From IMG/VR virus record IMGVR_UViG_3300044972_000184, positions 1 through 57,308 of that record: DNA of 57,308 nucleotides; one strand, written 5' to 3'. The notes below the pieces were generated by a model. That model was not told where the DNA came from. It saw only the letters and a list, made by a program, of their open reading frames with translations, and did no database searches. Positions 1 to 57,308 of the stretch are shown one piece after another (position 1 is the first letter of the stretch; the number at the start of each line of letters is the position of its first letter). The position numbers and the translations under genes are program-made. The stretch comes from a virus.

Positions 1-127
1 TCGGCAAACGATACGCAGACTTCTCTCCACCCGAACTGGCCGCCTACGGATCGTACTGCATCAACGATACCGAACTGACATACGCCCTGTTCCACAAGCT
101 GAAGCCACAGATTCCGACGCACGAGTT
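1..127. repeat. Terminal direct repeat, left copy (contig closure overlap)
   Basis: Bases 1-127 are identical to bases 57182-57308. The repeat lies inside the DNA polymerase gene and the reading frame continues exactly across the join, so the molecule closes into a 57,181-bp circle. A length of exactly 127 matches a common largest k-mer size in short-read assembly. I therefore read it as an assembly overlap of a circular or circularly permuted genome, not as a packaged terminal repeat. Confidence 0.95.
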
Positions 128-1499
128 GCTGGTCATCGACCAGACCATCCGCATGTACACCGAGCCGACCATCGAACTGGATGTGGACGCACTGCGGGTC
201 CACCTTGCCAACGTCGAGGAGAACCGGGCTGCACTGTTGCGTGAACTGGCCGACGCCATGGGGCAGGGGGCAGACGTGGATTTGGCCACGGTGCAGACCA
301 CCCTGATGAGCAACAACAACTTCGCCACCCTGCTCACGGCACTCGGCGTTGACCCGCCGATGAAGGTCAGCCCCACCACAGGGAAAGAAACCTATGCGTT
401 CTCCAAGACCGACAAGGGACTGACCGATCTGCTGGAACACCCCGACGACCGGGTCAGGGTGGCAGTGGAGGCACGGCTGGGTACCAAGTCCAGCATCGAG
501 AGGACCCGCACCGAAGCGTTCATAGGTATCTCTCAGCGTGGTAGCCTGCCCATCATGCTGAACTACTATGGTGCCCACACCGGGCGCTTCAGCGGTGGCG
601 ACAAGGTCAACCTCCAGAACCTACCGAGCCGGGGTAACGTCACCCTGCGGCGCGCACTGGTGGCACCGGAGGGGCACAGTCTCTTGGCCTGCGATAGCAG
701 CCAGATCGAGGCGCGCACCGTGGCATGGCTGGCTGGGCAGGACGACCTGCTGGCATCGTTCACTGCCGGCAACGACGTGTACTGTGAGTTCGCCTCGGAA
801 ATCTACGGACGCACCATCACCAAGGCTGACACCAAGGAACGCTTCGTCGGTAAGACGGGCATCCTCGGGCTGGGTTACGGCTGCGGCTGGGCCAAGTTCA
901 AGGAGATGCTGCGCGTCCAAGCCAAGGTCATCATCGACGACAACGAAGCGCAGCGGATCGTCGCCATCTACCGACAGAAGTACCACATGATCTCCCGCCT
1001 CTGGGTGCTGTGCAACAGTGCTCTGGGGACCATGCTCAACGGTGGCAGCGGCGACATCAACGGTATACTTAAGTATGATGCCGATGGGTTCTACCTACCC
1101 AATGGTATGCGGCTTGGGTACATGGGCCTGCGCCAGAGCAACAACGGGTACGGGTATATCAATGACGCCCGGACCTACCGCAAGATGGTGGAGATGCGGC
1201 TGCGTGGTGAGACGGTCAACGACCTGCTATGGACAAAGATATACGGGGGCAAGGTGGTGGAGAATCTGGTGCAGGCGCTGGCCGGCATCGCTGTCCGTGA
1301 GCAGATGGTGAAGATCAAACTGGCTGGCTACCACGTCGCCTTCCAAGTCCACGACGAGAACGTCATGGTGGTACCTGACGACCAGTTGCCTGCTGCCACC
1401 CAGCGGATCGAGTGGATCATGTCCACCGCTCCCAAGTGGGCACCCAACCTGCCCGTCGCATGTGAGTACGGCGTGGCCAAAAACTACGGGGACTGCTGA
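1..1499 (+). CDS. polA: DNA polymerase I family A, C-terminal part (gene starts at 56788)
   Basis: Replicative family A DNA polymerase, read from codon position 3. Joined to 56788-57181 it gives a 630-aa protein. This part carries the end of the 3'-5' exonuclease domain (exo III, Y-x3-D) and the whole polymerase domain. Motif A is D363-SSQIEAR, motif B is R412-x3-K416-x6-YG, and motif C is QVHDE with D583 (full-length numbering). The residue aligned with E. coli Phe762 is Leu420. There is no 5'-3' exonuclease domain, as in T7-like polymerases. The stop overlaps the next start (TGATG). It heads a block of nuclease, helicase, SSB-like and primase genes. Confidence 0.95.
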   Translation, partial: GKRYADFSPPELAAYGSYCINDTELTYALFHKLKPQIPTHELLVIDQTIRMYTEPTIELDVDALRVHLANVEENRAALLRELADAMGQGADVDLATVQTTLMSNNNFATLLTALGVDPPMKVSPTTGKETYAFSKTDKGLTDLLEHPDDRVRVAVEARLGTKSSIERTRTEAFIGISQRGSLPIMLNYYGAHTGRFSGGDKVNLQNLPSRGNVTLRRALVAPEGHSLLACDSSQIEARTVAWLAGQDDLLASFTAGNDVYCEFASEIYGRTITKADTKERFVGKTGILGLGYGCGWAKFKEMLRVQAKVIIDDNEAQRIVAIYRQKYHMISRLWVLCNSALGTMLNGGSGDINGILKYDADGFYLPNGMRLGYMGLRQSNNGYGYINDARTYRKMVEMRLRGETVNDLLWTKIYGGKVVENLVQALAGIAVREQMVKIKLAGYHVAFQVHDENVMVVPDDQLPAATQRIEWIMSTAPKWAPNLPVACEYGVAKNYGDC

Positions 1500-2158
1500 T
1501 GAAACTGTCGCACTCATACTCGGCGCTCAAGCAGTTCGAGAACTGCCCGCAGCGGTACTACCGCCAGCGTATCCTCAAGGACATCAAGGATGAGGGAGGC
1601 GAGGCCAGCAAGAACGGCGAACGCATCCATACGGCGTTCGAGGTGCGCCTCATGGAGAACACGCAGTTCTCCAAGGATATGTCTGCGTATGAACCGCTGT
1701 GCCAGAGCGTCGAGAAGCTGGCCAGCGACGGCGGACAACTGCTGGTCGAGAAGGAACTGGTGCTGAACGAAAGCCTCCAGCCTACAGGCTGGTGGGACAA
1801 GGACGCATGGCTCCGCTCGAAGCTGGACGTGCTGGTGCTGAAGGGGGAGAAGGCTGTCGTCCTCGATTGGAAAACCGGCAAGCGCCGGCCCGACTTCTTC
1901 CAGATGCAGATGTTCGCAGCGCAGGTGTTCAAACACTACAAGAACGTCCAGATCGTACAGACATCTCTCGTGTGGCTGGGTGATGCCAGCATGGACAAGC
2001 AGGCGTACAATCGCATCGACATGCACACCATCTGGCAGGCCATCGAGAGCAAGATCACACGGATCGAGCAGGCTGTCGAGCATGACAACTGGCCGGCGCG
2101 ACCGAGCGGCCTGTGCAATTACTGCCCCGCCAAGCCGACGTGTAAGTGGGCGCGGTGA
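1499..2158 (+). CDS. PD-(D/E)XK nuclease, RecB/Cas4-like with four cysteines
   Basis: A 219-aa protein of the PD-(D/E)XK nuclease superfamily. The active-site pattern is D110 in KLDVLV followed by D123-W-K125 in VVLDWKTGK. One cysteine near the N-terminus (C16) and three at the C-terminus (C206, C209, C215) match the arrangement that holds a 4Fe-4S cluster in Cas4 and AddB-type nucleases. The start overlaps the polymerase stop by one base. Likely role: exonuclease in replication, recombination or DNA end processing. The nuclease call is firm; the iron-sulfur cluster is inferred from cysteine positions. Confidence 0.85.
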   Translation: MKLSHSYSALKQFENCPQRYYRQRILKDIKDEGGEASKNGERIHTAFEVRLMENTQFSKDMSAYEPLCQSVEKLASDGGQLLVEKELVLNESLQPTGWWDKDAWLRSKLDVLVLKGEKAVVLDWKTGKRRPDFFQMQMFAAQVFKHYKNVQIVQTSLVWLGDASMDKQAYNRIDMHTIWQAIESKITRIEQAVEHDNWPARPSGLCNYCPAKPTCKWAR

Positions 2159-2200
2159 AAATAGTAGTTGACACGTATGTCCAACAGAGTAGGGTGACAC

Positions 2201-2536
2201 ATGGGAGTGACGACCCCCGAAGGACGTATCAAGCAGCGCCTCCGCGCGATGCTTCTGCGTCATAAGGTATGGTTCTTTCTGCCCGGTAACAACGGGTTCG
2301 GTAAGTCCGGCATCCCCGACTTCATCGCCATTGTGCGCGGTGTGTTTGTCGGGATCGAGGTGAAGGCGGACCGAACCAAGAAGCCCACGGCCCTGCAATA
2401 CAAGTGCGCGAAGGAGATACGCGCCGCAGGGGGTGTCTGGTTCTTGGTCTACGACGACGAGACGATCCGAGGAGTGGAGGAGTTTATCTGTGCTGGTCAT
2501 CGAGAAAGCGAAGGTGCTGGCGCTGAAGCTGGGTAA
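2201..2536 (+). CDS. VRR-NUC domain nuclease
   Basis: A 111-aa stand-alone VRR-NUC protein. The core is visible as GIPDF (G37-D40), then E53-V-K55 in IEVKAD and a conserved glutamine (Q66) in the following helix. VRR-NUC domains belong to the PD-(D/E)XK superfamily. Small phage versions of about 100 aa typically sit beside an SNF2-type helicase, as here, and have been linked to branched-DNA cleavage. The 42-base leader has a TTGACA box at about 2173 without a convincing -10. The gene overlaps the next one by 47 bases. Confidence 0.88.
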   Translation: MGVTTPEGRIKQRLRAMLLRHKVWFFLPGNNGFGKSGIPDFIAIVRGVFVGIEVKADRTKKPTALQYKCAKEIRAAGGVWFLVYDDETIRGVEEFICAGHRESEGAGAEAG

Positions 2537-4043
2537 GCCTGAGCGCGTACTAGAATCCATACCTACAGCTAGGACTATCAATGTGCGCGGCGTCGATCTG
2601 GTGGTGGCACCCCACCGCTTGGATGAAGTGCGCGTCCTCAACAACATCGGCATCCGCGCGCCGTCCCCTATCCTGTACTACTACGACTGGCCGGGTAAGT
2701 TCACCCCGTTCGACCACCAGCGGGAGACGGCTGCCTTCCTGACCCTGCACCCCAAGTGCATCGTGCTTAACGAGATCGGCACAGGCAAGACGCAGTCGGC
2801 ACTGTGGGCAGCGGACTATCTGCTGTCCAAGGGTGTCATCAAGAAGGTGCTCATCATGTCCCCGCTGTCCACACTGGAGCGGGTGTGGGGTGACGGTATC
2901 TTCATGGGGTTCCCGCACCGGAAGTTCGTCGTGTTGCACGGCTCTGCCGAGCGGCGGCACCGGCTGATGAAGCAGGACGTAGACTTCTACATCGTGAACC
3001 ACGACGGCTTCCCGATCATATCCAAGGAAGCCACGGGTATGTTTGACCTTGTGATCGCTGACGAGGCGGCGGTGCTGCGTAACCCCAGTACCCAAAGGTT
3101 CAAGCAGTTCCGCAAGTGGATGGATGCCAACCCGGAGACACGTCTGTGGTTGATGACGGGCACCCCGACACCGAACGAACCCACCGATGCTTGGGCTTTG
3201 GCCCGCCTGATTAACAGCCCGAACCTGACGCTGACCTTCACGGCTTTCCGTGAGACCGTCATGCAGAAGATGGGGCAGTGGCGTTTCGTGCCCCGGTCTG
3301 ACGCCACTGAGATCGTGAAGAACGTGCTGCAACCTGCGGTGCGGTACACCCGTGAGGAGTGCTTCGACCTACCGGAGACCATGCTCCAGACCCGCAAGGT
3401 GGACCTGACACCGGAGCAGAAGCAGCACTACCAGAAGATGGTGAAGGAACTGGTCACTGAGATCGGCAGCGACGGTATGATTAGCGCCGTGAACGAAGCG
3501 GTCAAGGTACAGAAACTTATCCAGATAGCGTGTGGCGTGGTCTACGGCGACGACGGCCAGCACATCGAGCTTGATGCCGGACCCCGTGTCAAACTGGTGA
3601 AGGAGATCATCGAGGAGGCAGGGGAGAAGGTCATCCTGTTCGTGCCACTGACAGGCACACTGCACATGCTGGAGAAAGAACTCTCCAAGCACTGGACGGT
3701 AGGCGTGGTCAACGGCGAGGTATCATCCTCGAAGCGAGACGTGATCTTCAAGAACTTCCAAGAGGCGAAGGACCCGCGTGTCCTCATCGCCCACCCCGGC
3801 ACCATGGCGCACGGTCTCACTCTGACCAGTGCGTCGACAATCATCTGGTACGGCCCGATCACAAGCAACGAGGTGTATGTCCAAGCCTGTGGTCGGATCG
3901 AACGGATCGGTAAGAACAAAACATCGAACGTGATCCACATCGAGGCAACCGACTTGGAGCACAAGATGTACGACCGACTGAGGAATAAGCAGAAGATACA
4001 GGGACTTCTGCTGGACTTGATAAGAGAGGAGACCAAGCGATGA
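2490..4043 (+). CDS. SNF2/DEAD-like superfamily 2 helicase
   Basis: A 517-aa SF2 helicase. Visible motifs: Walker A NEIGTGKT (residues 94-101), DEAA box (191-194), motif III TGTPTPN, and motif VI QACGRIERIGK near the C-terminus. The spacing resembles SNF2-type phage helicases. The GTG start at 2490 is chosen because GGAGTGGAGGAG lies just upstream with about 7 bases of spacing; an upstream ATG at 2433 in the same frame has no such site. It overlaps the VRR-NUC gene and its stop overlaps the next start (ATGA). Likely role: remodelling or unwinding replication and recombination intermediates with the adjacent nucleases. Confidence 0.9.
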   Translation: MLVIEKAKVLALKLGKPERVLESIPTARTINVRGVDLVVAPHRLDEVRVLNNIGIRAPSPILYYYDWPGKFTPFDHQRETAAFLTLHPKCIVLNEIGTGKTQSALWAADYLLSKGVIKKVLIMSPLSTLERVWGDGIFMGFPHRKFVVLHGSAERRHRLMKQDVDFYIVNHDGFPIISKEATGMFDLVIADEAAVLRNPSTQRFKQFRKWMDANPETRLWLMTGTPTPNEPTDAWALARLINSPNLTLTFTAFRETVMQKMGQWRFVPRSDATEIVKNVLQPAVRYTREECFDLPETMLQTRKVDLTPEQKQHYQKMVKELVTEIGSDGMISAVNEAVKVQKLIQIACGVVYGDDGQHIELDAGPRVKLVKEIIEEAGEKVILFVPLTGTLHMLEKELSKHWTVGVVNGEVSSSKRDVIFKNFQEAKDPRVLIAHPGTMAHGLTLTSASTIIWYGPITSNEVYVQACGRIERIGKNKTSNVIHIEATDLEHKMYDRLRNKQKIQGLLLDLIREETKR

Positions 4044-4441
4044 CAGTGAAGGTGGATGCCGCAATCGCGGTGTACCTAAAGCTGCGCGAACAGAAGGCGC
4101 AGATCGAGAAGGCAGCGAAGGCGGAGGTCGAGAAGCTGGAGCGTGACATGGACAAGCTGACCTCGTGGCTCAAGATACAGGCAGACGAGACTGGTGTCGC
4201 CAGCTTCAAGACACCCGCTGGCACGGCGTTCCTCAAGGCCACGGACTATGCGTCAGTGGCGGACTGGGATGCAGTGGTTAAGTTCGTCAAGGAGAACGAC
4301 GCCTACGACATGCTGACCAAGGGCGTCAGCAAGGTAGCAATCCGGGAGTACATGAACGAGACCAAGGAACTCCCGCCCGGCGTGAACTTCGGCACCAAGA
4401 TCGAGGTGCAGGTTCGCAAACCCACCAACAAGGAGGACTGA
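4040..4441 (+). CDS. Hypothetical coiled-coil protein of the replication block
   Basis: A 133-aa protein whose first 60 residues are charged and heptad-like (many K/E/A), predicting a coiled coil, followed by a small mixed domain and a basic tail. I do not recognise a family with certainty. Its form recalls the Gp157-like proteins found next to phage ssDNA-binding proteins, but that is only a loose resemblance. It is translationally coupled by ATGA overlap to the helicase and by a one-base overlap (TGATG) to the next small gene, so it probably acts in the same DNA-metabolism complex. Confidence 0.7.
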   Translation: MTVKVDAAIAVYLKLREQKAQIEKAAKAEVEKLERDMDKLTSWLKIQADETGVASFKTPAGTAFLKATDYASVADWDAVVKFVKENDAYDMLTKGVSKVAIREYMNETKELPPGVNFGTKIEVQVRKPTNKED

Positions 4442-4575
4442 TGATCGACTGGCTTAAGCGTTGGCTCCGTAGGCCACCGAAGAACAAGTCTGAGGATGAG
4501 GATCAGTTGGAGTTACCCTTCGATCCCCCGCTCCCGCACTTCCCACCACCACCCTTCAACCAACCGCACGTCTAA
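4441..4575 (+). CDS. Small proline-rich protein (44 aa)
   Basis: A short frame beginning with ATG at 4441, overlapping the preceding stop by one base, and ending TAA at 4573-4575. It has an amphipathic basic N-terminus (Trp- and Arg-rich), a short acidic stretch, and a very proline-rich C-terminus with several PPP runs. No family recognised. Support comes from the overlapping start, the fit between two coupled genes, and the absence of any other use of this 155-base interval. Confidence 0.55.
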   Translation: MIDWLKRWLRRPPKNKSEDEDQLELPFDPPLPHFPPPPFNQPHV

Positions 4576-4596
4576 CCGCTCATCACAGGAGAATAT

Positions 4597-5622
4597 ATGA
4601 GCAACGCAATCATCCCCGCTAACATCCAAATCCCCGCTCACCTCGCTGCCCGTATGCAGCAGCCGTCGGCACTGGCCGCCTCACTGGCTGCCGGTCTGGG
4701 TTCGGGTTCCGACTATCCCCGCATCAGCATCAAGGGTGCCCGCTTCCGCATCGTCGAAGGCAAGACCGAGACCGTGCTGGACGAGACCCGCCTGAAGGTG
4801 GTGATCGTTGGCTCCAACCCGGCCATCACCAAGAACTACTACGGCAAGGCATGGGACCCCAACGCTGAAGCCTCTGGCCCGGAATGCTTCTCGATGAACG
4901 GCAAGACGCCGGACCCTGAGTCGCCGTCGCCGCAGAGCGACACCTGTGTCGCCTGCCCCATGAACGCATGGGGTTCCAAGATCAGCCCCAACGGGCAGAA
5001 GATCAAGGCGTGTGCTGACCAGAAGCGTCTGGCTGTCGTGGCTGGTGACGACCCGACCGGTCCGATCTATCTGCTTCAGGTGACGCCGGCTGCGCTGAAG
5101 GACCTGAACCAGTACCAGAAGGAACTCACGCTGCGCGGTATCCCGCCGGAGGTGGTGTTCACCACCCTGTCGTTCGACACCGATGCGTCCTTCCCCAAGT
5201 TGAAGTTCTCTTTCGGTGGGTTCCTCGATGCTGAAACGCAGGAAGTGGCCGATGGTCTGTTCGGTACGGACAAGGTGACGGAGATCACCGGCGAGAAGGC
5301 GACGGTCCTCGAAGCCCTGCCGGCCCCTACTCCGGCCAAGCCGCAGTCTGTCCACGTGGTGGAAGAAGCCCCGGAAGTTATCGCTGAGCCGGTGGAGGAA
5401 GCCCCGGTCAAGCGTGGGTTCGGTGCCAAGGCTGCTGCGGAACCGGCCCCGAAGGCAGAGGAAGCGCCTGCTCCGAAGCGTGGGTTCGGTACCAAGGCGG
5501 AAACCAAGGCGGAAACCAAGGCGGCCCCCAAGCCTACCGTGGTTAGTGCCGAGCCGCAGGGTGGCAGCCTCGCTGACGAGATCGCTGCACTGGTGGGGAG
5601 CATGAACTCTGATGACGAGTGA
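4597..5622 (+). CDS. Probable single-stranded DNA-binding protein with a Cys4 site
   Basis: A 341-aa protein. Residues 35-250 form a likely beta-rich domain with four cysteines (C97, C117, C120, C139) spaced like a zinc site. Residues 255-330 are a low-complexity Ala/Pro/Glu linker holding two copies of KRGFGxKA. The C-terminus is acidic and ends in SDDE. An acidic tail after a flexible linker is the usual design of SSB proteins, and the position between helicase and primase fits. The zinc site and SSB role are inferences; the domain itself is not one I can name. A good GGAG ribosome site precedes ATG 4597. Confidence 0.6.
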   Translation: MSNAIIPANIQIPAHLAARMQQPSALAASLAAGLGSGSDYPRISIKGARFRIVEGKTETVLDETRLKVVIVGSNPAITKNYYGKAWDPNAEASGPECFSMNGKTPDPESPSPQSDTCVACPMNAWGSKISPNGQKIKACADQKRLAVVAGDDPTGPIYLLQVTPAALKDLNQYQKELTLRGIPPEVVFTTLSFDTDASFPKLKFSFGGFLDAETQEVADGLFGTDKVTEITGEKATVLEALPAPTPAKPQSVHVVEEAPEVIAEPVEEAPVKRGFGAKAAAEPAPKAEEAPAPKRGFGTKAETKAETKAAPKPTVVSAEPQGGSLADEIAALVGSMNSDDE

Positions 5623-5899
5623 TCCGCAACCCCTCGACTTTGCGAAGATCGACTGGATGCGGCGGCGTATGCTGTTGTCCGTCGGTGACATCGCACACCT
5701 GTTCGGAGTCTCACGAGCCACCTACTACGGGTGGCTCAAGGGAACCCCGCTTCGCAAAAGCAATGACGAAGCGGTACGGGACATGCTAAAACGGCTCCTT
5801 TCCTTGGTCACGGATCACTCGTGGCCAACACCGGAGGCGATGGCAGCGGATCAGAAGAAGCGAAGGGAGATGGTCATCGCGCTTCTGAACCAGCAATAA
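5612..5899 (+). CDS. Helix-turn-helix protein
   Basis: A 95-aa protein with a clear HTH at about residues 20-45: VGDIAHLFGVSRATYYGWLKG, which reads as helix-turn-recognition helix. The rest is a short helical region. It overlaps the SSB-like gene by 11 bases and precedes the primase-helicase. It could be a transcriptional regulator of the arm or an origin-related DNA-binding protein. No family name is assigned. Confidence 0.75.
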   Translation: MTSDPQPLDFAKIDWMRRRMLLSVGDIAHLFGVSRATYYGWLKGTPLRKSNDEAVRDMLKRLLSLVTDHSWPTPEAMAADQKKRREMVIALLNQQ

Positions 5900-5910
5900 G
5901 AGAGGGCGAG

Positions 5911-5945
5911 GGGTGGGTCGAGTGACTCACCCCCGCATTGCGGGG
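5911..5945 (+). promoter_or_regulatory. Two competing hairpins covering the primase-helicase ribosome site
   Basis: In the 51-base leader before ATG 5951, GGGTGGGTC (5911-5919) pairs with GACTCACCC (5924-5932) with one mismatch. CCCCGC (5931-5936) pairs with GCGGGG (5940-5945). The two stems share bases 5931-5932, so they are mutually exclusive at their edge. The second stem buries the only ribosome-site-like sequence (GGGGA). The structure is seen in the sequence; a role in translational control is inferred. Confidence 0.5.
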
Positions 5946-5950
5946 ACGAC

Positions 5951-8815
5951 ATGGACACCAATACATTTCTGTACAAAGTTCTGCCGGCACAAGGAGTGTA
6001 TGTCGGCGCGCAGTTGTCGTCCTTCGGGATGCGCCATGCGTTCTTCCACACCATCGAGGACCTGAGTGATTGGGCGCTGGACGCCAGCGCACGTGGTGGC
6101 AACGTCTACTACACCGTGTCGGCCATGAACGATGGCTCCGAGCGGACTCAGGCCAACACACGAGTCACAAAGCTGGTCGCGCTCGACGTAGACTGCGGCC
6201 CCAAGAAGCCATACCCCGGCAAGCGTGAGGGACTGCAAGCCCTGCTGTCGTTCGTCTCCGAGATGTCCCTACCCAAGCCGACGGTCATCGACTCAGGCAA
6301 CGGGCTGCACGTCTACTGGACCCTGACGGACGAACTGGAGCCGGCTGAGTGGCAGCCACTGGCCAACGCCATGAAGGGCGCGGCTATCGCCAAGGACTTC
6401 TACATCGACCGGTCCGTACCGGGCGACAGCGCACGACTGCTACGGATCGTGGGCACCATCAACCCCAAGGGCGGCAACACCGTGAAGGCGCTGATCGACG
6501 CGCCGGCGGTTCACCCCGACACCCTGCGGGCGGCGCTCACAGGGTACACTTTGTCGACGCCGAGTATTCTACCCCCTACCTCCCGACAGCAAACACCCAC
6601 AAGTAAGTTGTCACAAGCCCTTGCTGTCGAGGTCGAGTTCCCTCCGTCCGACCCCGCCGTGCTGGTGGAGAAGTGCGCCCAGATCAAGTGGGCCACCGAG
6701 AACCAAGGCGATGTCGAGGAGCCGTTCTGGTACGCCCTGCTGGGTGTCGCTGCTCACTGCGAAGACCCGGAGGCTACGGCTGTAGCGTGGTCACAGAACC
6801 ACCCGGACTATAGCTACGCCACCACCATCAAGAAGATGGACCAGTGGCGATCAGTGACCACCGGACCGGCGACCTGCGATAAGTTCAGGACCGAGCGACC
6901 GAAGGGCTGCGCGAACTGCAAGTTCGCCAACAAGATCACCACCCCGACCCAGCTTGGTACCAAGTACGCAGAGGTGGAAGTCGCCGCCGACGTTAAGGAC
7001 CCAGTGGCCAGTGAGGTACCGCTGCCGCGCCCGTTCAAGCGCACTGCCGCTGGCATTGTCCAGACCACTGAAGGCACCGACATCGTCATCTCCCCCTACG
7101 ACATCTACCCAGTTGGTTACGGGCGGGACGATAACCTCGGCTATGAGATCGTGCGCTACCACTGGAAGCGCCCCCACCGTGGGTGGTGTGAACTGGTGCT
7201 GCGACAGGCGCACCTCACTGACACCAAGAGCCGAGAGTTTACCACCGACATCGCTGACCAAGGGATCGTGCTGAAGACGAAGACTCAGACAGAAAGTTTC
7301 CAGTTTATGCTGCGCTCATACATGGACAACCTGCGCCAGATGCGCGCGATGACCAACATCTACAACAGCATGGGGTTCAAGGAGGACTACCGCCACTTCG
7401 TACTGGGCACCACGGTCTTCACCAAGGGCGACGATGGCGCTATCACACAGGAACAAATCTCCCTTGCCTCGTCGACGGCCCGCCTTTCAGGCGATCTGTT
7501 CTGCTCACAGGGTAGCCTGTCCGACTGGACCAAGTTCGTGCGGGTGTTTGCACAGGCCAACATGCCGGCGCATGTGTTCATGCTGGGTGTTGGGTTCGCC
7601 TCACCGATGCTGAACCTGACCGGTCTCAACGGTGTGACCATCGCCCTGTCTGGGCCGAGCGGCGCGGGTAAGACGCTGGCACAGCTTGTGAAGCAGTCGA
7701 TCTGGGGCAACCCGGACAAGGTCCACTTCTCTGCCAAGTTCACACAGAACGCTCTGTACAACCGGCTCGGTCTCTACTGCCACCTGCCCATGTCCATCGA
7801 CGAAGCGACGGTCATCTCGGATAAAGAGATCGGTGACTTCCTGTACATGGTTACGCAGGGCCGGGATAAGACCCGACTGACGCGCTCGGCGGAGGAACGG
7901 GAGACCAAGACGTGGTCCTCGATGACCTCGGTGTCCACCAACATCCCGCTCTCGACCAAGCTGTCGGCTGTCAGCAGCGCCACGAACGCGCAGAGCCTGC
8001 GCCTGCTGGAGTTGGACCTGCCCCGGCACCCCCTGTTCACACAGAGCACCGACCTTGGCCGGAAGATATACCAGTTTGTGAACAGCAACTACGGGCTGGC
8101 TGGCCCTGAGTTTGCCAAGTACCTGCTGGAGTTGGGGCCAGACGAGATCAAGCGGCGGATCAAAGAAGCCACGGAGACGTTCTCAAGTCGCTACCACGGG
8201 GCGACGTTCAACGGTGAGGAACGGTTCTGGGAGACCACCCTCGTACTGGTGGACTTGGCGCTGACAATGGCCAGTGAGATCGGACTGATCGACTTCGACC
8301 ATGAGCCATCACTGATGTGGGTACTGGAGCAGCTTGGGGTCAACCGTCAGGCGCTGACCGATAACACCATGGACAGCTTCGATGTCCTGTCAGCGTACCT
8401 GAACGACAACACCAAGTACGCGCTGACGATGATGCACACAGGGGCGAACCCACCGGTGCCGATCTTGAATCGTATGCCACGGGAGGAAGTCCGCATCCGC
8501 TACGATATGTACAGGAGCGGGCCGACTGTGCCGTTCAGCACAGGCACAGTGACCGTCGACAGGGCACACTTCCGCAAGTGGCTTGCGATCAACGCCGGCG
8601 ACTACCGTGGTATGATGAGCCAGTTCAAGGCTGACAACATCGTCATGCCGATCCGTGGTGACAAGGCATACCTCTCCCGCGACACCGACATCAAGATGGG
8701 CCAGTCATACGTGGTCCGCCTGAACCTATCCCACGACAGGCTGAAGGGCATACTCGACGAGGCAGAGAACGCCTTCGAGACAGACGCCTTCAAGCGACTG
8801 ACGGTGGTTAAGTAG
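5951..8815 (+). CDS. Primase-helicase (AEP-like primase fused to DUF927-type helicase)
   Basis: A 954-aa protein. The N-terminal 210 residues show an archaeo-eukaryotic-type primase pattern: ALDVDCG (DxD at 79-81), SGNGLHVYW (115-123) and a following RLLRIVGTIN stretch with the conserved Arg. A helical, Cys-containing linker follows, with PriCT-like character at about 225-320. The C-terminal half is a DUF927-like ATPase with Walker A GPSGAGKT (568-575). Proteins of this build prime and unwind DNA at phage replication forks. The gene ends the plus-strand arm and overlaps the convergent structural operon by 8 bases. No separate DnaB-type helicase is present. Confidence 0.88.
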   Translation: MDTNTFLYKVLPAQGVYVGAQLSSFGMRHAFFHTIEDLSDWALDASARGGNVYYTVSAMNDGSERTQANTRVTKLVALDVDCGPKKPYPGKREGLQALLSFVSEMSLPKPTVIDSGNGLHVYWTLTDELEPAEWQPLANAMKGAAIAKDFYIDRSVPGDSARLLRIVGTINPKGGNTVKALIDAPAVHPDTLRAALTGYTLSTPSILPPTSRQQTPTSKLSQALAVEVEFPPSDPAVLVEKCAQIKWATENQGDVEEPFWYALLGVAAHCEDPEATAVAWSQNHPDYSYATTIKKMDQWRSVTTGPATCDKFRTERPKGCANCKFANKITTPTQLGTKYAEVEVAADVKDPVASEVPLPRPFKRTAAGIVQTTEGTDIVISPYDIYPVGYGRDDNLGYEIVRYHWKRPHRGWCELVLRQAHLTDTKSREFTTDIADQGIVLKTKTQTESFQFMLRSYMDNLRQMRAMTNIYNSMGFKEDYRHFVLGTTVFTKGDDGAITQEQISLASSTARLSGDLFCSQGSLSDWTKFVRVFAQANMPAHVFMLGVGFASPMLNLTGLNGVTIALSGPSGAGKTLAQLVKQSIWGNPDKVHFSAKFTQNALYNRLGLYCHLPMSIDEATVISDKEIGDFLYMVTQGRDKTRLTRSAEERETKTWSSMTSVSTNIPLSTKLSAVSSATNAQSLRLLELDLPRHPLFTQSTDLGRKIYQFVNSNYGLAGPEFAKYLLELGPDEIKRRIKEATETFSSRYHGATFNGEERFWETTLVLVDLALTMASEIGLIDFDHEPSLMWVLEQLGVNRQALTDNTMDSFDVLSAYLNDNTKYALTMMHTGANPPVPILNRMPREEVRIRYDMYRSGPTVPFSTGTVTVDRAHFRKWLAINAGDYRGMMSQFKADNIVMPIRGDKAYLSRDTDIKMGQSYVVRLNLSHDRLKGILDEAENAFETDAFKRLTVVK

Positions 8816-11800
8816 CCCCCATCATATCGTAGATCGCCGCGATGTCTTCGCGGTTGTCCATCGGGGTTGTACGAAGCGCCCGCTCACCGGCGGGACGCTT
8901 CGCTTCCCTGAGTGCGCGCTGGTTCCCCTGCGAGAAGTTGTTTATCCGCAGCCCGGTACCCGCAGCACCCTCGTTCCACTTGGCCACGGCCTTCTCGATG
9001 TCTCGTGCGGCGTCGTTGTCGCCAGCCATCTTGGCCCGGACCCACGCGGTGCGGTACATCGTGACGGTATCTCTACGGTAGTCTGTGATCCGGTTGGCCA
9101 CACGGATAGCCGCGTACTGCTGCGCCGTCTCCGGCGGCTGGAACCCAGTCAGGCGGGCGGCGAACGTGCCGATGGTAGCTTCGCCCGTGACGGTATAGCC
9201 ACGCTTATCGACGACCATCCCGCTCTCAGCGTAGGCCATGGTGTCACCAAGGGCGCGGAGCATCGTGACCGGCGTCTCGCGCAGCACATCCGGCAGCCTC
9301 ACCTGATCCGAGAACGGCAGCCGCAGTGCGTTGTATACCGTCTTCCCAGACTGGATGATGGCAGCAGGCATAGGCCCAGCGATATCTTGGAGTTCGCGCG
9401 TCACGTCGGCACCAGCCAGCAGGATGCCAGTACCGGGAATCTGACCGCCCAGCGACAGCTTGGCCCCGATGTCCACCGGCAGGACCATGTTCATCACACC
9501 CTGCATCAGCGGCACCGACGCGCCCGGCAGGGCGCTCTCCAGCATCTTGGTGCCTTCGGCGCGGATGCTGCCCATCGTCAGGCCCAGTGCCTGCGCGATG
9601 GTGTCCACGATATCTTCTAGGTCCTCAGCGAACGGCAGCCCCTGCAAACCGGAAAACAGGAGCAGCATGAACAGCATGGCGATCTGGCCCTTGCGATCCA
9701 TGTTGGCCAGCAACTGGATCGCCGTGGTCGGGTAGACCTTGTACATGTACAGAATTGTCTGGATGCCACCGCGCCATGCCGGCGGACGGTTGAGCACACC
9801 ATACTCACCCATGGTAACGTCGAGAGTCTCGGCGGCGAACCGGCTGGCTGCGTCGTACGCTTCTTGGTCGGTCTTCTTGTCCAGCTTCTGACGGGCGAAC
9901 TCCAGACGGAAGGCAGCCAGCCCCAGACTACGCCGCGCAGCTTGCTCAGACGTGTTGAACGGAGCCATCCAGACCTCGGTGAACCGCCGCAGGAACGGCG
10001 AGTCAGCATAGCCGCGCGAGGTGTTGAGCAGGGCGTTGGACTGCGCCGGGATCATCCGTCCTTCACGGATTTCGGCGGCGATGAACTTGGCTTCGTTGCG
10101 GGTCAGACCATATTTCTTGAGGTCAGCTTCAGACATATCGGCGTAGAACTCAGCGGTGTTCAGCTTGGTGTCCGTGACACCCGGTGCGCCCACCTGACCC
10201 AGTGCGCGATGATACTCAGAGATAGCGGCACCAGCGCCGAAGCCCCCACCGAAGCCGTTGCGGTCGTTGTACGTGGCGAGGAACGGGATGCCGTTGGTGT
10301 AGACACCGATGAAGTTCATCACCGCCGTGGCGATAGAACCACCAAGCTGGACGGCACTGGCGAAGGACCGCAGGCGGGCGGCGGTAGCCCCGGACTCGAA
10401 GTTCGAGGTCGACACATCGCGGCTCTCGTTCAGGAACTGGACGGTGCGAGACGCCTCATTGTAGAACTCGTTGCCACGCTCGGCCCCACCCTTCGGGTTG
10501 GTGGTCTCGAACATGTACTTGTACCGGTTGTAGTTGCGGCGATCAGTGGTGGTGCCACTGGTCTCGGCCTGCTTCTTGAGGCGGTCCAGTTCCGCCTTGT
10601 TGCCGTTCCACAACTCCTGCGACGAGCGCATCGACAGGTTCATCAGTTCGTTGAGGTACGGACGCATCTCGGTCTTGGCGATGGTCGACGCACGGCTGTC
10701 GATATGTTTTGAGATGGCCTTGATCGCATCGCGCTCGGCACCCGGCACATTGCTGCGCTGCAAACGGTTACGTGCGGCGGCGTTCTGGCGGGTCATGGCG
10801 ACCACCACGTTCTCCACTTCAGTCGGCGTCAGGTTGATGTTCAGTTGGCGCAGACCGTACTGAATTTCGTTCAGGTTGAAACCCGGCGGGCCGGTCACGG
10901 CGTCGAGCGCCCGCTCTGCTGATGCCCTAAGGACCACCTCGGTGTCTTCGACCGTCTGGGTGTCGGCGTTGTACGCCTTCAGCGTGTACCGCTTGGGCTT
11001 GCCGTCCGCAGAGAGAAGCGTGTTGAGTTCGTCAGCGAGGCGCACCACCTGACTTTCGCTCTCCATCTGCATGTAGACGAGTTTGTTGCGTGACGCCTCG
11101 TCCAGCTTAACCGGCTGACCTGTCCGGGGGTTTATAGCTTGGATACGCAGTTGGTACGCACCCTCACGCAGCAGCGGGGTGTAGCCAATGGCCAGCGACC
11201 GGCGGGTGTACAGGTCAGCATCCTTGGTCGACAGACTGTCGATCATCAGTTGCTTCATCCGGGTCTGTACCACGAACTTGTCTTCGCCCAGCTTGATCCG
11301 CTTGCTCAGTTCGCGCAGCTTGGCCACGGTGTCGTCCGGCACTTGGTCCTTGAACTGCGCTCCGATGGCGTCGTAGCCTTCCTTCAGATTGAGGACGCTA
11401 CGGTTGACCGCCACGAGGAAATCGTCGGCCCTCTGCATGGCGGCGCGGTCGAAGACGGTGTTGCCTTCTTCGTCCTGCTTGGTCCCCTCCGCATAGAGAT
11501 TGCGGTACGTGGTGAGAAGGTCATCGAGGAACTTCTTCTCTGCGTCGGTCAGCTTGCCCTCGACCAGTTCGTCGAACTGCCTGAAGCTGACGTTCCTATC
11601 CGCCAGCGTGGCACTGTAGCGGGCGCGCAGCAGGTCGATTGCGGCATCGTCCATGGACTCGCGCAGGGACTCGTAGCCCTTCCACTCGATGCTGTCTTCC
11701 TTGAGGTCCGGGATACCTGCGAACTTCTCCATGCGAGTGGAGCCGTCGATCAGGGTTACGGGGTACTCGAACCCGTCGCGGGCTTGCTTGAACTCGATGC

Positions 11801-14800
11801 GACCTGCCGCCTTGAGGCGGTCGATCTCGTCCTTGTTCGGCGTCAGCACCCCGTTCTCCACGAAGAACAGGGGCGGGCCGTTCAGTTTGCGGACATCCGT
11901 GATGCGCGACTCGGCCAGCGACTGCGCGGCGTAGACCAGCCCGCTGACCTGCTCCTGCACTTTCTTTGCCGAGTTGAAGATCGCGCGGTTGCGCTCGTTG
12001 CTCCTGACCCGGACGCGCGTGGCGATGCCGTTGGTCATTTGCAGGATGTCGTACAGACGCTGTGCGCCGGGGTTCTTGCGACCACGGAACACCTGAAGGC
12101 TGAGGAACTGCCCGACGAACCGGTCCAGCTTGTTGGCAGTGGGTCCGACTTCGTCCACGAACCTGCGCCATGCGCCGGCCATATCGCTGGGTGCCTGCCA
12201 TCCAGCAAAGCGAGAGTCCACGATGGTCTGCTGCGCTCCATGCAGATCGCCCGCCGTGGAGAAGCGACCGGTACCCGCTGGACCATAGCCGTTCTCGACC
12301 ATGTACATGTCAGTGAAGACCTGATCGGTCTGATGGATGTACGGCTTACCCTGCCGCACGTAGGACCGCGAGTGCTTGAGCAGGTGGCGCACCATCTCAT
12401 CACCGAACTTGACGCCCAGCTTGTTGAGGGCGGTCTTGATGGCGTTCCAGATGCGGGCCGCGATGCTGGTGTCGAGGACGCCAGCGAAGTCAGAGAGATA
12501 TTCCTCTACCGCTTCCTCTTTGCTCATGCCCTGCGCCATGTAGGCGTCCACGTCCGCTTGGACATGGGGACTGGACTGGTAGACCTGCGCCATGGTGGCG
12601 TTGAACTTGGCGTTGGGGATGATGCCCCGCAGACCGAAGTGGCCGATGGTCTCGTGCGCCAGCACGAAGTTCAGGTGCTGCTCGTTGGCGATGCGGTCAC
12701 TGAAGATGATGACGTTGCCACCGGCGAACGAGTAGCCTGCTGCCTGTGCGGTATCGAAGTCGCCCTCAGGGCGCGCGGCCAGAGCCTTGCGGTACAGCGC
12801 GGGGTTGCGCTGCATGAAGTCCGCCTGATTGCGGTAGACCCTGACGCTCGGCTTGGTCGCCAGCTTCGACAGAAACTTGTTCACGGCCAGCTTGATGGCC
12901 CCCTGAGACATGGACGTCTCGGGGTTGTTGAACGCCGACAGGGAGAACTTGCCGGTGTCGCTGTCCTTGAGAGTGCGGGTGTCCACGATCTCGACCGGCG
13001 CGGCGCGCTCGTCGCGCTTGCCCTTCAGCAGCTTGGTGCCGACCTCAGGAGCGAGGAACACGGACCGGCCAGCGTCCTTGGGCGTGCCGATCTTGGCAGT
13101 GATGAACTCACCGCCGGCCACAGGGATACGGCTCTGCTCGATCAGGCGCAGCGAACCACGGTCGAAGTAGTCTTGGATCGGTGCCCCACGGTAGGTAGCC
13201 TTGGTATCGCTGGGGTCGATCTCGGTAAACATATCCTCAGCGAACCCGCGAGGACCGTAGTCGTAGGTGGTACCCTCGAAGGTGAACGGCTCGTCCCAGA
13301 TGGCCACGTTGCGCGCCACACCCAGATAGCTTTCGAGGAACCGCTGCAACATCGCCAGCGGAGACGCAGGGTCCACCGCCTTCGGGACAGCAGTAGGCGC
13401 GACAACAGCAGCCGGTGCCTGCTTGGCCTCAAGGACAGCAGCGACCTGCTCACGGATCGCTGGGTCAGCGATCTTGCTGATCCCCTTGACCTTGCCACGG
13501 AGGGGGCGTGTGTCCTCCAGACGACCGGCATCGAGCATGAACTGGAGCCACGGGGCAACGTCAGTACCGGAGACAGCCGACAGCCCTTCGGTCTTTGCAT
13601 CCCTGATCTGCGCGGTGAAGACTTTGCTGATCGTCGCGCGCTGCTTGGCCGTGAACGTGGTGTTCTCGATGAACGACCGTGCCTTATCAGTCAGAGCCTT
13701 GCGCGCCTTGGCTTCCCCCGACGTGATCTTATCGAAGTACCCGACGCTGACGACGTCGTAGATGGCGTCCTCGTACGCATCATCCACCTTGGTGTAGGTC
13801 TCAGCCACCTCAGTGGCCGCAGCCAGCCGCTCAGAGTCAGACATATCTGACCGCTCAACCGCAGTGGTCGACGGACCTACAGCTTTCCGAACAGCTTCCG
13901 CTTTGGGCTGCTGAACAGGCTCGGGCTGGGCGGGCTGCGCTTCTGGCTGCGTTGCTGCGGCGACAGGCGCTCCGGTAGCTTGTCCAGTTGTGCCTCCGGC
14001 ACCGCGCTTGAGACCTTGTCCGCCACGTCCGGCAGGTTGCGTTCGAGCCACCGCAGTTGGCTTTGGCTTTTCACCTGCACGGAGAGTCCTTCCCTTGGGC
14101 GGAGTGGGTGGTGTCGGCGGTTCAGGTTCGGGTTCTACAACTGGCTCGACCTTCAGCTTCTTTGCCTTCGGCGCGGTCGCCCCCTTCTTACGAGCCAGCT
14201 TCTGTTTGCCGGGAGCGACAGGTTCCACGGGTGCAGCGACAGGTGCAGCCTGCGCGGTATACTGACCCAGCGTGTCGCCTTCGTTACCGATGAACTCCTG
14301 AAGCTGCGAGGTGCGCTGCTCATCAAGGCCAAGCGACGGGTCAGTCGCGCCCTGCACCGCAGCAACGTACTGCTGTGCGATACTATCGACTAGCTCAGGG
14401 GGCGCGATCTCGCCGCGCTGCACGATGGCAGTGTACTCATCCAACTGCGTGTTGAAGTCTTGGGCTTCGGGATTCAGCAGCGGGGGCATAGCGAAGTTCT
14501 GCCCGCCAAACATCGGAAGCTGCTGTTGCTGGTCGATGTTGTCGAACAGCGGCAAGCCTTCTGGCTCAGCCGTGCGTTCAGGCGTCGTAATCTGGCTGCT
14601 GTCAAAGCGCGGCGACATCGCCTCGACCCCGCCCTCCGGCGTCTGGAGAGGACCGAGGTTCCCCGGAGCCGTGGCAAACAATTCGCCCTGCCGCTCGACA
14701 GCGAAGTCAGCGTTTAGTGATGGTTGCTGTGGGCCAACGCGCGTACCAGATGCGCCACCTTCGAGGGGAAGTTCACCCTGCGCCATGCCCTGCTCAGGGT

Positions 14801-16088
14801 TGCCGTTCCCCAATACGTCTGCCGGAGTGCCGCGCTTGAGGTTGGCGACAGCGCCGATGGGACCACCGATGGCGGCACCGGCGGCGAACGAGTTGATGAG
14901 GCGCTGGATGTTCTTCGGGTCGGAGAAGTCTTGGTCGGACAGGCCAAGCAGCAGGGCTTCCTGCCCGGCTTCAGTGGACCCTTCGAGTGCAGCGCCAGTG
15001 GCAAGACCCGTACCGGCACGGCGAAGCATATCCCCACGGCGCGCGACCTGCGCTCCACTGCGGACGGCGGTACCGAACACACGGCTGGCCAGTGCGTACT
15101 CCGGCAGCAGGTCCATGGCGGCGTAGGGGATCGAACCGAACAGCGCCGTCAGGCGGGCACCAACGTCTTCAGCGTCAGCACCCTGATCCCTGAGTTCCCC
15201 GTAGATGTCGGACGCACCCATCTGGAGAGAGTTGGCTGTTGCAGCAGCAGTGGCCCCTGCCAGACCGGCGGCGCTCTTGAGGATTTTGCTCTCGGCTTGG
15301 TCGAGTGCTTCGCCCGCAGCCTTCTTACGGGCTGCCGCCAGCACCGCCTGCTTGAACGCCGTGCGTCCAGCGAGACCAGCGAGGGCACCGCCTGCGGCAC
15401 CGAGTGGACCACCGACTGCACCACCAGCGAAGAAGCCCGCAGCGCCAGCACCGATAGCTTCCAACAGCATGGGACCTTGCTGCGCGAGGTTGGCCACGAA
15501 CCAGTCGACAGCGTCACCACCGGACTCGATATCCGTGAACTGGCGTTCGTACGGCTGGGTGCGCCGCAGGTCCTCGACCTGCTGGTCGACGATGCGCTGC
15601 CCTGTTTCTTCTGCACCGATAAGCTGGAGGCCACGGCCACCCAGCATCTGAAGCTGGTCGATCCCTCGACCGAGGTTGCGCGCCGCCAGAGTACCCCTGC
15701 CGGGGTTGCGGATCGACTGCACATAGCCACCGAACTGCTGCTCAGACAGCGGCTGGAAACCTTGCGGCAGCGGTGCGGCTGTGCCCGCCGTGTCAGCAGA
15801 CTCGACGGCAGCTTGGTAGTCTTCAGCGTCGAACATCCGCCCCTTGGCGAAGAACTGGTTGGTCGCGGGGTTGAACCCGAACGACGGACCAGCGGCAGGA
15901 GGCGGTGCAGTACGACTACGTATGCCCTGAACGGCGCTCTCTCCAAGCGCAGTGATCCCAGCAAGCGCAGTTTCGGTGCTACCCATGCCGCCAAGGCTGC
16001 CACCGAGTGACGGTGGAGCCAGTGGACTAGAGGGATCGCCCGCCGGTGGAAGCAGCGGGTTGTTGAACGTCACACCGGCACGGGCCAT
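8808..16088 (-). CDS. Giant internal virion / polyvalent protein (2,426 aa)
   Basis: The largest gene, last in the ejection-protein set and positionally equivalent to T7 gene 16. Residues about 195-340 hold long Gly/Ala-rich hydrophobic segments suited to membrane insertion. Residues 380-780 are a Pro/Gln/Ala-rich linker. At 1145-1150 is H-E-T-I-G-H followed by FGLRG, with an EEAVEEYLSD helix about 55 residues later, the form of zincin-like domains in phage polyvalent proteins. Note that there are three residues between HE and H rather than two. The C-terminal 500 residues look like large polyvalent protein domain LPD38, with several hydrophobic helices. Likely ejected with the DNA to cross the envelope and act in the host. 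Confidence 0.85.
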   Translation of the reverse strand: MARAGVTFNNPLLPPAGDPSSPLAPPSLGGSLGGMGSTETALAGITALGESAVQGIRSRTAPPPAAGPSFGFNPATNQFFAKGRMFDAEDYQAAVESADTAGTAAPLPQGFQPLSEQQFGGYVQSIRNPGRGTLAARNLGRGIDQLQMLGGRGLQLIGAEETGQRIVDQQVEDLRRTQPYERQFTDIESGGDAVDWFVANLAQQGPMLLEAIGAGAAGFFAGGAVGGPLGAAGGALAGLAGRTAFKQAVLAAARKKAAGEALDQAESKILKSAAGLAGATAAATANSLQMGASDIYGELRDQGADAEDVGARLTALFGSIPYAAMDLLPEYALASRVFGTAVRSGAQVARRGDMLRRAGTGLATGAALEGSTEAGQEALLLGLSDQDFSDPKNIQRLINSFAAGAAIGGPIGAVANLKRGTPADVLGNGNPEQGMAQGELPLEGGASGTRVGPQQPSLNADFAVERQGELFATAPGNLGPLQTPEGGVEAMSPRFDSSQITTPERTAEPEGLPLFDNIDQQQQLPMFGGQNFAMPPLLNPEAQDFNTQLDEYTAIVQRGEIAPPELVDSIAQQYVAAVQGATDPSLGLDEQRTSQLQEFIGNEGDTLGQYTAQAAPVAAPVEPVAPGKQKLARKKGATAPKAKKLKVEPVVEPEPEPPTPPTPPKGRTLRAGEKPKPTAVARTQPAGRGGQGLKRGAGGTTGQATGAPVAAATQPEAQPAQPEPVQQPKAEAVRKAVGPSTTAVERSDMSDSERLAAATEVAETYTKVDDAYEDAIYDVVSVGYFDKITSGEAKARKALTDKARSFIENTTFTAKQRATISKVFTAQIRDAKTEGLSAVSGTDVAPWLQFMLDAGRLEDTRPLRGKVKGISKIADPAIREQVAAVLEAKQAPAAVVAPTAVPKAVDPASPLAMLQRFLESYLGVARNVAIWDEPFTFEGTTYDYGPRGFAEDMFTEIDPSDTKATYRGAPIQDYFDRGSLRLIEQSRIPVAGGEFITAKIGTPKDAGRSVFLAPEVGTKLLKGKRDERAAPVEIVDTRTLKDSDTGKFSLSAFNNPETSMSQGAIKLAVNKFLSKLATKPSVRVYRNQADFMQRNPALYRKALAARPEGDFDTAQAAGYSFAGGNVIIFSDRIANEQHLNFVLAHETIGHFGLRGIIPNAKFNATMAQVYQSSPHVQADVDAYMAQGMSKEEAVEEYLSDFAGVLDTSIAARIWNAIKTALNKLGVKFGDEMVRHLLKHSRSYVRQGKPYIHQTDQVFTDMYMVENGYGPAGTGRFSTAGDLHGAQQTIVDSRFAGWQAPSDMAGAWRRFVDEVGPTANKLDRFVGQFLSLQVFRGRKNPGAQRLYDILQMTNGIATRVRVRSNERNRAIFNSAKKVQEQVSGLVYAAQSLAESRITDVRKLNGPPLFFVENGVLTPNKDEIDRLKAAGRIEFKQARDGFEYPVTLIDGSTRMEKFAGIPDLKEDSIEWKGYESLRESMDDAAIDLLRARYSATLADRNVSFRQFDELVEGKLTDAEKKFLDDLLTTYRNLYAEGTKQDEEGNTVFDRAAMQRADDFLVAVNRSVLNLKEGYDAIGAQFKDQVPDDTVAKLRELSKRIKLGEDKFVVQTRMKQLMIDSLSTKDADLYTRRSLAIGYTPLLREGAYQLRIQAINPRTGQPVKLDEASRNKLVYMQMESESQVVRLADELNTLLSADGKPKRYTLKAYNADTQTVEDTEVVLRASAERALDAVTGPPGFNLNEIQYGLRQLNINLTPTEVENVVVAMTRQNAAARNRLQRSNVPGAERDAIKAISKHIDSRASTIAKTEMRPYLNELMNLSMRSSQELWNGNKAELDRLKKQAETSGTTTDRRNYNRYKYMFETTNPKGGAERGNEFYNEASRTVQFLNESRDVSTSNFESGATAARLRSFASAVQLGGSIATAVMNFIGVYTNGIPFLATYNDRNGFGGGFGAGAAISEYHRALGQVGAPGVTDTKLNTAEFYADMSEADLKKYGLTRNEAKFIAAEIREGRMIPAQSNALLNTSRGYADSPFLRRFTEVWMAPFNTSEQAARRSLGLAAFRLEFARQKLDKKTDQEAYDAASRFAAETLDVTMGEYGVLNRPPAWRGGIQTILYMYKVYPTTAIQLLANMDRKGQIAMLFMLLLFSGLQGLPFAEDLEDIVDTIAQALGLTMGSIRAEGTKMLESALPGASVPLMQGVMNMVLPVDIGAKLSLGGQIPGTGILLAGADVTRELQDIAGPMPAAIIQSGKTVYNALRLPFSDQVRLPDVLRETPVTMLRALGDTMAYAESGMVVDKRGYTVTGEATIGTFAARLTGFQPPETAQQYAAIRVANRITDYRRDTVTMYRTAWVRAKMAGDNDAARDIEKAVAKWNEGAAGTGLRINNFSQGNQRALREAKRPAGERALRTTPMDNREDIAAIYDMMGAT

Positions 16089-16091
16089 GGT

Positions 16092-17987
16092 TTATCCTCC
16101 AGTACCGACACTTACCATGCGCGGTGTGATGCCTGCAATGGGGAGCGCAGCAGGACCAGCGGGGACAGACTCCGGCATACCCGGAGCGCGGTAATCAGTA
16201 ACAAGCTGCTGCCACGTGCCGCCCGAACGGAGGAACGCCTGACCACCCGGAGTGGCGAAGATTTTCTCCTCGAAGTTCTTCTCGCGCTGCTCGGCCAGTC
16301 GGTACTCGCCGTTGATACGGGCCTCTTGGATTTTGGTCGCGGCCTCAACCAGAGCCGTGGCGGTTGCCTCATTGACCCGAAGCTGGCTCTTGACCGTCTC
16401 AAGCTGCATAGCCGTCTGGCTTTCGACACGCTGCTGGAGGTAGGCACGGTCGAAGGTGGAGCGCGCAGTATCGCGCAGTCGTGCAGCATCGACCCCTTGG
16501 GACGACACACGACCGTTGACCAAGATGTTGTAGGTGCCATCGGTACGCGGCTGGATTTGGATCGGCGTCCCTGCATAGTCAGACCAGACGGCAGCAAGCC
16601 GGCGCGGGTCGTTAGCCATCTCCAACTCCATGATGCCCTGCATCCCTTGGAGCATACGGATTTGGTTGTCGGCTTGGAGCAGCGTGGCCCTAGCCTGCAT
16701 GAACTCATTCACCATACCGGACTGACGGTACAGGTTGGCCATCTGGACCAGTTCCTGTCGCGCCTGAATGGCGTTGGCCGTGTCGCGCGAGATCGCCTCA
16801 GGACGAGCGAGGTAGAAGTTCGACGGGTCCAGACGTGTCTGTGCAACCTGAGCGGTGCCTTCGGGCTGAACGCCAGCGGTACGCTGAGCGGCTGCGCCGC
16901 GACCGGTCATCTTACCATTGGCCCAGTCGACTACGTCACCAACGGTGCGGCCTTCGAGGACCGACCGGTTGGCTTTCACCTGCGCGGGAGAGACAACACG
17001 AGAGACTGGGGTGTTGTCGTCTGCGCTCAACAACTTGGTGGCACCGTCGCCGCCGAGGAACCAAGCGAGATACATCGAGGTGTCGGTGACAGGGATACCT
17101 GCCCGTTGCAGCGAGGTAGCGTTCGTCTGGGCGAGAGCACCAGCGACTTGGTCCTGAGCCGCAGGGTCACGACGCAGGTTCCAGATTTGTGCGTCCGACA
17201 TACCGGAGCGCGGGTTCAGCTTCTTATAGGTGCCGACCCACGTGTCCTTGGTGATCTGATACGCACCGAAGGCCGACGATGTGCCAGCGAGGTTCGGCGT
17301 GGTGTAATCGCCACCGGACTCAACCGCCTTCACACGATTGAGGAACGTCCCGGCGTCGAACGCTGGAGCGGCAGCAGCCTTAGGCGCAGCAGCCTTGGCC
17401 GCAGCAGGTTTAGCCGCAGCAGAAGCGGCAGGCGCTTTGGCCTCAGGTCCGAACTTGGCGTATAGACTCTGGAGACCGACACGAGGCGTAGTACCCGGAG
17501 CCGCTGGCTCCACGCCCAGCTTATCGAACAGGTTCTGGATTCCGACCTTCGGTCCACCGGCCCGGCCAGCTACACGGGCTTCACGTCGCGCGATGGTGCG
17601 CTCGGCCAGAGAACCGGGAGGGGCCGGAACTCCCGCACGGGGCGCAGCCACAGCAGGAGCAACAGGTCGCGCTGCCAGAGGAGGAACACCAGTCGGAGGG
17701 ACTGCTGCGATCATGGGCGGCGCTGCGCCTACCGAAGCGATACCAGCGCGGCGAGGCGGGACAACATCCTCGAAACCGCCGGGGGCACCGATATCGTAGA
17801 CCGGCGCTTCACCGCCGATGTCGCCCATACCCATGACGCCTTGGCGAAGCCGTTCCTGCCTAGCCAGTTCAAGCTGCTGCGCCTGAGCGGTGGCGCGCTG
17901 AGCGCGCTGGATTTCACGCCGGTTGACGAAGTCTTCCGCAGTGGCTCCGATCTGCCCAGCGCCAGCGAGGAATGAACCAATAGCCAT
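16092..17987 (-). CDS. Internal virion protein with lytic transglycosylase (SLT) domain
   Basis: A 631-aa protein. A Gly/Ala/Pro-rich N-terminal 210 residues contain two related segments at about 148-161 and 170-183 (VGxQxLxxKxGxE). Residues 212-370 form an SLT-type lysozyme-like domain: catalytic Glu223 in VESGGDY, then GAYQIT (241-246) and later helices ending near WANGK. The C-terminal 240 residues are helical. It should open a local hole in the peptidoglycan during DNA ejection. Its position between the Gly/Ala-rich protein and the giant protein corresponds to the T7 gp14-gp15-gp16 region, where the T7 transglycosylase is instead on gp16. Confidence 0.9.
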   Translation of the reverse strand: MAIGSFLAGAGQIGATAEDFVNRREIQRAQRATAQAQQLELARQERLRQGVMGMGDIGGEAPVYDIGAPGGFEDVVPPRRAGIASVGAAPPMIAAVPPTGVPPLAARPVAPAVAAPRAGVPAPPGSLAERTIARREARVAGRAGGPKVGIQNLFDKLGVEPAAPGTTPRVGLQSLYAKFGPEAKAPAASAAAKPAAAKAAAPKAAAAPAFDAGTFLNRVKAVESGGDYTTPNLAGTSSAFGAYQITKDTWVGTYKKLNPRSGMSDAQIWNLRRDPAAQDQVAGALAQTNATSLQRAGIPVTDTSMYLAWFLGGDGATKLLSADDNTPVSRVVSPAQVKANRSVLEGRTVGDVVDWANGKMTGRGAAAQRTAGVQPEGTAQVAQTRLDPSNFYLARPEAISRDTANAIQARQELVQMANLYRQSGMVNEFMQARATLLQADNQIRMLQGMQGIMELEMANDPRRLAAVWSDYAGTPIQIQPRTDGTYNILVNGRVSSQGVDAARLRDTARSTFDRAYLQQRVESQTAMQLETVKSQLRVNEATATALVEAATKIQEARINGEYRLAEQREKNFEEKIFATPGGQAFLRSGGTWQQLVTDYRAPGMPESVPAGPAALPIAGITPRMVSVGTGG

Positions 17988-17999
17988 CAGTCAGACTCC

Positions 18000-19112
18000 T
18001 TACCCACCAATGGCTTGCGGCGCACCCAGAGGCGGCACCCCGAGTACTTGGCCGAGCAGCATACCGACACCTTGGCGCTCAGCATCACGTTCGCGCAAGC
18101 GCGCTTCATCCAGTCTCAGACCTGCTTCAGTCGTAGTCGGGTACTGCGCCGGGATGGCACCAATACCAGCCTGACGTGTCTGGACGCGACCAGTGACACC
18201 CTGACCGAAGCCCTGCTGGAAGGCCGTGCCCACGTTGCGGGCCGTGCCCAGACGATAGCGGCGCTGCTCAGCAGCCAGTCGGGCACCAGTGAGACCACGT
18301 GTGGCTTCGCCTTCTTGGATCGAGCCACGGACAAGTGCAGCCTGACCAGCCTGCCGACCCATGTACTCAGGGTTGAAGTAGTCGGCTTCGCCCAGCAGAC
18401 GCTGCGCTTGGCTGAACCGCTCCTGCGTGAAGGCTGCGTTGGACTGTCGCGCCTTCTCAAGTTCAGCCTGCTGCGCCTTCATCTGAGCGGACATACCAGA
18501 GCCGACGAGGCCGGCGGCGATGAGAGACGGCGCAACGGTCTTGAGGCCAGCGGGAACAGCAGCCAGCATACCGCCGAGTCCAGTGGCAGCGGGGGCAGCA
18601 GCGGATAGACCCGCACCCAGACCAGTGGCACCCATACCGGTGGCCAAGCTCGTACCACCAGCGCCGAGGCCGGCGGGCAAACCAGTAGCAGCAGTTCCTG
18701 CACCACCTGTGAGTGCGCCCGACAGACCTGTGACGCCGCTACCAACGGACGCCCCGGAGCCAGCGGTGAGAGTTGTGCCTGTACTGATGCCGCCGACGCC
18801 AGTGGCCCCCGTCGCTGCGGGTGCGGCAGCAGCACTAGCAGCGGCAGCCTTGGCGGCACTGAACCCGCCGTATCCACCTGCCAGTGCGCCTGACTTCCAG
18901 TCAGTCCCTAGCCCGATTGCGCCTCCGGCTTCGCCCATCGCAGCGCCAGTAGCAGCAGAGGCGACCGTGGAACCGAGGGTCGATGCAGCGATCTTTGCAG
19001 CGGCGACCTTACCAAACGCGGCTGCGCCTACCTTGGCTGCCACAACGGGAGCGAAGTACGCAATCGCTACGACCGCAGCAACCTTGGCGATGGTACCAAC
19101 AACCTTACCCAT
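18000..19112 (-). CDS. Gly/Ala-rich internal virion protein, gp14-like
   Basis: A 370-aa protein. Residues 5-215 are almost entirely Ala, Gly, Thr, Ser and Val, with hydrophobic helices and glycine-rich loops. The C-terminal 150 residues are charged and helical (Q/R/E-rich). This composition fits a pore-forming ejection protein such as T7 gp14, as does the location directly after the GNAT-like gene and before the transglycosylase protein. The call rests on composition and order, not on a specific motif. The start overlaps the upstream gene by 8 bases. Confidence 0.7.
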   Translation of the reverse strand: MGKVVGTIAKVAAVVAIAYFAPVVAAKVGAAAFGKVAAAKIAASTLGSTVASAATGAAMGEAGGAIGLGTDWKSGALAGGYGGFSAAKAAAASAAAAPAATGATGVGGISTGTTLTAGSGASVGSGVTGLSGALTGGAGTAATGLPAGLGAGGTSLATGMGATGLGAGLSAAAPAATGLGGMLAAVPAGLKTVAPSLIAAGLVGSGMSAQMKAQQAELEKARQSNAAFTQERFSQAQRLLGEADYFNPEYMGRQAGQAALVRGSIQEGEATRGLTGARLAAEQRRYRLGTARNVGTAFQQGFGQGVTGRVQTRQAGIGAIPAQYPTTTEAGLRLDEARLRERDAERQGVGMLLGQVLGVPPLGAPQAIGG

Positions 19113-19551
19113 GGGCAGTCCCCAACTTCATTCGCACCTTGGCGCAGGATTGATCGAACCCGAACTTGGTGATGTATAGCATAGCACGATTCATCGGAAC
19201 ATAGGTGTCGAGGAAGTCGACCTTGTTGGCGCGCAGCCACTCGACCACCGGTGGCCAGAACTGGGAAGCGAAGGCGCGTAGCTTGCGGCCAGCCATGGCG
19301 ATGACCGACGCCGCCAGTTGCTTGTTGAGGTGGTGGAACTGGATCACCAGCACGAGAGCGACAAGCGTACCCTCGAACCCGACGAAGATCACTGCCTCGT
19401 CAGACGCCACGGCATTGAAGATGTACTGCACATCCATATCGCCAGCGGTCATGGGGTTGCCCTTGATGGACTTCTCCAGCCACGGGACAAGGCGGGGCCA
19501 CATTTCCAGCGCCCGCTCCTGCGTCAGCATCTCGACAGTCAGTTCACTCAC
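19105..19551 (-). CDS. GNAT-like protein, T7 gp13-type internal virion protein
   Basis: A 148-aa protein whose strand-helix pattern resembles a GNAT N-acetyltransferase: a hydrophobic strand FVGFEGTLVALVLVIQF, a helix beginning at AGRKLRAFA, and a C-terminal NRAMLYITKFGFD reminiscent of motif B (Y-x-K-x-GF). No clear acetyl-CoA P-loop (Q/RxxGxG/A) is visible, so catalysis is doubtful. T7-like phages carry a GNAT-like internal virion protein A at this position ahead of gp14-16. Coupled by overlap to both neighbours. Confidence 0.7.
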   Translation of the reverse strand: MSELTVEMLTQERALEMWPRLVPWLEKSIKGNPMTAGDMDVQYIFNAVASDEAVIFVGFEGTLVALVLVIQFHHLNKQLAASVIAMAGRKLRAFASQFWPPVVEWLRANKVDFLDTYVPMNRAMLYITKFGFDQSCAKVRMKLGTAHG

Positions 19552-20333
19552 GCCTTGTCCTTGTACTGCTCAACCATGCGGTCGAAGAACTCTCGACCCT
19601 TCATCTGCACGATATGCTTCGGTACCACGAACTCCCCTTCGTGTGCCATGATCGGCACCGGTGCATCCGGGTTGCCCTTGACCGTGCCCCCCTTCGCCAT
19701 GGACTGCATCTGCATCCCTGCTTGCGGCACGGCTGGGGCCTCAGGCATCTGAGCGCCCCCTTGTATCAACTGCTGTGCGGCCTTGGCTACAGTCAGCATG
19801 ACAACCATCAGACCTTCGTCGTACTCCTCCGGCAGATCGTCCTCTGCGGCGATGCCGTTCTGGATAGCAAAGTTGCGGACGTAGGGATACATGTCTGGGT
19901 TGGACGCCGCCACCTGCGTAAGCTGCACGATCATGTTCAACTCCTGCGGCGTGAGTTCACCGCTCTGGAGTGCCGCCATGATGGCCGCTTGGATTTCCTG
20001 TGCCTGCGCTGGGTTCTGCTGGAGACCCTGCATGATGAGCGTGTCACGCTCCATCGGGTCCATTGGACTATCGTCGGGCTGCGCGCCGAGCGCCATGCCA
20101 CCCATCGGCTGGCCACCGGGACCAACCATACCGCCCTCTTGGTACGAAGGGAGTGGCGACCCCAAACCACCACCAAGGCCGACAGGCGGGGCAGCCATAG
20201 GGGCAGTCGGGGTCGCCGCCGGCATAACGGGTTGACCCGCTGCCGGCATGGAAAGCAGACTAGCAAGGGCGGGCGGCAAATCCAAGCTGTCCGTCGAAAC
20301 TGGCTGCATGTTGGGGTCCATCTGGTTCATCAT
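19548..20333 (-). CDS. Structural protein with tape-measure-like C-terminal motif
   Basis: A 261-aa protein. The first 100 residues are Met/Pro/Gly/Ala-rich low complexity, and the middle is helical (residues 100-190). The last 50 residues contain a KGG...PIMAHEGEFVVPK pattern resembling the GGx...HxGExVxP sequences at the ends of some phage tail or internal proteins. Lies between the GNAT-like gene and a small virion gene. Function unknown; a minor virion role is inferred from position. Confidence 0.65.
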   Translation of the reverse strand: MMNQMDPNMQPVSTDSLDLPPALASLLSMPAAGQPVMPAATPTAPMAAPPVGLGGGLGSPLPSYQEGGMVGPGGQPMGGMALGAQPDDSPMDPMERDTLIMQGLQQNPAQAQEIQAAIMAALQSGELTPQELNMIVQLTQVAASNPDMYPYVRNFAIQNGIAAEDDLPEEYDEGLMVVMLTVAKAAQQLIQGGAQMPEAPAVPQAGMQMQSMAKGGTVKGNPDAPVPIMAHEGEFVVPKHIVQMKGREFFDRMVEQYKDKA

Positions 20334-20334
20334 A

Positions 20335-20682
20335 TCACCCTCGCAACTGAGAGATCAGGGTTTCTACAATAGACCGCAGGCTGGCCACGTCGTTGGCCAA
20401 CGTCTGCACGTCTCTGAGCAGCGCCGAGTAGTCGTTCAGGGTCGGCACGGCCACCCCGCTCACGGCAACACCCGACCCCTGTGCCGATACTCGCTGCATC
20501 TGTTGCGGCGGAACCGCCCGGATGGTGATCGACGCCTTGAGGACTGCCGTACTGGCACCGTCCTTCTCGCCGCGCAACCCGGTCAGCAGGTCCACGTTCT
20601 CCTTGAGGGAGGTCAGGATGCTAGACTGCCACGGAGTGATGTCCGACTGCGGCGGGCTGGGTATGGGGGTGAACCTCGACAT
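20335..20682 (-). CDS. Hypothetical virion-associated protein (115 aa)
   Basis: A 115-aa protein with a proline-rich start, a probable beta strand region around residues 47-60 (ASITIRAVPP) and a C-terminal coiled coil of about 35 residues (leucine-rich heptads). Its start touches the end of the tail nozzle gene by one base, so it is part of the tail/ejection operon. No family recognised. Confidence 0.65.
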   Translation of the reverse strand: MSRFTPIPSPPQSDITPWQSSILTSLKENVDLLTGLRGEKDGASTAVLKASITIRAVPPQQMQRVSAQGSGVAVSGVAVPTLNDYSALLRDVQTLANDVASLRSIVETLISQLRG

Positions 20683-23102
20683 CAGGTTTCTTTCAGGCTC
20701 AACGGTGTTTCGCCAAGGTGGATCGCACGGACACGGATATCACCTTCGACGCTCACTTCAAAGGTGTCCGACAGGTAGCCTGCGGGAAGGCGGAACACAC
20801 CGCTGTTAGACAGGGTGGTCGTGAACAGCAGTTCCTTATCGACCCACATGCGGAACGTGATGTTGTTCAGCGATGACCATGAGGACGCGTCAGCGTCCCA
20901 GTTCAGGTTCGCATCGTTCCACAGTTTGGTGGACGCACCGTAGTCAGCGATGACGCGGGCGGCACCGATGTTCATCATGCGCGGTGTCTTGATAACCTTG
21001 GACTTCCACGACTGCGTCAGCTTCGGCTGGTTGAGCGAATCCCACTCATAGATATCGCCGTTGGTACCGACCACGCCAAAAAGGCGACCGTCGATGGGGT
21101 CGTAGTAGGACGCCGTGAAGTTGAAGTCGATGTTGACGTACTGGCCGCCGATCTGCTGCACAGGCTCGAATATAAACCCGCCGGTGCCGTAGGACGCGAC
21201 ATAGGTATCGCCGTAGAAGTCGCCAGCGATAGTAGACGGATCAAGCTCGGTCTCCCATGTGTCGCTGTCGAAGTTCGCGCGGGTGATGATGGCGGGACCG
21301 GACCCCGGCGAGTAGACAGCGAGACCGTCGTGCGTGGGGTAGACCACGCCGTAGTTCATGGAGACGATACCCTTGCGGTTCAGGCAGGGGTAGAGGACGT
21401 CGATCCGTTGGATACCCATGCCAGCCGCTGGGTCAGCCCCTTGTACGAGATACGGGTACGCTTCGGTCAGGACGAGGATCGCGCCGTTGATGGGTGCCAG
21501 TCCGACGACGTCATGCTGAAAGGTGATGGCATATTCCTCCGGCCATGCGTGCGGCGTGTTAGGCGGCGTCAGGTACAGCTTGTTCCCCACGAAGCCGGCG
21601 AGGATGTTGTTCTGCACAGCGGTCAGACCTTGCAGGTCCGCAGGCGGCGGGTCAGCATCATCTGAGCCGAGGCTGTCTATCAGGTTCAGCGCATCGAAGT
21701 CGTCGATGAAATCATAGTCACCACCGTCACCCCAGTAGCGCGCTGCGGTCGTGGGCGGGTTCTCAGAGATGTCGTGGAACATGGTACCAGCCGCCACAAG
21801 GGTGGTCGGTGTGTTAGTGCCGACGCTGGCGTACGTGAATGTGTAGTCGTCCGGGATGTCGATGACGATCCCACCGGTGACATTGAACGAAGCGTTGGTG
21901 CAGTCCGCGATCTTGAACCGGTTGCCGATACCAAGGTTGTGCGGGAAGACGGTCATCACGGTGGCGACGTCGGTGTCTCGGCGCACACTGGCCACACCGG
22001 TGGGGAACCACAGCGTCTTGAGCCGGAAGTACTCTGATCCCTGCACGGTCGACAGCGTGCGATACAGGCGTATGCCACGTACAAAGTTGTTTCCGTCGGG
22101 CTTAGCAATCGGAAGATTGGAGACGGTGATCGTCACCCCTTCGCGGACATAGATCGTCTCGGTCGGCTCGGAGGCGATGGACTCCTCGTCCCAAGGCGTG
22201 ACCCACGTGTAGACATACGAGCGCGGCGTGATCGGGCTACCAAGGTCGACGGTCCCACCGAAGTAGCTGGTCGTGGACAGCGGCGGACCGGGGCTGAAGT
22301 ACTGGATGGTGGTGGTGTTGATGACGGTGGCCGTCACACCGGTGACGTTGAAACTGAGCAGGCTGAGGCGGACCGTGCCGTTCGATGTCGGTGCGGTCGG
22401 CACAGTGACAGAGAAACTGTCGGTCCCTGTTATGGTCGCCACATACGTGCCGGGGATCGCGTCCCCCGTCGGGAACTCCAGCGTGACCTGAGGCGTGCCG
22501 GTCAGCCCATGGTTGATAACCGAGCAGTTCACCGTCGTGCCGCTGCGGGTATACGTGCCGGACAGGTAGCTGAAACCAGTGACCGTGATGATCGCGTTGG
22601 ACCGCAGGGTATGCGGCGCGGATGTCACCAGCGTAGCGATGTTGTTGGTGTCTCTGGCGTACGACGTGGTTATCGCCGGAGAGAAGGGGGTGACAGTGAT
22701 CGTCGGCTTGGTCGTCGGCAGCGGCAGGCCGAGCAGATAGAAGTTGGCTGGGTATGGACCCGGTCCGGTGAACGCCATCGAGTAGTTGCTGACCTTGGGC
22801 GGTCCGTCACCGGTGTAGAAGAAGCGGCGGTCCGTCGCCCCCGTAGCCGTCACAATCGCTATGTCGACATCGGTGGTCCATGATAGCCAGCGGTTGCCGC
22901 CCTGCTCATCCTTGAACGCATAGAGTGTCTTGATGTCACCGGTGATGCCAGCGTTACCGACGATGACCGGACTGGGGAACGGGTCGAGGTCGCCTGAGAC
23001 CATCTTCGCGTTGCGCGCGATCTGACCAGCCGTCTCCGGCAGGAGTTCCGGCGATACCTTCGGCAAGATACCGAAGAAGGTCGTGATCTTTACAGCGGAC
23101 AT
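20682..23102 (-). CDS. Tail nozzle / tail tubular protein B-like
   Basis: An 806-aa beta-rich protein. Its N-terminus, FFGILPKVSPELLPETAGQ followed by ARNAKMVSGDLDPF, is characteristic of the large nozzle protein family of podoviruses (functional equivalent of T7 gp12). The body is Thr/Val/Gly-rich, as expected for the beta-propeller and beta-barrel folds of nozzle proteins. The position between tail-adaptor and ejection genes supports this. Forms the distal tube of the short tail. High confidence for a tail structural role, moderate for the exact equivalence. Confidence 0.8.
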   Translation of the reverse strand: MSAVKITTFFGILPKVSPELLPETAGQIARNAKMVSGDLDPFPSPVIVGNAGITGDIKTLYAFKDEQGGNRWLSWTTDVDIAIVTATGATDRRFFYTGDGPPKVSNYSMAFTGPGPYPANFYLLGLPLPTTKPTITVTPFSPAITTSYARDTNNIATLVTSAPHTLRSNAIITVTGFSYLSGTYTRSGTTVNCSVINHGLTGTPQVTLEFPTGDAIPGTYVATITGTDSFSVTVPTAPTSNGTVRLSLLSFNVTGVTATVINTTTIQYFSPGPPLSTTSYFGGTVDLGSPITPRSYVYTWVTPWDEESIASEPTETIYVREGVTITVSNLPIAKPDGNNFVRGIRLYRTLSTVQGSEYFRLKTLWFPTGVASVRRDTDVATVMTVFPHNLGIGNRFKIADCTNASFNVTGGIVIDIPDDYTFTYASVGTNTPTTLVAAGTMFHDISENPPTTAARYWGDGGDYDFIDDFDALNLIDSLGSDDADPPPADLQGLTAVQNNILAGFVGNKLYLTPPNTPHAWPEEYAITFQHDVVGLAPINGAILVLTEAYPYLVQGADPAAGMGIQRIDVLYPCLNRKGIVSMNYGVVYPTHDGLAVYSPGSGPAIITRANFDSDTWETELDPSTIAGDFYGDTYVASYGTGGFIFEPVQQIGGQYVNIDFNFTASYYDPIDGRLFGVVGTNGDIYEWDSLNQPKLTQSWKSKVIKTPRMMNIGAARVIADYGASTKLWNDANLNWDADASSWSSLNNITFRMWVDKELLFTTTLSNSGVFRLPAGYLSDTFEVSVEGDIRVRAIHLGETPLSLKET

Positions 23103-23114
23103 GGCGTCTGTGGT

Positions 23115-23345
23115 TTACTCCTTTTTGCGGGGGCAGTCACCACCTTCGCAAACACAGACCCATTGGCTGTTGTGCTTCTCGATCTGGGTAACGGTCTCTG
23201 TCGTGTCAGCCTTACGATCATAAGTGATCGGGGAGGCAATACGACAGTAGTCACCCACGACTCCGGTCGAAGCGGTTACGCAGCCGCTCGTCGCGCTCAG
23301 GATCGGGAGTAGCCACAGCAGCTTCAGCTTTTTCCACGTTGGCAT
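23115..23345 (-). CDS. Outer-membrane spanin (Rz1-like), overlapping Rz
   Basis: A 76-aa protein with Lys-rich N-terminus, a hydrophobic signal segment LLWLLPILSATS and a Gly-Cys that could be a lipid-attachment cysteine (C22), though the -3 residue is not the usual leucine. The mature part has the DYC...PITY and HN...VC pattern of Rz1-like lipoproteins. It begins inside the Rz-like gene in another frame, overlapping by 95 bases, which is a hallmark of nested spanin genes. Confidence 0.75.
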   Translation of the reverse strand: MPTWKKLKLLWLLPILSATSGCVTASTGVVGDYCRIASPITYDRKADTTETVTQIEKHNSQWVCVCEGGDCPRKKE

Positions 23346-23451
23346 CGAGTTGCTCCTGTGCGTCCTGACGACCCTCCTGCTTTGCCTTGTGGCGGACCCA
23401 CTCGCTGAATAGCAGCGACAGGAAAGACAGGAGGGATGAGAGGAGCTTCAC
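23251..23451 (-). CDS. Inner-membrane spanin (Rz-like)
   Basis: A 66-aa protein: an N-terminal hydrophobic segment (LLSSLLSFLSLLFS) followed by a charged helical region, as in short Rz proteins. The GTG start at 23451 overlaps the holin stop as GTGA. The Rz1-like gene starts within it in a different frame. Together they should fuse inner and outer membranes at the last step of lysis. Shorter than lambda Rz, so the periplasmic coiled coil is brief. Confidence 0.7.
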   Translation of the reverse strand: MKLLSSLLSFLSLLFSEWVRHKAKQEGRQDAQEQLDANVEKAEAAVATPDPERDERLRNRFDRSRG

Positions 23452-23618
23452 GCCACGGGCTTCTTCGAGGTCACCGACCAGACCGCAACGGCGATAGTGG
23501 CCACAGCACCAGCCAGAGCCTCGACAGTCGAGGCGTCGAGGTAGCCCTTACCGGCGAGGAAGCCACCGACTGCGGCGGCTACGGTGCGGACGAGGCCGAA
23601 GACTTGGTCCTTGTTCAT
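23448..23618 (-). CDS. Holin (56 aa)
   Basis: The sequence runs ATG 23618 to TGA 23448. The product starts MNKDQVFGLVRTVAAAVGG and has two hydrophobic segments: one Gly/Ala-rich (residues 8-24) and one at about 36-48 (VATIAVAVWSV), ending in KK. The MNKDQVxGxxR start followed by two short membrane helices matches Pam3-gp28-type small holins as I remember them. The start overlaps the endolysin stop (ATGA) and the stop overlaps the Rz start (GTGA), placing it in the middle of the lysis cassette. Confidence 0.75.
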   Translation of the reverse strand: MNKDQVFGLVRTVAAAVGGFLAGKGYLDASTVEALAGAVATIAVAVWSVTSKKPVA

Positions 23619-24046
23619 GGGTAGGTTTTCCTTTCGAGTTCCATATGCGGTCCGTCGGGGAAACGCTTATGCAACATGTCTGCCGTGATGACAGGCGGGA
23701 GGGCCGACAGAAGACCCCACGTACCACCCCAACGGATTGGGATGTTCAGTTCGAGAGAAGCTGTACGAACAGCCTCAGCGATCTTCAGATAGAGCGGCCA
23801 GTCCCAGCGGACCGATCCGCCGATCCAAGCACCGAGATCGACCGCGTGGCCGGTAAGGTGGCGAGAGTCCATGGTCTTGGATGCGCCAGCTTTGACCAGC
23901 TTCCTTTGTCGTTCCTGAGTACGCAGACCCTCAAGCACGGTGAAGTCCACCTCGCTACGCGAGATGGCCCGATGCACGACAGATACCAGATGGGGGTGGA
24001 CCCCCGTCAGTTTGTCGAGGGATCGCTTACTCAGCTTGAACGGCAT
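23615..24046 (-). CDS. Endolysin, peptidase M15 family
   Basis: A 143-aa zinc peptidase of the M15 family, the same class as T5-type L-alanyl-D-glutamate endolysins. The zinc-site signature is intact: S61-R-H63-x2-G-x-A-x-D70 and P-H134-M-E-L. Length is typical of a single-domain globular endolysin with no cell-wall-binding domain or signal peptide. It would cut peptidoglycan peptide cross-links after holin action. First gene of the four-gene lysis cassette. Confidence 0.93.
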   Translation of the reverse strand: MPFKLSKRSLDKLTGVHPHLVSVVHRAISRSEVDFTVLEGLRTQERQRKLVKAGASKTMDSRHLTGHAVDLGAWIGGSVRWDWPLYLKIAEAVRTASLELNIPIRWGGTWGLLSALPPVITADMLHKRFPDGPHMELERKTYP

Positions 24047-24047
24047 C

Positions 24048-24173
24048 TCACTTCTTCATAGCGCACTTGCCGGCAGCCTTGCACTTGGCCGGCGACGGGC
24101 ACTTGGCACACGGCTTGAACACCGCGCCACCCTTCTTGTAGGGGGGCATCATTGGCATCTTCTTACCGGGCAT
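24048..24173 (-). CDS. Small cysteine- and lysine-rich protein (41 aa)
   Basis: Start taken at ATG 24173 because AAGGAAG lies just upstream; an upstream in-frame ATG at 24230 would sit deep inside the previous gene. The product has a Met/Pro-rich start, then a Lys-rich region with four cysteines, spaced C-x2-C-x5-C-x5-C. It could bind a metal. No family recognised; similar in size and charge to the basic mini-proteins at 35883-36703. Confidence 0.6.
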   Translation of the reverse strand: MPGKKMPMMPPYKKGGAVFKPCAKCPSPAKCKAAGKCAMKK

Positions 24174-24456
24174 TGCGATCTTCCTTTCCGTCCAGCTTCT
24201 TGAAGATTGTACCAAGGGTATCATCGACATGCTTGAAGCTGTCTTTGATATCCTGACGCATGTCGCGCATCTCAGTCTTCATCTCTGACAGCGCCTCACG
24301 GAAGTCGTCCTTGCGAGTATACACGGCAGGAAGGCTTATCTCAATATCTCTGAGGTCTTTCCGTAGGTCCCGGACTGCGTCCCATATTGCCTTGAGAATC
24401 CAACTGGCCATCGCCCCGAACGCGGCGAAAGCCCAATTAACAATCGTCTGATCCAC
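24163..24456 (-). CDS. Membrane-anchored coiled-coil protein (97 aa)
   Basis: GTG 24456 is preferred as start because GAGGAG lies just upstream; a longer version from 24525 lacks a site and begins in the preceding gene. An N-terminal membrane segment (about residues 7-24, Trp/Ala/Phe-rich) is followed by about 70 residues of strongly charged, heptad-like helix. This build is seen in haemolysin XhlA-like and spanin-like phage proteins. It precedes the lysis genes, so an accessory lysis role is possible but unproven. Confidence 0.65.
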   Translation of the reverse strand: MDQTIVNWAFAAFGAMASWILKAIWDAVRDLRKDLRDIEISLPAVYTRKDDFREALSEMKTEMRDMRQDIKDSFKHVDDTLGTIFKKLDGKEDRNAR

Positions 24457-24991
24457 CGCCGGCTCCTCGCGTCTCCAGTTGCTGAATCTCATCCATCGTA
24501 TCCAGCAGACACTGGAACGTATCACGAGCAGCGTCGGTAAGGAAACCCTTCAAACGCAGCGCCTTGACGAACGCCTCGGCAGCAGCCGGGTCTTGGAACC
24601 GCACATGGCGGTTGGGCAACGTGCGCCCTGCGTTGGCAAAGCTACGCTCCATCATCTGGCCACCACGGCGGTGAGCACCGACCAGAACATAGGCCGCACC
24701 TGCGGCGCGCTCAGGCGTGTCGAGGGTCGCCGCGAACACGTGAGGGGCCAGCAGTAGGCGCGGCGTCAGCGGCAGCATGTCCACCAGATCGAGCGTCAGT
24801 TCGCCGGCGACCTGCACATAGGGCGGGACCCACTCGTCGATAGCCTTATGGACGACGCGCAGCGCCTCCAGCCAGTCGCACCAGACCTGCTCAGAGACAG
24901 TGCCAGCCGACATGGTCGCACCGATAGGGTGCGCCTCGCACGCATGGTGGAGGTCACGGGTGGACTCCCAGAGGGGCTGCTCCCGCCTCAT
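24437..24991 (-). CDS. Heme-oxygenase-like protein
   Basis: A 184-aa mostly helical protein. The N-terminus (LWESTRDLHHACEA) aligns with the proximal helix of heme oxygenases, placing His15 where the heme-ligating His sits (His25 in human HO-1), followed by the usual conserved Glu19. Around residues 101-116, YVLVGAHRRGGQMMERS matches the distal-helix pattern Y-x3-G-x4-GGQ. Both key regions are therefore present. Known enzymes open heme to biliverdin, CO and iron; whether this one binds heme is not shown. It lies between tail-fibre and lysis genes, an unusual place. A fold relative with another role is the main alternative. Confidence 0.65.
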   Translation of the reverse strand: MRREQPLWESTRDLHHACEAHPIGATMSAGTVSEQVWCDWLEALRVVHKAIDEWVPPYVQVAGELTLDLVDMLPLTPRLLLAPHVFAATLDTPERAAGAAYVLVGAHRRGGQMMERSFANAGRTLPNRHVRFQDPAAAEAFVKALRLKGFLTDAARDTFQCLLDTMDEIQQLETRGAGGGSDDC

Positions 24992-25401
24992 GCGCCGGAC
25001 GTCAGTGAGTAGGACAGAACGAGTACCCTCGGCGGGTTGGTCGTCCCTCGGCGGCGGAGGCCCATAGTGCGTGTACCGGAATCAAAGCCGCTCCCCGCCG
25101 GTCTGGATTCCGCGACAACATACGTGGACGTCAACGGAGTCCAAATGGTAAACACAGGCGGAGTACTCTGTGTAAAGTCTTCCGATATCTCGTAGTTATC
25201 AGCGAACGATTCGGCAGACGGTACGAGCCAAGTGAACACGGAGAAGGACCCCGGCCCAGTGAACGCCTGCCCGTTACCGTTGTTGTAGAACTGCCAAGAC
25301 ACACTGGCATCGCTCCCCCCTGTGGGAGCTATATCAGACAGAGACGCTGGGATACCGCTCAGTGTCAGGTTCTCTTGGTATGATGCCAGCAGGGCGAACA
25401 T
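24988..25401 (-). CDS. Hypothetical beta-rich tail-associated protein (137 aa)
   Basis: Start set at ATG 25401, which overlaps the stop of the upstream fibre (ATGA). An upstream in-frame start at 25452 lies inside the fibre gene. The protein is rich in Ser, Thr, Gly, Pro and aromatic residues and looks like a beta-sandwich. It directly follows a collagen-like fibre gene, which suggests a fibre tip, adhesin or capping subunit. No family recognised. Confidence 0.65.
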   Translation of the reverse strand: MFALLASYQENLTLSGIPASLSDIAPTGGSDASVSWQFYNNGNGQAFTGPGSFSVFTWLVPSAESFADNYEISEDFTQSTPPVFTIWTPLTSTYVVAESRPAGSGFDSGTRTMGLRRRGTTNPPRVLVLSYSLTSGA

Positions 25402-26900
25402 CAGTCGACCCCGGTGCCGGAGACAATCGCCTCGTTCGTGGAGATGAACCACAGGGTCGCCATCCCGTAGCGAGGGATTGTCCGTTCGCCAGTGAACGTG
25501 GTGCCCGCAAGACGCAGGGTAACGCCGGTGAACGGGGTCAATGCGGCTGACCCGGTGAAGTTATTATAAACCGTCACCACCGCACCTGTCGGCATAGTGT
25601 TTGTGGGTACCAGAAAACTGGAGCTACCTAGCACAACGACCTTGCCGGCCTCACTCGCCTGCAACGCTGGCGTTGCGCCTGACCGGAACACAGGTTCCAG
25701 AATAGCGCCGGCTATACCCGTTGGACCCGTTGGACCGGCAGCGCCCGTCGGACCGTTGCCGCTAGGACCTGTCGGACCAGTGGGGCCGGGCGAACCCGTA
25801 GGACCGGAAGCCTGCGGACCAGTGGGACCAGTGGGACCAGCGGCAGTGCTTGCTGCACCCGCCGGACCTGTCGGACCTGTGGGGCCGCCGCCGGATATAC
25901 CTTGCGGACCTGTGGGACCCGTCGGGCCGGATGAGCCGGTGGGGCCGCCGCCGCTAGGGCCTGTCGGACCAGTGGGGCCAGCGCCGCCCGAACCCGTCGG
26001 ACCGCCCGGACCTGTAGGACCAGTGGGGCCGGTGCCACCCGAACCCGTCGGACCAGCAGCACCTGTCGGACCAGTAGGACCAAGGCCGCCGGAACCCGTC
26101 GGACCAGCAGCACCTGTCGGACCTGTGGGGCCACCGCCGGATATGCCCTGCGGACCAGTGGGTCCTGTCGGGCCAGCGACCGTGCTTGCATCGCCTTGCG
26201 GACCAGTGGGTCCCGGAGGCCCAACGATCTGGCCGACGTTATCCCACGCAGCGCCGTCCCATACGTAGAGATCACCATCAGCCGTGACGATGTATGCGTC
26301 GTTGACTGTGTTGCCCGTGGAAGGGAGAGCGCCAACAGTGGCTACCTCGCCCTTGAAAATAATGGACGTGCCTTGCAGTCCTTGCGGGCCAGTGGGACCT
26401 GTCGGACCTGCGACAGTCGACCCGGAACCCGCCGGGCCAGTCGGACCGGCTACCGTACTAGCTGCACCGGTGGGACCGGTTGCGCCCGCCGGACCGGTGG
26501 GGCCGACTATCGTGCTTGCTGCACCAGTAGGGCCAGTCGGACCCGTGGGACCGACGATCCTGCCCACGTCATCCCATGCAGCACCATCCCAGACATAGAG
26601 GTTGCCGTTCGCCTGTACAATGTAGGCATCGTTGACGGCGTTACCCGTGGGCGGGAGGTCTCCTACAGTGGCAACGCTACCCTTGAACGTGATCGACACG
26701 CCTTGCGGACCCATCGGACCAACGATGCCGCCGTACGGCAGGCTCAGATATGCCGTGACCCCGTCGCCAATCTTGAACTGATCGGTGTCCGTTTCGAGAA
26801 CAAGTTCACGGTCAGCCAAGATGGGATTGAACGAAGTCCAGCGCGCCAGCGTGTCGCCGCGCAGCGCGAACCCGATGGTGGATGATGGGGTGATCGGCAT
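25401..26900 (-). CDS. Collagen-like tail fibre (GPT repeats)
   Basis: A 499-aa fibre. Residues 1-60 are a phage fibre head domain: [33 protein letters not shown]. Next comes a small beta module of about 50 residues ([20 protein letters not shown]...) that recurs at about 178-230 after a first collagen stretch. Long Gly-X-Y runs follow, dominated by GPTGPTG, up to about residue 400. A beta-rich C-terminal domain of about 90 residues probably trimerises or binds receptor. Collagen-like triplets form triple-helical rods. It shares its N-terminal domain with the fibre at 28775-31054 and is followed by coupled virion genes. Confidence 0.9.
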
Positions 26901-26905
26901 CAGCT

Positions 26906-27967
26906 TTATGCCTCCAGTTTGGCCCGGTAGAAGGCAAGGTTGTTCTTCAATCGTTCATCAGCAGGCTCAAGCTGGCAAGCCAACTCGCCCTGCTCCACGG
27001 CCTCACTATACTTGTTTACATGAAACGCGGCAATGGCTGCGAGATCATGTGGTTTCGCCCCCCACACAGACGGGTCCATCGTGTAGACCAACGCCTTATC
27101 CTTGATTTCCAGAGCGCGTGAGGCGGCATCGTAACATGTCTGCCAGTCCTGCTTGCGGTAGGCCAGATCGGCCATCTCCACCCACGGTTCTCTGGTGTTC
27201 GGTGCTTCGGCGGATGCTTTGCGGTACCACTCCATCGCGGTATCAGGCTGCCCCAGCTTGTCGTATGCCTGCCCCAGTAGCCGCATGGCGTAGCAGCGTT
27301 CGTTCGGCCAGTTCGCCTGAGGGTTGTCGAGGTACTTAAGCAGCGCGACGATGGCGTCCACCCACTTGCCGTAGAACGTCAGTTCGCGGGCGTAGTAGAA
27401 GGCATTGCGCGGGCAGTGCGGGTCTTCCTTCACCGACAGTTCGAGCAGATCGAGATACTGCCCCCGGCTCTTGGTCGGGTCAGGCTTATGGACAGCCAGC
27501 AACATATCCGTCCGCGCCCACACTTCAGTGATGCGGCCATCGGCGCGAGGGTATTCGTGACACGGGTGGTGCCAGTGGTAGCCGTGGCGCGCGTGGATTT
27601 TCTCGTAGTAGAAGATGATCCCGCAGCCCCAGTCGAACTTGTAGGACAGGCGGGTGGTGTCAGCGTTCCAGACGCGCTCGATCTCCTCACGCCATCCGGG
27701 CTGAAGGACTTCGTCGAGGTCGAGGCTGATGCACACGTCGATGTCACGGGGGAGTAGAGCCAGCGCGGTGTCGCGCGCTTTATCGAAGCGCCATGGCGTG
27801 ATGCAGATGTCATGGACTACAGCGCCATGGGCGCGGGCCTTCTCTACCGTGTTGTCCGTGCTGCCGGTATCCGCGATCAGGATGAGGTCAGCGTCCTTGG
27901 CCGCCTCACAGAACCGCTCGACAAACATCTCCTCGTTCTTGCTGATAGCGTAGACTGCGATCTTCAT
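26906..27967 (-). CDS. Family 2 glycosyltransferase with TPR repeats
   Basis: A 353-aa protein. The N-terminal GT-A domain shows [16 protein letters not shown] (33-40) and the metal-binding DLDE (83-86), with WHHPCHEYP downstream. Residues 220-350 form tetratricopeptide helices ([22 protein letters not shown]). GT2 enzymes move sugar from nucleotide-sugars onto acceptors; a TPR domain often binds a protein acceptor. The gene lies between two GPT-rich collagen fibres in the same operon, so it may glycosylate fibre threonines. Modification of host surface glycans is the alternative. Confidence 0.9.
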
Positions 27968-27992
27968 GGTGATTCCGCCTGCTTCTGTGGTG

Positions 27993-28454
27993 TTATGCTG
28001 GCACTTCAGGCCAGAGGATGTTGAAAGGGTCAGGCTGAGCGGTGATATCGCGCAATGCTTGGCGGTACGTCGCCCATTGAGTGGCGTTTACCGGAGCGTC
28101 AGCAACCTGCGTCCAGTCGGAGGCGACCAGCTTCGCATTACGATCAGCACGAACAACGGCCCATTGTGCCTCGACCTTTGCCGCAGCTTCGCCGGCATCT
28201 AGGGCGCTCACGATATAGTTCTGTGTCCACACACCGTCGATCAGCAAGGCCGGTCCATGCTCCCGCTGCTGGATGGCTGGGTCAAAGTAGGGCGGCGTAA
28301 CCAGCTTCAGCTTATGAACACCGAACTGCACGATCTGCTCAGGCGTCAGCTTCGCCACCCGACAGAAGTTGTCATCGTCCCAGCGCGTCGGCTCGACATC
28401 ATGGATATGCCGAACGAATGTGTCGCCATTAGCTTGGACGTAGAACAGGCTCAT
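27993..28454 (-). CDS. Phage tail assembly chaperone-like protein
   Basis: A 153-aa protein whose C-terminal 60 residues match the tail assembly chaperone pattern: RADRNAKLVASDWTQ, then WATYRQALRDIT, and PFNILWPEVP at the end. In many phages this family is encoded beside tail fibres and helps fold or attach them. The N-terminal 80 residues form a beta-rich domain. It ends just before the glycosyltransferase and overlaps the next upstream gene by 4 bases. Confidence 0.82.
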   Translation of the reverse strand: MSLFYVQANGDTFVRHIHDVEPTRWDDDNFCRVAKLTPEQIVQFGVHKLKLVTPPYFDPAIQQREHGPALLIDGVWTQNYIVSALDAGEAAAKVEAQWAVVRADRNAKLVASDWTQVADAPVNATQWATYRQALRDITAQPDPFNILWPEVPA

Positions 28455-28756
28455 GCCTCGGCTTCCTTCGCTTTTCGCTTGGCGGTGACGCGCTCTACGG
28501 CTGCTGCGTACTCCGCGTCGTTGTCGATCTGCGACCGCAGTGCCTCAATAACAAGCAAGACATTGAGCATCTGCTTGCGGGTTACATCCAGACGCTCAGA
28601 TACGTTCGCCGCGAACTCGTTATCTACGGCGTTTGCCAACAGATACTCAAAGTTTATGCGGTCGAAATCGTAGTGGAAATACTCCGCTTCGCGGGCATAC
28701 ATTGCGTCTGCGATTACGTCGTATTTGTACTCGGTTGGAAGCTGTGCATACTTCAT
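28451..28756 (-). CDS. Hypothetical helical protein (101 aa)
   Basis: A 101-aa all-helical protein with a tyrosine-rich N-terminus (YKYDVIADAMYAREAEYFHYDFDR) and an Ala/Glu/Lys C-terminal helix. Its stop overlaps the chaperone-like gene start (ATGA) and it follows the larger collagen-like fibre. It may be a partner of the chaperone in fibre assembly. No family recognised. Confidence 0.7.
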   Translation of the reverse strand: MKYAQLPTEYKYDVIADAMYAREAEYFHYDFDRINFEYLLANAVDNEFAANVSERLDVTRKQMLNVLLVIEALRSQIDNDAEYAAAVERVTAKRKAKEAEA

Positions 28757-28774
28757 GAGTATCTAACTCTTTTG

Positions 28775-31054
28775 TTATGGGTTTATTGAGAAGGCCACAC
28801 CGTCGCCCGATGGGGAACCCGATGGCAAAGTCGTCGGGTTGGCATACTTGGTTCCAAACCCAGTGGTTGAGTTCCACGGGTAGGCAGTAATGAAGGGCGA
28901 CGACTGATGCGCAACAGCAATCGCATTACCCGCAATAGAGAACGCGACACTCAAAGCATTACTCGTCGGCAATGTTGCCGGGTCAGCGTATTTTGTGCCA
29001 AGACCGGACGTGGTGAATGGATATACAGTGATTCGCGGCGAAGTGTAATGTGCTATCGCGATACTGTCACCTGCGGGGGAGATCGCTATGCCCTCGGCGT
29101 AGCTCGTCGGCAGTGTCGCCGGGTTGGCATACTTGGTGCCGAACCCGGTGGTTGAGTTCCATGGGTAGACGAAAATAAACGGAGTACCGTTCGATGCTAT
29201 CGCAATGGTGTCACCTGCGGGGGTAAACGCTACGCCTTTGCCGGGATTACCCGGCAACGTCGTTGGGTCAGCGTACTTTGTACCAAAACCGGTGGTGGAG
29301 TTCCACGGGTAGGCCGTAACAAATGGCGAGTTCTGATGCACCACTGCAATGGCGTTGCCTGCGGGAGTGAACGCTACATCGAAACTCCCGAAAGTCGGTA
29401 GTGTCGCCGGGTCAGCATACTTGGTGCCGAACCCAGTAGACGAGTTCCATGGATAGGCTGATACATAGGCAGTGGTAGTATTACTGCCGTTCGCCGTGGC
29501 GATAGCGTCACCTAACGGCGAAAAAGTTACACCGTTAGGCGAAGTCGGCAGTGTTGTCGGGTCAGCGTATTTGGTGCCAAAACCCGCCATGGACCATGGG
29601 TAGACAATGAGTTTGCCGCCTACGACAGCCATTGCATCACCAGACGGGGTAAACGTCACGTCTCGGCCTACCGCTGGGTCCAATGTAGCTGGATTGGCGT
29701 ACTTGGTACCGAAGCCTGCCGCTGACCATGGGTATGCGGTGATGAACGGACTTGACTCGTGCGCTAGGGCGACAACTTCGTTTCTTAACGGCAAGCCTGT
29801 TTGATACAGATAATTTGCCATCCACTTGGTGGCTGTAACCTTAATGCACATCAGCGTGTTGTTTGCTGCCACGACCAGAGGTCCCGTGGTGTTGTTTCCA
29901 AACACCAACGTGTCGTTCGTTATCTTGACGGTGACTAGAACACCGCCGTTCTCCACCGTAAACAGCAAAACCGTGCCGATGGGGAAGGCTACGCTGCCGT
30001 TTGATGGGATGGTGTAAGTGCGGGTGACTGTGTCGCTGGCCGGGTGGAATATCTGCTTGCCCGCATCACCCAGCACAAGCGTGTAGTCTGCTGACCGGCT
30101 GTTCTGCGGGAAACTGACCGCACCGCCCGCCGCTGCGCTAGATACCCACGACGTTCCGTCGCTAGTCAGGACGTTACCTGAAGTGCCGGGAGCGACAGAC
30201 GTATCCCATGCCGTGCCGGTCGAGATGACCACGCCTGCTGCCGGGTAGACTGTGGGGCCGGTCGGGCCAGTCGGCCCTAGGTTGCCAACATCGCCAGTAG
30301 CGCCCGTCGGACCAGTGGGGCCTGCTACCGTTGAAGCGTCACCTGTAGCGCCCGTTGGCCCAGTCGGGCCGGCAACCGTCGAGGCGTCACCCTGCGCGCC
30401 TGTAGGGCCTGTCGGGCCTGCAACTGTGCTTGCGCTGCCGGGAACGCCTGTGGGGCCTGTGGGACCTGCTACAGTGCTTGCCTCGCCCTGCGGACCGGTG
30501 GGACCAACTGGACCAGCGACCGTGCTATCTGCACCCGCAGCGCCGGTCGGACCTGTCGGACCAGTGAGACCTGTCGGACCTGTCGGACCAGCGACCGTGC
30601 TACCTGCACCCGCCGCACCGGTGGGGCCGGTCGGACCCAGATTACCTGTCGGGCCAGTCGGACCCAGATTACCCGTCGGACCGGCTGATCCCGTCGGACC
30701 GGTAGGGCCGACGATCTGGCCGACGTTAGTCCAAGCCGAGCCGGTCCAAGCATACAGATCGCCATCAGCCGTGACGATGTAGGCGTCGTTGACGGCGTTA
30801 CCCGTGGGCGGGAGGTCGCCAACGGTGGAGACAGTTCCCTTGATGTTGATCGACGCGCCTTGCGGTCCAGTCGGACCAACGAGGCCGCCGTAGGGCAGGC
30901 TCAGATAAGGGGTGACACCATCACCGATCTTGAACTTATCGGTGTCGGTTTCCAGCACCAACTCGCGGTCAGCAAGGACCGGGTTGAACGAGGTCCAGCG
31001 CGCCAGCGTGTCGCCGCGCAGGGAAAGCTGGAAGATCGAGGCGCTAATGGTCAC
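28775..31054 (-). CDS. Collagen-like tail fibre with seven-repeat C-terminal domain
   Basis: A 759-aa fibre. Residues 1-115 are nearly the same head domain and [14 protein letters not shown] module as in the fibre at 25401-26900. About 150 residues of Gly-X-Y collagen repeats follow (GPTGPTG interrupted by ADSTVAG-type units), then a 150-residue beta region. The last 320 residues contain seven repeats of 44-50 residues built on [S/T]xxxxxYPW...GFGTKYA[N/D]PxTL...VxFxPxGDxIAxx. Seven repeats with such strands predict a seven-bladed beta-propeller, with the strand before repeat 1 completing the last blade. A receptor-binding tip is the likely role. GTG start overlaps the upstream stop (GTGA). 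Confidence 0.88.
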
Positions 31055-31305
31055 GGTTGTGCGCTCCCAAGGTCAATAGATGCACCGCCGGTGTAGTCGG
31101 TCTCGGCGTTACCAGCGTCGATCAGCGTCGAGAGAACCGGAGCCAAGGCGATCCACTGCGTGCCTGTGCTGTAGTGCATCAGGTTGTCTTCACCGGCCAC
31201 GACCGCGCCCTCGTAGGCGTTGGTGGGTAGGTCGATGGGCGTTGTGTACCGCAGCGAACGGCCAACGCTACGATCACGACCTGATGCGAACTTCACGCTG
31301 CTCAT
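31051..31305 (-). CDS. Small tail-associated protein (84 aa)
   Basis: Start set at ATG 31305, which overlaps the upstream stop (ATGA); the longer frame to 31479 lies inside that gene. It contains the phrase [23 protein letters not shown] and an HYSTGTQWI segment, typical of small beta modules in phage fibres. It sits between a beta-rich virion gene and the larger collagen-like fibre, and probably attaches to one of them. Confidence 0.65.
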
Positions 31306-31715
31306 GGGATCACCGTATATTCTTCGCGCTGGTTTAGCACATAGGAGAGACTGGCGGTAGCGCCTTGGAAGTTCTCGCACTTCAGTTGCAGCCTGTCGCC
31401 GGACGGAAGGTTCTGCTTGCCCAGTTCGATCAACGCGAAGTCGTTCGGCGGAATATCCATCTGGTTCAGGATTGTCCACGCCACGTTGCTTGCGTCCAGA
31501 ACTCGGATCGAGAACTGGATGGTGCTTGCTCCGTTGTTGGCCACGATAAGCGAGGTCAGCAGCGCCACCGCCTGCACGGGGCGCGCCGGGTTCGGCCCAT
31601 TCACGGGGATAAGGTAGTTCGGCACATCCAAGATCGTCGTATAGAACGACGGAACCGAAATACGGCTGACGTTGAACAGGTTAAGCGGCGGGCGCGGAGT
31701 GGTGATGGTTGCCAT
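31302..31715 (-). CDS. Hypothetical beta-rich virion protein (137 aa)
   Basis: A 137-aa protein rich in Val, Ile, Asn and Pro that reads as a beta-sandwich (VALLTSLIVANNGASTIQFSI then VLD...WTIL). No enzyme motif. It lies 3 bases after the beta-helix tail protein and overlaps the next gene by 4. Likely a tail accessory subunit. Confidence 0.68.
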   Translation of the reverse strand: MATITTPRPPLNLFNVSRISVPSFYTTILDVPNYLIPVNGPNPARPVQAVALLTSLIVANNGASTIQFSIRVLDASNVAWTILNQMDIPPNDFALIELGKQNLPSGDRLQLKCENFQGATASLSYVLNQREEYTVIP

Positions 31716-31718
31716 GAG

Positions 31719-34199
31719 TTAGCCTCCAAGAGCCTGAATGAGTGGCAGCGTGATGTTCTGGACACCGCGAGAGAACGCCTGCCCTTCGACAGTTCCGCGC
31801 TCGAAGTCAACGCGCAGGTCTTCCCCGAGGTAGGTGTCACCCATTTCGGTCGAGAACGTAGCGTAGATACGGCCACCGTTGACCTTGAGGTTGACCAGCG
31901 CCGGATCGCCGGCAAGGCCGGTACCGCGCTGTGAGTAGGGCAGCGAGTTGAAGTTGACGCCGGAGCCGACGTAGCTGAACTGCTGACCCGTGGCCTCAAC
32001 CACCGAGGGGAACCCGAGCCGAATATCCTCGGGATCGTCGATGCTGGTCTTAATCAGGTCAATCAGTGACCTAAGCATGGACTGTGCAGGGCTGATAAGA
32101 GCGCAACGGGCAAGGATGCGGTCGTAGGTGTATTCGTAACTGGCGAGGAAGATCGGCTTCAACGCCGGATCAAAGAAGTACTCAGCGTTCCAATCGAACA
32201 GACCCTTGATGAAGAACTGCGAACCACGGTCTTGACCGGACCGGAGGTCGTCCGCCAGTTCGCGCAGCAGGGTCCGCAGGTCGCGCCGCGTGAGTTCCTC
32301 CTGCTCTATCGTGAACTCCTGCACCTCGACGAACTCATCCGCGAGAAGCGCGTAGACTTCTTCGACGATGATATCGCGCTGCTCAGTGATCGCGTCCGCC
32401 GCAGGGACGTAGAAACCGCGAGGCTCACCCACCGGATCGGGGATGCGGATCGTGTAACGGAACCCCGTCGAGACGAGAGCGTAATCCCCGAAGGTGCTGT
32501 TGCTGTTGGCGACCGTGACCTGCCCGCCGTCGTGGCACCACAGGCCATAGCGCGACCAGTTCGTGAAGACCGACACCAACTGCACGAAGGCGTTGCGGGT
32601 CATCAGGTAGGCGTAGCCGTTCGGGTTGATCGAGGTGAAGCTGTCGATCACGACCGAGCGCAGCGTCGAGGACGGAGCCAGCACTGAGCCGTCCGCGCGC
32701 AGGTTGCCCGCGCCTCTCGGCATCAACGGGTTCCCCGTCTCACGGTCAATCGGCAACGTCATCTGATCGTACGTGAAGTCGTGCAGCATTGAGCAGTCCG
32801 ACACGTACGGAGAGCGGGTGATGTTTGCGCCCGGCTTGAAGACGAAGGCGAAGCCCTTCTCCGGCGGGTAGTCATGCTCGGCCAGTTCCGCCGCGTCATC
32901 GACGTTCCGGTACAGCACACCGGAGACAGTGAAGTACTCCCACTGATCGGTGGCCGCCAGACCGGCGGTGGTGTTATCGTAGCTCGGAGGCGACTCATGC
33001 TGGAGGCCGGTGAACGTGAAGCCGCGCACCTTGCACCCGCTGGTCAGGCGGAACATGTTGTTCTGGCTGAGGCCGTTAGGCAGACGCAGCTTGGTCACGC
33101 GCAGGTCGTACCCGTACAACGCGCAGTTCGGCGGGATGTCAGTATCGGGCTGAACCACGTACTCGCCCGGCTGCACGATGACGATGCCCGGCTGGTTGAG
33201 GGCCGCGAGTTTCACGAGCGCAGCGTTGACCGTGGCGAGAGGTACCGACAAGCTGGTGCCGGTGTTGGCATCGCTACCCGCCATCGTGACGTAGAACGTG
33301 CGGGCTACCGAGTACGGGTCCGTGACACCTGCGCCCGGCGGGATTGTCCCTGCCGGCCATTGGAAGTCGTTCGGAATGACGAGATCATCAGCCGATACCA
33401 CCAGCGGTGTCGGGGTCGGGGTGTCGCGCAGTGCGAGAGTGACGAGGTCGGTCTCATGCCCGATACCGAAGGTGCGGAACCACGGCACAGCATACCGGGC
33501 CGACTGCGGGATGTAGACATCGAACACATCGCCGCCGGGGAAACCCAGCGAGTACGTTGCGGTACGCAGCAGCGAACTCACCAGCAGGGTAGCGTCGGAG
33601 CGAATGACGGCAGTACCGATCTTGTTGCCGTAGCCGTTGTACCAGTCGACGCCGGCGGTGATGCCGTCGTTCGCTGGGTCGCCGCTGTCCTTGAACCGCT
33701 GGTACGCCACGCGGAAGGTGTAGGTCTGGTTAGGCTCCAGCGGGACGCTGTCCAGCATGAAGGCCGATCCGACACCGGCGAAGCGATAGACGTTACCGTT
33801 CAGGCTGGCAGTGACCGAGCCTCCGGACAGAGTGAACCGGCTGGGGGCATCGCCGGGACGGAAGTCGCGGAACGGCTTGTCGTCGCGCGTGGCGTCCTCG
33901 ATGGCTGCCTCGATGTTGCCTACCGTCACCCGCAGTTCGACCAAGCTGCCGGGGTTGAACGACAGCGCCGCCGTCCCCTCCTGCGCGCGGACGACCGTCA
34001 GCGTATCAGTCGACCGGGCCGTAGCCTTGACGATCTCGAACAGGCCGTCAGCCGATACGATGGTGGCGAAGAAGGTGTCGCCCGTGGTCAGGGTGGGGAA
34101 GGCCGCGCCGGTCCCGGTCGACAGAACGATCTGCGTGTCACTGCCGGTGATGGCAGTGCTAAGAAACCCCCGAGCATTGTTCTTGAGTTTAACAACCAT
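31719..34199 (-). CDS. Tail fibre/spike protein with right-handed beta-helix
   Basis: An 826-aa protein. The N-terminal 100 residues (VKLKNNARGFLSTAI..., TVVRAQEGT) are a virion-attachment domain common in podovirus fibres. The middle (from about 300) begins ARTFYVTMAGSDANTG and VPLATVNAAL, then GIVIVQPGEYV and GCKVRGFTF, the standard entry to a pectin-lyase-type beta-helix as in tailspikes. The last 200 residues are helical and acidic (residues 620-700) followed by a mixed domain. No catalytic residues can be assigned. Likely host-surface binding or depolymerisation, or a fibre hub. Confidence 0.82.
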   Translation of the reverse strand: MVVKLKNNARGFLSTAITGSDTQIVLSTGTGAAFPTLTTGDTFFATIVSADGLFEIVKATARSTDTLTVVRAQEGTAALSFNPGSLVELRVTVGNIEAAIEDATRDDKPFRDFRPGDAPSRFTLSGGSVTASLNGNVYRFAGVGSAFMLDSVPLEPNQTYTFRVAYQRFKDSGDPANDGITAGVDWYNGYGNKIGTAVIRSDATLLVSSLLRTATYSLGFPGGDVFDVYIPQSARYAVPWFRTFGIGHETDLVTLALRDTPTPTPLVVSADDLVIPNDFQWPAGTIPPGAGVTDPYSVARTFYVTMAGSDANTGTSLSVPLATVNAALVKLAALNQPGIVIVQPGEYVVQPDTDIPPNCALYGYDLRVTKLRLPNGLSQNNMFRLTSGCKVRGFTFTGLQHESPPSYDNTTAGLAATDQWEYFTVSGVLYRNVDDAAELAEHDYPPEKGFAFVFKPGANITRSPYVSDCSMLHDFTYDQMTLPIDRETGNPLMPRGAGNLRADGSVLAPSSTLRSVVIDSFTSINPNGYAYLMTRNAFVQLVSVFTNWSRYGLWCHDGGQVTVANSNSTFGDYALVSTGFRYTIRIPDPVGEPRGFYVPAADAITEQRDIIVEEVYALLADEFVEVQEFTIEQEELTRRDLRTLLRELADDLRSGQDRGSQFFIKGLFDWNAEYFFDPALKPIFLASYEYTYDRILARCALISPAQSMLRSLIDLIKTSIDDPEDIRLGFPSVVEATGQQFSYVGSGVNFNSLPYSQRGTGLAGDPALVNLKVNGGRIYATFSTEMGDTYLGEDLRVDFERGTVEGQAFSRGVQNITLPLIQALGG

Positions 34200-34211
34200 C
34201 CGAGGACTCCA

Positions 34212-34976
34212 TCAATCGAAGGGCTGCATACGGGCGTACACAGTTCCACGTGCGTTCCCGATATTAGCGCGGGCACGCCTCTCGGTCACGTGATAAGTGT
34301 ACTGCCGCGCGTGATACGCAGCGAGTTCTCTGTCTTTCCACGCTTGGTTCGGCATAACCAGCAGGTCTTGCAGCGCCCCATGGAAGATGACGTCCTCAAG
34401 CTCGTCGAAGATGTACTCCGGCATACCGCCCGCGTTGCGCTTCGGCTTCAGCGCATAGATAAGTCTCAGCGTGTATGCCTTCTCGTCGTCCGGTGACGGC
34501 AGCACGACGAACTGATCGGGGCCAAGCTGAGTGATGACGCGCGGTTCGCTCGTTTTTTCCAGCGCCTCGTCCGTCAGCGTGAAGGTCGAGCCTGCGTTGA
34601 AGCTGCCCTCGTTGAACTCTTGGTTGTTGAACGTGCCGCCCTCGGTCCAAAGCTGGCTGTAGTCCTCACCGCTGTACAGGTCGGCCCATGCCGGGTAGCG
34701 CCGCAGCGCCTCCTCCAGCGTTACGCGGTCAAGCGGGTAGCCGTTCACCGCCGCATCGAAGACAGCGTGGACATCGGCGTTTGCCGGCTTGCGGTAGAAG
34801 TACTGATGGACCGCAGGCGTCAGGTCGTAGGTCGGCTGGGCGATGCGCCATGCCAGCGTCCGCTCACACACGCGGATAGCCGCGATGCGGATCGCAGACT
34901 CCATGAGCGGCTGCGGGCAACCCGGTACGTTCGGGTTGATGCGCGGGATGAGCGAGGCGAAAGTCCTGTCAGCCAT
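34212..34976 (-). CDS. Tail/adaptor-associated structural protein
   Basis: A 254-aa protein whose N-terminal 60 residues form helices of the type seen in phage adaptor-associated proteins (IRIAAIRVCERTLAWRIAQPTYDL), followed by a beta-rich body. It directly follows the head-tail adaptor gene (one-base overlap) and precedes the beta-helix tail protein. Probably a component of the tail hub. I cannot name a family with certainty. Confidence 0.7.
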   Translation of the reverse strand: MADRTFASLIPRINPNVPGCPQPLMESAIRIAAIRVCERTLAWRIAQPTYDLTPAVHQYFYRKPANADVHAVFDAAVNGYPLDRVTLEEALRRYPAWADLYSGEDYSQLWTEGGTFNNQEFNEGSFNAGSTFTLTDEALEKTSEPRVITQLGPDQFVVLPSPDDEKAYTLRLIYALKPKRNAGGMPEYIFDELEDVIFHGALQDLLVMPNQAWKDRELAAYHARQYTYHVTERRARANIGNARGTVYARMQPFD

Positions 34977-35620
34977 TAGACCACCTGCCTCGGATCAAGC
35001 CCGCCTGCGTCGGTATCAGTGATGGTGCGGGTCTGGAGACCGGCGACCAGCGTCTGGTTGAACGAGTCGAGGAACAGCTTGGCGCGGCCTGTGCTGACAT
35101 GCTCGTCGTCGATGGACTGCGACAGGAACACCGTACCGTCTACCAGTGATGGGAGGTAGGTGTCGCTCAGCAGGTCGATCTCTTGGTTGATCGTGTAGTC
35201 GTCGGGGGCGACTGCATACTCAGTGACCAGCGAGACGCCGTCTGCCGGCGCAGGATAGAGGAAGTAGCTCGTCGGGTTACGGACGTGCCGGACGTAGTTC
35301 ACTGGCTGCCCAGCGGGCGCTGAGCGCCAACCGGGATACGTCTGGTCGAGAGCGTTCTTGTCGACCTCAGTGATAACGTCTCCGCCCTCGACGTTGTACA
35401 CCTCGACAAGACGGGTGGCCTTGGACGGTAGCCGCTGCACAACCGTGTTCGGCGTCGTGGCTACCGTCTCGAAGACCGTGAACAGATCAGGCCGGACCAT
35501 AGCCATTCGCTTCAGTGCCTGATTGACAAACCCCAGCAGTACCGCGTCGGTGTAGCGATACGGAGTCCGGGTGTCCTGCACCAGTGGGCGAACTTGGGCT
35601 ATGATCTCAGCAGGTGTCAC
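34976..35620 (-). CDS. Head-tail adaptor / tail tubular protein A-like (DUF6682-like)
   Basis: A 214-aa protein. N-terminal helices (AEIIAQVRPLVQDT then VNQALKRMAMVRPDLF) lead into a beta domain with RLPSKATRLVEVYNV, ALDQTYPGWRSA and SYFLYPAPADG, the pattern I associate with the DUF6682 family of adaptor-like proteins. It would sit under the portal as the T7 gp11 equivalent. GTG start overlaps the upstream stop (GTGA). Confidence 0.75.
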   Translation of the reverse strand: MTPAEIIAQVRPLVQDTRTPYRYTDAVLLGFVNQALKRMAMVRPDLFTVFETVATTPNTVVQRLPSKATRLVEVYNVEGGDVITEVDKNALDQTYPGWRSAPAGQPVNYVRHVRNPTSYFLYPAPADGVSLVTEYAVAPDDYTINQEIDLLSDTYLPSLVDGTVFLSQSIDDEHVSTGRAKLFLDSFNQTLVAGLQTRTITDTDAGGLDPRQVV

Positions 35621-35883
35621 TCAGGAAAACCTCGACTGGCTTCGGCTGCCAACTCGGGATCGGTATACACTGGTTGTGGCTGAATGTCAGTAGCCAGATC
35701 GAGACCGGGCTTGGCGACCTTGCGGCGCTTGGCGATACGTGTTTCGACCTCATCGTCGATGAACCGCTCAGGGTACGCAACCTGCTCCGGCACCACTTCG
35801 CAATTCGGATTGCGGGCCAGCATCTCGTTGTAATCATAGATGAAGCCGTCGGCCTTCACCCGGATGTACATCTTCTCACTCAT
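35617..35883 (-). CDS. Hypothetical protein (88 aa)
   Basis: ATG 35883 is used rather than the GTG one codon earlier because it overlaps the preceding stop as TGATG. The protein begins with a short beta-type motif (KMYIRVKADGFIYDYNEML), followed by a basic and then acidic linker. The IRVKADGFIYDYNE pattern recalls small phage proteins encoded near head-tail genes. Function unknown. Confidence 0.68.
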   Translation of the reverse strand: MSEKMYIRVKADGFIYDYNEMLARNPNCEVVPEQVAYPERFIDDEVETRIAKRRKVAKPGLDLATDIQPQPVYTDPELAAEASRGFPE

Positions 35884-36044
35884 CACTTCTTCCTCGCCTT
35901 GCCTGCTTCGCTCAACGCGATAGCAATTGCCTGTTTGCGCGACTTGACGACGGGGGCTTTCTTCGGACCCTTCGGGTCGATCCCGCCATGGAGAGTGCCG
36001 CGCTTAAACTCCCCCATTACCTTGGCGACTTTGTCCTTCGGCAT
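35883..36044 (-). CDS. Small basic protein, DUF6496-like (53 aa)
   Basis: ATG 36044 to TGA 35883. The product runs VAKVMGEFKRGTLHGG, then VKSRKQAIAIALSEAGKA, a pattern I recognise from the small DUF6496-type phage proteins. It is very basic (many Lys/Arg). It is the last member, in transcription order, of a four-gene run of mini-proteins between the head-decoration and adaptor genes. Function unknown; virion DNA or head association is only a guess. Confidence 0.75.
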   Translation of the reverse strand: MPKDKVAKVMGEFKRGTLHGGIDPKGPKKAPVVKSRKQAIAIALSEAGKARKK

Positions 36045-36045
36045 G

Positions 36046-36276
36046 TCACTTCCTCTTACCCGATGGGGACACCGGCCACGATTTGCGGTCGGGGCTGGTC
36101 TTCTTGCCGGCCATCGCGCGCTTCTCGCTGGCGGTCATCTTAGCTGCGGCAGCGGCAGGTCGGCAAGCCGGGTACGCACGAGACGACTTCTCGGACCCGG
36201 ATCGACCGCAGTCCTTGCCGGTCTTCACGTCGACCCACTTCTCACCGAACCACTTACCAAGGCCGCCCTTGCTCAT
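36046..36276 (-). CDS. Small basic cysteine-containing protein (76 aa)
   Basis: Start set at ATG 36276, overlapping the previous stop; the longer frame to 36342 is out of register with any ribosome site. The N-terminus GKWFGEKWVDVKTGKDCGR, followed by YPACRPAAAAA, is a recurrent sequence in small proteins of marine phages. Two cysteines and a high Lys content suggest metal or nucleic-acid binding. No function known. Confidence 0.7.
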   Translation of the reverse strand: MSKGGLGKWFGEKWVDVKTGKDCGRSGSEKSSRAYPACRPAAAAAKMTASEKRAMAGKKTSPDRKSWPVSPSGKRK

Positions 36277-36443
36277 TTCTTCACCCGGTTGTCCGGGCCT
36301 TTCCACCCGCCGCCGCGCTTCTTGTACTCCTTCGACGCCCACGCATTGGCATAGGCGCTGGGGTACACATCGAACTTCGACTTGGCCTCAGACTTGACCT
36401 TGGACCAGAGCGAAGGGTTGGTGGGTTTGGGACTGTCGGCCAT
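36273..36443 (-). CDS. Small basic protein, DUF5872-like (56 aa)
   Basis: ATG 36443 overlaps the preceding stop (TAATG), which fixes the start. The sequence NPSLWSKVKSEAKSKF then YPSAYANAW and KEYKKRGGG is the core I associate with DUF5872. About one third of residues are basic. Part of the mini-protein cluster. Function unknown. Confidence 0.75.
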   Translation of the reverse strand: MADSPKPTNPSLWSKVKSEAKSKFDVYPSAYANAWASKEYKKRGGGWKGPDNRVKK

Positions 36444-36703
36444 TAGCACTTCCACGCTTTCAGGGACAACGCCTTGCGTGTCGGCCTGCCCTTCTCATCC
36501 TTCATCGGACCGGGCATCCCAGACATCCGGGCGCAAAAACTTTTGCGCCGCGCCGCATCTTTCTCATTTGTCGGGTTAGGGGCAGGCGGCTTGAGACCCG
36601 GCTTGCCGGGGTTCGCCTTGTTGTAGGACGCACGACCCTTGGCGTTCAGGCCGCCCTCTGGGTCCTTCCCTTCCTTGCGGGTCCATGCGGGGGACTTGGC
36701 CAT
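36443..36703 (-). CDS. Small basic protein, DUF6321-like (86 aa)
   Basis: An 86-aa basic protein with SPAWTRKEGKDPEGGLNAKG at the N-terminus, then LKPPAPNP, RRKSFCARMSGMPGPMKD and KGRPTRKALSLKAWKC, a pattern I associate with the DUF6321 family of phage proteins. Two cysteines. It overlaps the structural gene upstream by one base and begins the mini-protein cluster. Function unknown; conservation across many environmental phages suggests a virion or packaging role. Confidence 0.75.
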   Translation of the reverse strand: MAKSPAWTRKEGKDPEGGLNAKGRASYNKANPGKPGLKPPAPNPTNEKDAARRKSFCARMSGMPGPMKDEKGRPTRKALSLKAWKC

Positions 36704-37596
36704 TACGATACCGCCCCTTTCAGGATAGTGAACTGAATCACCGGGCTATCCGTCCCCGTCGCGGGGATAGTCGCGTTGTCGATATTCCCCACCGAGATGA
36801 CGCATGATCCCGCTGCCGTCGAGACGACATGGACCTGATAGTATTTCCGCGTGGCAGCCGCGCAGCCGGACTTAATCCCGAGGATAAGGACGTCGTTTGC
36901 CCCAATCGCGCTGTTCGTCAGCGTGAACTCATCAGCATCATGGCCGCTGACCGTTCCCGCGAACAGAGTGATCTCACCGGTGATCTTGTTGAGTGTCACT
37001 CCGGTCGTCCGACTTGTCGCTTGAACGACAGAGCCGCCCGTACCAGCGGAGTACCCGATTGAAGTCGTAGCCTCGACGGTCGTACCCTTCACCGAGGCCG
37101 GCGTTGTCGCGCCAACGGTGGTACCGTCGATTGCACCTGCGTCGATGTCCACCTTGGTGATGTTCACCTCACCCGTGCCCTTGGGTGTGATGTTGATGTC
37201 GATGTTCGTGTCGGTGCCGTCCGCAGCAAGCGTGTTGCCGTTAAGGTTGCACCCTGCCGCAGCAGCACTTGTCGCAAACGTGACGGATTCGACCAGCGTC
37301 ACACCTGTGAAGGAGCCGCTGAAGGTCACACCGGAGATCGCTCCGCCCGTGATGGCGACGTTGTTGGCTGCTTGCGTGGCGATGGTGCCGAGTCCGAGCG
37401 CAGTACGCGCTTGAGACTGATTGAGGAAGGTGATCTGGGAGAACGCGCCCGACATGGACTGCGTACCCAGCCTCAGCGTGGTCGCAACCCCAGTGCCGCT
37501 GTAGACCGTCTTCTCAGTTGCGGTCGGCCCGTCGCTGACATGCAGCAACTGGTCGAACGTCTCGTTGATCTTGGTCCCAGTCAGGTTCGTCGGCAT
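36703..37596 (-). CDS. Head-fibre/decoration-like structural protein (297 aa)
   Basis: A 297-aa Ser/Thr/Gly/Ala-rich beta protein. The N-terminus (KINETFDQLLHVSDGPTATEKTVYSGTG) is of the kind seen in phage head-fibre or decoration proteins. The middle holds short repeated beta turns (NVAITGGAISGVTFSG..., TKVDIDAGAIDGTTVGATT) like a trimeric beta-roll. It lies downstream of the 161-aa structural gene, separated from it by a hairpin. Exact place in the virion unknown. Confidence 0.7.
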   Translation of the reverse strand: MPTNLTGTKINETFDQLLHVSDGPTATEKTVYSGTGVATTLRLGTQSMSGAFSQITFLNQSQARTALGLGTIATQAANNVAITGGAISGVTFSGSFTGVTLVESVTFATSAAAAGCNLNGNTLAADGTDTNIDINITPKGTGEVNITKVDIDAGAIDGTTVGATTPASVKGTTVEATTSIGYSAGTGGSVVQATSRTTGVTLNKITGEITLFAGTVSGHDADEFTLTNSAIGANDVLILGIKSGCAAATRKYYQVHVVSTAAGSCVISVGNIDNATIPATGTDSPVIQFTILKGAVS

Positions 37597-37607
37597 ATCT
37601 CACCCTT

Positions 37608-37634
37608 ATCAGAAACGGGGGGCCGAAGCCCCCC
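37608..37634 (-). terminator. Stem-loop terminator/attenuator, minus strand
   Basis: GGGGGGC (37617-37623) pairs with GCCCCCC (37628-37634) around CGAA, which on the transcribed minus strand is a 7-bp GC stem with a UUCG loop followed by GTTTCTGAT. The T-run is weak, so partial read-through into the next structural gene is likely. Confidence 0.65.
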
Positions 37635-37640
37635 ATCCCC

Positions 37641-38126
37641 TTAGTTGCAGTCAGCCACGATGGCCCACACGCGCATCACCGCCACGTCGGCAGCGTTCAC
37701 GGTGGTCACGTCGATGGTGTCAGCAGCACCGTAGTACTTGCCGAAGCCGAACGCCGGCGACAGCGTGTTCGGAGCGCCTTCAACCAGCGTCACCGTCGAG
37801 GACGAGTAGCCGGCCACGGTGTTAGCGTTCACGCCATCGAGGAAGCCGTCCGGGTCAGCGCCGTCACCGACGTCGATGGTCAGCGTGCCGCCTTCCGCCT
37901 TGGTCACGTCGACGCCGACATTCAGGACCTGCGACTTCGCCGGGATACGCAGGACTTCCAGCACGTCGCCGCTGGTCAGGGCGGTGGCACCGGCAGCCAG
38001 ACGGGCGGCAGTGATGGCGGCGAAGTCGAGGGTGACTTCGAGCACAGTGACCTTGTGCAGACCGTTGTCAACGTAGGCAGCAGCAGTGCCCTTATTGAAG
38101 CCGAGGGAGTCAGTATAGGTAGCCAT
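37641..38126 (-). CDS. Probable capsid decoration protein (161 aa)
   Basis: A 161-aa Ala/Gly/Thr-rich protein with strands such as KVTVLEVTLDF and DVLEVLRIPAKSQVLNVGVDV, then TLTIDVGDG. The order just after the major capsid protein, and between two strong hairpins that would give it its own transcript level, suggests a high-copy head protein. Family not named with certainty. Confidence 0.7.
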   Translation of the reverse strand: MATYTDSLGFNKGTAAAYVDNGLHKVTVLEVTLDFAAITAARLAAGATALTSGDVLEVLRIPAKSQVLNVGVDVTKAEGGTLTIDVGDGADPDGFLDGVNANTVAGYSSSTVTLVEGAPNTLSPAFGFGKYYGAADTIDVTTVNAADVAVMRVWAIVADCN

Positions 38127-38141
38127 GATGAGAACCTTTCA

Positions 38142-38173
38142 GAAAGAAGTATGAGGGGGCCGAAGCCCCCTCA
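38142..38173 (-). terminator. Stem-loop terminator after the 161-aa decoration gene's upstream neighbour (capsid gene), minus strand
   Basis: TGAGGGGGC (38152-38160) pairs with GCCCCCTCA (38165-38173) around CGAA. The transcribed strand therefore reads a 9-bp stem with a UUCG loop, followed by TACTTCTTTC. It lies four bases downstream of the major capsid stop. The stem is strong but the U-tract is poor, so it may attenuate transcription or protect the capsid mRNA 3' end. Confidence 0.7.
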
Positions 38174-38176
38174 CGA

Positions 38177-39106
38177 TCAGGCGAGGGTGACGATGCCCTG
38201 AGCCAGAGCTTCCGGCTTCACGACCTGATAGCCGTACACCTGAAGACCACGGATGATGTCACCGAACGTGGTGGTCGACCGCAGGGTCTCCATGTTCGTC
38301 ATCTGCGAGGCGAAGGTGAAGCCCATCTTGTGGCCAGCGATGATGCTGTACTTGCCACCGGCCTGAACCTGAAGGTTGTGGCTCATGTAGATGGTGAAGC
38401 GGTCGATCATGCCCAGACGACCGTTACGCAGGATCGACTGCGTGTCGCCGGCCAGCGAGGCATCCTTCAGTTCCGACTTCTTGATGAGACCAGCCATCTT
38501 GGCCGGGATCACGAGGAAGCGGTCCGACTCCGGGCAGTTCGCTTCGTCAAGCACAGTGCCCATGTCGACGATCAGGTCGGTCACGTTCACGGTTGACGAG
38601 GCACCATCCTTCGACACCGGCACCGGCGAAGCGGTGGTGCCGAGGTTGAAGTTGCCCGAGATGCGACCGGCAGCAGCGCCCTTGTTCAGAGCCGAGATGC
38701 CCGGCAGGATGTCGGTCAAGACGCGCTGGTCGATCTTGATCTTCATCTTCTCCGAGGCGTCCTTCGACCACAGGTCCATCATGTTGATGTCGGCCTGCAC
38801 CTTGTCCACATCGTCTTCGACGCAAGCGAAGTACTCGCCCTTGTCGATCAGAAGCTGGAGCTTCGGCTTGTCGGGGTTCTCGACGGTCAGGGTCTGACCC
38901 TTCACGTACTCACGCAGCGTGATTTCCGGCGAGGTGCGGATGTTGACGGTGTCGCCGTACTGGCGGATTTCACCCTCGTAGTCGGTGTTCGAGATCGCCG
39001 CCAGCACAGTGGCGTCGTAGAAGTTCTCGATCAGCTTGCCCGACCAGATTTCCGGGATGAAGTTGCCCGAATAGTTCGGACGACCGGGAGCGTTGGGATA
39101 CGACAT
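38177..39106 (-). CDS. Major capsid protein (HK97 fold)
   Basis: A 309-aa protein. Typical features: N-terminal arm, IPEIWSGKLIENFYDATVLAAI, then YGDTVNIRT (E-loop entry), DKGEYFACVEDDVDKVQ, and VDMGTVLDEANCPESDRFLVIPAKM, which matches the P-domain helix and strand of podovirus capsid proteins, ending with TTTFGDIIRGLQVYGYQVVKPEAL. It directly follows the scaffold gene and precedes decoration genes. The best-supported structural call in this arm. Confidence 0.92.
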   Translation of the reverse strand: MSYPNAPGRPNYSGNFIPEIWSGKLIENFYDATVLAAISNTDYEGEIRQYGDTVNIRTSPEITLREYVKGQTLTVENPDKPKLQLLIDKGEYFACVEDDVDKVQADINMMDLWSKDASEKMKIKIDQRVLTDILPGISALNKGAAAGRISGNFNLGTTASPVPVSKDGASSTVNVTDLIVDMGTVLDEANCPESDRFLVIPAKMAGLIKKSELKDASLAGDTQSILRNGRLGMIDRFTIYMSHNLQVQAGGKYSIIAGHKMGFTFASQMTNMETLRSTTTFGDIIRGLQVYGYQVVKPEALAQGIVTLA

Positions 39107-39121
39107 GTTCTGAGTCCTTTA

Positions 39122-40171
39122 TCAAGTGTTCACAGCAATGCGACCTTCCCGTTGAGCCGAGAAGATATCGCGTTCAATGCGCGCACGCTCCGTCTCGCGT
39201 CCCTTGTACTTACCCGTCCGAACGTCATCATAGAACTTCTTGATGTCCGTCGGTGAGTAGTTCTTAGACTGATTCCCCTGAGGGGCCGACACACTGCGTG
39301 AACGACCCGGAGTAACCTGCCTTTCAAGTTCCGACTGCGCCGGTGGCGTAGGCGTGTTCTGAGCAACAGCGGCTTGTCCAGAAGACTCAAGCCAAGTTCG
39401 GAAAAACGCGCTGACGCGGTATGCGTCGAGCGATTGCTGGGCGGCTTCGAGGAACGCCTGACGTGTGTTGCCGGTCATCGGATCGAGTTCCAGAAGCCAG
39501 TTCTGGAATCCGTCGTTGTTGTTGACCTCCTGCCAGTTCGGGACATACGTGCCCAAGTCAGACCAGAACTGCTGTTCCGCCGACACCTGCTGGCGCTGGG
39601 AGACCGCAGTGACCTGCGGCACGACCGTAGCCTGCATTTGTTGGAGGGCGTTCTCAAGCTGCCCAATGCGGGCCATCACCGGGCCGAGCACATCTTGGCT
39701 CACCCGACGCATGACGTCGATTGAATCCCCGTACTCCTCGACATCCTTGTCCGTCACGAGACGCTGGCTCTGGGCCTGCGGCTGTGGTGCGGAGTCGGCT
39801 GCCTGCTGAGGGACAGGAGACTGCTTTGAGATCGTGGCCAGCAATTCTTCCAACTGCGACACGCGGTTTTCCAGAACAGACTTCTGGCGAACAGTAGCGT
39901 TGTACGTTCCTTGGAGAGACCGCCACCTCTGAGCGAAAGTCTCAGAGTTCTCGTTATCCGAGTTTGACGCACCGGTGGTTTGCTCGAACACCGGCGGTTG
40001 AGTAGCACCTTCATCACCAAACGAGTCGGTCTGCTGCGGCTCTGCGGTATCGTTGGCAGGCGGAGTCGCTTCGGTCGGGACGGTTCCCGCCGGCTGCTGG
40101 CCCGCGTTCGACTGGTCGTAGAACGCCTTAACCTCTGCTGTTTGTTTACGGATTTGCTCTGGAAGTGCCAT
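39122..40171 (-). CDS. Scaffolding protein
   Basis: A 349-aa acidic, Gln/Ala/Pro-rich, helical protein with a predicted coiled coil (TFAQRWRSLQGTYNATVRQK then LENRVSQLEELLATI) and a basic C-terminal helix (KFYDDVRTGKYKGRETERARIERD), the part that usually contacts the capsid protein. Position between portal and major capsid gene is the normal one for a scaffold. Confidence 0.85.
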   Translation of the reverse strand: MALPEQIRKQTAEVKAFYDQSNAGQQPAGTVPTEATPPANDTAEPQQTDSFGDEGATQPPVFEQTTGASNSDNENSETFAQRWRSLQGTYNATVRQKSVLENRVSQLEELLATISKQSPVPQQAADSAPQPQAQSQRLVTDKDVEEYGDSIDVMRRVSQDVLGPVMARIGQLENALQQMQATVVPQVTAVSQRQQVSAEQQFWSDLGTYVPNWQEVNNNDGFQNWLLELDPMTGNTRQAFLEAAQQSLDAYRVSAFFRTWLESSGQAAVAQNTPTPPAQSELERQVTPGRSRSVSAPQGNQSKNYSPTDIKKFYDDVRTGKYKGRETERARIERDIFSAQREGRIAVNT

Positions 40172-40204
40172 TGATTTGCTCCGATCTGTGAGCTTGATTG
40201 TCGG

Positions 40205-40420
40205 CTAGGACTTAGCCGCTAAGTTCGGGGCGTCTCGGAGAAACTCATAGAGTTCCTCCAACACTTGGCACCTGCCCTGATAGATGCCAGTGTGTTCAAC
40301 CGCACGCGGTAGCCGCTCCAGTTCAGCCATACGCCAGTCCGCCAGCCAAGCCATCAGGTCTTGGTACTGACGGCTGACATCAGCCGCTTGACGCACTACC
40401 AGCGGGTCGGGTCGCTTCAC
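40205..40420 (-). CDS. Hypothetical small helical protein (71 aa)
   Basis: A 71-aa helical protein with several Trp, Arg and Glu residues (MAWLADWRMAELERLP). It overlaps the portal stop by 4 bases and precedes the scaffold. Small genes at this place exist in many podoviruses and may assist portal or scaffold assembly. No family recognised. Confidence 0.68.
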   Translation of the reverse strand: MKRPDPLVVRQAADVSRQYQDLMAWLADWRMAELERLPRAVEHTGIYQGRCQVLEELYEFLRDAPNLAAKS

Positions 40421-42474
40421 GCTGCCCTCCCGCTTTGGCGGTTACTGACCGTGTTCCCTTCCATCCCACCCTTGGGAGAACCTGCGCTATCCAGAGCCTG
40501 CGGGGCCTGCGGTTGCTGGGCCTGTTGGGCAGCCTGAAGGACTGCCTGCTGGTTCTGAAGGAACGCTTCCTTCTCCCGAGATGGGACGACTTCGTCCACG
40601 GGCATTTGCAACCCTTTAGCCACTTCGCGCAGCAGCGCGGCACGGCCATCCTTACCAATAATCTCGATGTCGAAAGGATTGGCGGTTGCGTTGAGGAACT
40701 CGATACGGCGCACGTTGACGGTCTCCTTGACCGCCAGATTGACCGTGCCCTTGGGAACCACGGACACGTCACCCTTGATGGCTTCATCAGGGTCGTAGCG
40801 CATGTTGTAGACAAACTGCCGATGGACAATCGGCTCGATCACATCGCTGTCGATGTGCATCACTACCTGCCGGATGCCCTTACCCGCCGCGCCCATCAGC
40901 ATGGACAGGCCCGACGAGGTGCGCCCCGCCCCCTGCACGTTGAGGTCGCCATAGACGTAGGCTGGGATACCGGAGTGATCGTCGGCCAGTCGGCTGAACT
41001 TCTCGTACACACCCATCAACTCGGTCGCGCGGCTGTCCGGCTGCGTGAACCGGATCGCCGGTGCCGAGGAACCAGCGGGGTCGTTGACCGTCTGCCAGAT
41101 TTTCCACGGGCTGAGTTGGGTGATGTCTTCGTTCGGCGGGATGCGGTCGAGGTTGATCTCAACCTGCGGACCCGACGCGATACCCATGTTGTTGACCAGC
41201 GCACGGGCTGCTGCGTTGCAGACGCCTTGCAGGTCCTCGATGATCTCAGGGATGCCCTTGCCCCAGAAGGCACCGGGGCACTTGATGAAGCTGGTTTTGG
41301 CGTAGGGCTTCTCGCCCAGCGGGTCGTAGTTCAGCACCGCCTTGATGGTGTAGTTGCCCACGATCCAGACGTTGGCGTCGTACTCGCGCGCCGTATCAGG
41401 GACATCCTCCTCGGACATACCCCAGTCGCGCAGCATCTTGCCGCTGACCTTGCCCCAGAACTCCAGTGCGTCGAACTCGGTGGTCGGACGCATGTAGGCG
41501 TAGAACTTGCGCTCCTCCTCGTCCTTCTGGAGTTCCACGTCTTCGGACACCCATGACTGTCCGTTGCCGACTTCCAACACCTTGCGGATCGCGTCGTCGT
41601 CATAGCCCGGCACACCGATCAGGTCAGCCAGTTCCATGCGCGACAGGCGATGATGCTCGAAAAGATATCCCTCGTTGATGTTGCTGATCCCCGGCTCGGG
41701 GTAGAGTCGGAACGGATCAACACGCTCATACTCAGGGGCAATGCGCTCGATGGGTTTGACGGTCGTCTTGCCGTCGGGGCCACGATCCCAGCCCAGCGCC
41801 CGCTGACGCCGCACGATGGGACCTTTGACGATTGCCGCTGGGAACGTCACCAGATCGGTGATGAAGTCGTTGAACGCAGTGAGCCAGCCGCCTTGGGCGA
41901 ACTGGTCCTCGATCCGGGTCTTCATCTTGTCAGCCCGGTTCTGCGCCTGCTGGAGCAGCATGAAGCGATACTCTTGGCTGACCAGTTCCTTGAGTTCCAG
42001 CATCTGCACCGGGTCCGGTGCCTGCCCAGACGCCTCGACGATGCCGAGCACCTTCTGTGCGAACGCACCCTGTATCTCCTGCGACTGTCCCGGAGACATG
42101 TCGGGGATGGGTGTGGCTTCCAAGTCCCACGGCGGACCGCCGGTTTCGAGCAGAATGTCACGCAACCAGCTTTCTGCTGCCCGACACTTCACCTCGGTAA
42201 TCATCATGTAGACTGTCGAGCCGCCTTGCGCCCTGATCTGGGTCAGCTTGTCGGCCTCGTACTCACCGTTGCGCTGGCGCATGGCGCGCAGCATGATGTT
42301 CTCGATGGGCTTCTTGGCCATGCGCGCCGCGTCCCAGCACGCACGAAGATGTGCAGTCAGGCCGAGAATGAGCGGTTGGTTCTGCCGTTCTTGCAGAGCG
42401 CGCTCAGTCGCCTCTCGCTCTTGTCGAACGAGTTCGTCGTTCCCGACGACGCGGAGAAAAGTTAGACCTGCCAT
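40417..42474 (-). CDS. Portal (head-tail connector) protein
   Basis: A 685-aa protein of podovirus portal type. It shows an N-terminal helical region, then RADKMKTRIEDQFAQGGW and ERVDPFRLYPEPGISN, GCPGAFWGKG-like and GVCNAAARALVNNMGIASGPQ segments, and SGIPAYVYGDLNVQGAGRTSSGLSMLM, which is the conserved crown/stem area of this family. The C-terminus is Gln-rich. It forms the DNA entry ring. A terminator lies just upstream, so the gene may have its own promoter, which I could not identify. Confidence 0.92.
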   Translation of the reverse strand: MAGLTFLRVVGNDELVRQEREATERALQERQNQPLILGLTAHLRACWDAARMAKKPIENIMLRAMRQRNGEYEADKLTQIRAQGGSTVYMMITEVKCRAAESWLRDILLETGGPPWDLEATPIPDMSPGQSQEIQGAFAQKVLGIVEASGQAPDPVQMLELKELVSQEYRFMLLQQAQNRADKMKTRIEDQFAQGGWLTAFNDFITDLVTFPAAIVKGPIVRRQRALGWDRGPDGKTTVKPIERIAPEYERVDPFRLYPEPGISNINEGYLFEHHRLSRMELADLIGVPGYDDDAIRKVLEVGNGQSWVSEDVELQKDEEERKFYAYMRPTTEFDALEFWGKVSGKMLRDWGMSEEDVPDTAREYDANVWIVGNYTIKAVLNYDPLGEKPYAKTSFIKCPGAFWGKGIPEIIEDLQGVCNAAARALVNNMGIASGPQVEINLDRIPPNEDITQLSPWKIWQTVNDPAGSSAPAIRFTQPDSRATELMGVYEKFSRLADDHSGIPAYVYGDLNVQGAGRTSSGLSMLMGAAGKGIRQVVMHIDSDVIEPIVHRQFVYNMRYDPDEAIKGDVSVVPKGTVNLAVKETVNVRRIEFLNATANPFDIEIIGKDGRAALLREVAKGLQMPVDEVVPSREKEAFLQNQQAVLQAAQQAQQPQAPQALDSAGSPKGGMEGNTVSNRQSGRAA

Positions 42475-42516
42475 GTCGGCTCGTAGCTTAACACGTAGAA
42501 AGTTACTCTACAACAG

Positions 42517-42554
42517 ACATAAGAAACCCCCCGGTGGGGAGGGCCACCGGGGGG
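42517..42554 (-). terminator. Strong stem-loop terminator, minus strand
   Basis: CCCCCCGGTGG (42527-42537) pairs perfectly with CCACCGGGGGG (42544-42554) across a 6-base loop. Read on the minus strand, the 11-bp GC stem is followed by TTTCTTATGTCTG. It lies about 80 bases downstream of the 74-aa gene stop and about 40 bases upstream of the portal start, so it divides the terminase unit from the portal unit. Confidence 0.8.
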
Positions 42555-42635
42555 AGGGGAAGGAGCACACCAATGCGACCGAGGAGGAGCGGTCACTAAA
42601 TGTAGTATCATGGCACGTTATGGGACACAAGAGTC

Positions 42636-42860
42636 CTATTTCTTGAACGACCCATAGCCGGTGCCGTTCACGCCGTACTTCCGCATGGCCTTAGCCTCTG
42701 CGGCCTCGGCGGCAGCCATCCGATTGCCACTGGCGGCACTCTCGGCGGGGGACGGCATCGACGGACGACGGCGCATGGCCTTGGCCTCAGCCGCCTCAGC
42801 AGCAGCCATACGGTTCCCACTCGCAACACTAGCGCCAATCGGCGGCATCTTACCCGGCAT
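42636..42860 (-). CDS. Small protein with tandem 18-residue repeat (74 aa)
   Basis: A 74-aa protein containing two copies of ASGNRMAAAEAAEAKAMR separated by a 16-residue Arg/Pro/Ser linker, with a Gly/Lys-rich end (YGVNGTGYGSFKK). The repeats are predicted amphipathic helices. It sits between terminase large subunit and portal. Unknown function; a packaging or head accessory role is possible from position. Confidence 0.65.
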   Translation of the reverse strand: MPGKMPPIGASVASGNRMAAAEAAEAKAMRRRPSMPSPAESAASGNRMAAAEAAEAKAMRKYGVNGTGYGSFKK

Positions 42861-42890
42861 GTCAGTCTCCTTGAGAGAAGGTGAAAAGTA

Positions 42891-44273
42891 TCATGTCCAG
42901 CCTGTCGAGACAACGGGCTTGATCTCTCGCCGCTGGCCGACCTGTGCCCCTGCGAATCCGCTGTTCAGGTGCAGCATGAGGTATTGTAGGGCTTCGGCAA
43001 TGTGGCTGTGGCTGTTCTTGTCGATGGTGTCGGGCTGCTTCATCTTGTACCGGTAGCCGCCCATCATGGCTGCTTTCAGTGACGTGCAGCGCGGGTCCAC
43101 CATGAACGCAGGGTCGCCGTCCATCTGCCGCATGAGGTAGTCGTCGACCGCGTTGATGCGCGCAGAGATGTTGTTCGTCCGCGCCGGGATGACCTTGAAC
43201 CCCTCCGCTTTGATGATGTCGACCACGCTGCGCTCGTCAGTCTGGGCACGCTGCACCCCCGCCGGATCGCAGATAATCATCACCTGACAGCCGGGGAACC
43301 GCTCATATAGCAGCGGTTTGACAATCGTACGGAGAAATCTCTGGATGCCCATGTCGAAGCTGACGGCCTCCGCATGGATCAGCGCCCGCCCACGCGGGTC
43401 CTGCTGACCGAACACAGCCGCCGGCGTCAGCCCCAAGTCCATCCCGACCAGCACCGTGCGCCCCGCGTAGACCCGCAGCGCCTCCTTGGCCATGTGGTAG
43501 TCCGTGCGGAAGTACTTGTAGACCGGGGTGCCCGCGCTCGACAGGCCATACTCCCCGTCGATGAACACCCGGATGTACTCCTCCGACCGCCCCTGCGGAT
43601 CGTAGTACCCTTCGGGCAGGTTCTCGATGTTCTCCGCGTGAGGCGACCTACCCGACGGCTGCTTGAACACATGCCACCCGTTGTCGTTGGGCGACACCCC
43701 GTCCTTGGGGTCAGTGTGCTCCATCATGTAGTACCACCAGCTATCCTGCACTGGCGGGTTGGTATCACAGAAGATGCCATGCCACGTCGGCCCGCCGTCC
43801 TTGGCGGACGGGAAGCGACCCACACGCTTGGACAGCGCGTCGATGATGTCTGGGTGGATATCTCTACACTCGTTGACCCATGCGAAGGTCGCTTCGAGGG
43901 AGTTCAAGTTCGCCACGTCGTCGCTGTCGTCCAGCGCGCGGAACATAATCTCGCACTCGATGTCGCCCACCTTGAGGTAGTAGGTCTTCTTCGTCCGCAG
44001 GTAGTAGCCGCACTGACCCGGCGGGAACCAGTCCATGAACGTCTTGATCGTGGTATCTTCCAACTGCCGCGCCGTCTCGCGCACCACGATGCACCGCGTC
44101 CTGCGGATGCCCTGCTCGTTGGGCTTCTGCATACTGGCCCGCCGGATGATCTCGAACGAACAGGTCACGGACTTGCCGGAGCCGACCGGCCCCATGAGCA
44201 CGCGCATCTTGGCGTTGCTCTCCATGAACTTCTTCCCCGTCGGCGGGGGCGTGTAGAGAATCTCAACTGCCAC
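42891..44273 (-). CDS. terL: Terminase large subunit
   Basis: A 460-aa packaging motor. ATPase: Walker A GPVGSGKS (28-35), Walker B-like ATFAWVNE ending in the catalytic Glu135, and an adenine-binding Q/R region before it. Nuclease domain: Asp279 in VGMDLGLTP, Asp336 in IICDPAG, and a C-terminal HIAEALQYL helix that normally carries the third acidic residue. The order TerS, small gene, TerL, portal is standard. Packs DNA into the procapsid; the packaging mode (headful or cos) cannot be read from the window. Confidence 0.95.
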   Translation of the reverse strand: MAVEILYTPPPTGKKFMESNAKMRVLMGPVGSGKSVTCSFEIIRRASMQKPNEQGIRRTRCIVVRETARQLEDTTIKTFMDWFPPGQCGYYLRTKKTYYLKVGDIECEIMFRALDDSDDVANLNSLEATFAWVNECRDIHPDIIDALSKRVGRFPSAKDGGPTWHGIFCDTNPPVQDSWWYYMMEHTDPKDGVSPNDNGWHVFKQPSGRSPHAENIENLPEGYYDPQGRSEEYIRVFIDGEYGLSSAGTPVYKYFRTDYHMAKEALRVYAGRTVLVGMDLGLTPAAVFGQQDPRGRALIHAEAVSFDMGIQRFLRTIVKPLLYERFPGCQVMIICDPAGVQRAQTDERSVVDIIKAEGFKVIPARTNNISARINAVDDYLMRQMDGDPAFMVDPRCTSLKAAMMGGYRYKMKQPDTIDKNSHSHIAEALQYLMLHLNSGFAGAQVGQRREIKPVVSTGWT

Positions 44274-44406
44274 GGGGGTAGACCCTCATCTGGTACAGCG
44301 TCCCTTCCTTCAGCCGCTTGATCCGGATCATGTAGGACCTGCCACTCTGAGCGACGGCGTGTGCCGCGTCCTCAATGGTGGCGAGGCTCAGGGACTCAAA
44401 ACTCAT
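44263..44406 (-). CDS. Small hypothetical protein between TerS and TerL (47 aa)
   Basis: Start set at ATG 44406, since the longer frame to 44547 lies inside TerS. The product is SFESLSLATIEDAAHAV followed by a basic strand region (YMIRIKRLKEGTLYQMRVYP). It overlaps TerS at its start and TerL at its end (11 bases each), which supports translation. No family recognised. Confidence 0.6.
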   Translation of the reverse strand: MSFESLSLATIEDAAHAVAQSGRSYMIRIKRLKEGTLYQMRVYPRGS

Positions 44407-44914
44407 CGTCGTGGTCGATCTGGTAGAGGTGGGCTTCAGAGTCAGGGATGTTGTCGGTGTCGTAGATTGGGGTGGCGTCGATGACTCGGGCGTCTGCTGG
44501 GTTGTTGCCAAGGTTGATCGTGATTCGGACACCGCCGGCGCTGGCATTGCTGTTGTCCTCGGTGTTCTTGGGTTCCAGTCCGGCCCACTTGACCGTGCTC
44601 TTGATGAGGTCGGCCTTCACGGCGGGGGACACGCCCGGATCGTGGATCAGCATATAGCTGGTCGTCAGCAGTTCCTCAGCCTGCGCCCGCGCCTTGAGGC
44701 GGAAGGTCAGCCCCTTCTCCCTGATCTCGTCGCGGTACTTCTCCACCTGCTTGAGAAACACGGGGTCCTTGTTGAACGCCAGCAGTTGGTTGGCGTCTAT
44801 ACCATGGCGATCCTTGACCTCATCGAGCGTCTCCCCGCTGCCTTCCAGCATGAGGGCCACATCGAACGTAAGTCGGTCCGTCCACTTGGTGAGGTGTAAT
44901 GGGTGCCTGTCCAT
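44396..44914 (-). CDS. terS: Terminase small subunit
   Basis: A 172-aa protein. An N-terminal DNA-binding region (DVALMLEGSGETLDEVKDRHGID) precedes a central helix rich in charged residues (QVEKYRDEIREKGLTFRLKARAQAEELL) and DPGVSPAVKADLIKSTVKWAGLEP, the form of podovirus small terminases. The tail is acidic (DHDDEF). It recognises phage DNA for packaging and hands it to TerL. Confidence 0.85.
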   Translation of the reverse strand: MDRHPLHLTKWTDRLTFDVALMLEGSGETLDEVKDRHGIDANQLLAFNKDPVFLKQVEKYRDEIREKGLTFRLKARAQAEELLTTSYMLIHDPGVSPAVKADLIKSTVKWAGLEPKNTEDNSNASAGGVRITINLGNNPADARVIDATPIYDTDNIPDSEAHLYQIDHDDEF

Positions 44915-44960
44915 GGGGCGAAGATAACACTTGGCTATGGGATGGGGAAGGGGGCTGTCC

Positions 44961-45437
44961 CTACTCCCCGTGATCGTCTGTGTACCCCAACTCCCGGTAC
45001 AGCAAATCGCGCACCTTCATAGCCAGTTCGAGTGTGCTATATCTGCCCCCAAACACGGTACCGACGCGAACCCTCCATCCGCCGCTGCTAAAGTCGATGC
45101 CGTTTTGCCCAGACGTATTATTCTTAGCGCGGCTCTTGTTCTTCGCGTTGACCGCTGGGGTTGCGACCCTGAGGTTCTCGATCCTATTGTCGAGCGTATC
45201 GCGGTTGATGTGGTCCAGCATCCCGTCCGGCCACTCTCCATGGACGACAGCCCACACCACCCTATGAGCGGCGTACTTGCGGCCTTCGATCTTCACTTCC
45301 CCGTACGGCTGTCTGTCGTCCTTCTTCTTCCGCAACTGGACATACGCGGGCTTACCCGTCGAGCGCCTGATAAGCACACCAGTGCCGTGGTCGTACGTAA
45401 AGTACGCTTGGAAGTTCACATGTTTTGCGTTCGTCAT
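44961..45437 (-). CDS. HNH homing-type endonuclease
   Basis: A 158-aa protein with the HNH pattern: AAHRVVW then LDHINRDTLDNRIENLRVAT and NAKNKSRAKNNTSG. The last 40 residues resemble a small AP2-like or NUMOD-like DNA-contact motif (GWRVRVGTVFGGRYSTLELAM). Start taken at ATG 45437; an in-frame extension to 45611 is of poor quality. No ribosome site is clear. It is a free-standing gene upstream of TerS. Alternatives are a mobile endonuclease or an HNH protein aiding terminase. Confidence 0.88.
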   Translation of the reverse strand: MTNAKHVNFQAYFTYDHGTGVLIRRSTGKPAYVQLRKKKDDRQPYGEVKIEGRKYAAHRVVWAVVHGEWPDGMLDHINRDTLDNRIENLRVATPAVNAKNKSRAKNNTSGQNGIDFSSGGWRVRVGTVFGGRYSTLELAMKVRDLLYRELGYTDDHGE

Positions 45438-45764
45438 AGGGGGGTATGTACAGGACTGGCGCGGTTGGGTCAATACCCCCCTTGGTTTTTTGGGGTCTTG
45501 TTCTGAGAGGGATACTATCATACCGGGGGCGTCGGTTTTCTCCAGTCCAACCCCCCCCCATGCCTGACTGTTTAGCCTGCGTTTGCAACGGCTTAGGGCA
45601 AGCGCCGTCACCTAGGGAAACGGGCAAAACTAGACTTCCCCGTCAGGTTATGGTCTAAGGAAAGGGTCAGCGGCGCACGACGCACCGCAGACAGGGAGAC
45701 GGGTTCACAAGCCCCGAACCCGCTCTTTGACATCGCTAGGGGCTTTATAACGTGGAGCATTACC
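45438..45764. other. Divergent intergenic region between the two arms
   Basis: 327 bases with no supported gene, where transcription must start outward in both directions. Visible: an inverted repeat CAATACCCC (45471-45479) / GGGGTCTTG (45492-45500) with one mismatch and a T-rich loop; a C9 homopolymer at about 45551; a perfect 7-bp inverted repeat CGGGTTC (45700-45706) / GAACCCG (45716-45722). No promoter with good -35/-10 spacing was found by eye. A GGAG site serves the gene at 45765. Confidence 0.6.
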
Positions 45765-46058
45765 ATGGCTATGAAGCGCAACGAACAGAAGGCCGAGTTC
45801 ACCAAGATGCCCTTGGAGAACATGTCAGCACCGGTCCGCCAGAAGGCGGAAGCGTGGCTGAAGGCTGACGCAGCGGCGAAGGACGCCAAGAAGGCGTTCC
45901 AAGACACTGCATCGGCGGCGGCCCGCAAGGCCAAGGTGATCGGCGCAAGCCAGTATCTTGCCTTCGGTATGGGTTTTGGCGGTATCCCCGCCTACACCAT
46001 CAAGGACGTGGAAGCCCCCAAGGCTGCCACTGCCACGGCAGCCGGCCCGAAGTTCTAA
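45765..46058 (+). CDS. First early-arm protein, hypothetical (97 aa)
   Basis: A 97-aa protein, first gene of the plus-strand arm, with GGAG 9 bases before ATG. Residues 1-60 are Ala/Lys-rich helix (VRQKAEAWLKADAAAKDAKKAFQ). The second half has a Gly/Tyr/Ile stretch (YLAFGMGFGGIPAYTIKDV) and an Ala/Thr tail. Charge and length are typical of early host-takeover proteins, but no family is recognised. Confidence 0.7.
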   Translation: MAMKRNEQKAEFTKMPLENMSAPVRQKAEAWLKADAAAKDAKKAFQDTASAAARKAKVIGASQYLAFGMGFGGIPAYTIKDVEAPKAATATAAGPKF

Positions 46059-46122
46059 GTCAAAGACGGACGGGAGGCAGCGCAAGCTGCCTCCCAAGTC
46101 CCCTAACCTACGGACGCACACC

Positions 46123-46281
46123 ATGCCTGATTATGACAAGGGCTACACCGTCGTTTGGTACGAAGGGTGGAGCGAGTACCGCAAGTGGTTCGCCACTGAA
46201 CATCAAGCGCAAGAGTACGTCGACGCCACGGGCATGGACCCGGACGAGTTCGACATCGTAGAGGGAGTTGTACATGCTTAA
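46123..46281 (+). CDS. Small hypothetical protein (52 aa)
   Basis: ATG 46123 to TAA 46281. The protein is acidic and aromatic-rich (YTVVWYEGWSEYRKWFATEHQAQEYVDATGMDP...), resembling small one-domain proteins with an alpha-beta fold. The upstream frame to 45958 lies in the preceding gene. It overlaps the next tiny gene by 8 bases. Confidence 0.65.
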   Translation: MPDYDKGYTVVWYEGWSEYRKWFATEHQAQEYVDATGMDPDEFDIVEGVVHA

Positions 46282-46351
46282 GCTACTCGAACTGGCAGCG
46301 ATGCCACTGACGATCCTGTTCTTCCTCGGTGTGTGGATCGGCACCAACTGA
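46274..46351 (+). CDS. Tiny membrane peptide (25 aa)
   Basis: ATG 46274 to TGA 46351. The 25-residue product is a single hydrophobic helix (LLELAAMPLTILFFLGVWIG) with a Lys near the N-terminus. It overlaps the upstream gene by 8 bases and is followed immediately by a strong terminator, so it would be the last gene of a three-gene early transcript. Single-helix peptides of this kind can act on the host membrane; the role here is unknown. Confidence 0.5.
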   Translation: MLKLLELAAMPLTILFFLGVWIGTN

Positions 46352-46357
46352 CCCTGA

Positions 46358-46387
46358 CCCCACTGGCTTCGGCTGGTGGGGTTTTTT
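46358..46387 (+). terminator. Rho-independent terminator, plus strand
   Basis: CCCCACTGGC (46358-46367) pairs with GCTGGTGGGG (46372-46381), ten pairs including two G-U, around a TTCG tetraloop closed by C-G, then six T's (46382-46387). This is an ideal intrinsic terminator and it closes the 45765-46351 transcript just ahead of the iteron region. Confidence 0.92.
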
Positions 46388-46560
46388 CGTGTCAAGTTAT
46401 CAGGTGTCAAGTTTCGAGGTCGCTATCGCTCCCCATACGTCGGGGGTCTGTATCTCGCGCGTGTTGCAGCGCCGTTATCGACTGCCTCGATCATGCGATT
46501 ATACAGTCGGGGGGCCGTAACTTTACAATAATCTAGAAAATCTATAGCCCATATCGTGTA

Positions 46561-47034
46561 ATTTCAATGACTTAGCACTTAACTATACAACCCTGTATAC
46601 CGATAACTTGACACGACGGATGTGTGTAAAGTTAGGCGTAACTTGACACGTGATACGCGGAAAAAGTGTAAAGTTAGCGTGTAAAGTTAGCGTTTTACCA
46701 AGGAAAAACAGTGGGTTAAGCCACAGGCATCCGGCAGAAATCGATTCTCTATATAATATAGATAATCTGTTTAATACATAGAACATTTGTAGAACATACT
46801 ATGTTTTGCTGTTTTTAGGAAAATGAAACTTTACATGTAAAGTTACGCAACCCCTAAAAAACTTGTGGTGTTAAGTTTCGCGAGTAGATTATTTAGATCA
46901 ACCTAGCAATATCAATGACTTAGCCGTGTCAAGTTAGCTCATTTCCGGATTACACCCCCAGAAACTAGATTATATACTAGATTGTAAAGTTACATAGCCC
47001 TATTACGAAAAAACCCAGCGAAATCAACGGCTTG
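46561..47034 (+). repeat. Second dispersed motif TCAATGACTTAGC, three copies
   Basis: ATTTCAATGACTTAGC at 46561-46576, ATATCAATGACTTAGC at 46909-46924, and a diverged AAATCAACGGCTTGCG at 47021-47036. The 46909 and 47021 copies are followed closely by a copy of the 11-bp iteron, and the 46561 copy by a degenerate one (CACTTAACTA). The same order repeating three times suggests a larger composite unit. Confidence 0.65.
46827..46844. promoter_or_regulatory. Perfect 18-bp palindrome within the iteron region
   Basis: AACTTTACATGTAAAGTT is its own reverse complement, formed by two iterons head to head. A dimeric DNA-binding protein site is the natural reading. It lies at the right edge of the most AT-rich segment. 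Confidence 0.6.
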
Positions 47035-47143
47035 CGCCGAAACTTGACACGCCGGGCCGGCTGGCCTAGGTTTGGCTGGCCCGAAGCGGCGACCCGGTGT
47101 AAAGTTACACGGGATTACACACCACCACATACCGGAGGCTATC

Positions 47144-47452
47144 ATGCCAAAGAAAGTATACACCTCGTTCAGTGATCTACGTGACAACGTGTTCAGTTCC
47201 TCGAAACTTGACACCAAGACCCTCAAGGTCTGCACCATCCGCCGTAGCTACCTGTCGTCACAGGATGCGGTCTATGACTGGCGTGTTGGTCACGATCTGC
47301 TGGTAATTGACACCGACAGCCCCTTCAATGGCTGCACCCTCAGCGTTCTCGATACCCCTGTTCTCCGTCAGAATGGCTACACTGACCTGTCCATCAGCTA
47401 CAATCGTGGCCTTGAGCCGGTTGCTCTGCCGCTGGTTCGGGAGGTGTTCTGA
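47144..47452 (+). CDS. Hypothetical protein after the iteron region (102 aa)
   Basis: ATG 47144 is chosen because CGGAGG lies just upstream; the longer frame to 47072 runs into an iteron. A 102-aa alpha-beta protein without a recognised motif (SFSDLRDNVFSSSKLDTKTLKVCTIRRSYL...). First gene of the second early block and coupled to the next gene by an ATG one base into its stop. Confidence 0.7.
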   Translation: MPKKVYTSFSDLRDNVFSSSKLDTKTLKVCTIRRSYLSSQDAVYDWRVGHDLLVIDTDSPFNGCTLSVLDTPVLRQNGYTDLSISYNRGLEPVALPLVREVF

Positions 47453-47691
47453 TGCGTATCGGTAACTGGCTACTGGTCGACAAGGCCACCAACGAACCCG
47501 TCAACAAGGGTGACACCATCACTGACTTCCGTGGAGAGATGCACGTCCTCCATGATGCTACCCCACCTCGCAAGCCCGGTGCTGCTGGTTATGCCACTGT
47601 AATCTACACCGGCAACGACGACCGGCAGCATTACCACCAGTGCTACGTCAGCGTTTACAACCTCAAGTGGATCGAAGGAGCCGCTCAATGA
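47452..47691 (+). CDS. Hypothetical protein (79 aa)
   Basis: A 79-aa beta-rich protein (RIGNWLLVDKATNEPVNKGDTITDFRGEM...) resembling a small SH3-like barrel, with a His/Tyr cluster near the C-terminus (HYHQCYVSVYNLKWI). Starts on the preceding stop and is overlapped by the next start. No family recognised. Confidence 0.68.
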   Translation: MRIGNWLLVDKATNEPVNKGDTITDFRGEMHVLHDATPPRKPGAAGYATVIYTGNDDRQHYHQCYVSVYNLKWIEGAAQ

Positions 47692-48008
47692 CCACCGACC
47701 TCGCTAACCGCACTCTCGAACTGTCGTTCGGTGAACATCTCCCCATGCTCAATCTCACCTGTGGTGGGAAGAAGTTGTGGGAGGCTGTGGGATATCTCTC
47801 TGTATGGGCTGCATCCAGTGATCGCTATCGCCACTGCCGCATCATCGGTGGTGTCTACGGTGATGTGCCGGAACTGACAGCGACCTACTGGCGGGAAGAA
47901 CACGCTGCCCATAACGTCAACGACAACCCCATCACTTTCCAGATGGGTGCTGTCTGGCACCATGACGGTGGCCCTGATGGCGAGGGGTACTTCTCGTTCC
48001 ATAGCTAG
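47688..48008 (+). CDS. Hypothetical protein (106 aa)
   Basis: ATG 47688 overlaps the upstream stop by 4 bases (ATGA). A 106-aa protein with a helix-containing N-terminus and a C-terminus rich in His, Asp and Gly (VWHHDGGPDGEGYF). No motif recognised. Followed by a 64-base gap that holds a 6-bp hairpin (ACCGGC/GCCGGT at about 48010-48027) without a T-run. Confidence 0.65.
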   Translation: MTTDLANRTLELSFGEHLPMLNLTCGGKKLWEAVGYLSVWAASSDRYRHCRIIGGVYGDVPELTATYWREEHAAHNVNDNPITFQMGAVWHHDGGPDGEGYFSFHS

Positions 48009-48072
48009 TCGAAACCGGCCTAGTGCCGGTCTGTGGGTAATGACCATCCCACACTGATGAGACAGGTCACAC

Positions 48073-48507
48073 ATGGAGAAGTCTATGACGGATACCACCA
48101 AGTCCACCCGTGTCGGTGGACACAAAGTCCGACAGTTCGTTCAGAACCGGCAACCGTTCCACAACAGCGGCAGCAACTATAACCATCCCAAGGGCAGCAC
48201 CCTGTGGGGAGAGCAGCTTACCCCTGACCTCTACATGGTGTTCAGCTATTGCCTCAGTTGGCCCCTCTATGCCTGCTGGAAGGGGGTGTGGTTCAAGAAC
48301 GAGGACAAGTACGGTCCTACCACCAGCAAGCACAGCAGTCAGGCTCACCCCCTCGGTAAGTGTGTCCCGCTGTCACTGGCACAGATGTACCAGATATATT
48401 CCTACAGCCAGCCATCGACGGCTGCCATGGTGGAGGCTGCCAAGCTGAAACTTCTCTCTGACCCCAACGACATCGCCATCGTTACCGAGGAAAGGATCAC
48501 AGCATGA
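48073..48507 (+). CDS. Hypothetical protein (144 aa)
   Basis: A 144-aa protein. Start could be ATG 48073 or 48085; the second has GGAG at a better distance. It carries Trp/Tyr-rich strands (YMVFSYCLSWPLYACWKGVWF) and a C-terminal helix. The short spacing to downstream genes (4-base overlap) shows it belongs to the early operon. No family recognised. Confidence 0.65.
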   Translation: MEKSMTDTTKSTRVGGHKVRQFVQNRQPFHNSGSNYNHPKGSTLWGEQLTPDLYMVFSYCLSWPLYACWKGVWFKNEDKYGPTTSKHSSQAHPLGKCVPLSLAQMYQIYSYSQPSTAAMVEAAKLKLLSDPNDIAIVTEERITA

Positions 48508-48701
48508 GCCTACATCCCCTGTTTCTGATCCTCTACGCCATGCTGGGGGTTCTCACTTGGTGGGCTGTATCATCCCACCTCACCACCTTCGTGGTGGCCT
48601 ACGCACTGCTGGCCGTCGGCTTGGCAGTGATCCACTACGCCTATGTCAACGACCTCAAGAGGAGCGAGACCCATGACGACGACATCGACTGGGATATCTG
48701 A
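48504..48701 (+). CDS. Small membrane protein with two helices (65 aa)
   Basis: Two predicted membrane helices (about residues 5-24 and 29-47: FLILYAMLGVLTWWAV and FVVAYALLAVGLAVIHYAYV), followed by an acidic cytoplasmic tail (HDDDIDWDI). ATG overlaps the upstream stop by 4 bases. No family recognised; could alter the host membrane. Confidence 0.68.
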   Translation: MSLHPLFLILYAMLGVLTWWAVSSHLTTFVVAYALLAVGLAVIHYAYVNDLKRSETHDDDIDWDI

Positions 48702-49326
48702 GAAGCGCAAAGCGGCGCTGATCGAGCAGCACCGTCACATTAACGTCGACTATGACTGGTGGGACTGCACCTACGACGACTTCATCGAGACAGCCAAGGC
48801 CAAGGGGTTCTACACCACAACCAAGGACATGTCTTTCAGCGGGTTCTGGTCACAGGGTGACGGTGCCTCCTTCACTGGCGGTGTCGATGTGCCGGCTTTC
48901 ATTGCCTACGTTAAGGCGGAGAACGCCAAGCTGGTAGCTGAGGGCAAGACTGCCCCCCTCGACCCCTACCCATGGATCGACAAGCTGTACCAGCACGGTA
49001 GCGACATCGAGATCAAGGTTGTTCGCAACAGCCGTCACTATGCCCACGAGAACACCTGTGGGATCGACATCGGGTTTGCCGGGTCGTTCGCTTACATGCT
49101 CGACGACGGTGACGATGAGACCCGTAGTGCAGTGCTCGGAGCATGGGACGAAGCACTCAGCGCCGACATCGACCAGCTTGAGAAGGACATCGAGTCGACA
49201 CGCTATGCCTTGTGCAGAGAACTCTACCGGTCACTGGAGTCAGAATATGAACATCTCACCAGCGATGACGCTGTGTGGGACACCATCGAAGCCAACGATT
49301 TACACCAAGAGGAGGACGACGAATGA
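48673..49326 (+). CDS. Conserved phage protein with FSGFWSQGDGA motif (217 aa)
   Basis: ATG 48673 has GAGGAGCGAG upstream. Residues 20-75 read YDWWDCTYDDFIETAKAKG then MSFSGFWSQGDGASF, the signature of a widespread phage protein family. Databases sometimes label it as antitoxin-related, a label I would not trust without evidence. The remainder is acidic with a helical C-terminus. It overlaps the membrane protein gene by 29 bases. Function unknown. Confidence 0.75.
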   Translation: MTTTSTGISEKRKAALIEQHRHINVDYDWWDCTYDDFIETAKAKGFYTTTKDMSFSGFWSQGDGASFTGGVDVPAFIAYVKAENAKLVAEGKTAPLDPYPWIDKLYQHGSDIEIKVVRNSRHYAHENTCGIDIGFAGSFAYMLDDGDDETRSAVLGAWDEALSADIDQLEKDIESTRYALCRELYRSLESEYEHLTSDDAVWDTIEANDLHQEEDDE

Positions 49327-49922
49327 GCCGACTGACCAACAGCATCCGTGAGGAAATGGCCCGCAAACTGGTGGCCTATCGCTACACCAACGACGCCAAG
49401 GAACTGGTGCAACTGAACCGCAAGCTGGCTGACCGAGCCTATGCCTACCTCTACTCCAAGGAAGTGCTGGCAGCGATGGCGGTGGTGAACAAACACTTCC
49501 CCGACGCCTTCACCGTGACCAGTGACTACAGGGGTATGCCGGTCAACGCCGGCGGTTACAGGGTCAACATCGGCGGCAATCTCCATAGCCGTTGGGTGAG
49601 GATCGAGCAGGCCAAGCACGACGGGTACAAGATCGCCGGTCGCTACACTGAACACGGCATCACCGACGAGGCGCTGTCCGAGGAGATCAAGAACTTCGCC
49701 ACGCGGTACAGGCAGTTCGATGATCTCTGTGCAGCGGCATACAGTGAAGCCATGGCAGTGCTGAGCACCTGCTCCACCGGCAAGAAGCTGGCAGCAGCGT
49801 GGCCTGAGGCTATGCCTGTCATCGGTGATCTCATCCCTGAGGCTGACCGGACGCTGCCCACTGTGCAGGTTGCCGATGTCAACGCCAAGTTCGGCCTGCC
49901 CCCTGAGTCCAAGGCTGAGTGA
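49323..49922 (+). CDS. Conserved phage protein, possibly Nmad5-like (199 aa)
   Basis: ATG 49323 overlaps the upstream stop (ATGA). The N-terminus (SRLTNSIREEMARKLVAYRYT) resembles the start of the nucleotide-modification-associated domain 5 family, which also shares this length. Helical N-terminal third, beta-containing middle (YRVNIGGNLHSRWVRIEQ), helical C-terminus. If the resemblance holds it would hint at modified phage DNA, but no base-modifying enzyme was found. Low certainty on family, good certainty as a gene. Confidence 0.65.
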   Translation: MSRLTNSIREEMARKLVAYRYTNDAKELVQLNRKLADRAYAYLYSKEVLAAMAVVNKHFPDAFTVTSDYRGMPVNAGGYRVNIGGNLHSRWVRIEQAKHDGYKIAGRYTEHGITDEALSEEIKNFATRYRQFDDLCAAAYSEAMAVLSTCSTGKKLAAAWPEAMPVIGDLIPEADRTLPTVQVADVNAKFGLPPESKAE

Positions 49923-49959
49923 TTGTGTATCGCTTAACTAAAATAAGGAACGACAGACA

Positions 49960-50148
49960 ATGACAAACGTATCTGCACAACTCCGCCTGTTCACCCTCCG
50001 CAAGTGGCGCAAGGGGCCGGTCATCACCGACCAGTTCGGAGACGTGATCTACTACGACAACAAGATGGAGGCGAAGCTGGCTCGTGACCGGATCAGGGGC
50101 ACCACCGTGGTGTCCTACGGCCCCGACCACCACCTGTACGATGTCTGA
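49960..50148 (+). CDS. Small hypothetical protein (62 aa)
   Basis: A 62-aa basic protein (RLFTLRKWRKGPVITDQFGDVIYYDNKMEAKLARDR...) with AAGGAA upstream of ATG 49960. Its stop overlaps the start of the Gly-rich gene. No family recognised. Confidence 0.65.
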   Translation: MTNVSAQLRLFTLRKWRKGPVITDQFGDVIYYDNKMEAKLARDRIRGTTVVSYGPDHHLYDV

Positions 50149-50473
50149 TCCGGCCATCCTCTGGAGCCTACGGCTTGCACCAGCCCGAACCTTTTCCGGC
50201 ATCGGCATCGGCATCGGCAACGGCCACGGCAACGGTCACGGCTATGGCGGCTACGGCTACGGCGGCGGCGGCGGCTACGGCTACGGCAACGGCATCGGCA
50301 TCGGCTACGGCTACGGCATCGGCATCGGCTACGGCTACGGTCACGGCGACGGCGACGGCGACGGCTACGGCGACGGCTACGGCAACGGCATCGGCATCGG
50401 CTACGGCTACGGCATCGGCATCGGCTACGGCTACGGCGACGGCGGCGGCATTAGCAGGACCTACGAAGCATAG
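50141..50473 (+). CDS. Glycine-rich repeat protein 1 (110 aa)
   Basis: ATG 50141 overlaps the upstream stop. After a 20-residue leader (AILWSLRLAPARTFSG) come about 80 residues in which every second residue is Gly (GIGIGYGYG, GNGHGYG types), ending GGGISRTYEA. The DNA is an array of GGC-N-(A/T)C hexamers. A sister gene at 50719 shares the leader and tail. Because all frames stay open in such DNA, coding is supported mainly by the shared leader/tail and the coupled start; there is no clear ribosome site. Confidence 0.55.
   Translation: MSDPAILWSLRLAPARTFSGIGIGIGNGHGNGHGYGGYGYGGGGGYGYGNGIGIGYGYGIGIGYGYGHGDGDGDGYGDGYGNGIGIGYGYGIGIGYGYGDGGGISRTYEA
50156..50193 (+). repeat. 38-bp direct repeat, copy 1
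   Basis: An exact 38-bp sequence beginning ATCCTCTGGAGCC and ending CCCGAACCTT recurs at 50737-50774. Each copy immediately precedes a GGC-rich hexanucleotide array and encodes the same leader (ILWSLRLAPART) in frame. Confidence 0.9.
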
Positions 50474-50482
50474 GAGATACAC

Positions 50483-50737
50483 ATGGACGATCACTTCAAG
50501 ACAGCCTGCATCATCGTCGGGACAGCAGGTTTCGTCTGGTACGCACCGACAGTGACCGACAACGGGGAGTATATGATGCTCACCAAGGCACGGATCATCC
50601 GTGTCTGGGGTACTGACCAAGGCTTGGCACAACTTATCCCCGGCCCCCGCAAGGAGACCGTACTCGATACACCCGGAGATGTTGTACTGGCCAAGTCTGC
50701 CTTCCTGTTCGCCATCCCATGCAAGACATGGCCGTGA
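50483..50737 (+). CDS. Hypothetical protein between the two glycine-rich genes (84 aa)
   Basis: AGGAG precedes ATG 50483. An 84-aa protein with a hydrophobic N-terminal segment (CIIVGTAGFVWYAP) and a mixed C-terminal part. The stop lies inside the next Gly-rich gene start. No family recognised. Confidence 0.65.
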   Translation: MDDHFKTACIIVGTAGFVWYAPTVTDNGEYMMLTKARIIRVWGTDQGLAQLIPGPRKETVLDTPGDVVLAKSAFLFAIPCKTWP

Positions 50738-50943
50738 TCCTCTGGAGCCTACGGCTTGCACCAGCCCGAACCTTACCCGGCAACGGCAACGGCTACGGCA
50801 TCGGCTACGGCAACGGCTACGGCGACGGCGGCGGCTACGGCGGCGGCTACGGCTACGGCGGCGGCTACGGCGGCGGCTACGGCTACGGCGGCGGCTACGG
50901 CAACGGCGACGGCGGCGGTCGAAGCACAACTTACAAAGCATAA
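50719..50943 (+). CDS. Glycine-rich repeat protein 2 (74 aa)
   Basis: Begins AVILWSLRLAPARTLPG like the protein at 50141, then about 45 residues of GNGYG / GGGYGGGYGYG repeats, and ends GGGRSTTYKA. It overlaps the upstream stop by 19 bases. The repeat core is shorter and richer in GGG than in copy 1, as expected from slippage of a hexanucleotide array. Confidence 0.55.
   Translation: MQDMAVILWSLRLAPARTLPGNGNGYGIGYGNGYGDGGGYGGGYGYGGGYGGGYGYGGGYGNGDGGGRSTTYKA
50737..50774 (+). repeat. 38-bp direct repeat, copy 2
   Basis: Exact second copy of the sequence at 50156-50193, 581 bases apart. It directly precedes the second glycine-codon array. Homologous recombination between the copies would remove the gene at 50483. 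Confidence 0.9.
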
Positions 50944-50996
50944 GTAACTCAGTAGCTTAGCGTACCAACCAACGAACTTTCAAAGGGAAAACACCA

Positions 50997-51992
50997 ATGC
51001 GTCCTGCACTTCTCAAGACCACTCTCATGTCGATGTTCCGCCGCCAGCGTACTGTCTGCATCGAAGGCCCACCCGGTGGCGGCAAGACCACCATCGTCAA
51101 GGACGTGGCCAAGGAACTCGATGTTCCCTACATCCACCTCCACATGCCGCTTCGCAAGGTCGAGGACTTCGGTATGCCCAAGTTCAACGACGACGGCACC
51201 CACTTCTTCACCGTGCCAGACTGGTTCCCATCCGTTGGCTCTGCCCATGACACTGGCAAGGGCGGCATACTGTTGCTGGATGATCGCAACCAAGCCGATG
51301 CAGACATCCAGAAAGTTATCGCCAACATCTGCCAAGAGCGTGAGCTTAACGGCTTCAAGCTGGCCGATGGCTGGCAGGTGGTGTCCACTGGTAACAGGCA
51401 GCAGGATCGTGCCGGTGCCAACCGTGTGCTGGGGCATCTCGGCAACCGCGAGACTGTGTTGGAGTTCGAGACTGACCTCAACGACAGCACCGACTGGATG
51501 ATGCGTAACGGTGTCAAGCCGGAGGTTGTGGCGTTCCTGCGCTTCCGGTCTGGTCTGCTGCATGACTACGATCCGCAGCGCCGCAGCAATCCGACACCCC
51601 GTTCATGGGTCGAGGGTGTCAGCGATAACCTCGGTGTTGTGCCCGCTGAGGCAGAGTACGAGGTGTTCAAGGGCGATGTCGGTGAGGGTGCAGCGGCAGA
51701 GTTCACCGGGTTCATGCGTATCTGGCGCAAGCTGCCCAACCCTGACGCTGTGCTACTCAATCCGACCACCTCTGAGGTGCCGACCGATCCGGCTACCCTG
51801 TACGCCCTGTCTGGATCACTGGCACAGCGTCTCACCGTGTCCAACTTCGACCGTGCTGCACAGTATGCTGAGCGTATGCCGGCAGAGTTCTCTGTGCTTA
51901 TGGTGAGCCTCGCTCTCAAGCGTGACCCCATGTTGGCGTCGACACAGGCGTTCATCCAGTGGTCGCTCAAGCATCAGGACGTGTTGTTCTGA
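50997..51992 (+). CDS. MoxR-type AAA+ ATPase
   Basis: A 331-aa AAA+ protein. Walker A GPPGGGKTT (24-32), Walker B ILLLDD (91-96) and sensor-1 region VVSTGNR. In typical MoxR proteins the Walker B ends in Asp-Glu; here it is Asp-Asp, an unusual change. C-terminal helical lid to about residue 330. It precedes a DUF3150-like gene and a zincin-VWA gene, the standard partners of MoxR ATPases, which remodel or insert metal cofactors into target proteins. Confidence 0.88.
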   Translation: MRPALLKTTLMSMFRRQRTVCIEGPPGGGKTTIVKDVAKELDVPYIHLHMPLRKVEDFGMPKFNDDGTHFFTVPDWFPSVGSAHDTGKGGILLLDDRNQADADIQKVIANICQERELNGFKLADGWQVVSTGNRQQDRAGANRVLGHLGNRETVLEFETDLNDSTDWMMRNGVKPEVVAFLRFRSGLLHDYDPQRRSNPTPRSWVEGVSDNLGVVPAEAEYEVFKGDVGEGAAAEFTGFMRIWRKLPNPDAVLLNPTTSEVPTDPATLYALSGSLAQRLTVSNFDRAAQYAERMPAEFSVLMVSLALKRDPMLASTQAFIQWSLKHQDVLF

Positions 51993-51993
51993 G

Positions 51994-52221
51994 ATGCGAC
52001 CTAAGGTTGCATACGAATGGCTGGCGTTTCTCAGGGAGCGCCAGCCCCACAAACGGCTGGAGTTACAGCACCTGTCGAACCTGATGGTCAGTCACAGGTA
52101 CCAGCAACAACATGCCACCAACAGGCTGCGTACTCTGGCCACCCAGTACCCTGATCTATGGATCGTATTCCAAACCCAGCAGCGGTTGCTGGGTAACTTC
52201 ACAGCGGAGGACTTCCAATGA
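51994..52221 (+). CDS. Small hypothetical protein of the MoxR module (75 aa)
   Basis: ATG 51994 starts one base after the ATPase stop; the longer frame to 51922 lies within it. A helical, basic 75-aa protein (YEWLAFLRERQPHKRLELQHLSNLMV...). It overlaps the next gene by 4 bases, so is coupled to both. No family recognised. Confidence 0.62.
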   Translation: MRPKVAYEWLAFLRERQPHKRLELQHLSNLMVSHRYQQQHATNRLRTLATQYPDLWIVFQTQQRLLGNFTAEDFQ

Positions 52222-53066
52222 AGCTCAATGATCGTGCCCTACTGGTATCTCTCGGTGTGTCCGAGTGGACTGCCAAGAAACTGGACAAGCGTGTGACCAA
52301 GCAGGTCGCCACCGATAACCGTGCCAGCAGCAAGGCTGGTCGGTACAACAAGTCTCTGTTCCCCATGAATGATCTGCTGGAGAACGTCCACGGAAAGACC
52401 CGTGTCATCCGTGCCGAGTTGACCAAGAACACCTTGCCTTGGGGCATCGACGGCACCCGCATCCTGCCATCTAAGAACTACCTCCAGTTCATGACCCAGT
52501 TCCGTCGTGAGAAGGGCGAGTGGCAGACGTTGGTGCGGGAGTTCCTCGACAACTACGATGCGCTGGTCGACGAGTCCAAGCGGTGGCTCGGTGACATGTA
52601 CGAAGCCAACGACTACCCGCCTGTCGATGCCGTGGCCAAGAAGTTCAAGATGGACATGGCTGTGCTGCCTGTGCCGACCAACGACTTCCGTGTGGAACTG
52701 GCAGACGATGAGATCGCCCGCATCCAAGAGGACTTGGAGGCACGGATGGCGACGGTCCAACAGGAAGCGATGGCTGACTGCTGGCACCGGCTGCACAAGC
52801 ACGTCGAACATATCGCCACCAAGATGGCTGACCCGGCGGCTATCTTCCGCGACAGCATGATCGACAACGCACGAGAGACCTGTGATCTCTTGACACGTCT
52901 GAATGTTTCTGATGATCCTCACCTTGAGGACATGCGGCAACAAGTGGAGGCGAAGTTGCTTAGCCATCACCCCGATGTGTTGCGTACTGACCTCGACCTG
53001 AGGGCTGACGCTGCGGCTGAGGCACGCAAGATCATGGACGCCATGTCGGTGTTCATGGGCAACTGA
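52218..53066 (+). CDS. DUF3150-like protein (282 aa)
   Basis: A 282-aa helical, highly charged protein. The N-terminal block (LLVSLGVSEWTAKKLDKRVTK then AGRYNKSLFP) resembles DUF3150, which commonly travels with MoxR ATPases and VWA proteins in phages and plasmids. I identified it by that pattern and its location between those two genes. Likely an adaptor or a substrate-binding partner; its biochemical role is unknown. Confidence 0.7.
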   Translation: MKLNDRALLVSLGVSEWTAKKLDKRVTKQVATDNRASSKAGRYNKSLFPMNDLLENVHGKTRVIRAELTKNTLPWGIDGTRILPSKNYLQFMTQFRREKGEWQTLVREFLDNYDALVDESKRWLGDMYEANDYPPVDAVAKKFKMDMAVLPVPTNDFRVELADDEIARIQEDLEARMATVQQEAMADCWHRLHKHVEHIATKMADPAAIFRDSMIDNARETCDLLTRLNVSDDPHLEDMRQQVEAKLLSHHPDVLRTDLDLRADAAAEARKIMDAMSVFMGN

Positions 53067-53089
53067 TTACCAACCGAGGAGGACACACC

Positions 53090-53443
53090 ATGACTGACAT
53101 CAAGACTGCGTTCATCAGCAAGATCGCCACCCAACTGGGCAACCTCAACGCCAAGTACATGATCGTCACCGAGGCAGGTGACGTCGTTAGCAACGACAAG
53201 GGGTTCGTCTACAACCCACCGGTCAAGTTCGGTGCGCCGGCTCGGTACGTGGATAGTTATCTGGAGACGATGAAACCGGGTGACGTGATCCAGATTCCCT
53301 ACCCGCACGACATCCCGGCGGACAAGGTCAAGCAGGCGGCATCGTCACGCTGTTATACCATGTTCGGCAAGGGCAACTACCTGACCCAGAGCCACGACAC
53401 CTACGTCGAGGTGCTTTGCACCGACATCGACCCGGCCAAGTAA
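53090..53443 (+). CDS. Hypothetical protein (117 aa)
   Basis: GAGGAGG precedes ATG 53090. A 117-aa alpha-beta protein (TQLGNLNAKYMIVTEAGDVV..., KFGAPARYVDSYLETMKPGDVIQIPYP). The short TDIK start also begins the next gene. No family recognised; by position it belongs to the MoxR/VWA module. Confidence 0.68.
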   Translation: MTDIKTAFISKIATQLGNLNAKYMIVTEAGDVVSNDKGFVYNPPVKFGAPARYVDSYLETMKPGDVIQIPYPHDIPADKVKQAASSRCYTMFGKGNYLTQSHDTYVEVLCTDIDPAK

Positions 53444-53456
53444 GGAGGACACACCA

Positions 53457-54563
53457 ATGACCGACATCAAAGCACTGGAGCGGCGCTTGGCCAAGGCCAA
53501 GACATCACTGATCCTTGAGCATCCGTTCATCGGGACCATCGCTCTCAACATGCAGTACATCGTCACCCCCGACGTGCCGACCGCTGCCACCAACGGCAAG
53601 TACATCAAGTTCAACCCGGACTTCATCGACCCGCTGTGTGATGAGCAGCTTAAGTTCCTCGTGGCACACGAGTGCTTCCACCCCATGTTCGAGCACAACT
53701 ACCGCCGTGGTACCCGTATCCCCGGCAAGTGGAACCGTGCCGCTGACTACGTCATCAACCACCACCTCGTGGCCGAGAAGATCGGCAAGTTCATCGACGG
53801 CGGCTGTCTCAACCCCAACCTGTACAACGCAGGCAACGGCACCAGCGACGGTATCTACAACCTGCTGCCCGATGAGCCTGACGATAACAGTGACGCCTAC
53901 GATGACTGCGAGGACGGCGGTGCCACCGAGACGGAGCGGCAGCAAGCACAGGCAGAGATGCGTGTACAAGTTGCTCAGGCAGCACAGGCTGCCAAGATGA
54001 TGGGCAAACTGTCGGCCAACATGGAGCGGCTGGTCGGTGAGATACTCCAGCCCAAGGTCAACTGGGCTGACGTGCTACGCCAGTTCATGCAGAAGATCAG
54101 CGCCGGTGGTCGGTCATACGAGCGGCCTAACCGCCGCTTCCTGCACCAAGGTGTCTATCTGCCCGGTCCGTCCGGTGTCACGATGGGTCCGCTGGTGTTC
54201 GCTGTCGACTGCTCTGGTTCCATCACTGCCGAGCAGATCAGCCAAGCTGCCGGTGAGATCACCGCTGTGTTCGAGGACTTCGCTCCTGCTGCACTGCACG
54301 TGGTCTACTTCGACAGCGAGGTGTGCCACTACGATGTGTTCACCCGTGATGAGGAGCCGGTCATCAAGCCGCACGGCGGCGGTGGTACTGCCTTCAGCCC
54401 TGTGTTCCGGCACATCGAGGCCAACGACATCGAGCCGTGCGCTTGCATCTTCCTGACCGATTTGTACTGTTCCGACTTCGGTCCGGAGCCGGACTACCCG
54501 GTGCTGTGGGTCAGCGATGGCGCTGACAAGGCACCCTTCGGTGAGGTGGTAGCATGGAAGTAG
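53457..54563 (+). CDS. Zincin-VWA fusion protein (DUF2201-like)
   Basis: A 368-aa protein with two domains. Residues 15-110: a metallopeptidase-like fold with HECFH (71-75) followed by H80, the HExxHx4H pattern of zinc sites. Residues 245-368: a von Willebrand factor A domain with metal-ion-dependent adhesion site D251-C-S253-G-S255, T311 in GGGGTAFSP and D335 in FLTDLYC. Residues 140-200 are an acidic and Gln/Ala helix linker. VWA proteins bind targets that the partner MoxR ATPase remodels; the zincin may cleave or recognise. Good GGAGG ribosome site before ATG. Confidence 0.85.
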   Translation: MTDIKALERRLAKAKTSLILEHPFIGTIALNMQYIVTPDVPTAATNGKYIKFNPDFIDPLCDEQLKFLVAHECFHPMFEHNYRRGTRIPGKWNRAADYVINHHLVAEKIGKFIDGGCLNPNLYNAGNGTSDGIYNLLPDEPDDNSDAYDDCEDGGATETERQQAQAEMRVQVAQAAQAAKMMGKLSANMERLVGEILQPKVNWADVLRQFMQKISAGGRSYERPNRRFLHQGVYLPGPSGVTMGPLVFAVDCSGSITAEQISQAAGEITAVFEDFAPAALHVVYFDSEVCHYDVFTRDEEPVIKPHGGGGTAFSPVFRHIEANDIEPCACIFLTDLYCSDFGPEPDYPVLWVSDGADKAPFGEVVAWK

Positions 54564-54799
54564 TAGACCACGGTGTGTGTGAGTGTGACTACTGCAAGAA
54601 GATCAACGAGTTAGTTGATGAGGTAGGGGAGATAGTAGACGGCTACACAGTCAGAGATATTGTGACAGCCTTCTGCCAGATACTCAGCAGCATAGGAGAT
54701 GAACTCCCGGTGGATAACCGGGAGTTTGCTGCCGGGATATACACAACAATGCTTGCGATGATGGAGGATGAAACCAATGGCGACTGTACGTATAACTAA
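54554..54799 (+). CDS. Small cysteine-containing protein (81 aa)
   Basis: An 81-aa acidic protein with an N-terminal C-x-C-x2-C group (CECDYC) and a helical remainder (ELVDEVGEIVDGYTVRDIVTAFCQILS). It overlaps the VWA gene by 10 bases. Within it lies a perfect 10-bp inverted repeat (54702-54711 / 54717-54726). No family recognised. Confidence 0.65.
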   Translation: MEVVDHGVCECDYCKKINELVDEVGEIVDGYTVRDIVTAFCQILSSIGDELPVDNREFAAGIYTTMLAMMEDETNGDCTYN

Positions 54800-55421
54800 G
54801 GAACTGTCCGAACGCTTGGTCCGACTCGGTGATCTACCGTTCAGCCAACAGTACGACAAAGCCAGAACTGCGGCGTCGTTCGACCACTACGGTGAGGCGG
54901 TGTGGGGTGCGCTCTGGATGGAACATGCCAGCACCGTGAAGTCGCTGCCTGAGTATGCTTTCCAGCACACACTGAGCCTCAACGTGCGTGTCCCTGTTGG
55001 TGATGGCCACCGTGATATCACTATGTCACTGCCGCAGAGGATGCCGGTGCCCGCCGTGTTACCCGACAACGCCCTGATCGAAGGGTCTGCGTCGTGGGAC
55101 GCTCGCTTCATCAAGCTGCGTCCTGTCCCGCACTGGGATGGGCTGGTCGGTGAGGTCACGGCGTGGGTCGACACGCTGAATACTATCGACTCACAACGCA
55201 AGGCGTTCCGGCGAAACTTGGAGAAACTTCTCGGTGCGTACTCCTCACTGGCCCCGGCACTGAAGGCTTGGCCCCCGCTGTGGGACCTGCTGCCCGACGA
55301 TGTGAAGGAGAAGCACAAGGACGTGACCAAGCGGGAGAAGAAGGAGGTTGCACTGGATGGCATCGACCTCTCCTCGATGACCGCCACCCTCACTGTACGC
55401 AAGCTGCTGGGCGGGTCCTGA
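54777..55421 (+). CDS. Hypothetical protein (214 aa)
   Basis: ATG 54777 is preferred to 54768 because GGAGG at 54763-54767 then has proper spacing. A 214-aa protein: helical N-terminus (ITKELSERLVRLGDL), a beta region (LNVRVPVGDGHRDITMSLPQRM), and a helical, Lys-rich C-terminus ending LTVRKLLGGS. No family recognised. Followed closely by the DnaA-like gene. Confidence 0.68.
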   Translation: MATVRITKELSERLVRLGDLPFSQQYDKARTAASFDHYGEAVWGALWMEHASTVKSLPEYAFQHTLSLNVRVPVGDGHRDITMSLPQRMPVPAVLPDNALIEGSASWDARFIKLRPVPHWDGLVGEVTAWVDTLNTIDSQRKAFRRNLEKLLGAYSSLAPALKAWPPLWDLLPDDVKEKHKDVTKREKKEVALDGIDLSSMTATLTVRKLLGGS

Positions 55422-55425
55422 CACC

Positions 55426-55818
55426 ATGCCCCTCGATGTCATAGGACTGAAGGCTCGTGCGTTCCGGTATACCTTTCTGCTGACGGGTGTCGCGGACTAT
55501 ACATTGAGGGGCAAAGGCCGCAGCCGCACCGTGGTGGAGGCAAGACAGGCGCTGATGTTCGCTCTGTGGGACGGAGGGATGTCTTACTCTGCCATCGGTA
55601 GGCTGCTGGGCAAGCACCACACCACCATCATGCACGGGGTGAAGCAGGCTGTGATCCTGCGCGAGAACCACTCAGCGTTCCGCGACCTGTGTGGGGTACT
55701 GAGGCGGTTGATATTTAACGAAGGAGGGACTGACAGTGGCGAAGGGTGTGATCGTACAGTGGACACCAGAGATGGACGAGAAGCTCAAACAAATCTGGCC
55801 AGTGATGAAGCGGCATGA
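55426..55818 (+). CDS. DnaA domain IV-like DNA-binding protein (130 aa)
   Basis: Residues 30-80 follow the DnaA C-terminal domain: RSRTVVEARQALMFALW, then YSAIGRLLGKHHTTIMHGVKQA, aligning with the DnaA signature (IG..FG..DHTTV..A). No ATPase domain is present, so it is a stand-alone DnaA-box-type binder or a competitor of host DnaA. The last 30 residues are acidic and overlap the next gene. Candidate origin-binding protein; possible sites in the window have not been shown. Confidence 0.75.
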   Translation: MPLDVIGLKARAFRYTFLLTGVADYTLRGKGRSRTVVEARQALMFALWDGGMSYSAIGRLLGKHHTTIMHGVKQAVILRENHSAFRDLCGVLRRLIFNEGGTDSGEGCDRTVDTRDGREAQTNLASDEAA

Positions 55819-56038
55819 GGCAGCACGTGAGATGAACACCACCGAGTCCAGCCTGTACCGCAGGGCACAGACGCTCGGCCTTGAGATGACGAGGGACAAG
55901 GCATCACTCGGTGGACGTGTCGACACCGACAGCACCCGTGATGTGAGGGCCACACGTGAGTTCGAGAAGGCATACCGCACCGCTGCCAAGCGCAACGGCT
56001 GGCTGTCTGTCACTGACTATAGGGGATATGCAGGATGA
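55736..56038 (+). CDS. SANT/Myb- or GcrA-like DNA-binding protein (100 aa)
   Basis: GTG 55736 start with AAGGAGG upstream, 83 bases inside the preceding gene. Residues 5-50 (VQWTPEMDEKLKQIWPVMKRHEAAREMNTTESSLYRRAQTLGLE) have the three-helix Trp-containing pattern of SANT/Myb-like or GcrA-type domains. GcrA regulators occur in Alphaproteobacteria, but small HTH proteins of this kind exist elsewhere. Likely a transcriptional regulator. Confidence 0.7.
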   Translation: MAKGVIVQWTPEMDEKLKQIWPVMKRHEAAREMNTTESSLYRRAQTLGLEMTRDKASLGGRVDTDSTRDVRATREFEKAYRTAAKRNGWLSVTDYRGYAG

Positions 56039-56250
56039 GTGACCCGCTCGACACCCAAGTGGGGGGCGACCACTACAAGCTGGCGATTCAGCCCATCGAG
56101 TACATCCATGCCAACAAGCTGGGGTTCGTCGAGGGGAACATCGTCAAGTACGTCACGAGACATCGTGACAAGGGCCGGGCGCAGGACATCCGCAAGGTGA
56201 TCCACTACGCCCAGTTGCTGCTGAAGCTAGAGTACGGAGAGACGGAATGA
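56035..56250 (+). CDS. DUF3310-like protein (71 aa)
   Basis: The sequence VGGDHYKLAIQPIEYIHANKLGFVEGNIVKYVTRHRDKGR is the classical DUF3310 pattern (GGDHY, PIE, E-GN-KY-R), seen as a small stand-alone protein or fused to nucleotide kinase-like phage proteins. It may assist nucleotide metabolism. Overlaps both neighbours by 4 bases. Confidence 0.9.
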   Translation: MSDPLDTQVGGDHYKLAIQPIEYIHANKLGFVEGNIVKYVTRHRDKGRAQDIRKVIHYAQLLLKLEYGETE

Positions 56251-56546
56251 CTACGATCACGCAGGAGCAGTATGATGTGGAACGGGTGATTGCAGCAATG
56301 CGCGCTGTTCAAATGCACGTCGGCGGTCACGAAGTCTGCGTGGCCAAAGACGCGCAACTAACGGACGACGAAGTTGCCGAACTGGCCCGCGCTGCAATGG
56401 CCGCCACGCGCGAAATTGATGCAGAGGCTCTGCGTAACGTCGCGGAGGAATGGCCTTATTTGTCGGCACAAGAAAACAAGCGCCGCGAAACGATGCTGAG
56501 CATTGCCGCCGACTGGCTGCAACAACGCGCGCTAGGTGCGCCATGA
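56247..56546 (+). CDS. Hypothetical protein (99 aa)
   Basis: A 99-aa Ala/Glu-rich helical protein with a cysteine/valine segment (GGHEVCVAKDAQLTDDEVAELARAAM). ATGA overlaps at both ends. No family recognised. Between DUF3310-like and the gene before PolA. Confidence 0.65.
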   Translation: MTTITQEQYDVERVIAAMRAVQMHVGGHEVCVAKDAQLTDDEVAELARAAMAATREIDAEALRNVAEEWPYLSAQENKRRETMLSIAADWLQQRALGAP

Positions 56547-56788
56547 AAGTCGTACTCAACCCTAACCACTTCCGTATCAGGGCGAGGCGGGAAGACGGCA
56601 CCATATGGCTAACGCACGAGAAGATCGGGGACCCGGTGCGCCCGGTGAAGGACCTGACGAACGAGATACTTCTCTGCCTGTGTGCTGACCTGAACGGGGT
56701 CGACGGCACCAAGAAGGTCGAGCGGTCCGTCATGTTCAACGACGGGTGGAAGTGTAAGGTAACGGTGGAAGTGGAGGGAGATAACTGA
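56543..56788 (+). CDS. Hypothetical protein before PolA (81 aa)
   Basis: ATG 56543 overlaps the upstream stop; a longer frame to 56450 lies within that gene. An 81-aa beta-alpha protein (KVVLNPNHFRIRARREDGTIWLTHEKIGD...) ending in an acidic strand. Its stop shares a base with the PolA start. No family recognised. Confidence 0.65.
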   Translation: MKVVLNPNHFRIRARREDGTIWLTHEKIGDPVRPVKDLTNEILLCLCADLNGVDGTKKVERSVMFNDGWKCKVTVEVEGDN

Positions 56789-57308
56789 TGGACATCTATA
56801 CGATAGATTGGGAAACTCACTATACACGGGAGTATAGTTTATCCCGCCTGACAACCGAAGCCTACGTCCGGTCGCCGCTGTTTGAGGTGATCGGCATGGG
56901 CATCAAGAAGAACGACGGCCCCACCAAGTGGGTACCCAAGCCGCTGGTCAAGCCGTTCCTCGACACCATGCGCCCGGTGCTGGAGAAGGCAGCGGTCCTC
57001 TGCCACAACACGGCGTTCGATGGGGCGATCCTGTCGTGGCACTACGACATCAAGCCGACGCTCTGGTTGGATACCCTGTCGATGGCCCGACCGATCCACA
57101 GTGTGGACGTGGGCGGCAGCCTCAAGGCGCTGGTGGCGTACTATAATCTGGGGGCGAAGGGTACCGAGGTGGTGAACGCCCTCGGCAAACGATACGCAGA
57201 CTTCTCTCCACCCGAACTGGCCGCCTACGGATCGTACTGCATCAACGATACCGAACTGACATACGCCCTGTTCCACAAGCTGAAGCCACAGATTCCGACG
57301 CACGAGTT
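56788..57308 (+). CDS. polA: DNA polymerase I family A, N-terminal part (continues at base 1)
   Basis: ATG 56788 with GGAGGGAG upstream. The 173 codons present hold the 3'-5' exonuclease: exo I DWE (residues 7-9), exo II HNTAFDGA, and exo III YCINDTEL at the end. The last 127 bases repeat bases 1-127; joining 56788-57181 to 1-1499 restores one 631-codon frame without interruption. All exonuclease acidic residues are present, so proofreading is expected. Confidence 0.95.
   Translation, partial: MDIYTIDWETHYTREYSLSRLTTEAYVRSPLFEVIGMGIKKNDGPTKWVPKPLVKPFLDTMRPVLEKAAVLCHNTAFDGAILSWHYDIKPTLWLDTLSMARPIHSVDVGGSLKALVAYYNLGAKGTEVVNALGKRYADFSPPELAAYGSYCINDTELTYALFHKLKPQIPTHE
57182..57308. repeat. Terminal direct repeat, right copy
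   Basis: Identical to bases 1-127 and within the polymerase gene. See the left copy: the overlap shows the contig is circular. Confidence 0.95.

Follow-up and report, generated by a model that had tools for sequence, protein, structure and literature searches.

A seven-bladed beta-propeller with a variable face as probable receptor-binding tip of a collagen-containing phage tail fibre

The IMG/VR virus record IMGVR_UViG_3300044972_000184 (57,308 bp, analysed over its full length and termed the window in the following) encodes a tail fibre whose C-terminus is predicted to fold into a closed seven-bladed beta-propeller. This propeller probably serves as a receptor-binding tip that presents a single composite recognition face undergoing diversification. 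We infer the receptor role from where the propeller sits in the fibre, which genes adjoin it and how its sequence varies; trimerisation of the fibre and the exact geometry of the face are presumed. The tip family touches on receptor recognition in uncultured aquatic phages, which is mostly unknown territory.

The Fibre Gene and Its Neighbours

The window carries podovirus-like genes for an internal virion protein, a head-tail adaptor, a terminase and a DNA polymerase, and its major capsid protein shares 54% identity with the homologue from Rhizobium phage RHph_TM3_14A, with HMO-2011/CRP phages also being matched. A 2426-aa open reading frame (8808-16088, minus strand) matches PHROGs of unknown function only, and these in its C-terminal part. 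The fibre gene, its parts and the adjacent genes are compiled in Table 1. Mtd_N presumably constitutes the end by which the fibre docks to the virion. The longest G-X-Y run in the stalk comprises 12 triplets, and a G-X-Y region above the PF01391 cut-off, a fibre context and a chaperone gene are found together, as in collagen-like phage tail fibres.

Table 1. Features of the propeller fibre gene and adjacent genes (positions in the window)
Feature	Positions	Strand	Evidence
Tail-fibre gene, 759 aa, GTG start	28775-31054	-	Open frame; PHROG tail/tail-fibre matches
Mtd_N (major tropism determinant N-terminal domain), aa 12-48	30911-31021	-	PF18454, 29 bits (cut-off 26.3)
Small insert common to paralogous fibre, aa 70-115	30710-30847	-	61% identity, N-terminal part
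Collagen-like G-X-Y stalk, interrupted, aa 116-268	30251-30709	-	PF01391, 37.9 bits (cut-off 27.2)
Adaptor beta domain, ~110 aa, aa 313-425	29780-30118	-	Upstream neighbour of propeller in many relatives
Seven-bladed beta-propeller, seven ~47-aa repeats, aa 426-759	28778-29779	-	Repeat HMM, AF2, Foldseek
Conserved partner, 101 aa, predicted three-helix bundle	28451-28756	-	AF2 pLDDT 93.5
Tail-fibre assembly chaperone (Phage_tail_APC)	27993-28454	-	PF16778, 62.7 bits; PHROG 4912 tail fiber assembly
Paralogous collagen fibre with same N-terminus, without propeller	25401-26900	-	161/265 identical, N-terminal part

Just 18 nt separate the fibre gene from the gene for the 101-aa partner, which follows it and precedes the chaperone gene. 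The partner found no match in Pfam, PHROG, NCBIfam or an annotated phage collection, and 38 of 80 relatives encode a homologue downstream of their propeller gene. In 64 of these 80, a chaperone homologue follows the propeller gene within 3 kb. The C-terminal part of the paralogous fibre has no significant BLASTP match to the propeller fibre, and the notion that its C-terminal domain is of the same kind as the adaptor domain was rejected since BLASTP homology was not significant. Between the two collagen-fibre genes resides a gene for a glycosyltransferase with TPR (26906-27967, minus strand; PHROG 13126, E 2.8e-102). Homologues are present at 10 other propeller loci, and their co-occurrence with collagen in propeller loci is not significant (Fisher p = 0.32).

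Seven Repeats Form a Predicted Closed Propeller

A repeat HMM delineated seven full repeats extending from residue 432 to the C-terminus, in agreement with the original prediction of exactly seven. Their G[FL]GTKYA cores, found within a few bases of the positions given there, are situated at 29716-29696, 29584-29564, 29434-29414, 29290-29270, 29146-29126, 29005-28985 and 28861-28841, with core-to-core spacings of 44, 50, 48, 48, 47 and 48 residues. An AF2 model of aa 313-759, computed as a monomer on an alignment of 31 sequences, yielded the seven-bladed propeller that structure prediction had been proposed to reveal, with a pTM of 0.80 and seven sets of three long strands. Ten-residue blocks of the propeller mostly reach 84-92 pLDDT with dips to 72, and the adaptor domain is the lower-confidence part of the model. 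The best solved structures retrieved by Foldseek were the designed seven-bladed WRAP proteins 7bie/7big and the highly repetitive 2ymu; lactonases aligned with a TM of 0.75.

AF2, Foldseek, repeat counts of 7, 14 and 21 among relatives and the existence of circular permutants thus all conform to a seven-bladed propeller. Together with the PF01391 match, the structural evidence and the repeat counts corroborate the earlier proposal of a closed propeller at the C-terminus of a collagen-containing fibre. The suggestion that the strand VVALAHE completes the ring was right in substance, as the C-terminal GVAFSIN provides strand a for VVALAHE/FITAYPW. Permutants that close at another point are expected of a closed ring. 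On the other hand, the claim of recent duplication is weak for the window copy. Its repeats are 49-70% identical in codon-aligned DNA and share codons with a z score of 3.9, compared with a median of 9.3 in relatives, and so look old.

Repeat Number in Related Proteins

Repeats were counted in 88 non-redundant complete relatives (ORFs). Seven repeats were present in 68 of them, 14 in ten and 21 in one, and three further proteins contain seven in circularly permuted form, starting in strand d and ending in strand c. A multiple of seven is therefore found in 83 of 88, including the three permutants and one protein (L021) that was counted as seven since its eighth match comprises 20 residues outside the propeller. 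Two exceptions with five and six repeats are interrupted genes, whose missing repeats are encoded in the neighbouring frame (5+2 and 6+1). Other counts off the multiples of seven are nine in L026, 12 in L074 and five in L062. Two of the circularly permuted propellers (L054 and L066) stem from contigs 139 kb and 250 kb in length, which implies that the family reaches very large phages.

It had been cautioned that the repeat number might be an assembly artefact, and counting in relatives had been recommended. Repeats are indeed hard to assemble and a few relatives have 5, 6, 9 or 12 of them, but the window repeats, at the DNA identities given above, are resolvable by short reads, and 7, 14 and 21 dominate across independent assemblies. 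As most of the relatives have multiples of seven, the worry is answered, and we regard an artefact of near-identical repeats as extremely improbable.

Extent of the Family and Diversity of Shafts

Searches of IMG/VR retrieved 432 related stretches with one query at E<=1e-3 and 414 with another; together with counts on multiples of seven, this places the repeat array far beyond chance. One scan across 85,000 cellular genomes returned four relatives, all of them in metagenome-assembled genomes. The propeller family is thus large (>400 loci in viral contigs) and rare in cellular genomes. It is not well covered by any Pfam, NCBIfam or PHROG model, and for the repeats of the window protein none of these collections offered a curated model. 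With the Pfam Lactonase model the latter scores 18.5 bits, below the cut-off of 21.7, and it has no WD40 match in Pfam; the cut-offs of PD40 and Lactonase are passed solely by the relative with 21 repeats. A literature search on phage WD40 tail fibres, largely confined to papers available without subscription, brought up nothing on the propeller family.

Among relatives, the propellers are attached to diverse tail-fibre shafts or short leaders, and collagen is present in few. Collagen is incidental to the propeller, since in most relatives this tip is joined to a different shaft or to no shaft at all. Part of the family consists of a propeller with a short leader only and no visible shaft, so that the term tip does not fit every member. 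The adaptor is the last domain of several propeller-less phage fibres (L238, L240, L241), and the propeller therefore looks like an added tip. In three cases (L008, L030, L035), two or three propeller genes are arranged in tandem, some of them sharing the leader PGGLIRKTPVTPAGPYQNGAAPGVWTL...QGLWP. In Pseudomonas phage POR1 (L005, 2586-4810), a collagen-like ORF immediately precedes a separate, diverged propeller ORF. The view that a propeller on a collagen stalk is an unusual fibre design needs amending, as precedent exists for the combination (PMC12923769) and for receptor-binding proteins with propellers (PMC7048315). The combination of propeller and collagen is already known, and the phage tip family with its hypervariable face is unnamed. 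Neither the extent of this family nor the hypervariable face figured in the original observation.

Variation Concentrated on One Predicted Face

Positional entropy was computed over 284 distinct repeats of 47 aa. Scaffold positions hardly vary, including the W, K, Y/F and N/D motif positions of each blade, and variability peaks at positions 24 and 40 (3.3-3.4 bits), followed by 22 (3.0) and 41 (2.3). Positions 22 and 24 are part of the d-a loop, 40 and 41 of the b-c loop. As these two loops share a face in an antiparallel blade, all four positions should point to the same side of the propeller, an assignment that is based on strand order, i.e., blade topology, and not on inspected coordinates.

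By counting over 15 independent pairs of relatives with a synonymous divergence near 0.38, dN/dS amounts to 1.20 at positions 22, 24, 40 and 41, a value that at this divergence is near neutrality and makes no strong case for positive selection, and that refers to positions picked from a family-wide variability in which most of the tested pairs are included. It is 0.67 in the remainder of their loops, 0.26 in the loops of the opposite face and 0.09 in strands and core. The contrast between same-face and opposite-face loops persists when loops are assigned by topology, and it recurs in two pairs fetched after the positions had been chosen (L138/L147 and L162/L219). When repeats of one gene are compared at positions 24 and 40, agreement is lower in the first two bases of the codon (0.30-0.35) than in the third (0.43). 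Bulky or charged residues are admitted at these positions (58% and 21%) and almost never occur in opposite-face loops. In two pairs (L066/L054 and L021/L017), identity is 97-100% across most flanking bins and drops to 85-96% in the propeller; in L162/L219 and L064/L072 the propeller is not the most divergent region. The best relatives of the window's own propeller share ~60-65% identity with it. Because it lacks a close relative, selection was measured in relatives only, and the window copy is presumably subject to the same selection.

This pattern bears on two other functions that a propeller may have. It could be structural or decorative, like the nozzle proteins of podoviruses, with loops that vary because they are unconstrained. 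The core of the SU10 nozzle protein is a seven-bladed propeller (PMC9509320) and many family members stand alone with short leaders, but lack of constraint accounts poorly for the lower variability and dN/dS of the opposite-face loops or for the near-restriction of bulky and charged residues to one face, and the propeller is located at the end of fibre proteins beside a fibre chaperone. A structural role thus appears quite unlikely. Alternatively, conserved YPW...GFGTKY[AT][ND]P residues could build seven equivalent sugar pockets that bind a repeated surface glycan by avidity, as in lectin-type propellers. The near invariance of the motif positions in every blade would fit such pockets, as would the proposal that contractile injection systems possess collagen-shafted propeller lectins (PMC12923769); yet the invariant residues may simply be structural, and the same-face loops vary between blades of one protein, opposite to what identical pockets would require. 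Their identity is 0.197 between blades of one protein and 0.177 between proteins. Blades of one protein hence differ like separate proteins, which speaks for a single composite surface rather than seven equivalent lectin sites and renders the latter unlikely.

Probable Exchange Between Repeats

Within a gene, the repeats have more synonymous codons in common than codon usage predicts (z>3 in 64 of 68 genes), and in the pair L138/L147 the best repeat matches occur at shifted positions. On these grounds, repeat exchange is likely. A diversity-generating retroelement that rewrites the hypervariable codons, as for BPP-1 Mtd, appears very improbable in comparison. Mtd_N is indeed present at the N-terminus of the fibre and C or T is frequent as the last base of hypervariable codons (0.77-0.80), but codons ending in A or G, e.g., TGG, CAA and GAA, occur as well. 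Furthermore, neither a reverse transcriptase in the window or the records of 50 relatives, many of which are fragments, nor a single-repeat template copy outside the genes in such often fragmentary records was found.

A Model for the Fibre Tip

In the model that we favour, the fibre would dock via its Mtd_N end and be extended by a short, interrupted and presumably trimeric collagen-like stalk and the adaptor domain, so as to display a closed seven-bladed propeller at its tip, presumably three per fibre. In each blade, the d-a and b-c loops of the rigid, conserved scaffold would together bear four hypervariable residues, and the resulting ~28 residues on one face would form a single composite recognition surface for the host receptor. 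Variants may arise from point changes at the hypervariable codons as well as from exchange or conversion between similar repeats, the latter being constrained to seven blades, and selection would retain changes that alter binding.

If a fixed scaffold with four specificity positions per blade proves true, specificity classes could be read from sequence. The family would also provide a natural case of a repeat-protein binder that diversifies via repeat exchange, and its evolution can be compared cleanly with that of the fungal allorecognition propellers.

Comparison With Known Systems

The fibre resembles Mtd of Bordetella phage BPP-1 in combining an Mtd_N docking domain with a diversified tip. 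In Mtd the tip is a C-type lectin domain diversified by a retroelement, whereas here it is a propeller and no retroelement was found in the window and the records of 50 relatives, many of them fragments. Highly repetitive propellers of the WD40/YVTN-lactonase type (2ymu, WRAP; PMC9218822) are similar in having seven blades with internal repeat similarity and a V-A-F-S-P-x-G strand a, and are matched by Foldseek and phmmer. In contrast to them, the window protein stays below the curated Pfam propeller cut-offs, has a motif of its own and is phage-borne.

A predicted propeller and a collagen-like shaft also occur in the eBAP3 fibres of extracellular contractile injection systems (PMC12923769). 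There, however, the collagen shaft joins a TNFR-like C-terminal domain, while in the window fibre the propeller is the C-terminal tip, and the likeness concerns the combination of domains. The trimeric staphylococcal phage receptor-binding proteins phi11 gp45 and 80alpha gp61 contain a propeller suggested to bind the receptor (PMC7048315). Unlike the tip described here, it is five-bladed and forms a platform in the middle of the protein, on a coiled-coil stem and followed by tower domains. The nozzle propeller of SU10 illustrates that phage propellers can be structural too (PMC9509320).

A parallel in use is provided by the allorecognition propellers HET-D, HET-E and HNWD of Podospora anserina, whose repeats undergo concerted evolution and harbour four positively selected codons each, two of them in the d-a loop and two in the b-c turn (PMC1805685, PMC2873952). 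The phage family shares with them similar repeats, homogenisation within genes and, in every repeat, two pairs of diversifying positions; in relatives of the window fibre, these positions lie in the d-a and b-c loops, and repeat exchange is probable. The fungal proteins are NLR sensors with a variable number of repeats, whereas the phage family keeps seven per propeller and is found on tail fibres. On this evidence, the phage propellers would work like HET-E/HNWD, a likeness that we treat as one of use only. A bolder reading, which we consider possible rather than probable, is that phages independently reached an antibody-like platform, in which a frozen propeller with ~28 variable residues on one face, diversified by retroelement-free repeat exchange and placed as an interchangeable tip on unrelated shafts, would represent the phages' equivalent of the recognition propellers known from fungal HET-E.
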